Source of the DNA: a virus
Reading direction: 5' to 3' (one strand)
Virus record (IMG/VR): IMGVR_UViG_3300006802_014512
Span: 1-23,537 of that record
Length of the DNA: 23,537 bases
A program made the translations under genes and the position numbers. Positions within the stretch are counted from its first letter, which is position 1. Each line of letters opens with the position of its first letter. Under the pieces are notes generated by a model. That model was not told the origin of the DNA, ran no database searches, and saw only the letters and a list, made by a program, of their open reading frames with translations. Below are positions 1 through 23,537 of the stretch, piece by piece.

Positions 1-1
1 C

Positions 2-130
2 TTGAAGGAGCAGGCGCTGCAAGCCCTTTATCGCTTTGACGACACCGAAGGGCACGATGGTTTGACGCAAGAGCAAATTGCAGAAGACTTTGTGGTTATT
101 CGCCGCGCTCTTGAATCCCTGCCCGATTAG
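2..130 (+). CDS. 3' end of a small phage protein (partial)
   Basis: An open frame runs from the window edge to a TAG stop, giving the last 42 residues of a protein whose start lies outside the window. The visible part is helical and acidic and ends in IRRALESLPD. Small proteins with this type of ending (an amphipathic helix with a final leucine-rich turn) are tandemly repeated here: the genes at 315 and 543 end in similar helices. I infer it may be another member of that set, but the diagnostic N-terminus (LSPAAxAVxDAY) is not visible. Function is unknown. The next gene starts 18 bp downstream. Confidence 0.6.
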   Translation: MKEQALQALYRFDDTEGHDGLTQEQIAEDFVVIRRALESLPD

Positions 131-148
131 TCAACATCACTAACCATC

Positions 149-325
149 ATGGAAGATTTTCTTGGTCTCAGGATTGTACAAAAGCAGATTGTTTGCCCTA
201 AGCACGGCACGCACCAGCATCACATCAGCAGTGACATTGAAGGTTACGAAGGTAACTGGTGCATGTTGTGTTGGCTGGAAAGCCTTGGTCCATCCCTGCC
301 GCTTGTTGATCATTATGAAGACTGA
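149..325 (+). CDS. Small zinc-ribbon-like phage protein
   Basis: This 58-residue protein carries a CPKHG motif (Cys16, His19) and a downstream CMLC motif (Cys38, Cys41), a plausible four-ligand zinc site, followed by a LGPSLP tail. The combination of C-P-K-H-G, a HHI stretch and WC-x-x-CW resembles small phage proteins I recall as uncharacterised zinc-ribbon proteins, so the call rests on pattern, not on a search. It begins at ATG after an A/C-rich leader (CAACATCAC at 132-140) with no Shine-Dalgarno sequence. Its 3' end overlaps the next start by 11 bp, indicating translational coupling. It may bind nucleic acid or protein; function is unknown. Confidence 0.7.
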   Translation: MEDFLGLRIVQKQIVCPKHGTHQHHISSDIEGYEGNWCMLCWLESLGPSLPLVDHYED

Positions 326-530
326 ACTTTCACCCGCTGCTAAAGCAGTGCTTGATGCTTACCGCGATGCTGACATTGATGACGCAGTGACCGCCGCTGC
401 TGTTCTTCGTGCTGTTGCGAATCAGCTCGGCGAAAGCCGTGCTCCAGGTGCAGAGTTCGAGGACTTGTACCCACGCATCATTGAGGTGCCCGATCTTCTC
501 GCCATTGCCGATGAGCTTGAAGCCCTGTAG
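315..530 (+). CDS. Small LSPAA-family phage protein
   Basis: This 71-residue acidic protein begins MKTELSPAAKAVLDAY and has a central segment, AAAVLRAVANQL, that matches a widespread set of short cyanobacterial and phage proteins with an LSPAAQAVLDA...AAALRAAADQ layout. No function is established for that set as far as I know. I chose the ATG at 315 because it aligns with the paralogue at 543; the frame is open further upstream, but that part overlaps the zinc-ribbon gene and is not needed. The C-terminal helix ends in LAIADELEAL. The tandem arrangement with 543 suggests local duplication. Confidence 0.75.
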   Translation: MKTELSPAAKAVLDAYRDADIDDAVTAAAVLRAVANQLGESRAPGAEFEDLYPRIIEVPDLLAIADELEAL

Positions 531-542
531 TCAGACCCACTA

Positions 543-776
543 ATGACTCAAGAACTTTCACCAACAGCACAAGCAGTATGGGACGCGTATCAAAACGCTC
601 CTATGTATTTCAACGACTATGAGCAATGGGATCGTGACGCTATTGCTTTAGTGCTGACTGCCGTAGCCGACAAACTCAGTTATGGCCACGCGGTCGGAAG
701 CGGAATGATCGACGAAGACGACATCCGGGCGCTCGCATCAGAGTTTTTGGGCGAATCCGATCAATCCCAGGGATAA
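543..776 (+). CDS. Small LSPAA-family phage protein, second copy
   Basis: This 77-residue protein starts MTQELSPTAQAVWDAYQ and contains ALVLTAVADKL, so it is a diverged paralogue of the gene at 315. It carries an insert relative to that copy (MYFNDYEQWDRD) and ends in a hydrophilic tail, ESDQSQG. The start lies 12 bp after the preceding stop. It is the last + strand gene before a gap of about 1.2 kb, and its 3' end overlaps by 16 bp the end of a possible minus-strand gene. Function is unknown. Confidence 0.75.
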   Translation: MTQELSPTAQAVWDAYQNAPMYFNDYEQWDRDAIALVLTAVADKLSYGHAVGSGMIDEDDIRALASEFLGESDQSQG

Positions 777-958
777 GGACCCGTTTTAGGTTTCCGTATT
801 TTCCGAGGAGGCAGCGTCAGATCCTCTATTTCCTGCACCAGACTCCAATTGTTTGGTGCAAAAACGTTTTTCATGAGTCTGTAAGTGCCTGGAGTTATTT
901 CCGGTGCACTTTTACGCACAAAAAAATACGTCAGAAATTTTTTTAGGATCGCTGTCAC
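761..958 (-). CDS. Possible small basic protein on the minus strand
   Basis: An open frame of 65 residues starts with GTG and reads as a plausible protein: a basic, aromatic N-terminus (ILKKFLTYFFVRK), a middle containing TPGTYRLMKN, and a proline- and lysine-rich end (PPRKIRKPKTGPYPWD). It would be convergent with the gene at 543 and overlap it by 16 bp. A TATAGT-like box lies directly before the GTG, which would suggest a nearly leaderless transcript only if transcription starts there. I do not recognise a family. The alternative is that this is chance coding in a non-coding region; composition and the clean C-terminus make it somewhat better than the other frames nearby. Confidence 0.35.
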   Translation of the reverse strand: MTAILKKFLTYFFVRKSAPEITPGTYRLMKNVFAPNNWSLVQEIEDLTLPPRKIRKPKTGPYPWD

Positions 959-1409
959 TATATTGACCCAAAAAGTTTCACCCTAATTTACCCCGCTGAA
1001 ACCCAAATACTTCTCGCCGCCGTCGACGTACACACACGTAAGTAAAAAAAAAGGTCCAAATTGCGGATTGGGGAAGCGGCAACCAGTAAGCATATAAATA
1101 TACACAACACATACAAGTGTAGATATAACTTTATACATAGTGATTGCTATTTATTCTTAATTCCCAGGGGGTGCGCAGTTAATTTCAAACAAGAATCGTT
1201 CTTTTATTCTTTATACAAACCCAGCCAGGGCAGGGCAGCGCGTGGCGACACCTATATGTGTAGAGCGCACACAGTGTGCCAATCGACAGACCGTCCACTT
1301 AGTTCCGTAGAACGCACCGATTGGTGCAATGCTTACGCAGTGCTCAGGAAGGGCTTGCGAGGTCTGGACCGCTTAGGTCACCCTCCCCCCTCTCCAGATC
1401 ACACAAGCT

Positions 1410-1421
1410 CTAGTTAACTAG
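1410..1421. repeat. Perfect 12-bp palindrome
   Basis: CTAGTTAACTAG is its own reverse complement. It lies 24 bp upstream of a second perfect palindrome (1445-1454). It may be a binding site for a dimeric DNA-binding protein; nothing in the window identifies the protein. Confidence 0.6.
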
Positions 1422-1444
1422 GGCAATTCCGAACCTTGACAATC

Positions 1445-1454
1445 TGAGATCTCA
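1445..1454. repeat. Perfect 10-bp palindrome
   Basis: TGAGATCTCA is its own reverse complement, and TGAGA recurs at about 1494. A TTGACA hexamer (1436-1441) lies just upstream but has no matching -10 box at 16-18 bp, so I do not call a promoter. Confidence 0.55.
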
Positions 1455-1618
1455 CCACGCGGCGCGGGTTAGCACGGGTAGCCGGGCGCGAGCTGAGACT
1501 TCTACATAACAGAATCGCCAGAACACGGAACTAGGGGCGCGAGCGATCCCCCGAACGCGATACAGGTGCAACCCGCCTGGCTAAGCGCGTGCGATTCAGA
1601 CGCAATTCCTGTAAAGAT

Positions 1619-1662
1619 TCCGGGGTGGTGTCGCTTTTATCGCGGTGCCCTTTATCCCCGGA
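1619..1662 (+). other. GC-rich stem-loop
   Basis: TCCGGGG (1619-1625) pairs perfectly with CCCCGGA (1656-1662) around a 30-nt interior. It sits directly before the stem-loop at 1667-1705. It has no T-tract, so it is not a terminator. It is likely part of a larger RNA fold or a DNA cruciform element. Confidence 0.45.
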
Positions 1663-1666
1663 CCCT

Positions 1667-1705
1667 TGTCCAGATCACCTGTCCATAGTGCAGGTACGCT
1701 GGACA
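1667..1705 (+). other. Two-tier stem-loop
   Basis: TGTCCAG (1667-1673) pairs with CTGGACA (1699-1705). After a symmetric 3 x 3 internal loop, ACCTG (1677-1681) pairs with CAGGT (1691-1695), closing a 9-nt loop. All 12 pairs are Watson-Crick. The regular architecture is unlikely to be chance and supports a structured RNA or a protein-bound cruciform. It has no T-tract. Confidence 0.5.
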
Positions 1706-1837
1706 GACCTTCCCTTAGTTAAGTGACGCTAACTGTCAGCCCAATTCGTCACCGGGCACCTGAATACAGAAGTATCATGTAACTTCTTTGTACTTTGTGC
1801 ACTGAAATTACTTTTGGGTCGAGTTAATTCTCTACCC

Positions 1838-1954
1838 TCTGTGAGCGGGCAGGGTTGTTGTAACTAACTACCCTGCTCGCTTTACTACATTTAGTGGTGG
1901 ATCATTTATGATCCCTCACAGAATCTCTCACTGAGCATTGTGTTCTCTGAGGGA
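1838..1954 (+). promoter_or_regulatory. Structured leader with competing hairpins
   Basis: Three hairpins are visible upstream of the gene at 1993. Hairpin A pairs 1843-1855 with 1870-1882 (13 pairs, two of them G-T). Hairpin B pairs GGATCA (1899-1904) with TGATCC (1909-1914). Hairpin C pairs 1912-1922 with 1944-1954 (10 of 11 pairs). B and C share bases 1912-1914. TCTGTGAG (1838-1845) is also complementary to CTCACAGA (1915-1922), a pairing that would disrupt both A and C. CTCTACCCTC occurs on both sides. The overlaps suggest a leader able to switch between folds; no ligand is implied. Confidence 0.45.
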
Positions 1955-1992
1955 CTCTACCCTCAACTTCCAACAGTTACAGGTGAATCATC

Positions 1993-2301
1993 ATGACTGC
2001 ACTGTCCATCAAGACCAACAACCAACCACGTCCGCTCTTCCCTCCTTGCGAACTGTCCGCGACTGAGCAACAGAAGCTCCGCCAACAGTTCGATTGGATG
2101 AGTGACGATGAGTTTCATTCAGACTTCTCCTTCTTTAAGTATCGCGGCGACTACTACAACCTCGCCGACTTTATGCGCGTCGATGTAGCTAACGGCTCGC
2201 CCTTTGTCGGCTGGCACGGTTACAGCTCAGACACCTACTTCAGCGGTGTGGTTGTCAAGCTGTGCGGCAACGATGTTGTTGTTGGCCGCTACTTCTCCTG
2301 A
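1993..2301 (+). CDS. Conserved plasmid/phage protein of unknown function
   Basis: This 102-residue protein begins MTALSIKTNNQPRPL and has a core SFFKYRGDYYNLADFM followed by GWHGYSSDTYFSGVVV and a terminal VVVGRYFS. I recognise this pattern (a short TNN-P-R-P start, an 'FFRYRG...L.EFM' stretch and a 'W.GY..D.FFSG.VV' stretch) from small proteins carried by many phages and plasmids, where function is unassigned. The start ATG follows a long structured leader and has no obvious Shine-Dalgarno. It is the first gene of a long + strand run, so its leader may govern the whole cluster. Confidence 0.75.
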   Translation: MTALSIKTNNQPRPLFPPCELSATEQQKLRQQFDWMSDDEFHSDFSFFKYRGDYYNLADFMRVDVANGSPFVGWHGYSSDTYFSGVVVKLCGNDVVVGRYFS

Positions 2302-2331
2302 TTCTTTTACCTAACCCATCGCAATCTGACC

Positions 2332-2571
2332 ATGTTCGTGTCTGAAACTCTCAAGATCTGCCAACAGTTCACCGGCAAAGTAGAACTGCGCAAGGTGAGA
2401 TTAAACCGGGGAGGTTATACCGACGACGGTATCTATTTTGGTATCGGTGAGCCTCTCTACTTTGCACAAGATGAGGAGGGTTATTGGTCAGACTATTTCC
2501 GTGCAACTTGCAGAGAGGAAGCTATCGACATTCTGCGTGACACATTCCCCATCGCCAAGATCCGCAAATGA
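2332..2571 (+). CDS. Conserved small phage/plasmid protein
   Basis: This 79-residue protein starts MFVSETLKICQQFTGKVELR and contains RLNRGGYTDDGIYFGIGEPLYFAQDEEGY, ending in a basic PIAKIRK. The arrangement (SETLKICxQFxGxVELRxVRLNxGGY...GxGxPLYxAxDEEG) matches a small family of mobile-element proteins I recall without function. It is encoded 30 bp after the gene at 1993 and ends in an ATGA overlap with the next gene. The conserved order of these families side by side suggests they move as a block. Confidence 0.75.
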   Translation: MFVSETLKICQQFTGKVELRKVRLNRGGYTDDGIYFGIGEPLYFAQDEEGYWSDYFRATCREEAIDILRDTFPIAKIRK

Positions 2572-2795
2572 CTAAGAACTTTCGTGTTTATGTAGATCGT
2601 GGCGGCAACATGCCGCAACTTCGACATTCTGAATGGAAGTGTGCGACGCATCCGTACTACATCCGCTACATCAACGATCGGCCAGTTGCTTACCACGGCC
2701 CGATAAATGTAGTCGCACAGAATGTCTCTCGTGACAGTGTTTGGTGCTACCTACGCTGTAAGTTTGTTTCAATCAATTCCCTTACCGCTGAGTGA
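2568..2795 (+). CDS. Unknown small basic protein
   Basis: This 75-residue protein is joined to the preceding gene by a 4-bp ATGA overlap. It is rich in Arg, His, Tyr and Asn, with HPYYIRYINDRPVAYHGP in the middle and several Cys/Trp residues (WKC, WCYLRC). I do not recognise a family. The aromatic and basic content would fit a nucleic-acid or protein-binding role, but this is only inference. Operon context makes it very likely to be a real gene. Confidence 0.65.
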   Translation: MTKNFRVYVDRGGNMPQLRHSEWKCATHPYYIRYINDRPVAYHGPINVVAQNVSRDSVWCYLRCKFVSINSLTAE

Positions 2796-2800
2796 CACCA

Positions 2801-3112
2801 ATGACAAACACAATCGACACCACAGCTGCACGCGAGCTTGAACTCTACGCTGTGAACTTTTCAGAGTCCCACTACAACACTGTGGGCAAGACTCTCTCTA
2901 AGTTCTACAAACAAGGCACGTTCAGTCTCGACCGGGCTATTGCTTACGTTGAGCGTTACTTACTCGTTCCGGCTGCCAAAGACTACAACAAGTGCTATGG
3001 CTCAATGTTCGTCAAGTGGAACACTATGTTTCCTAAAGCTGAGCGCCTTGTGGCCGCAGAATCTATCGCCCGCTCGTTTGTATCTGAGTTCCGTTTAGGG
3101 AACTTCTGGTAA
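2801..3112 (+). CDS. Conserved small phage/plasmid protein
   Basis: This 103-residue helical protein reads MTNTIDTTAARELELYAVN and ends MFPKAERLVAAESIARSF...LGNFW. The 'ATELxLY' start, 'YxERYL...AAKDY' middle and 'MFPKAxR..AA..' end match a small family carried by plasmids and phages with no assigned function. I chose ATG at 2801; a GTG at 2792 overlapping the previous stop would add three residues (V-T-P) and cannot be excluded. It is very probably the next gene of the same operon. Confidence 0.75.
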   Translation: MTNTIDTTAARELELYAVNFSESHYNTVGKTLSKFYKQGTFSLDRAIAYVERYLLVPAAKDYNKCYGSMFVKWNTMFPKAERLVAAESIARSFVSEFRLGNFW

Positions 3113-3145
3113 CTACTTCCGCACACTAACACTCACAACACCGTC

Positions 3146-3427
3146 ATGAAATTGTCTGTCTTCGATCTCCCCCGTGGCTGCACAGAATACGTTCAGCTTC
3201 CGTCCGGGCGCTGCATCAATGTCCACGTCGCACGGTTGGCTAACCGTACTGAGCTACATGTTCAAGCTAACAGTGAACAATGGCCCCAAGAATACAGCGA
3301 CTCTTTCGTTCACTGTAAGAAGTGTGTGCACGTTATGCACTCAGCTTCTAAAGGTCTGACGCACACAGAGATCGAATACCTGCAAGATCTTTATTTCCGT
3401 CCCTATTCTCTCCTGGACTTTAAGTAG
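3146..3427 (+). CDS. Unknown 93-residue protein
   Basis: This protein starts MKLSVFDLPRGCTEYVQLPSG and contains a CKKC motif (FVHCKKCVHVMH), with His residues nearby that could make a metal site. The remainder is polar with an aromatic C-terminus (LYFRPYSLLDFK). It follows the preceding gene after a 33-bp A/C-rich, G-poor spacer. I do not recognise a family and no function can be assigned. Confidence 0.65.
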   Translation: MKLSVFDLPRGCTEYVQLPSGRCINVHVARLANRTELHVQANSEQWPQEYSDSFVHCKKCVHVMHSASKGLTHTEIEYLQDLYFRPYSLLDFK

Positions 3428-3467
3428 CAACTATCAACAAGTCTCTGTAGTCTCGCATCCTACCGTC

Positions 3468-3629
3468 ATGCAACCAGTTCCGCACTTTAACTTTGTGAAT
3501 CGCCGCGAGGTGGAGTTCACGTTAGCTGCGATCAATCTACTCGCCGAGTCGGGTGAGGTTGACACCATCGAGTTGGAAGACTTTAACAATTTCCGCGATG
3601 CCTTCCAGATGTTTGCCCTTCAAGTTTGA
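3468..3629 (+). CDS. Small acidic protein
   Basis: This 53-residue protein starts MQPVPHFNFVNRREVEFTLA and is predicted to be mainly helical and acidic. It is preceded by an A/C-rich leader and followed 10 bp later by the ATG at 3640. Gene spacing and composition like its neighbours support it. I know of no close family. Confidence 0.6.
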   Translation: MQPVPHFNFVNRREVEFTLAAINLLAESGEVDTIELEDFNNFRDAFQMFALQV

Positions 3630-3639
3630 GACCTTAACT

Positions 3640-3870
3640 ATGGACGCTGTTGACCTGTTTAATGATGTCTGCCACGAGATGAATACGCTTGACCGCGTAC
3701 ATCAGGCACTGGAGAAACTTGATGTTCCCGAAAACATCCTCGACGCCCTCGATGATGTAGTTTCCCTTCTCTCACAGCACACAAGTACGCTCGAAGACTT
3801 ACTTCCTGAGGAAGAAGATTGGGGCGATGAGTGTCTCACAGCATCACAACGTAACTCCTTCATGCACTGA
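3640..3870 (+). CDS. Small acidic helical protein
   Basis: This 76-residue protein begins MDAVDLFNDVCHEMNTLDRV. It is strongly acidic (LDALDDVVSLL, EDLLPEEEDWGDE) and probably an amphipathic-helix bundle or a partner-binding peptide. I place the start at 3640 because an in-frame upstream extension would overlap the gene at 3468 almost entirely. Small acidic phage proteins often act as inhibitors of host proteins, but nothing here identifies a target. Confidence 0.6.
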   Translation: MDAVDLFNDVCHEMNTLDRVHQALEKLDVPENILDALDDVVSLLSQHTSTLEDLLPEEEDWGDECLTASQRNSFMH

Positions 3871-3877
3871 ACATCCC

Positions 3878-4048
3878 ATGATTTACTACATCAACCGACA
3901 GTCCGGTAGGTATCACGAAACGTGCGACGAGTTCGACTCACGCACAGAAGCTGACCGCATGTGCCGGGAGTATCAATACTCCGACCACGGTCGCGCCTAC
4001 TATTACGTCTCCCGAACCGCACGCCCGAATTGGAACCGCGAACAATGA
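3878..4048 (+). CDS. YYVSR-family small protein, copy 1
   Basis: This 56-residue protein reads MIYYINRQSGRYHETCDEF, then SRTEADRMCREYQ and AYYYVSRTARPNW. Short mobile-element proteins with an N-terminal 'YxVNR..GR..ETVDEF' and a terminal 'YYxSxRxxxxW' form a recognisable family without function. A second member lies at 7534. The start is ATG at 3878, with an A/C-rich upstream and no Shine-Dalgarno. The stop overlaps the next ATG (ATGA). Confidence 0.7.
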   Translation: MIYYINRQSGRYHETCDEFDSRTEADRMCREYQYSDHGRAYYYVSRTARPNWNREQ

Positions 4049-4224
4049 ACGTCGATCGCGAATTGATGCGCCGCATGACACGCGCCTACATCGCTGAGCT
4101 CACCACGCTGCTGCGCGAGACTGACCGATTCCCCGGCGGGGACTGGGCGCTCGACGATCTGCAGGTAGCCTGCCAACTGCGCAACCTGACCTTCATCCCC
4201 GAAGAGCAAACAATCACTTTCTGA
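4045..4224 (+). CDS. Small helical protein of unknown function
   Basis: This 59-residue protein starts MNVDRELMRRMTRAYIAELT, coupled to the previous gene by an ATGA overlap. It is predicted to be helical throughout. No motif is visible. It is called on operon position and reading-frame quality only. Confidence 0.6.
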   Translation: MNVDRELMRRMTRAYIAELTTLLRETDRFPGGDWALDDLQVACQLRNLTFIPEEQTITF

Positions 4225-4226
4225 AC

Positions 4227-4484
4227 ATGGACACCGTTCTTGTTACCTGCAAGTACACACGAAGCGCACAACAATCTTGCTACGCTCTCGAGGATCGCTT
4301 CGTCGAAGAGTACGGCTTTGAGAAAACACTCGCCGGACGCGATTGGCTGCTCGAGGTGCGCCTAACGGTAGAACCTGACTGGGCCGAAACATACAGCCCG
4401 GACGAGCTAGCTAAGTTTCTGGGCTTCAAAGAGAGCGACTTCCTTTACCTCGAGTTCGAGGAGTATCCCGACTTTGATGACTAA
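4227..4484 (+). CDS. Unknown acidic protein
   Basis: This 85-residue protein starts two bases after the preceding stop. It begins MDTVLVTCKYTRSAQQSCYA and ends in a very acidic stretch (YLEFEEYPDFDD). A central beta-rich part (RDWLLEVRLTVEPDW) suggests a small alpha/beta fold. It overlaps the next gene by 8 bp. The family is unknown. Confidence 0.65.
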   Translation: MDTVLVTCKYTRSAQQSCYALEDRFVEEYGFEKTLAGRDWLLEVRLTVEPDWAETYSPDELAKFLGFKESDFLYLEFEEYPDFDD

Positions 4485-4755
4485 CTCGCCCCCAATCGTT
4501 TTGTCTTATGAAGTAGGTGTAACCACTGATGATGACTACGATCTCGCGATCCTACGATTATCCAAAGATCACAACACCATGGACGGCGCTGACCACGCGT
4601 GGGCTCTTGATGCGTTTCGTTGCTGCAATCAGCGACTTAACAACATGATGCCCTGGCTCAAACTCCCGAACAATTATCAGGCGTGCGAGCGAGAGCGAGA
4701 GACACAATCGGCGCTGTTTGAGTTGTTCCGATCACACCGTGGCCGCCAAGTTTGA
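4477..4755 (+). CDS. Unknown 92-residue protein
   Basis: The protein starts MTNSPPIVLSYEVGVTTDDD at ATG 4477, inside the end of the preceding gene. A TTG three bases earlier is possible but less likely. It contains a helical section with paired cysteines (FRCCNQRL) and an Arg/Glu-rich segment (ACERERETQ). No motif or family is recognised. It overlaps the next gene by 17 bp. Confidence 0.6.
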   Translation: MTNSPPIVLSYEVGVTTDDDYDLAILRLSKDHNTMDGADHAWALDAFRCCNQRLNNMMPWLKLPNNYQACERERETQSALFELFRSHRGRQV

Positions 4756-4957
4756 TTCGGCGGAGACACGATGGAAGCTGCTCGCCCTGGGCGCTGACTA
4801 CGGCTACGAGCGTGTTCTCCACGCGCTAGTTAGCTATCTGACGCCGGAACAATGCCGACGATTCGAGGCTCGATTGGGCTTACGGATCGACATGGAGAAG
4901 TGGGTGCCCACGCAGCCCGCTCAAACTGACGATCACTTGCTTTTTACAGATGGATGA
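4739..4957 (+). CDS. Unknown 72-residue protein, GTG start
   Basis: The frame has no ATG near its beginning; GTG at 4739 gives MAAKFDSAETRWKLLALGAD, a sensible N-terminus within the tail of the preceding gene. A TTG at 4718 would add seven residues. The product is helical (LHALVSYLTPEQCRRFEARLGL). It overlaps the ATG at 4950 by 8 bp. Function is unknown. Confidence 0.6.
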   Translation: MAAKFDSAETRWKLLALGADYGYERVLHALVSYLTPEQCRRFEARLGLRIDMEKWVPTQPAQTDDHLLFTDG

Positions 4958-5297
4958 CATCAATCAGATGATGCGCGAAGCGATTGCTCTATCTATTGGG
5001 GCTTTCGACGTAGACAATCTCATCGCCAATGATTACTACGAACTGTGCGACAAGTATGATCTCAAGCTCACTATGGATGTCGATGAAGACGCCATAAGAG
5101 CGGACGACAAAGATAACACTTACTACGTCTACTTAGTTATAGAACTCATCGGTCCCGCTGTTTCGATTGTCGGTTCCCATAGAGTTTCACTTCTCACTGT
5201 CGCCCTAGGTTCAGTGGCTCCCGACCACGCGTCGGTTCGTGTCGCTGTTATCGAACTCCTCGACGAACTCATCACCACCCTCAAACTTCCCGCCTGA
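4950..5297 (+). CDS. Unknown acidic protein with hydrophobic centre
   Basis: This 115-residue protein begins MDDINQMMREAIALSIGAFD and has a beta-rich centre (YYVYLVIELIGPAVSIV) followed by a helical C-terminus (VAVIELLDELITTLKLPA). The hydrophobic centre is broken by charged residues and is more like buried strands than a membrane helix. The family is unknown. It is separated from the next gene by two bases. Confidence 0.6.
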   Translation: MDDINQMMREAIALSIGAFDVDNLIANDYYELCDKYDLKLTMDVDEDAIRADDKDNTYYVYLVIELIGPAVSIVGSHRVSLLTVALGSVAPDHASVRVAVIELLDELITTLKLPA

Positions 5298-5299
5298 AC

Positions 5300-5521
5300 A
5301 TGAACCTCACACAAGACCAGTACGACAGACTGCTGAGCCTGTATGTCTACAGAGTTATCGACGACATGGATCTCAAGACGTTGGTCTGTTTTGCAGCTGA
5401 GCAACTCGAGCAAAGTCTTCGGGAGTCCTGTTCACTGCCCGAAGAACTTATCGAAGAGATCGAGTCGATGTATGACGAAGATGGCCTCGAGGAACTAATG
5501 GAAGAAGCTCTTACTGTCTGA
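5300..5521 (+). CDS. Small strongly acidic helical protein
   Basis: This 73-residue protein starts MNLTQDQYDRLLSLYVYRV and becomes very acidic in its second half (EELIEEIESMYDEDGLEELMEEALTV). Small acidic proteins of this kind in phages can mimic DNA or bind host enzymes, but that is speculation. The next gene begins after a 42-bp A/C-rich leader containing CAACATCAC. Confidence 0.6.
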   Translation: MNLTQDQYDRLLSLYVYRVIDDMDLKTLVCFAAEQLEQSLRESCSLPEELIEEIESMYDEDGLEELMEEALTV

Positions 5522-5563
5522 GCTTCGATCACTCAACAACATCACTTGTTCACCACTAACAAC

Positions 5564-5875
5564 ATGAAACGCATTGCTTTGCTTTGGCTTATCTGTTGCT
5601 CTGCTGCGCAAGCTCGTGAAGTTACTGCAACTGTGTACGACCCTTGGTATCACGGACGCACAACATATTGTGGGCAGACGTATCAACATTGGGGCGTCTC
5701 GGCGGCGCATCCATGGTACGAATGTGGCACGAAGCTCACAATCTCACACAAAGGTCGTACACTTACTGTCCCCGTGACAGATCGCTGTGAGTGTAATTCT
5801 GTAGATCTCTCAGCAGGCGCTGCCTACAAACTCGGCGTGCCACTTGACGGTATTGCCACGGTCAAAATCCACTGA
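5564..5875 (+). CDS. Exported RlpA-like double-psi beta-barrel protein
   Basis: This 103-residue protein has a Sec signal peptide (MKRIALLWLICCSAAQA, cleavage expected after AQA). A small domain follows with GxxTYCG-like spacing, a TVPVTDRCEC segment (Asp73) and NSVDLSAGAAYKLG, the hallmark of the RlpA/expansin-like double-psi beta-barrel. Bacterial RlpA proteins bind or cleave denuded peptidoglycan glycan strands. The family's SPOR domain is absent, as in other short phage or secreted versions. The extra cysteines (CG, YECG, CEC) may form disulphides in the periplasm. I chose ATG 5564 because it gives an exact signal peptide. It probably acts on the host envelope during lysis or modification. 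Confidence 0.75.
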   Translation: MKRIALLWLICCSAAQAREVTATVYDPWYHGRTTYCGQTYQHWGVSAAHPWYECGTKLTISHKGRTLTVPVTDRCECNSVDLSAGAAYKLGVPLDGIATVKIH

Positions 5876-5884
5876 ACCAAAACC

Positions 5885-6073
5885 ATGAACGACAAAGGTA
5901 TCTTCTTCGTCTTCGGCATGGGGGCAGCGATGCTGCTCGCCGTTGTCGGCCAAAAGATCATCAACTTCCAAGAGCAGGAAGCCTGCTACCGCAATCAACA
6001 GGATCACCGGATCATTCAGCACCGGGGATTCCTGGGCGACACCTTCTACTGCACACCTCGCATCGACTACTAA
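5885..6073 (+). CDS. Small single-span membrane protein
   Basis: This 62-residue protein has one hydrophobic segment near the N-terminus (FFVFGMGAAMLLAVVGQ, about residues 7-23). A soluble basic and polar tail with two Cys residues follows. It is encoded 9 bp after the RlpA-like gene and shares one base with the next start (TAATG). Topology and context with exported proteins suggest a role at the membrane. It could be a holin-like or spanin-like accessory, but with only one visible span I make no claim. Confidence 0.6.
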   Translation: MNDKGIFFVFGMGAAMLLAVVGQKIINFQEQEACYRNQQDHRIIQHRGFLGDTFYCTPRIDY

Positions 6074-6270
6074 TGGATCCCGCAACACTCGCCTCAGTTA
6101 CAGCGCCCGATCAACTTACCTTCGGCATGAAGTGGGACCTCGCTGTTAATGCTCGCAAGCGCATGACCATGTACGTCAGTGACACAGATCGCTGGTATCG
6201 CGAGATGGAAACCTGGCTTCTTTATGCTCGGTGGTCTACCAATAGTGAGCCACGCGCCGCTGGTTACTAA
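6073..6270 (+). CDS. Unknown 65-residue protein
   Basis: This protein starts MDPATLASVTAPDQLTFGMK. Its ATG shares a base with the preceding TAA stop, which is typical of translational coupling. It contains several Trp and Arg residues (DRWYREMETWLLYARW). No family is recognised. Confidence 0.55.
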   Translation: MDPATLASVTAPDQLTFGMKWDLAVNARKRMTMYVSDTDRWYREMETWLLYARWSTNSEPRAAGY

Positions 6271-6307
6271 CTTGACTCCAATCAACAATCACCAACAGTT
6301 TCTGAAA

Positions 6308-6640
6308 ATGAGAATGATCGAGCGGTGGATGGTCTCCGCGATTCAAGAAGGTAAAGATTTCAAACGCGACAACACCGAAGTGCAGCACGTCTACTTCCCC
6401 GATGCTGACTTGCGACGCACTTATGTACGTTTGCACGGAAACACGATCGCAGTCATTTATCCGGATAGGATCGAAGCATCCGACTGCAGTTGGCAGACGC
6501 CGACCACGAAGTCGCGACTGAACGCGATCCTGCGCCTCTGCGGCGATGACGCCGGGGTGTACCAGAAAGCGTACAAGTGGTATCGCTGCGACAACGGCGA
6601 GCACATACCGCTCGGGTCAACACAGACTTTCATGCGCTGA
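6308..6640 (+). CDS. Conserved small phage/plasmid protein
   Basis: This 110-residue protein reads MRMIERWMVSAIQEGKDFKR, then YVRLHGNTIAVIY and SWQTPTTKSRLNAILR, and ends KAYKWYRCDNGE. The 'M...AI..gkdw..dNT.V', 'VRLHGN.IA' and 'GWQTATTKSRLNAIL' blocks match a family of small proteins shared by phages and plasmids that I recognise but which has no established function. The upstream in-frame extension overlaps the previous gene and does not fit the family, so ATG 6308 is preferred. Confidence 0.75.
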   Translation: MRMIERWMVSAIQEGKDFKRDNTEVQHVYFPDADLRRTYVRLHGNTIAVIYPDRIEASDCSWQTPTTKSRLNAILRLCGDDAGVYQKAYKWYRCDNGEHIPLGSTQTFMR

Positions 6641-6675
6641 CCCTTCCTCCTCCCCAACTTCTCTACTATCAACAA

Positions 6676-6750
6676 ATGGGCTTTGTTCTCCTTACTCTTG
6701 TGGCTATCGTTGTGGTAGCTTTTATTCTCAACGCGCTGGGCATCGATTGA
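6676..6750 (+). CDS. 24-residue membrane peptide
   Basis: An ATG-started frame encodes a 24-residue peptide, MGFVLLTLVAIVVVAFILNA plus LGID, which is essentially one transmembrane helix. It is preceded by the A/C-rich leader CTACTATCAACAA found before other genes here. Its TGA overlaps the next TTG start (TTGA). Phages encode many peptides of this size that alter membranes or bind membrane proteins. The coupling to a downstream gene supports its being translated. Confidence 0.55.
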   Translation: MGFVLLTLVAIVVVAFILNALGID

Positions 6751-6938
6751 ACCCTGAAGAGCTGAGTTTTACGGAATGGGGTCACTTAATCGATCTCATC
6801 GACACGGAGATTGCGGGATGCGATACAAAGCTATCCCGCTTTCCCTTAGAAACCCTGCGTTTTAAGCTGCGTCAGCACCAGGATGGGCAGCTGATGCCGT
6901 TCAGATTTAACGTATATCCAAAGGCTATACAGAACTAA
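6747..6938 (+). CDS. Small unknown protein, TTG start
   Basis: Starting at TTG in a TTGA overlap, the frame gives 63 residues: MNPEELSFTEWGHLIDLIDT, then a central helix and the basic end VYPKAIQN. There is no in-frame ATG until residue 50, so TTG is the best start. Its TAA shares bases with the stop of the convergent AP2-domain gene. The family is unknown; small helical proteins of this style are common in phages. Confidence 0.55.
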   Translation: MNPEELSFTEWGHLIDLIDTEIAGCDTKLSRFPLETLRFKLRQHQDGQLMPFRFNVYPKAIQN

Positions 6939-7507
6939 TCGACATCGTTTAATACAGCCTCGTCGCCAAAAGCTTCGAGTGCAGCTTCATTAAACGCACG
7001 GGCTGCTTCAATCGAAGTTTTATAGGAGGCGATGTACTTCTGCTTCCCATCGAGCGTAATAACAGCCCGATAGCGATTGGCTGTTTTATCAAACTGAACG
7101 CCTCTAAAACCAGTGCCGGGATTTACCTTATTGGGTACTCGATGGGGATCTAATCGATCACTTCCAAACTCACTCAGCGGCACAATCGGACGGGCCAAAA
7201 TGTCAACGCCTTGGATCAAATAAACGAGGATTCGAAACACCTCGTAGGTTCTACCTTGAAACGACGTAACGTAACCGCCCATGCAAGAATCTTGATAACC
7301 CACGCCTTCACCAACGCGGCGAATTCCAATTGGCCGTTTATACGCAAGGCCTGAGTAAGTAGACCAATCGACTACCCAAAGCTCTTTCATTACTTCGTAG
7401 AGCTGAGTCGGGTTGGGTTCCTTCTTGCCTGACACCGGTCTGTGATGTTCAACTTGGTATCGGCTAAGCTTACCCTCATTGCGTTCGCCTAAACGCGCCT
7501 CCGTCAC
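6935..7507 (-). CDS. AP2-domain protein, probably mobile
   Basis: This 190-residue protein has a C-terminal AP2/ERF-type DNA-binding domain (about 133-190: GFRGVQFDKTANRYRAVI, then KYIASYKTSIEAARAFNEAA). In phages and cyanobacteria this domain usually accompanies an HNH nuclease in mobile endonuclease genes. Here the N-terminal part has a YEVFRILVYLIQG segment where HNH proteins have a 'VHRLVY..hG' stretch, but I see no convincing His-Asn-His motif, so nuclease activity is doubtful. It starts at GTG, is opposite to the surrounding genes and is convergent with 6747-6938, sharing stop bases. This orientation fits insertion of a selfish element into the operon. A second AP2 gene begins at 23389. 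Confidence 0.75.
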   Translation of the reverse strand: MTEARLGERNEGKLSRYQVEHHRPVSGKKEPNPTQLYEVMKELWVVDWSTYSGLAYKRPIGIRRVGEGVGYQDSCMGGYVTSFQGRTYEVFRILVYLIQGVDILARPIVPLSEFGSDRLDPHRVPNKVNPGTGFRGVQFDKTANRYRAVITLDGKQKYIASYKTSIEAARAFNEAALEAFGDEAVLNDVD

Positions 7508-7533
7508 AATCTTGTCAATCTTATCTGAGATTC

Positions 7534-7701
7534 ATGCCAGTCTACATACACAAACGGGTCATAGGTAAGGTCGAAACGATAAAAGAATTTCCTAATTGGA
7601 AAGAAGCTATGAAGGTGTGTGCTGCAATGCAGCAGGAAGACGATAGTGCTCACTACTATGTGACGCGTCGGTGCTGCAAACACTGGCTAACACCTCAATG
7701 A
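7534..7701 (+). CDS. YYVTR-family small protein, copy 2
   Basis: This 55-residue protein (MPVYIHKRVIGKVETIKEF, WKEAMKVCAAMQQ, HYYVTRRCCKHW) has the same plan as the gene at 3878: an N-terminal strand, a helix, then a YYVxR...W end. It is the first + strand gene after the AP2 insertion, starts 26 bp from the divergent GTG at 7507, and is coupled to the exported metallopeptidase by an ATGA overlap. Function is unknown. Confidence 0.65.
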   Translation: MPVYIHKRVIGKVETIKEFPNWKEAMKVCAAMQQEDDSAHYYVTRRCCKHWLTPQ

Positions 7702-8201
7702 ACATCACACTTCGAGCTCTCACCGTCGTGGGAGTTCTGGCGCTGACCACGCCTGCTCAAGCCGAGAGCATCAGTATCCAACGGCTCAAAGAAGCTCTAG
7801 CAAGTACCGGCACTACGGTGGTCTACAGAAAATGTGGGCCTGAACACGCACGGATGCAGGGCTTCTACGAGTTCGACAAGCAGCAAAAGCTGGATCAGAT
7901 CACCGTTTGTACGAACAACGTTGACGTCTCAGCCGACCGCTTCCATTGGGAGGTGCTGGCTCACGAAGCGACTCACGCCGTGCAGATCTGTAAGAAGGGC
8001 GAGACTTTGTTCGTCCCCGAAGAGCATCCCTCCATCCTCAGGGAGATCAGGGAGTATGCTCCTCATTATGACGAGATACTGCGTACTCGTTACACCGGAA
8101 CTCAGCGGGTTAAAGAACTCGAAGCGTTCTGGATGGAGCTACAACCTCAAGATGATGTAATTGACTACATCGCCAACGCTTGCAAATCCGACAACCAATG
8201 A
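7698..8201 (+). CDS. Exported HEATH-motif putative metallopeptidase
   Basis: The 167-residue product has a Sec signal peptide (MNITLRALTVVGVLALTTPAQA). It also has a gluzincin-type zinc motif, AHEATHAVQ (His89, Glu90, His93), preceded by a strand-rich segment with two Cys residues. Downstream acidic residues (SILREIREYAP or the ELEAFWMELQ region) could supply the third ligand; I cannot decide which. It is most likely a periplasmic zinc peptidase or a catalytically inactive relative. ATG 7698 is chosen for the signal peptide. It overlaps the next start by 4 bp, so it is co-translated with the SH3-like and L,D-transpeptidase-like genes in an exported set. Confidence 0.65.
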   Translation: MNITLRALTVVGVLALTTPAQAESISIQRLKEALASTGTTVVYRKCGPEHARMQGFYEFDKQQKLDQITVCTNNVDVSADRFHWEVLAHEATHAVQICKKGETLFVPEEHPSILREIREYAPHYDEILRTRYTGTQRVKELEAFWMELQPQDDVIDYIANACKSDNQ

Positions 8202-8473
8202 AACTCCTCGCTTCAATCCTTTCTGTGGCCACGCTGGTAGCGGCGGCTTTACCCGCGCACGCACAATATGCGATGACGTGCACGAGAGACCGCTACTCCT
8301 CTGTGAATCTGCGCAACGCTCCGTCGAAAAGTGGTTACGTTGTGGCGTCAGTCCCGAACGAGAGCTACATCCGCGCTCTCAACTGGGTGTGGGGTAATGA
8401 CGGGATGCGTTGGTATCGGGTCGAATACTCCGGCCTGGTCGGTTGGATGAGAAGCGATTACCTCTGCCGCTGA
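8198..8473 (+). CDS. Exported SH3b-like protein
   Basis: This 91-residue protein has a signal peptide (MKLLASILSVATLVAAALPA, cleaved near AHA). A bacterial SH3 (SH3b) domain follows: VNLRNAPSKSGYVVASVP, then WYRVEYSGLVGWMRSDYL. SH3b domains bind peptidoglycan peptides or target enzymes to the wall. The protein has little besides this domain, so it is a binding module rather than an enzyme. It is joined by ATGA overlap to the metallopeptidase gene and lies next to other exported proteins. Cys residues near both ends may form a disulphide. Confidence 0.75.
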   Translation: MKLLASILSVATLVAAALPAHAQYAMTCTRDRYSSVNLRNAPSKSGYVVASVPNESYIRALNWVWGNDGMRWYRVEYSGLVGWMRSDYLCR

Positions 8474-8478
8474 GCACA

Positions 8479-8865
8479 ATGCGTAAGGTATTTATCGGTG
8501 CTGCTGGTTTGGCAGCGTTTGTATTTGCGTGCATCTTAGTGGGGGTTGTCCAAACCGTTGTCGGTTCGATGATTCGATCGAACGAGCCGGACAAACCAGG
8601 CAAACTCGAATTAGATCCTCAACTGAAATCCAAGCAGGAGTGGGAAGCAAAGCATCCCAAGCCAACTGAAGCTAAAGCTGAGGAACCAAAAGTCGAAGAA
8701 AAGCAACCAGCTCCGGTCGAGAACGATGCGCCTTTGGCCGCGTCTCAACCTGAATCCTATAGGACTCCAGCACCGGCTCCGATCAACTCGCTTGGTCCCG
8801 GCAACTTTGACATGCCTCAGTATTACGCTCCCACTCCCGGACCAACGGGTCCTGGCAATCTTTGA
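8479..8865 (+). CDS. Membrane-anchored proline-rich protein
   Basis: This 128-residue protein has an N-terminal hydrophobic helix (IGAAGLAAFVFACILVGVV, residues 5-23). A long hydrophilic region follows, rich in Pro, Ala, Lys and Glu (KPTEAKAEEPKVEEKQPAP), and then a Gly/Pro tail (PAPAPINSLGPGNF, PTPGPTGPGNL). It reads as a membrane anchor with a flexible periplasm-spanning linker, like TonB-type or spanin-like linkers. With no catalytic domain it may tether the neighbouring wall-active proteins or bridge membranes during lysis. ATG 8479 gives the clean anchor. Confidence 0.7.
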   Translation: MRKVFIGAAGLAAFVFACILVGVVQTVVGSMIRSNEPDKPGKLELDPQLKSKQEWEAKHPKPTEAKAEEPKVEEKQPAPVENDAPLAASQPESYRTPAPAPINSLGPGNFDMPQYYAPTPGPTGPGNL

Positions 8866-8867
8866 CC

Positions 8868-9611
8868 ATGAACAAAGCAATGATCGGCGCAGTCGCAGCA
8901 GCAGTGGGTGTCAGCGCCTCTGTTCTTATCAATGGCGCAGGGACAATCCTGGCGCATCACAAAGCATCTCAAGATCACATAAACAACTTGATGCTCGAGC
9001 AGCCGCTCACACAAGCTCAAGGTATTGATCCAGCACAAGCTTTACCTCCCGGTGCGCTTCCGTTAGATGCCACGCCTGAGCCGGGCTTCATCCCGGAGGC
9101 TGGATCGACGAAGCTGCAGATGCAGCTCAAGCCAGGAGCTTCGTTCATCAACGACAAAGGTCGGCCAATGGCGAGGTTGGTTTTGGTGAAGAGTAAAGAG
9201 TTTGTTCGAGGGACTAAGGATCCCATTTGGGATCTTCGCCTTATGGCAGGCGATCAAGTTCTCGGCTCAATGCCTGCCCTGACTGGCCGAGCAAATAAAC
9301 AGACGGCAGATAGGAACACTCCCGGAAACAAAGCGCCGCTGCCTAAAGGAACTTATGGGATCGATGCTTACGGAATTGCTGGACCTCCCTTTTCTGATCC
9401 AGAGTTAGGTAAAGGCTTCTGGGTTCCTATCGTGCCGTTATTCTCCACACGGCGCTCAGACCTTGGGTTTCATCAGGATCCAAGTTGGGGCAAGATGAAC
9501 GGCGAATCGGGAACCAGCGGATGCATTGGTCTTGAATCAGCAGACGCAACAGCAAAGCTGGTGGAGTGGATCAAACATTTCCGCATCAAAACTCTGACTG
9601 TTGAAACTTGA
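8868..9611 (+). CDS. L,D-transpeptidase-like (YkuD-type) envelope protein
   Basis: The 247-residue protein has an N-terminal hydrophobic segment (MIGAVAAAVGVSASVLINGA). A C-terminal catalytic-type domain contains LGFHQDPSWG (His202) and SGTSGCIGL (Cys219), the H...(S)xGC pattern of YkuD L,D-transpeptidases. Upstream 'LPKGTYGIDAYGI' is the usual strand before it. L,D-transpeptidases make 3-3 cross-links or attach proteins to peptidoglycan. The spacing to Cys is normal, so it could be active. A TTG at 8862 overlapping the previous stop is possible; I prefer ATG 8868. In a phage its job could be wall modification or, if reversed, cleavage. It closes the exported cluster. Confidence 0.75.
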   Translation: MNKAMIGAVAAAVGVSASVLINGAGTILAHHKASQDHINNLMLEQPLTQAQGIDPAQALPPGALPLDATPEPGFIPEAGSTKLQMQLKPGASFINDKGRPMARLVLVKSKEFVRGTKDPIWDLRLMAGDQVLGSMPALTGRANKQTADRNTPGNKAPLPKGTYGIDAYGIAGPPFSDPELGKGFWVPIVPLFSTRRSDLGFHQDPSWGKMNGESGTSGCIGLESADATAKLVEWIKHFRIKTLTVET

Positions 9612-9662
9612 TGGCTGTATTCAGTAGGCACTCCGCTACACTTCCGTCAAAGGATTGCGGCG

Positions 9663-9872
9663 ATGATGCTTCACTGGCTTGTCACATCCATCTCGTTTGA
9701 TATGCCGCTCGAAGAAGATGACGACGTAATCGCTAATGCCCAGAAGCACTCCAAGTTGTGCTCCCAACACAACAACACTGTGTGGGCTGGGCAGAGTGAG
9801 ATCGACGTTGTCTGCGAGATCCAAAAGGAATCGGGCGAGCTTGTAAGTTCGATTACTCTCAAGCGCCTGTAA
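9663..9872 (+). CDS. Unknown small acidic protein
   Basis: This 69-residue protein starts MMLHWLVTSISFDMPLEEDDD; a second ATG three bases later is equally possible. It has two Cys residues and beta-like strands at the end (ELVSSITLKRL). It ends eight bases before the terminator at 9880, so it is the last gene of the upstream transcription unit. The family is unknown. Confidence 0.6.
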   Translation: MMLHWLVTSISFDMPLEEDDDVIANAQKHSKLCSQHNNTVWAGQSEIDVVCEIQKESGELVSSITLKRL

Positions 9873-9879
9873 AACACAT

Positions 9880-9909
9880 AAAGCTACTGGTTAATACGGT
9901 AGCTTTTTT
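9880..9909 (+). terminator. Intrinsic terminator
   Basis: AAAGCTACTG (9880-9889) pairs with CGGTAGCTTT (9897-9906), ten pairs with one G-T, around a 7-nt loop, followed by a T run to 9909. It ends the exported-protein unit and insulates the promoter at 10008. Confidence 0.85.
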
Positions 9910-10007
9910 AATGTGCATGAGGTGCAATTTGTGTAAACAAAGAGTAAATGATTAAAGATTTTATTTATCAAATTGAGAGCCATGCTACCTTTCCATAAGT
10001 TACATGC

Positions 10008-10036
10008 TTGACAAGCCGCCCTAAAACGTCTACATT
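10008..10036 (+). promoter_or_regulatory. Sigma70-type promoter of the MoxR-VWA operon
   Basis: A consensus -35 (TTGACA, 10008-10013) and a -10 of TACATT (10031-10036) are separated by exactly 17 bp. Transcription would start near 10043, leaving about 32 nt of G-poor leader before the ATG at 10075. It is the clearest promoter in the window. Confidence 0.8.
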
Positions 10037-10074
10037 GCTCAGCAAGGCACAGCCTTCACCTACATCACACCATC

Positions 10075-10500
10075 ATGACCAAGATCACCCAAGTCCACCT
10101 AACCCAACTCGGCCGTGTCGCAGCCGAAGCATGGGATGAATGCGACCAGGCTCTCGACCAGCTGAACCAAGGGTTCGGAGTCGTCTACGAAAGCGCCCGT
10201 GACAACCTGACCAAGGACATCAACGAAGCAAGCAAGGAAGGCCTCGACCTCAGCGTCTTCTCCGGTAAGAGCAGCTTGTTCAAGTACGAAGAGCTTCGGA
10301 CGAACATCGTCGTCAAGGTATCGAAGCTGCCCACGCCGCACGAAAAACTCCTGAAACTCGACGAGCGAATCGCGGAGATCGAGCGCACACTCAAAGCTGC
10401 AAAAGCTGAGCGCAAGTATCTGATCGAGCGGTTCAGCATCAAAGGAGACATCGAGCTCGTCACCGACAAAGTCAACCTCGCTTTCACCCGTATCAAGTGA
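10075..10500 (+). CDS. Coiled-coil protein, first gene of the MoxR-VWA operon
   Basis: This 141-residue, largely helical protein starts MTKITQVHLTQLGRVAAEAW. A charged coiled-coil in its second half (EKLLKLDERIAEIERTLKAA) has leucine/isoleucine heptads. It has no catalytic motif. It is the promoter-proximal gene and is coupled to the next gene by a GTGA overlap, which suggests the two products are made in fixed ratio and may bind each other or the ATPase. I do not recognise a family. Its leader (CTACATCACACCATC) follows the A/C-rich pattern seen before other genes here. Confidence 0.7.
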   Translation: MTKITQVHLTQLGRVAAEAWDECDQALDQLNQGFGVVYESARDNLTKDINEASKEGLDLSVFSGKSSLFKYEELRTNIVVKVSKLPTPHEKLLKLDERIAEIERTLKAAKAERKYLIERFSIKGDIELVTDKVNLAFTRIK

Positions 10501-11678
10501 CCTACCTGATTTCCTGCAGCATCAGCTCCCGCGTCCGTCAGACCGTGGGTATCAAGTTCGATGATCTCAAGCTCCCTGCCCAGACCATCGACCAACTCAA
10601 GTCTCAGAGCACCGGCACGCTGCGCCCCCAGCTTTCTAACTCTCTCAAAACAGAGCTGGATGCTCTGCGCGCTCTGCAGCGTGAGATGTACGACGAGTGC
10701 ACCATCAACTTCGGAGACTCACACTTCGTCACCAGGGCCTACTTCGCCGAGGCGCAGCGGCGAATCAAAGAGATCAAAGTAAAGGCCCAAGAAGCCAATC
10801 AGCGGCTGGCTTCTCTGTGGGACAGCGAGTTCGATCACTGGTGCAAAACCGTAGAGAACATGCTGCGCCCACTCTTCCGTGATGAACAGGAGTATCAGCT
10901 AGCAAAGGAGGCGTACCTGCGCGTCTTTCCGCCACGCAAGTCCTACAAAGATCCGATCCGCGTGGCTGTAGTGGGTCCACTGCCCATCTCCTTGACGCCT
11001 GTAGATCATCCTGCTGACGGTGACGTTGAGCAAATGATCGCCGCTGAGTGCTACGTCAACACGGCGCAAGTGATCGAAGCGGCAAAGGAAGGCGCTGCTG
11101 ATCGAGCCTTACAAATGGGAGCGGAGCTGCTCGATGATTTGGATGTACGGAACGCAGCTAAGGTCGGCAAAGCCCAAACCGGTAGCGATCTCAAACGAGG
11201 TTCCTGGCAGCTAACAGCAGACCGCCTGCGGTTGATCAGCGATTCAGTTCCTGGCTTTGAGAAGCTCAGCACTTTTGCTGACACTCTCCTAGATGCAGGG
11301 CGCCGGATGCAGTCAGCTGACCGAAAAGTCCGCGATGACGCTGTCAAAACCTTCCAAGACGTTGGCCTTGAGATCCGTAAGGAACTTCAGTCCATCGTCG
11401 AAAGCCGCGACGAATCCAAAGGCCTCGAAGCTCTGCAAAAATCGTTGGCACTCTCCAGCCAATTTAAAGATCTGTGCGAGAGGATCAAGAACGCCGAGGC
11501 TCTCGACGAATTGCAGGAGCTATCTCAAATGGCTGAGGTAGAGCAAAGCATCTACCAACAACGAAGCAAACAGCTAACTAGGTTGATTGCCACGCGGCGA
11601 GAACTGATTGAAGCCGGTGGGCGAGACCTCGGGCAAATGCTCGAGGAAGTGCAGACCCTCAAAGAAGTTGACTTCTGA
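10497..11678 (+). CDS. DUF3150-like helical protein
   Basis: The 393-residue protein starts at GTG within the previous stop (GTGA). Its N-terminal half has the layout I recall for DUF3150, a family often found beside CobS/MoxR-type ATPases in phages and proteobacteria: a basic SISSRVRQ start, an aromatic YFAEAQRRIKEIK helix, then a VFPPRKSYKDPIRVAV segment followed by PLP. The second half is a long helical array (DLCERIKNAEALDELQELS) ending in TLKEVDF. No enzyme motif is visible. I infer a structural or adaptor role with the downstream ATPase and VWA protein. The family call is by pattern only; the operon position is firm. Confidence 0.6.
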   Translation: MTYLISCSISSRVRQTVGIKFDDLKLPAQTIDQLKSQSTGTLRPQLSNSLKTELDALRALQREMYDECTINFGDSHFVTRAYFAEAQRRIKEIKVKAQEANQRLASLWDSEFDHWCKTVENMLRPLFRDEQEYQLAKEAYLRVFPPRKSYKDPIRVAVVGPLPISLTPVDHPADGDVEQMIAAECYVNTAQVIEAAKEGAADRALQMGAELLDDLDVRNAAKVGKAQTGSDLKRGSWQLTADRLRLISDSVPGFEKLSTFADTLLDAGRRMQSADRKVRDDAVKTFQDVGLEIRKELQSIVESRDESKGLEALQKSLALSSQFKDLCERIKNAEALDELQELSQMAEVEQSIYQQRSKQLTRLIATRRELIEAGGRDLGQMLEEVQTLKEVDF

Positions 11679-11693
11679 TCCAACATCACAACC

Positions 11694-12878
11694 ATGACTG
11701 ACCTTTTTAAATCTCTCCAGACCTTCCGCGCTCACCTGAACGACGCTCACCTCGAACGCGAGGAAGTGATTGATGGCCTGCTTGCGACTCTAATCTCCAA
11801 GCAAAATGCGTTTCTGCTTGGCGAGCCTGGCACAGGTAAGTCAGATCTCGTTCGCAGCATCTGCAACGGAATCGAAGGTGCAAACTATTTCGGATACTTG
11901 CTCACGCCAACGAGCGATCCGAGTGAACTGTTTGGTCCTGTTGCAGTGACCAAACTGTTGAACGATGAGTATCAACGTGACGTTGAGGGCTATCTCCCAT
12001 CGGCTCACATCGCGTTCACCGACGAACTCTTCCGTGGGTCTTCGGCAATCCTGAACTCCCTACTGACTTTGCTCAATGAGAGGACGTTCAACAACGGTAA
12101 GGAAACAATCCAAACCCCGATCCAATCGATTGTCGCAGCAACGAACAGCTGGCCGGAAGAGGAGTCGCTGCAGGCTTTCGCTGACCGTTTCCTCTTCCGA
12201 CCGACAGTTCCTTTCCTGAGCAAGAGCGCCAGCAAGCGGACCTTGGACATGTGGGCTGCTGGTCTACAGCCACGGCCAGAGGTAGGTGTGCATCTAACCC
12301 TCGATCAGTTGTTCGAGCTGCAGGACAAAGCCCAAAGCTTGAATGTCACAGACGATTTCCTCGACAAGTTTGGGGAGCTGTGGTCGATGCTCGAGACTCG
12401 TGGCTTGAAGATCAGTGATCGACGTCGAGTTCAGATCATTAAGTTCCTCAAGGCTTGGGCTCTGGTTCAAGGCGACGATGAGCTCTACGGGGAACACATG
12501 CACAACTCTCTTGTGCACATCGTCTATAGAAACGAAGACGATCAGGCCACCATTAAAGAGTGTCTGATGCAGGTATGTCCCACGGCGGAGAAATACTTTG
12601 CCGACGCGAAGAGGGCAGCTTCAGGAATCATGACCGAGTTCCAAGCCAACGCTGTCAAATTGAGCGGCCGTTCGCTTTCTGATCTCAACGATTACGTCAA
12701 ACAGTGTCGACGTTATCGACAGGACATTCTGAAGATCCAACAGAAAGTAACTGAAGCTCTGGACGGAGATCGCTACAAGATGTCTGTCTCTGTGCGTCAG
12801 AAAGGAGTTCAGCTCAACCGACAGCTGGAAAAGTTCAGCGAAAGCATCGCACACACGATCGCGGAGATCTCTAACTAA
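11694..12878 (+). CDS. RavA-like MoxR-family AAA+ ATPase
   Basis: The 394-residue protein has Walker A GEPGTGKS (43-50), then SDPSELFGPVAV and GYLPSAHIAFTDELFRG with Walker B IAFTDE (106-111). LNSLLTLLNERTFNNG, the sensor-1 region VAATNSWPEEE and FADRFLFR follow. This order is that of MoxR ATPases, and the 'ELFGP...GYLP.A.I.F.DE.....AILN.LL...NER.F.NG' run is closest to RavA. MoxR ATPases act as chaperones with VWA partners; RavA pairs with ViaA. The C-terminal third is helical and carries no LARA-type domain that I can recognise. It follows a CAACATCAC leader and is coupled to the VWA gene by TAATG. CobS, common in cyanophages, is a related alternative. Confidence 0.85.
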   Translation: MTDLFKSLQTFRAHLNDAHLEREEVIDGLLATLISKQNAFLLGEPGTGKSDLVRSICNGIEGANYFGYLLTPTSDPSELFGPVAVTKLLNDEYQRDVEGYLPSAHIAFTDELFRGSSAILNSLLTLLNERTFNNGKETIQTPIQSIVAATNSWPEEESLQAFADRFLFRPTVPFLSKSASKRTLDMWAAGLQPRPEVGVHLTLDQLFELQDKAQSLNVTDDFLDKFGELWSMLETRGLKISDRRRVQIIKFLKAWALVQGDDELYGEHMHNSLVHIVYRNEDDQATIKECLMQVCPTAEKYFADAKRAASGIMTEFQANAVKLSGRSLSDLNDYVKQCRRYRQDILKIQQKVTEALDGDRYKMSVSVRQKGVQLNRQLEKFSESIAHTIAEISN

Positions 12879-14425
12879 TGGACAAGCGCCAGGAAATTCT
12901 CAGGCTGAACGACAATCAGCCGCTCACCCTCGCGTGCTCAGCACTCGCAGACTTCCTGTGGGAGGACTTCATTTGTGATGCCAAACCCCAGGTCAAGTAT
13001 CTGGCTGATCACTACAACATCAACCAACTGTCTCGCTTCGGGAAGGAAATCTTCGAGCGTCTTTATACGGGCGACGATGTTAACTGGCTGGTGACACTGG
13101 ACGCGTGGGAAGAGTATTTCCGGGCAAAGCAGAACGGCGCAGGCGCAGTGTATCCACGCGGCTACAAACCGGAGGATGCCCTGTGGTACTCACTCATGGA
13201 GGACCTTTCAAACTCCGCCGCATGGAGTGACCTGATGGTCATGTGCGCTGGAGATCAGTGGAACTCAGGCAACACAGCAGTCAACATCATCAACGAACTC
13301 TCTGAAGTTCTGGAAGAGTTGATCGAGGATCTCGAGCAACTAATCCCGGAAATGCTCGGCGCCAACAGAGAGAAGCTGCAGAAACTGCGGGAACAGTTCC
13401 AAGAAGCTAAGGAAGCAGGGAACGATCTAGAAGCTGCCCACTTGCGTGAAGAGGGTAAGAAGCTCGGCGCCGTTGCGGAATCTCATCTGTTGGATGCCGC
13501 TGAGAAACTGTCCAGTCGCATTGATGACATCATCGACAAAGCCAAGGAGGAGACCTCGCAGACCAACGACAACATCGGCAAACTTCACGGCAATCAAGCT
13601 GGCACCGGCTCACACAAAAACAATCTTGCGGAGAAGAAACAGCTAGCTAAAAGACTGAAGAACAACCCCAAGCTCAAAGCAATCGCTCAACGGTTGGGCT
13701 TTCTTCGGAGAATCTGGATTGAGCGTCAGCGAGCCAGAAAAGCCAAAGCCAGCTTCGAAGCAATCGCTGGCGCTGAGTTCAGCAACGAGGTTGTGAAAGC
13801 ATTCCCTAGTGAGCTGGCCTTAGCTGCCACGCCGCAGGGTCGCGCTCTGTTCGCTCTGAAGTACAGCCAACGGAATCTGCTCACTAAAGATTACGTCGCT
13901 CACCGCAAGGATCTGGGCAAAGGTCCCATCGTCATGTACGTGGACGTCTCGGGTTCCATGTCTGGTGACGCGGAGCTTTGGAGCAAAGCGATTGCAATGC
14001 TGATCGCCGAAGAAGCCCTCAAGCAAAAGCGTGCCGTACAGATTCACCTGTTCGACACGCGCATCGCTGATTCAGTTTCACTGAGCTCAGACCGTAAGGA
14101 CAACGACGAGCTACTCGATTTCGTAACTACCTGGCATCTAGGGGGAGGTACGTCGTTCAATGCGGTTCTCGCCCACGCGGTGACCAGTGCGAAGATCACG
14201 AACAAATCAGATGTGCTGATGATCACCGATGGAAACAGTGAGGTCCATGATCACACGATCCGGAACCTGAATCAACTCAAGGACCGTACAGGGGCGATGT
14301 GGTCAACGATCTGCATCGGACTTGAGGGACAGTCGATCCTTCATCGATTCAGCGACGAGGTTCACACTGTGGACTTATCCAAGACAGCCGAGAGCATCGA
14401 TTGCATTCAGAAGTGCATTAGATGA
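12878..14425 (+). CDS. ViaA-like von Willebrand A domain protein
   Basis: The 515-residue protein has a helical N-terminal half with long coiled-coil segments (about 140-230: VLEELIEDLEQLIPEMLG, REQFQEAKEAGNDLEAAH), a basic linker, and a C-terminal VWA domain. The domain's metal-ion-dependent adhesion site is complete: DVSGS (Asp356, Ser358, Ser360), GGGTSF (Thr425) and MITDGNS (Asp451). The same plan, a helical N-terminus followed by a terminal VWA, is found in ViaA, the partner of RavA, and in CobT-type partners of CobS. It shares a base with the ATPase stop (TAATG), so the two are probably made stoichiometrically. The expected role is as substrate adaptor and stimulator of the ATPase. Confidence 0.85.
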   Translation: MDKRQEILRLNDNQPLTLACSALADFLWEDFICDAKPQVKYLADHYNINQLSRFGKEIFERLYTGDDVNWLVTLDAWEEYFRAKQNGAGAVYPRGYKPEDALWYSLMEDLSNSAAWSDLMVMCAGDQWNSGNTAVNIINELSEVLEELIEDLEQLIPEMLGANREKLQKLREQFQEAKEAGNDLEAAHLREEGKKLGAVAESHLLDAAEKLSSRIDDIIDKAKEETSQTNDNIGKLHGNQAGTGSHKNNLAEKKQLAKRLKNNPKLKAIAQRLGFLRRIWIERQRARKAKASFEAIAGAEFSNEVVKAFPSELALAATPQGRALFALKYSQRNLLTKDYVAHRKDLGKGPIVMYVDVSGSMSGDAELWSKAIAMLIAEEALKQKRAVQIHLFDTRIADSVSLSSDRKDNDELLDFVTTWHLGGGTSFNAVLAHAVTSAKITNKSDVLMITDGNSEVHDHTIRNLNQLKDRTGAMWSTICIGLEGQSILHRFSDEVHTVDLSKTAESIDCIQKCIR

Positions 14426-14431
14426 CATTGT

Positions 14432-14461
14432 GCCCTTAGCAGCCTGCTAGGGGCTTCTTTT
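14432..14461 (+). terminator. Intrinsic terminator of the MoxR-VWA operon
   Basis: GCCCTTAGCA (14432-14441) pairs with TGCTAGGGGC (14445-14454), ten pairs with one G-T, around a 3-nt loop, then TTCTTTT. It begins six bases after the VWA stop codon, closing the unit that starts at 10008. Confidence 0.8.
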
Positions 14462-14493
14462 AAGGCTATAAGGGTTCAGCTAAGCGCCAGTTC

Positions 14494-14940
14494 ATGACGG
14501 CCACGATGGATCCGGTCGCTCAAATCAATGATCGCTACGGGTGGTCGAGCGACTACGAAATACTCTGGAATTGGGTGCAGGGTTGCGTCTGGATCAGTTT
14601 GCCGATCAATGTCAACTCTCCCATTACCCGCGAAGAGCTAGAGCTTTCATTTTGCGGCGCGCTTCTGGAGTTTGATGTAAGTACAAATCGATTTGTAGCA
14701 CACCTTACAGATGATGAAGGTTCGTACTACATTGTTTCAATGGATATGCCTGGTTACTTTACAGACAATTACGGCTGTAGCAAAGAGGACCTTACCAGGA
14801 ACGTTGTGTTCGACGTACTTGAACTTGAGTACATTGCGTCGCGTATCTCTACAGATTTATGTTTCTGGGTAGGGAATGTCATAACGATCTTCCAAGACCG
14901 TGAGCGCCATTCCAAATCTGAAAACACTGTGAAGACCTAG
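14494..14940 (+). CDS. Unknown 148-residue acidic protein
   Basis: This protein starts MTATMDPVAQINDRYGWSSD; a second in-frame ATG four codons later is possible. It is strand-rich with many aromatic residues (WNWVQGCVWISLPINV, SYYIVSMDMPGYF) and a helical end. No catalytic motif is visible and no family is recognised. It lies between two terminated units. A TATAAG hexamer (14467-14472) precedes it but has no good -35, so its promoter is unclear. Confidence 0.65.
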   Translation: MTATMDPVAQINDRYGWSSDYEILWNWVQGCVWISLPINVNSPITREELELSFCGALLEFDVSTNRFVAHLTDDEGSYYIVSMDMPGYFTDNYGCSKEDLTRNVVFDVLELEYIASRISTDLCFWVGNVITIFQDRERHSKSENTVKT

Positions 14941-14988
14941 CGGCTCTTCAAAAACTTGCTATTCTTTTTCTTGTCAACCGTCACCGGT

Positions 14989-15783
14989 ATGGATTTCGCT
15001 TTCAAACTCAAAGGCCTTGAACTGACTGCCACGGAAGCTAAGAGCCTCCTGAACGCAGCTGACCAAAAGACAGCGTTTGTCATTGACCTTGAACAACACG
15101 TCGACGCCAAGATCCTCAGCGCCCCTGATCTGTTTGCCCTGAGCATCGAGAAAAAGGATCCGACGCTGGCAGCACTGGCATCGAGGTTGGCGTTCTCCAA
15201 GCCCGAGAGCAAGCCCGTTAAAAAGGCGCAGCTGTCGGTCAAAACGCCGCCTGTGCTCCGGCTGATTAAAAAGAGCGATCTGATTCAGGAGTGCCTCGAG
15301 CACCCGACCTACAAAACGGTCGGAGCCGCGATGATCCTGGGCAAAGTCGACAGCAATGAGTTTCGGGCGCTGCGTGACATCGCTTGCCACTGGGTCAACC
15401 AGTATTGGAACGACGAAAAGTATCCAGATAAATCGCTGCTCTTTAAAGGTTTCAAAAACGATCCAAAGGATGTTCGTCGCCTGGTTCCCATCGAGAAGGA
15501 GCACAACGTACTGCGCAGCGAGACTTACTACGTCTGCCCGACTTATCTAGCGATCACCGCTGGCCTGAAACTGCTGCAGCAATACGGCTTCGTGACGACT
15601 GAAATCCGGTGGTCACTCGGAGCACGGAAAGCCGTCTCGGATCCTCGTGCCCAATCCACGCGACGTAAATACTTCGTCTTGAAGTTGACCGACGCTGGAA
15701 TGCAGGTCAAACAGGAATGGGGAGACCTTGAGCGGTATATCAGCAACTTCTGGCGCACGAGAGTCTCAGAAAAGTCTGCATAG
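14989..15783 (+). CDS. Unknown protein with winged-helix-like C-terminus
   Basis: The 264-residue protein begins MDFAFKLKGLELTATEAKSL. A first helical part (about 1-70) is followed by a Lys/Pro linker (SKPESKPVKKAQLSVKTP). A second domain ends in TRRKYFVLKLTDAGMQVKQE, which looks like the wing and last helix of a winged helix-turn-helix (compare '..Y.LT.aG...'). DNA binding is thus plausible but inferred. I chose ATG 14989; the in-frame extension to 14956 (MLFFFLSTVTG) looks like non-coding leader. A strong terminator follows 30 bp after the stop. Confidence 0.65.
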   Translation: MDFAFKLKGLELTATEAKSLLNAADQKTAFVIDLEQHVDAKILSAPDLFALSIEKKDPTLAALASRLAFSKPESKPVKKAQLSVKTPPVLRLIKKSDLIQECLEHPTYKTVGAAMILGKVDSNEFRALRDIACHWVNQYWNDEKYPDKSLLFKGFKNDPKDVRRLVPIEKEHNVLRSETYYVCPTYLAITAGLKLLQQYGFVTTEIRWSLGARKAVSDPRAQSTRRKYFVLKLTDAGMQVKQEWGDLERYISNFWRTRVSEKSA

Positions 15784-15813
15784 ACTCTGATAAACTCCGT
15801 TCGAAGCCCAAAG

Positions 15814-15841
15814 ACCCCGCTATTGTTGGCGGGGTTTTTTT
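15814..15841 (+). terminator. Intrinsic terminator abutting the dcd start
   Basis: ACCCCGC (15814-15820) pairs with GCGGGGT (15829-15835) around an 8-nt loop, followed by a T run through 15841. A/T pairs extend the stem outward (15811-15812 with 15837-15838). The start of the next gene lies 0-8 bases after the T run. Confidence 0.85.
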
Positions 15842-15848
15842 GTGTTCT

Positions 15849-16373
15849 GTGATTCTCGCTGACTGGCAGATCCGAGGTCTTGGTCTTGAAGGCTTCCTCG
15901 TGGATCCCTTTGACGAATCACTGGTGAACCCCGCGTCCCTCGACGTGAGGCTCGGACCAAACCTGATGGTGGAGTGCCGTCACTCAGATCAACTTCTAAA
16001 TCTGTCAATCGCCCAAAGCACAAAGGAAGATCCCTTCCTGCTTGAACCTGGGCAGTTCGTTTTAGGCGAAACAGTAGAGACTCTCAATATCCCATCGCAC
16101 CTGAAGCTTTGCGCTCAGTTCGCTTTAAAAAGCTCGAGGGCTCGCGAAGGTATCGAGCACCTGATGGCAGGGTACGTAGACCCAGGCTTCCACGGCTCGA
16201 AGCTGACACTTGAGTTAGTTAACGCTCGGAAACTCCGTCCGGTCGCCCTGTGGACAGGGATGAAGATTGGGCAGCTGGTGTTTCACCGTATGGAAGAAGT
16301 GCCCAGGGTCGGATACGAGAAGACGGGCCACTATAATGGCATTGATCGGGTGGCTCCTTCCTGGGAGTCCTAG
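15849..16373 (+). CDS. dcd: dCTP deaminase
   Basis: The 174-residue protein matches the dCTP deaminase fold: ILADWQIRGLG start, LVNPASLDVRLGPNL, then SSRAREG (Ser95 and Arg99 as catalytic-site residues), AGYVDPGFHGSKLTLELVN (Glu122, the catalytic acid) and a GMKIGQLVF strand near the end. It converts dCTP to dUTP, a precursor of dTTP, for phage replication. A separate dUTPase would be needed unless this enzyme is bifunctional; I cannot tell. I chose GTG 15849 because family members start just before the DWQI segment; TTG 15840 would add three residues and start inside the terminator T run. It has no room for a Shine-Dalgarno. Confidence 0.9.
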   Translation: MILADWQIRGLGLEGFLVDPFDESLVNPASLDVRLGPNLMVECRHSDQLLNLSIAQSTKEDPFLLEPGQFVLGETVETLNIPSHLKLCAQFALKSSRAREGIEHLMAGYVDPGFHGSKLTLELVNARKLRPVALWTGMKIGQLVFHRMEEVPRVGYEKTGHYNGIDRVAPSWES

Positions 16374-16395
16374 ATCAGACATCGTTTCTTTTTAG

Positions 16396-16794
16396 ATGGC
16401 GACCCTCATTAAGAGTGAACCACATTTTTTCTGTGGTCACTGCGGCTCCAAAACAGCGTGTGTAATCGAAAGCAGGGCGATGAGAAATACGCCCGGAGGG
16501 CAGCGCAGGAGACTGGAGTGCTCCAAATGCAACAAACGATCGACAGTTTATACAATCACGGAACAGCGATACGAAACTCTGTTAGAAGCGGAGAGGCGTG
16601 TTGCTAAGATTCTCTATGCCCTTGGAGAGACCAAAATAAGCTATAAAGTTTCTTCAAAAGAAGATGCAGAAGAAGAGACTAAGTGTTGCTCAGATTGTGT
16701 GCACTGGGGCGGTAATGAGTGTCAGTTAGGTATTCCAGATGCGATAGATGATCTATACGCCTCGGAATGCAACTACTACAAAGTTATTGATTGA
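16396..16794 (+). CDS. Zinc-ribbon protein with NrdR-like N-terminus
   Basis: The 132-residue protein has two Cys-rich parts. The first, CGHC (13-16) ... ECSKC (42-45) with VIESRAMRN and GQRRRLE between, follows the zinc-ribbon of NrdR, the regulator of ribonucleotide reductase genes. A helical linker follows and then a second set (CCSDCVHWGGNECQLG, with SECNYY near the end). The NrdR ATP-cone domain is absent, so regulation by nucleotides as in NrdR is not expected. It may bind DNA or the polymerase encoded four bases downstream. Other explanations are a generic phage zinc-ribbon or a transcription accessory protein. Confidence 0.7.
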   Translation: MATLIKSEPHFFCGHCGSKTACVIESRAMRNTPGGQRRRLECSKCNKRSTVYTITEQRYETLLEAERRVAKILYALGETKISYKVSSKEDAEEETKCCSDCVHWGGNECQLGIPDAIDDLYASECNYYKVID

Positions 16795-16797
16795 ATC

Positions 16798-18690
16798 ATG
16801 CAAATCAAACTGATCGAAACCAACGAAACGCTGCTTTCTACTATCAACAATTTCTCTGAGGCCAAAATCTGTTTGGACTTTGAGACCACGGGGCTTCAAG
16901 CTGGGATCGCTCGCCCTCGACTGCTTCAGTTCTGTGACGCAGATCCGGCCGCTCAAGATCGAATCGTTTACGTGATTGATCTTTTTAAATGCACAGAAAT
17001 AAAACCCTTGAAGGACTTTATCGAGTCCAGGGAAATGATAATCGGGCACAACTTAAACTTCGATCTTCAGTTTTTGTACTATTTAGGTATCGATTTTAAA
17101 AACAAAATCTTCTGCACATACATCGCAGAGCGAATCCTTCGAGCAGGATTTAAAGAGGAAAAGGTATCACCGAAAGCTCAGAAAAAATACTTTGAGGACG
17201 TAAGCTGCAGTCTTAAAGCTTGTTTAGAGCGTCGATTCGAGATAGAGCTCGATAAAAAGCAACAAGTTTCAGACTGGAGCAAGGAAGAACTAGAGCTCGA
17301 TCAAATCGAATACGCAGCTCGAGACGTCGACATCTTGCCACGCTTGGCTGCGGAGCAGTTAGCAGAACTTCGGGAAGAAAGTCTACTGCCCATTTACAGC
17401 ATCGAATCTCGCTGCATTCGACCTGTGGCTCGTATGTGCTACACGGGTTTTGGAGCAGATAAAGCCAAACTTCTTGAGCTTGAAGTGCGAATCAACGCGA
17501 CACTTGAGGAAAAAACAATCGAGTTCATCAAAGCTCTAGATGCTCGACTGCCCGAAGGAGCCAAGCTCCCTAGAAACGAAGACGGAACAATAGCCGTAGG
17601 TAAAAACGCCAAAAAAGAATTTAACCCTGGTTCCACTGCGCAGATCGGAAAAGCGTTTGCTCTTTGCGGAATCGAGTTGCCTCGAGACCCTAAAACAAAC
17701 AAGACGACCTTAAATCAGATTGCTCTAGCTGAGTTTGACAGTGACGACCCGACACTTAATCTCTATCGAGAACGGGTAAAAATCGAAACAAGACTCGAGC
17801 ACATTGAGAAACTCTTAACCAACATCAATCCGCTGACGAATCGCATCCATTCGAATTACAACCAAGTAGGGGCAAACTCCGGTCGATTCACAAGCAGCGG
17901 CGCTCCACAGGCGACGAAAACAAAACCAAAAAGTCAGTTTGCTGTAAACATGCAGCAAGTTCCCAGAACCAAAGACTTTAGGGAATGTTTTATCGCAGCA
18001 CCGGGTTACAAATTAGTTATCTGTGACTGGGCTCAGATCGAGCTGCGTCTCGGAGCTGAGCTGATCAACATCCCACAAATGAAGCAGGCGTTCAAAGAAG
18101 GGATCGACCTCCATACGCTGACCGCATCTCTGATTTACAAGGTGCCGATTGAAGAAGTAACGAAAGACCAGAGACAAGACGGTAAAACTTTGAACTTCGC
18201 TTTGCTATACGGCATGGGATTCAGAAAGTACAAAACGTATGCCGCTCAATCTGGGAAGATCATCAGCCTCAGTGAAGCCAAAGTTGCTCACATGGCTTTC
18301 CACAGCGCGTATCCGCGTCTTCGTTCGTGGCACCGCGAACGAGCAGCTTTGGTTGATGATGGCTGGGCTTATACAAGAACAGCTTTAGGTAGACGTCGCT
18401 TGCTTAGCTACAACGACGCATCGATGATGGTCAGCGCCAACACGCTGATCCAAGGATCCGGTGCAGACATTCTGAAGATCGCCATAGCGGAACTGAACGA
18501 CCATCTGTCAGATGACGTCCGTTTGGTCGCTGCTGTCCACGACGAACTTGTGCTCGAGGTTAAAGCGGAGCTGGCTGAGAAATACAAGGGGATTTTGGAA
18601 AAAACGATGATCGAAGCAGCGGAACACGTACTAAAGTCGGTGCCAGCAAGCGCAGACGCATCTGTAGGAGACTCATGGGCAGCAAAGTGA
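16798..18690 (+). CDS. Family-A DNA polymerase with 3'-5' exonuclease
   Basis: The 630-residue protein has a DnaQ-like proofreading domain: LDFETTG (Asp27, Glu29), IIGHNLNFD (Asp89) and YAARDVD (Tyr172, Asp176). The polymerase domain has motif A CDWAQIELRL (Asp410), motif B RQDGKTLNFALLYGMG (Arg459, Lys463, Phe467, Tyr471) and motif C VHDELV (His581, Asp582, Glu583). All catalytic residues are present. The 5'-3' nuclease domain is missing, as in phage replicative polymerases. The residue equivalent to E. coli Phe762 is Phe467. It should be the phage replicase, supported by the SSB-like protein downstream. ATG follows the previous stop by three bases. Confidence 0.95.
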   Translation: MQIKLIETNETLLSTINNFSEAKICLDFETTGLQAGIARPRLLQFCDADPAAQDRIVYVIDLFKCTEIKPLKDFIESREMIIGHNLNFDLQFLYYLGIDFKNKIFCTYIAERILRAGFKEEKVSPKAQKKYFEDVSCSLKACLERRFEIELDKKQQVSDWSKEELELDQIEYAARDVDILPRLAAEQLAELREESLLPIYSIESRCIRPVARMCYTGFGADKAKLLELEVRINATLEEKTIEFIKALDARLPEGAKLPRNEDGTIAVGKNAKKEFNPGSTAQIGKAFALCGIELPRDPKTNKTTLNQIALAEFDSDDPTLNLYRERVKIETRLEHIEKLLTNINPLTNRIHSNYNQVGANSGRFTSSGAPQATKTKPKSQFAVNMQQVPRTKDFRECFIAAPGYKLVICDWAQIELRLGAELINIPQMKQAFKEGIDLHTLTASLIYKVPIEEVTKDQRQDGKTLNFALLYGMGFRKYKTYAAQSGKIISLSEAKVAHMAFHSAYPRLRSWHRERAALVDDGWAYTRTALGRRRLLSYNDASMMVSANTLIQGSGADILKIAIAELNDHLSDDVRLVAAVHDELVLEVKAELAEKYKGILEKTMIEAAEHVLKSVPASADASVGDSWAAK

Positions 18691-19256
18691 AGACTGAAGC
18701 AGTGCATGATCTGTTTGAGGTTGCGATCCAACCAGATAAAGAGATATTCACCGTCAAAAAAGATAAGGTGTGGTACGGAGTAATCAACACAGGTGATAAA
18801 CTCTATATGACAGTGTGCTCATTCGATAGCGCTCTACAAGCAGCTAACAAAGCGCGGGCTTTGAAAAAGTCCTACAAGATCGAAGCTCGGGTAATTCAAA
18901 AGCCCGAGATCAAAAAAATCGAAGAGCCTCAATCTGAAAATTTAAAAAAACCAAAAGTTACCTCTTCAAAACGTAAAATTGTGGGGAGGAGAACCGAACT
19001 TTTTGATGAAGAGGCTATGTCCTCGCTGGCTAACACCGGCCTGAAATTCCGTGAGGTCTGGGTCATACGCGACCGAAAGACCGGAAAATTCGTGCATAAG
19101 AGCCTGAGTAACAACTCAGTAGCGGATTACTGCGACGAGAAGGAATTTGCAGAGGTTCACAAATCCTTCGAGGAAGCCGTCAATCTTCTCAAAACCCTGA
19201 ACGGCGTAATCGGTCCAGGCCACGAGCTTCGCAGATACTGGGCAAAAAATTCCTAG
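18675..19256 (+). CDS. Unknown basic protein after the polymerase
   Basis: The 193-residue protein overlaps the end of the polymerase gene by 16 bp. An N-terminal strand/helix part (DLFEVAIQPDKEIFTVKKDK) is followed by a Lys-rich linker (about 75-110) and a C-terminal domain with LKFREVWVIRDRKTGKFVHK. The linker and charge are compatible with a nucleic-acid-binding or polymerase-associated protein. No family is recognised. Translational coupling to the polymerase suggests a replication role, which is inference from context. Confidence 0.65.
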   Translation: MGSKVKTEAVHDLFEVAIQPDKEIFTVKKDKVWYGVINTGDKLYMTVCSFDSALQAANKARALKKSYKIEARVIQKPEIKKIEEPQSENLKKPKVTSSKRKIVGRRTELFDEEAMSSLANTGLKFREVWVIRDRKTGKFVHKSLSNNSVADYCDEKEFAEVHKSFEEAVNLLKTLNGVIGPGHELRRYWAKNS

Positions 19257-19285
19257 TAAACTGAATGTAGATCGGCTAATTCCAA

Positions 19286-19774
19286 GTGCAGGAAGAAGGT
19301 ATCGGAACAGGCCTATTTGGTCTTGGTTTAAGTGGCTTAGGTGCTTTACTCCGACTTGGACGTGCCGGTGTGAGTGCGGTTAAGGCCACGCCTCGCATGG
19401 CGGGTCAGGCCTTCCGTCAACTACCAGTTCCGGTTCAAAGGGCGATAGTTAATACTGCGGAGTACGGTCCCCCGGCGTTTGACCTGTCACGCGAGATTGC
19501 AAAAGGTCGTGATCCTCTGCAAGTCACTGCGGAGATCGTATCGGGTGAAGTAGGCGGTAGAAAGCTGCGAGCTGTTACAGGAAATCCTTTAGGAAAATTC
19601 GTTCTCGATCCCCTCGGTAACCTTATTGGTCAGGAAGTCTCAAGGCAGGGCGCCGAATTTGGCATTCGTATGGGGCAGCAGCCAGCTGTAGCAGCTCCCC
19701 CATCCGTTCCTTCGACTGTGCCTGGTGATCCGACAATGCCAGAGTGGCGACGTCGCCTCGAACAAGGTTACTAA
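19286..19774 (+). CDS. Glycine-rich small protein, GTG start
   Basis: This 162-residue protein starts at GTG with a Gly/Leu-rich N-terminus (GTGLFGLGLSGLGALLRLG), hydrophobic enough to touch a membrane but without charged flanks for a typical span. Later parts read RKLRAVTGNPLGKFVLDPLG, and the end is PTMPEWRRRLEQGY. The Gly/Ala-rich composition resembles small phage virion or scaffold-like proteins, but no family is recognised. An in-frame TAA upstream fixes the earliest start. It lies 29 bp after the preceding gene. Confidence 0.55.
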   Translation: MQEEGIGTGLFGLGLSGLGALLRLGRAGVSAVKATPRMAGQAFRQLPVPVQRAIVNTAEYGPPAFDLSREIAKGRDPLQVTAEIVSGEVGGRKLRAVTGNPLGKFVLDPLGNLIGQEVSRQGAEFGIRMGQQPAVAAPPSVPSTVPGDPTMPEWRRRLEQGY

Positions 19775-19777
19775 CGA

Positions 19778-20359
19778 TTGGGCCTCGAACTGGGAAAAAG
19801 TCAATATCAGTTGTTGCTGCGAAAAACAAAACAACGACTGCCGATACCCATAACGGCTAACGATACTGCCCACGCGCAGGCGCAAGCTGAAGACATCTGC
19901 AGGGCGCTCGATGGTGTGCAGTTTGAGCTGACTTACGGTGACTGCAAAGAGACACCGCTATCGGAGTTATTTAAAAAACTGGCTGCAAACGATTTCACGC
20001 ACGGTCAGTGTTGGCTTTGGAAAGGATCGTTCTGTAATAATGTTCCTTGTGCTTATGTGTTCAACAAACGATTGTATATCCGCAATGTAATTTTAAAGTA
20101 CTTAGACATACCTAAAGACGACGCAATCGCCAAACCTTCGTGTTCATGCAAAGCGTGTATTAACCCCTATCACACTGCATACTCCTCGAAAACTAAAAAG
20201 AATCAGAAGCTCGGTGCGGGGGACGATCAACTGCTCTTAGCCTTTCTGGGCCAAGGGATCTCGGTCTCCCAGATCGCCAAGGCGCTTAAAGTTCACCGCT
20301 CGACGATTTACCGGAAGCTCAAAGATGAACGTTTTTGTTCTGGGTCTTCGCGTCACTGA
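19778..20359 (+). CDS. HNH-like protein with C-terminal helix-turn-helix
   Basis: The 193-residue protein contains CWLWKGS (Cys78) and CSCKACINPYHT (Cys124, Cys127, Asn129, His132). This pattern belongs to phage HNH homing-endonuclease-like proteins ('CWLW.G...C.NP.HL'). The expected central His is not obvious, so catalytic competence is uncertain. It ends with ISVSQIAKALKVHRSTIYRK (161-180), a resolvase-type helix-turn-helix. HNH plus HTH is a common selfish endonuclease layout. It starts at TTG, with no ATG nearby, three bases after the preceding stop, and overlaps the SSB gene by 35 bp. Confidence 0.6.
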   Translation: MGLELGKSQYQLLLRKTKQRLPIPITANDTAHAQAQAEDICRALDGVQFELTYGDCKETPLSELFKKLAANDFTHGQCWLWKGSFCNNVPCAYVFNKRLYIRNVILKYLDIPKDDAIAKPSCSCKACINPYHTAYSSKTKKNQKLGAGDDQLLLAFLGQGISVSQIAKALKVHRSTIYRKLKDERFCSGSSRH

Positions 20360-20969
20360 CGAATGCCAGGAAGCAGACGACACCGTCAACGTCCTAGCCG
20401 AAGCACTTCCTTCTAACGACAAACGCGTTGCCAGCAAAGTTCAGGTTCTTCAAAAGAAGGATCACTACGTTGGCAAACTGATGGCTGATCTCAAAAAGGA
20501 TCAGACATTTCTCGCGATCGGTCCCACGCGGGCGACTCCCGACGGCGTTCTGCAGATGCAGGCAATGCTGATCGTGACCGAAGCCAACTTCCAAGATCTT
20601 CTCGCAGTCAACTTCTTTGTTGCAGCTGGTGGTCTTGGACCTAAGTCTGAACAGGTTGAACTCACCGATACCACGGTGACAAACCGTTCACTTGCTTGGC
20701 AAGACGAAGGTCAGGAGACGCAGTGGTTCAAGCTGACTGCTTGGGGCGATCTGTCCAAACAACTTTCCGATCTTGCGCCTGGTACTCCAACAGTCGCTGT
20801 GGGTCGTGTGTCTACTTCTGAAAAAGACGAAAAGTCCTACTTAAACTATACGTTGGATAAGGTCCTGTACCTTCCCAAAACCCAACGCTCCACTCCGAAA
20901 AAAGCCGCTGATCCCGACAAAGGAAAAGTTTCCGCTGCCGCTCTCGGTTCTATCGACTTCTCGCTCTGA
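20325..20969 (+). CDS. Single-stranded-DNA-binding-like protein
   Basis: The 214-residue protein ends in an SSB-type OB-fold segment: NRSLAWQDEGQETQWFKLTA (Gln133, Trp134, Phe135) with TVAVGRVSTSEKD and LNYTLDKVLYLP strands. The N-terminal half shows another strand-rich unit (FVLGLRVTDECQEADDT), so two OB-like halves are possible. The C-terminus is GSIDFSL rather than the usual DDDIPF tip of bacterial SSB. It should coat single-stranded DNA for the polymerase. It starts inside the end of the HNH-like gene and is followed 20 bp later by the gene at 20990. Confidence 0.75.
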   Translation: MNVFVLGLRVTDECQEADDTVNVLAEALPSNDKRVASKVQVLQKKDHYVGKLMADLKKDQTFLAIGPTRATPDGVLQMQAMLIVTEANFQDLLAVNFFVAAGGLGPKSEQVELTDTTVTNRSLAWQDEGQETQWFKLTAWGDLSKQLSDLAPGTPTVAVGRVSTSEKDEKSYLNYTLDKVLYLPKTQRSTPKKAADPDKGKVSAAALGSIDFSL

Positions 20970-20989
20970 TTACCGCTTTCTGATTCACC

Positions 20990-21808
20990 ATGGTTTTTAT
21001 CGCTGGCCAATTCGCCGAGGACGAAATCCTCTGCAACTGCCCCCCGCATACTCTGCGCATCGACCTTCAGCAACGCCGCTGGAAGTCTGATGTCGATTCT
21101 GAAGCTGCGATCGTCGACGCTAACGGCAACGGCATTCCGCTGAGCTTCATCCTCCTGGGCTTCACTCCGTTTTACGGAAACCTGGGGATGCGTCACCAAG
21201 AGGAGTTCATCCGAATCGCCTACATCGGTGTCTCTCCCAACCACAGGCTGCTGCCTCCTCGCTGCGTGACCTCGACTGTTATCAGCGGCAAGACCTCCCA
21301 GAAGGGCTTCATCAGCTACTTCCAAACGCTCTACAACAACAGGATCAACTGTGCCTCTGTTGTTACGACAACCAAATTCGTAACCAAATCCTTCAATGAA
21401 CGTGATCCGGTCACTGGCGCAGATGGCGCGAAGATCAACTACAACGCTCTTGAGTTCAGCGATCGACCAGCTGAAACAGAGGAGGAGAAGAAGCTCATTG
21501 CTGACGTTAATGAGTGGCTTCAGTCCACAGGAGCGTCGTCGGTGGCCAACGCTCTTCGGTCGACCATCCCAGGATCCCAGTTGGTGGAACTACCCCTCGG
21601 AGAGGACCACGCCAAAATTAAAGCTCTCTTTGAGGCCAACAACGCGCTTCCGGCACCGAGTCTTGCAGCACTTCCTGCGGAGGCCAATCCGCTGACAGTC
21701 AAGGCCGAAGTGGCTGAAGAGACTGCACCTCCCTCTGCCGAACCCAAGAAGAAGAAAGCTGTGGAGCTCACTCCAGAGCAAGCCAAGACTCTTGGTATAG
21801 ACTTCTGA
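20990..21808 (+). CDS. Unknown replication-neighbourhood protein
   Basis: The 272-residue protein starts MVFIAGQFAEDEILCNCPPH. It has a strand-rich N-terminal domain of about 150 residues with a Tyr/Arg-rich part (FYGNLGMRHQEEFIRIAYIG), an acidic Ala/Pro-rich linker (ALPAEANPLTVKAEVAEETA) and a terminal LTPEQAKTLGIDF. The linker plus a short conserved-looking tip is similar in layout to SSB proteins, and its end resembles the SSB-like neighbour's GSIDFSL. It may be an SSB partner or recombination mediator; this is inference from position and layout. A terminator follows. Confidence 0.65.
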   Translation: MVFIAGQFAEDEILCNCPPHTLRIDLQQRRWKSDVDSEAAIVDANGNGIPLSFILLGFTPFYGNLGMRHQEEFIRIAYIGVSPNHRLLPPRCVTSTVISGKTSQKGFISYFQTLYNNRINCASVVTTTKFVTKSFNERDPVTGADGAKINYNALEFSDRPAETEEEKKLIADVNEWLQSTGASSVANALRSTIPGSQLVELPLGEDHAKIKALFEANNALPAPSLAALPAEANPLTVKAEVAEETAPPSAEPKKKKAVELTPEQAKTLGIDF

Positions 21809-21823
21809 TCGTGGAATGTCTAA

Positions 21824-21851
21824 GGGACCGTGCTCAGCGGTCCCTTTTTTT
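21824..21851 (+). terminator. Intrinsic terminator abutting the next ATG
   Basis: GGGACCG (21824-21830) pairs perfectly with CGGTCCC (21838-21844) around a 7-nt loop, with A-T pairs extending the stem, followed by seven T (21845-21851). The ATG of the following gene begins at the next base. Confidence 0.9.
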
Positions 21852-22280
21852 ATGCGTAAAAAAACCCGCGTCAAACGCATCTTCCATAAGGGCTACTGGA
21901 TCAGCGTCTGGGTCTACCAGTTCATACCCACGCAGCCGACTTTTTGGGAAGGAGCTTTCTGCATCACAAAATCAAAGCGCGCATCTTGCGACTGGATTGA
22001 GAACCGCAAGAACAAAAGATCTGCGAGCGCCAACCGACCTCCGTCAGGCGTACCGTCTACAACAGTGTTTAAAGCAATGTCTTTATTTGAAAGCTTGATC
22101 CTCGAGCTTCCTGAAAACGCTGTTATATTCTCAAAGCCACAGAGCAAGCAGCTTCAGACCATCTCTCGATACCTCGAGCGCATCGGATTTATTTATTCGC
22201 CGTTGGATGGTCAGGCGTGCTGGGTTCTAACAGCTCATTCAAAGGAGGCAGTTCTACTCCGGCGCTCGCGCAATGCTTGA
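21852..22280 (+). CDS. Unknown basic protein starting at a terminator
   Basis: The 142-residue protein starts MRKKTRVKRIFHKGYWISVW and is strongly basic and aromatic in its first 60 residues. A short helical domain follows with SKPQSKQLQTISRYLERIGF. Its ATG directly follows the T run of the terminator, leaving no space for a ribosome-binding site. A later in-frame start would lose the basic part; the next ATG in frame is around 22078 (MSLFESLILELPENAV). If that start is used the product is 67 residues. Its 3' end overlaps the antisense NblA-like gene by 92 bp. Function is unknown; basic phage proteins may bind DNA or RNA. Confidence 0.6.
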   Translation: MRKKTRVKRIFHKGYWISVWVYQFIPTQPTFWEGAFCITKSKRASCDWIENRKNKRSASANRPPSGVPSTTVFKAMSLFESLILELPENAVIFSKPQSKQLQTISRYLERIGFIYSPLDGQACWVLTAHSKEAVLLRRSRNA

Positions 22281-22431
22281 GCAGCTGCGAAAACAAACGC
22301 TTGTTAAGCTGACTCTGCTTATGAACCATGTCGAAGATCTTTAGAAGATCATCTTTGTCGAGTTTGGCCGCATCGGCCATCACCCGTGTGTGCATGAATT
22401 CGTTTTCTACAGTGAACCAGGCGATCTCCAT
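22189..22431 (-). CDS. nblA: NblA-like phycobilisome degradation protein
   Basis: The 80-residue helical protein has a core (residues 6-53) that aligns without gaps to the NblA pattern as I recall it: FTVENEF, then KLDKDDLL, a Gln within HKQSQ, and SQLLKH at the end. NblA (about 60 residues) adapts phycobilisomes to Clp proteolysis, and some freshwater cyanophages carry it to dismantle the host antenna. This copy has an extra tail (VELPPLNELLEPSTPD). I chose ATG 22431; GTG 22440 would add three residues. It is antisense to its neighbours and divergent from 22498, with a palindrome between. No search was run, so the family call is strong pattern matching, not proof. Confidence 0.65.
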   Translation of the reverse strand: MEIAWFTVENEFMHTRVMADAAKLDKDDLLKIFDMVHKQSQLNKRLFSQLLKHCASAGVELPPLNELLEPSTPDHPTANK

Positions 22432-22449
22432 AACGAGCACGCAGGTTAT

Positions 22450-22462
22450 CTACACACTGTAG
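22450..22462. promoter_or_regulatory. Palindrome in the divergent nblA/22498 region
   Basis: CTACA-CAC-TGTAG is a perfect interrupted palindrome in the 66-bp space between the divergent nblA-like gene and the gene at 22498. Its position makes it a candidate operator for one or both genes. Clear -35 and -10 boxes are not visible on either strand. Confidence 0.4.
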
Positions 22463-22497
22463 CGACACGAACCTCTTCAATTCTGTAGTAAAAGAAA

Positions 22498-23085
22498 ATG
22501 TCCTCGTTTTACAAAACACCCAAAGGCATTGGCCACGCGCTGTGCAAACGCGTCGACCTTGAAGGATCGGTCTTTATTCCGTACGACATGGACGGCAAGC
22601 TCGAGGAAGAGCTGAAATCCAACGGCGTCACGGTTACAGCCAACCAAAACGCGGACGATCTGTTAGACCCCGTGTGGTGGCTGCGTCAAAGCGAAAAAGG
22701 TTACAGCTATGTAATACAGACCACTGTCGGATTGAAGGAGCACTCTGAATATATTCTTAAATATGGTATGCAAATTTGTGATCAAGGAATGTGTTTGTTA
22801 GAACGCTTGTCATTTCTTGAGCCCGTGATGAAAAGGCGTGACTTCCTGCTCTCCTACAAGCTCAGCAACATGGTGATCTTTAGTCCGCGTCCAAATTATC
22901 GCCAGCTCGGCAGCCAGAAAGACTCTGTGACTTCGGCGTGGTTTGTCTTCCGAAAGCCCGACGAATGGCAAGATGGTACTACTGTCGAGTACGCCTTAGA
23001 TTGGAGCGAACTTATCGATCTCGACGCTTTAGCCAATGGGAGCGCGCCTCGACCAAATCCTCAAGCTGCAGCGTCAGCAGATTGA
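22498..23085 (+). CDS. Degenerate DNA-methyltransferase-fold protein
   Basis: The 195-residue protein follows the order of phage N6-adenine methyltransferases: a TPKGIG start where they have 'TPxxi', then VDLEGSVFIPYDMDG, then KYGMQICDQGMCLLERLSFL, and finally SAWFVFRKPDEW. However, the SAM-binding motif (usually ExACGDG) reads IPYDMDG (27-33) and the catalytic NPPY/F reads IQTTVG (73-78). The product is therefore probably catalytically dead, or diverged for another role such as DNA or SAM binding. It starts at ATG 22498 after a 66-bp divergent intergenic region and overlaps the next gene by 50 bp. No search was run; the fold call rests on motif order. Confidence 0.55.
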   Translation: MSSFYKTPKGIGHALCKRVDLEGSVFIPYDMDGKLEEELKSNGVTVTANQNADDLLDPVWWLRQSEKGYSYVIQTTVGLKEHSEYILKYGMQICDQGMCLLERLSFLEPVMKRRDFLLSYKLSNMVIFSPRPNYRQLGSQKDSVTSAWFVFRKPDEWQDGTTVEYALDWSELIDLDALANGSAPRPNPQAAASAD

Positions 23086-23392
23086 GCTGACCACGGAGCT
23101 GATCAAACGCGTCGAAAAGCTTATCGCTGTTCATCTCTCAACTCAACTTCTTACCGAATGTATCGCGCCGGATGGCAGCACTCGAACTGCTGATGACGTC
23201 GCAGAACTGGTAACTGAATCTTTCTGTGGTGCTCTGTGCATCTCGCAAGAGCTCAATACGCACCAAAAAGGTTTCGACTATCAGGTGAGCGAGTTCTATC
23301 TCGAGGAAGAAGAAGACGAAGAAGAGTACGAAGAGGATGATGACGACGAAGACTTTATTCCTCCAACCAAATCACCAATGGGTAAATTTTGA
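23036..23392 (+). CDS. Helical protein with acidic low-complexity tail
   Basis: This 118-residue protein starts MGARLDQILKLQRQQIELTT with a short amphipathic helix or coiled-coil. A middle part holds VTESFCGALCISQEL. Near the end it has a polyacidic run (EEEEDEEEYEEDDDDED, from about residue 90), then PPTKSPMGKF. The acidic run could mimic DNA or bind basic partners. It overlaps the methyltransferase-fold gene by 50 bp, and its stop overlaps the next start (TTGA). The minus-strand poly-serine frame opposite the tail is only its shadow. Confidence 0.65.
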   Translation: MGARLDQILKLQRQQIELTTELIKRVEKLIAVHLSTQLLTECIAPDGSTRTADDVAELVTESFCGALCISQELNTHQKGFDYQVSEFYLEEEEDEEEYEEDDDDEDFIPPTKSPMGKF

Positions 23393-23537
23393 AAAAGGAT
23401 TCCAGGAACTTTAAAGGCGTCAACTACGTCGCCCGCATCAGCCGTTGGCGTGCAGTTATCTACAAAGATAACAAGCAGCTTCATTTAGGCTATTTTTCCG
23501 GTCCAGTCGCTGCTGCGAAGGCTTACGACCAAGCTGC
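23389..23537 (+). CDS. AP2-domain protein, 5' part
   Basis: Starting at TTG in a TTGA overlap with the preceding stop, the frame reads MKKDSRNFKGVNYVARISRW, then HLGYFSGPVAAAKAYDQAA, and runs off the window. The 'GV.....rWrA.I......lHLGyF....AA.AYD.AA' pattern is an AP2 domain, here very near the N-terminus. The gene on the minus strand at 6935 carries the same domain at its C-terminus. Further domains cannot be seen. It may be a DNA-binding protein or a mobile nuclease fragment. Confidence 0.7.
   Translation, partial: MKKDSRNFKGVNYVARISRWRAVIYKDNKQLHLGYFSGPVAAAKAYDQA

Follow-up and report, generated by a model that had tools for sequence, protein, structure and literature searches.

What does a MoxR-VWA pair do in a phage when it is encoded together with two further helical proteins? 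Such pairs occur widely in cells and also in plasmids and phages; among viruses, the sole studied case that we found in the literature is that of ATV, which concerns tail growth. The locus that raises this question lies in a stretch of viral DNA of 23,537 nucleotides (IMG/VR record IMGVR_UViG_3300006802_014512, positions 1 to 23,537), referred to here as the window. According to the ORF calls it consists of four genes on the same strand, in the order p1, p2, MoxR AAA+ ATPase and VWA protein (Table 1). A preliminary description, made from the sequence of the window, had read them as an insulated RavA/ViaA-like cassette that serves either as a dedicated phage chaperone or remodelling machine, or as a defence or counter-defence device. 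We show here that the unit brings together a RavA-side motor, a putative DUF3150-like partner and a tail motif that does not vary, and that a whole phage clade keeps it within its replication block.

Table 1. Features of the four-gene unit and of two linked genes in the window
Feature	Position	Strand	Basis and description
Intrinsic terminator 5' of the unit	9880..9906	+	Consensus scan; 10-bp stem plus T run
Sigma-70-type promoter (probable)	10008..10036	+	Consensus scan; TTGACA-17-TACATT
p1	10075..10500	+	ORF; 141 aa, helical/coiled-coil
p2	10497..11678	+	ORF; 393 aa, GTG start, putatively DUF3150-like
MoxR AAA+ ATPase	11694..12878	+	ORF; 394 aa, RavA-side
VWA protein with MIDAS	12878..14425	+	ORF; 515 aa, ViaA/CoxE-like VWA at C-terminus
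Terminator-like hairpin 3' of the unit	14432..14454	+	Consensus scan
SSB-like protein	20325..20969	+	Pfam SSB E 0.0017, below cut-off; end [IL]DFSL
o20990	20990..21808	+	272 aa; adjoins SSB-like gene; C-terminus LGIDF

Gene layout and flanking signals

In the window, the genes are coupled by a 4-base GTGA overlap and a 1-base TAATG overlap, as previously described. However, tight coupling is not a general property of the unit, since intergenic gaps in the clade range from overlaps up to about 970 bp. The flanking signals are likewise conserved to different degrees. The stem of the upstream terminator is preserved by paired changes in the two nearest phages (L002 and L003), whereas the sequence of the downstream hairpin is conserved in neither, so that of the terminators proposed on both sides only the upstream one is supported. 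Given the unconserved downstream terminator and the wide gaps elsewhere in the clade, the notion of an insulated cassette is half supported. As for the near-consensus promoter, the consensus scan by itself finds no more promoters than expected by chance (2 vs 2.7). Nevertheless, both hexamers are identical across the window and the two nearest phages although the spacer differs, and for this reason the promoter is probably real.

The ATPase and the VWA protein

The ATPase contains the ELFGP, GYLP and NER.F.NG motifs that had been taken as RavA-type, and its Walker, sensor and Arg motifs are conserved. It matches bpMoxR (PF20030, 6.5e-56) and AAA_5 in Pfam, and RavA was its sole solved relative in a profile search of PDB sequences. 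In the tree, a 100/100 branch separates the ATPase, on the RavA side, from CobS/NorQ. This upholds the earlier assignment to the RavA rather than the CobS type and rejects a CobS-CobT cobaltochelatase identity; no cobalamin families were found among the window proteins scanned. The phage ATPases form their own clade (93/90) outside the cellular RavA group, and the sequence match to RavA, in which a LARA domain separates the AAA+ and triple-helix parts, stops near RavA residue 268.

The VWA protein matches VWA_CoxE in Pfam at 6e-10 and the ViaA model at 2.3e-16 over 290 residues. Its MIDAS is complete, with Asp356, Ser358, Ser360, Thr425 and Asp451 exactly at the positions first claimed, and these residues are invariant in 44/44 homologues. 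A Pfam scan revealed no peptidase family in the protein, N-terminal or elsewhere, and neither phmmer nor a PDB profile search with the VWA alignment gave a significant match. The label RavA/ViaA-like is appropriate in so far as the ATPase is RavA-side and the VWA protein matches the ViaA model, but the pair is not RavA-ViaA proper: both equivalog cut-offs are missed by far (129 vs 681 bits for RavA and 60 vs 500 bits for ViaA), the phage ATPase is about 100 aa shorter than E. coli RavA, and the phage unit has two extra obligate genes.

The two helical proteins and the acidic-aromatic tails

The AlphaFold2 model of p1 (pLDDT 92.5) predicts helices at residues 6-54 and 90-123. No match to p1 was found in Pfam or PHROG, and its fold search gave no significant match, with only generic helical ones in the PDB (Z 8.1 or lower). 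For p2, whose fold model has a pLDDT of 84, Foldseek returned a DUF3150 protein from a phage (E 3.3e-4, prob 1.00, TM 0.40-0.50), and hhalign against nine DUF3150 proteins gave a P of 6.7e-4 (probability 27%, 121 columns), with controls at 0.025 or weaker. The profile match is weak and lies mainly in the N-terminal 130 residues; the DUF3150 Pfam model (PF11348) matched neither p2 nor its L004 homologue. By predicted fold together with this weak profile match, p2 appears to be a remote DUF3150-like protein, in agreement with the family first suggested for it. Otherwise, the PDB fold search with p2 gave generic helical matches only (Z 8.1 or lower), a PDB profile search with the p2 alignment gave nothing significant, and tblastn against phages gave none.

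An Asp-Phe (DF) pair closes the acidic C-terminal tail of p2 in 67 of 67 distinct sequences, and the last 12 residues have an acid fraction of 0.30 vs a basic fraction of 0.03. The same DF terminus is present in 7/7 distinct homologues of o20990, a protein with 90-96% identity in the nearest relatives, while the SSB-like protein has a Ser-Leu end in 7/7 and ends with [IL]DFSL in four phage records; the tail counts for these two proteins comprise 7 sequences only. The protein o20990, with the DF tail that it shares with p2, is a candidate client or partner. No support was found for o20990 as a RecT/Bet homologue.

Conservation and genomic position

Counting only loci whose contigs reach far enough, the VWA gene is found in every one of 78, and both p1 and p2 in 67 of 68, in the same gene order. 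The co-occurrence of both helical proteins with the ATPase/VWA pair, on which the preliminary description had made its reading depend, is thus conserved. The unit is core to a clade of uncultured tailed phages of roughly 80-90 kb, whose hosts are probably cyanobacteria. The pN values of the ATPase, the VWA protein and p2 are 0.08-0.12, similar to polA; as dS was saturated, the test is limited to pN and rough ratios, and by these measures the unit is under strong purifying selection.

In four near-complete phage records of ~86 kb, the unit sits inside the DNA-replication gene block, co-directional with polA, SSB, o20990, an exonuclease and a D5-type primase, and p1 lies 14 to 19 kb from the primase. 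The terminase, portal, head protein and endolysin are on the opposite strand, with the head genes at a distance of at least 27 kb. Because all four phages belong to a single clade, their synteny is one observation. In Aphanizomenon phage CL131, a sliding-clamp gene directly follows the MoxR-VWA pair.

Discussion

The unit very probably encodes a MoxR-VWA machine for ATP-driven protein remodelling. The MoxR AAA+ motor and the VWA/MIDAS co-chaperone would work with p2 as a DUF3150-like adaptor and p1 as a small coiled-coil protein. By analogy with NorQD, for which finger-in-pore twisting has been described (PMC13036017), and with Rea1, the ATPase hexamer may rotate or pull the VWA protein. An acidic residue of a ligand would complete the MIDAS metal, as in Rea1, where the MIDAS ligand contributes the sixth coordinating acid (PMC6624252). 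We tentatively suggest that this ligand, or else a docking peptide like an SSB tail, is supplied by p2 or by a DF-tailed client such as o20990. Through ATP hydrolysis, the machine would remodel or clear a nucleoprotein complex during the replication or recombination of phage DNA. The position of the unit inside the replication gene block points away from the virus shell and towards a DNA-handling target. Location does not establish what a gene does, and functions are mixed in phage operons. There is about an even chance that replication or recombination complexes are the target, and we are evenly divided on the whole reading, in which the MoxR-VWA machine remodels such complexes with p2 as adaptor.

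Another explanation, which we consider unlikely, is that of a virion-assembly chaperone that remodels capsid or tail proteins. ATV provides a published precedent for a role in tail assembly: both the VWA protein p892 and virion proteins are binding partners of its MoxR ATPase p618 (PMC4124505). ATV-type MoxR proteins appear among the tblastn relatives. A role in virion assembly was also proposed for the MoxR-vWA pair of group 2.2 jumbo phages (Iyer 2021, PMC7824862), but the vWA of that pair is fused to an N-terminal metallopeptidase (PMC7824862), and no peptidase family was recognised in the VWA protein of the unit. Moreover, an assembly role fits poorly with the strand and distance that separate the unit from the structural genes in the four phages, and with the presence of DUF3150 relatives in conjugative elements, which make no virions.

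It is improbable that the machine serves host takeover, counter-defence or defence by dismantling a host complex or defence assembly. Although predicted conflict systems contain MoxR-vWA couples (PMC7159879), and the ATPase shares with the MoxR-vWA-beta-propeller/VMAP systems its match to bpMoxR, a family named after one predicted conflict system, this match is not specific for them, since the ATPases of the Moorella and CL131 phages match bpMoxR too. Family scans recognised no beta-propeller, VMAP or variable effectors in the four unit proteins, and no PADLOC family was above noise (Cas11b at 0.003 and LmuB at 0.015 were judged helical noise). Furthermore, the whole clade has the unit, which evolves slowly, with pN similar to that of polA, whereas arms-race genes that are dispensable tend to be gained and lost. 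The remodelling machine of the preliminary description is retained, but no support was found for the defence or counter-defence device. It is very improbable that the unit inserts a metal or cofactor into a phage enzyme, as CobST, NorQD and CoxDE do: metal insertion or metalloenzyme activation is the role of several MoxR-VWA pairs that have been studied (PMC13036017), but no linked metalloenzyme client gene was found among the scanned proteins of the window and the phage records, and the ATPase lies outside the CobS and NorQ groups in the tree.

Compared with other phages, the adjacent or linked MoxR and VWA (or second-subunit) genes resemble those of 0305phi8-36 (orf66/orf63), group 2.2 jumbo phages, CL131 and Moorella phage MTATph1. 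However, no relatives of p1 or p2 were found at the CL131 and Moorella loci, and in MTATph1 DUF6744 is encoded upstream of the pair instead. The DUF6744-MoxR-VWA clusters of Bacillota and Myxococcota similarly combine a RavA-side ATPase, a VWA protein and a third protein encoded upstream, but no profile similarity links DUF6744 to either of the two helical proteins, and the idea that p2 or p1 is a form of it was rejected (hhalign probability below 1%).

A counterpart of the phage unit lies next to recombination genes in SXT and IncC elements. DUF3150-MoxR-VWA sets are found in SXT/R391 ICEs and in IncC, IncT and IncP-7 plasmids, usually beside ssb, RecT or exonuclease genes; an independent linkage to ssb, RecT/Bet and exo is seen in one SXT-like island and in three plasmids, while the Pseudomonas plasmid set includes a 3'-5' exonuclease, with neither ssb nor RecT annotated within 7 kb of it. 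The same three kinds of protein are clustered in pCAR1 (ORF100-103) and in the SXT/R391, IncC and IncT regions as in the phage unit, but the order is ATPase-DUF3150-VWA in conjugative elements and p2-ATPase-VWA in the phage. The plasmid ATPase is on the CobS/NorQ side, often with CbbQ_C, and the phage one on the RavA side; the plasmid VWA protein is CobT-like or generic, whereas that of the phage is CoxE/ViaA-like. The plasmid sets also have a gene of roughly 120 aa upstream of MoxR, which was rejected as the equivalent of p1 as the two have no similarity. No strong phenotype is known for the genes of the DUF3150 sets, because deletions in the SXT s067, s068 and s070 region had transfer effects of 10-fold or smaller (PMC2791158). 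For these genes of clinically important conjugative elements, described as "core, unknown function", a concrete hypothesis is gained, namely that they encode a machine of DNA metabolism whose ligand is a tail peptide. In its full form, which we regard as rather doubtful, there would be a code of acid-aromatic C-terminal tails: the DF of p2 or o20990 would dock at the VWA MIDAS or an SSB-tail pocket, the motor would exchange ssDNA-bound proteins while the phage replicates or recombines its DNA, and the parallel set with the other MoxR branch would do likewise for conjugative elements. The DUF3150 proteins of conjugative elements do have an acidic, aromatic-ended tail like that of p2, and in the IncC cluster such tails are present on DUF3150, Bet, Exo and a 302-aa protein.

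Results

The preliminary description placed p1, p2, a MoxR AAA+ ATPase and a VWA protein in one unit of the 23,537-base IMG/VR virus record, and the four ORFs show the gene overlaps that it described. Scanning viral contigs with an ATPase alignment recovered 80 loci, throughout which profile searches found the order p1-p2-ATPase-VWA held. Among loci on long enough contigs, 78/78 have VWA and 67/68 have p1 and p2. L026 is the one exception: despite sufficient upstream sequence, it carries ATPase and VWA without p1 or p2 within 6 kb. Coupling is not strict, since intergenic gaps span overlaps to ~970 bp. Gaps of ~780-970 bp (p2/ATPase or ATPase/VWA; L018-L021, L023-L025, L056, L059) suggest that extra genes land between cassette genes without breaking the set. 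With dS saturated, we compared the window with L002, the relative closest to it, by pN (ATPase 0.08, VWA 0.12, p2 0.10, p1 0.25, polA 0.09); on this sequence comparison the cassette is under purifying selection, with no sign of fast turnover.

Features of the window
Feature	Position	Strand	Remark
p1	10075-10500	same as other three	141 aa
p2	10497-11678	same as other three	393 aa, GTG start
ATPase	11694-12878	same as other three	394 aa
VWA	12878-14425	same as other three	515 aa
275-aa protein	14956-15783
Kyano_Gp96 match	6179-6640
Probable cell-wall proteins	5546-5875, 8180-8473, 8862-9611		upstream of cassette
AP2-domain protein	6935-7507	minus	opposite to cassette

The promoter proposed earlier does not by itself score above chance; both hexamers are identical in L002 and L003, the nearest phages, and the spacer differs. 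Of the terminators described on both sides, the upstream one stands, paired changes preserving its stem against these two phages, while the downstream hairpin is not conserved in relatives.

The ATPase matches bpMoxR (6.5e-56) and AAA_5, and homologues retain its Walker A, NER, sensor and Arg motifs. In a tree of 81 ATPases the phage clade (93/90) groups with RavA-type proteins, a side split at 100/100 from CobS, NorQ/CbbQ and DUF3150-linked ATPases, and RavA was the only match when PDB sequences were searched with the family profile. Because the RavA and ViaA equivalog cut-offs were missed by a wide margin, we class the ATPase as RavA-like rather than as RavA itself. The VWA protein matches VWA_CoxE (6e-10); its five MIDAS residues were found at the positions previously assigned and are invariant in 44/44 homologues.

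No significant Pfam or PHROG family was found for p2, and tblastn of the phage collection found no relative. Its AlphaFold2 model (pLDDT 84) matches predicted phage proteins, one named DUF3150 (E 3.3e-4, prob 1.00, TM 0.40-0.50), and profile alignment with nine DUF3150 proteins, spanning 121 columns from the N-terminus, gave P 6.7e-4 (reversed and unrelated profiles, 0.025 or weaker); we call p2 DUF3150-like. The predicted p1 model is two long helices (pLDDT 92.5), for which a fold search gave no significant match.

Each of the 67 distinct p2 sequences has Asp-Phe as its last two residues, on a low-confidence tail whose last 12 residues are 30% acidic and 3% basic. Besides p2, the only such family among the window's neighbours is o20990, a 272-aa protein beside the SSB-like gene (DF in 7/7); the SSB-like protein itself ends in [IL]DFSL. 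Most gammaproteobacterial-element DUF3150 proteins have acidic, aromatic-ended tails, as do Bet (GSYY), Exo (TFYW) and a 302-aa protein (HFF) in the IncC cluster. A MIDAS site requires an acidic residue from its ligand (Rea1, PMC6624252), and interactions are known to take place at SSB tails (PMC9917605); the p2 tail is therefore a candidate ligand.

Discussion

Alongside the observed parts, motifs, conservation, position and tail of the cassette, our best reading is that a MoxR-VWA motor, for which p2 would act as adaptor, would remodel replication or recombination complexes; its assembly, ligand, client and ATP-driven motion, which may resemble that of NorQD (PMC13036017), are what we infer. 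In four 85-87 kb records the unit is co-strand with polA, SSB, o20990, exonuclease and, 14 to 19 kb from p1, a primase of D5 type. On the other strand, at least 27 kb away, are terminase, portal and major head protein, and the cassette's position speaks against the main rival, virion assembly by a MoxR-VWA machine, which has a precedent in ATV p618/p892 (PMC4124505) and a proposal in print for jumbo phages (PMC7824862). For the defence or counter-defence role also suggested earlier, no positive evidence was found.

Outside this clade, one SXT-like island and three plasmids carry DUF3150-MoxR-VWA beside ssb, Bet/RecT and exonuclease genes; the Proteus plasmid set has only RecT and exonuclease nearby, with no annotated ssb, and a Pseudomonas plasmid has a 3'-5' exonuclease near its set. 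In phage CL131 a MoxR-VWA pair is followed by a sliding clamp. A 2009 paper (PMC2642839) had already pointed out ORF100-103 of pCAR1 as a MoxR and VWA cluster, relatives of which are found in R478, Rts1, SXT and R391. Deleting SXT s067, s068 or s070, names equated with the DUF3150 set by position, not sequence, altered transfer by no more than 10-fold (PMC2791158).

Both the MoxR-VWA pairs of phages and the DUF3150 sets of plasmids were known beforehand, each from annotation or earlier papers. New, as far as we found, are their combination with a RavA-side ATPase and the novel p1 family, the fixation of this combination in a clade of phages, the link between these pairs and sets, and the tail motif; the novelty search was confined to open-access literature, in which 'DUF3150' had no match.

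DUF6744-MoxR-VWA forms a separate conserved cluster in Paenibacillaceae, Myxococcota and Moorella phage MTATph1 (L102, L108, L109, L112, L118, L121; Myxococcota: L107, L126, L141). Within the window, the 275-aa protein, which matches no known family, has 60 distinct homologues, occupies the VWA/polA interval in all four phage records and may belong to the cassette operon. The match to Kyano_Gp96, a cyanophage family (Kyanoviridae Gp96, E 1.4e-25), suggests a cyanobacterial host for the clade. The small probable cell-wall proteins cluster together, with matches to DPBB lytic transglycosylase-like (2.8e-14), bacterial SH3 (3.8e-09) and YkuD L,D-transpeptidase (9e-07) domains. The AP2 domain match falls below cut-off (4.2e-06); the protein, which may be a homing endonuclease, has homologues of ~50% identity in L002 and L003.
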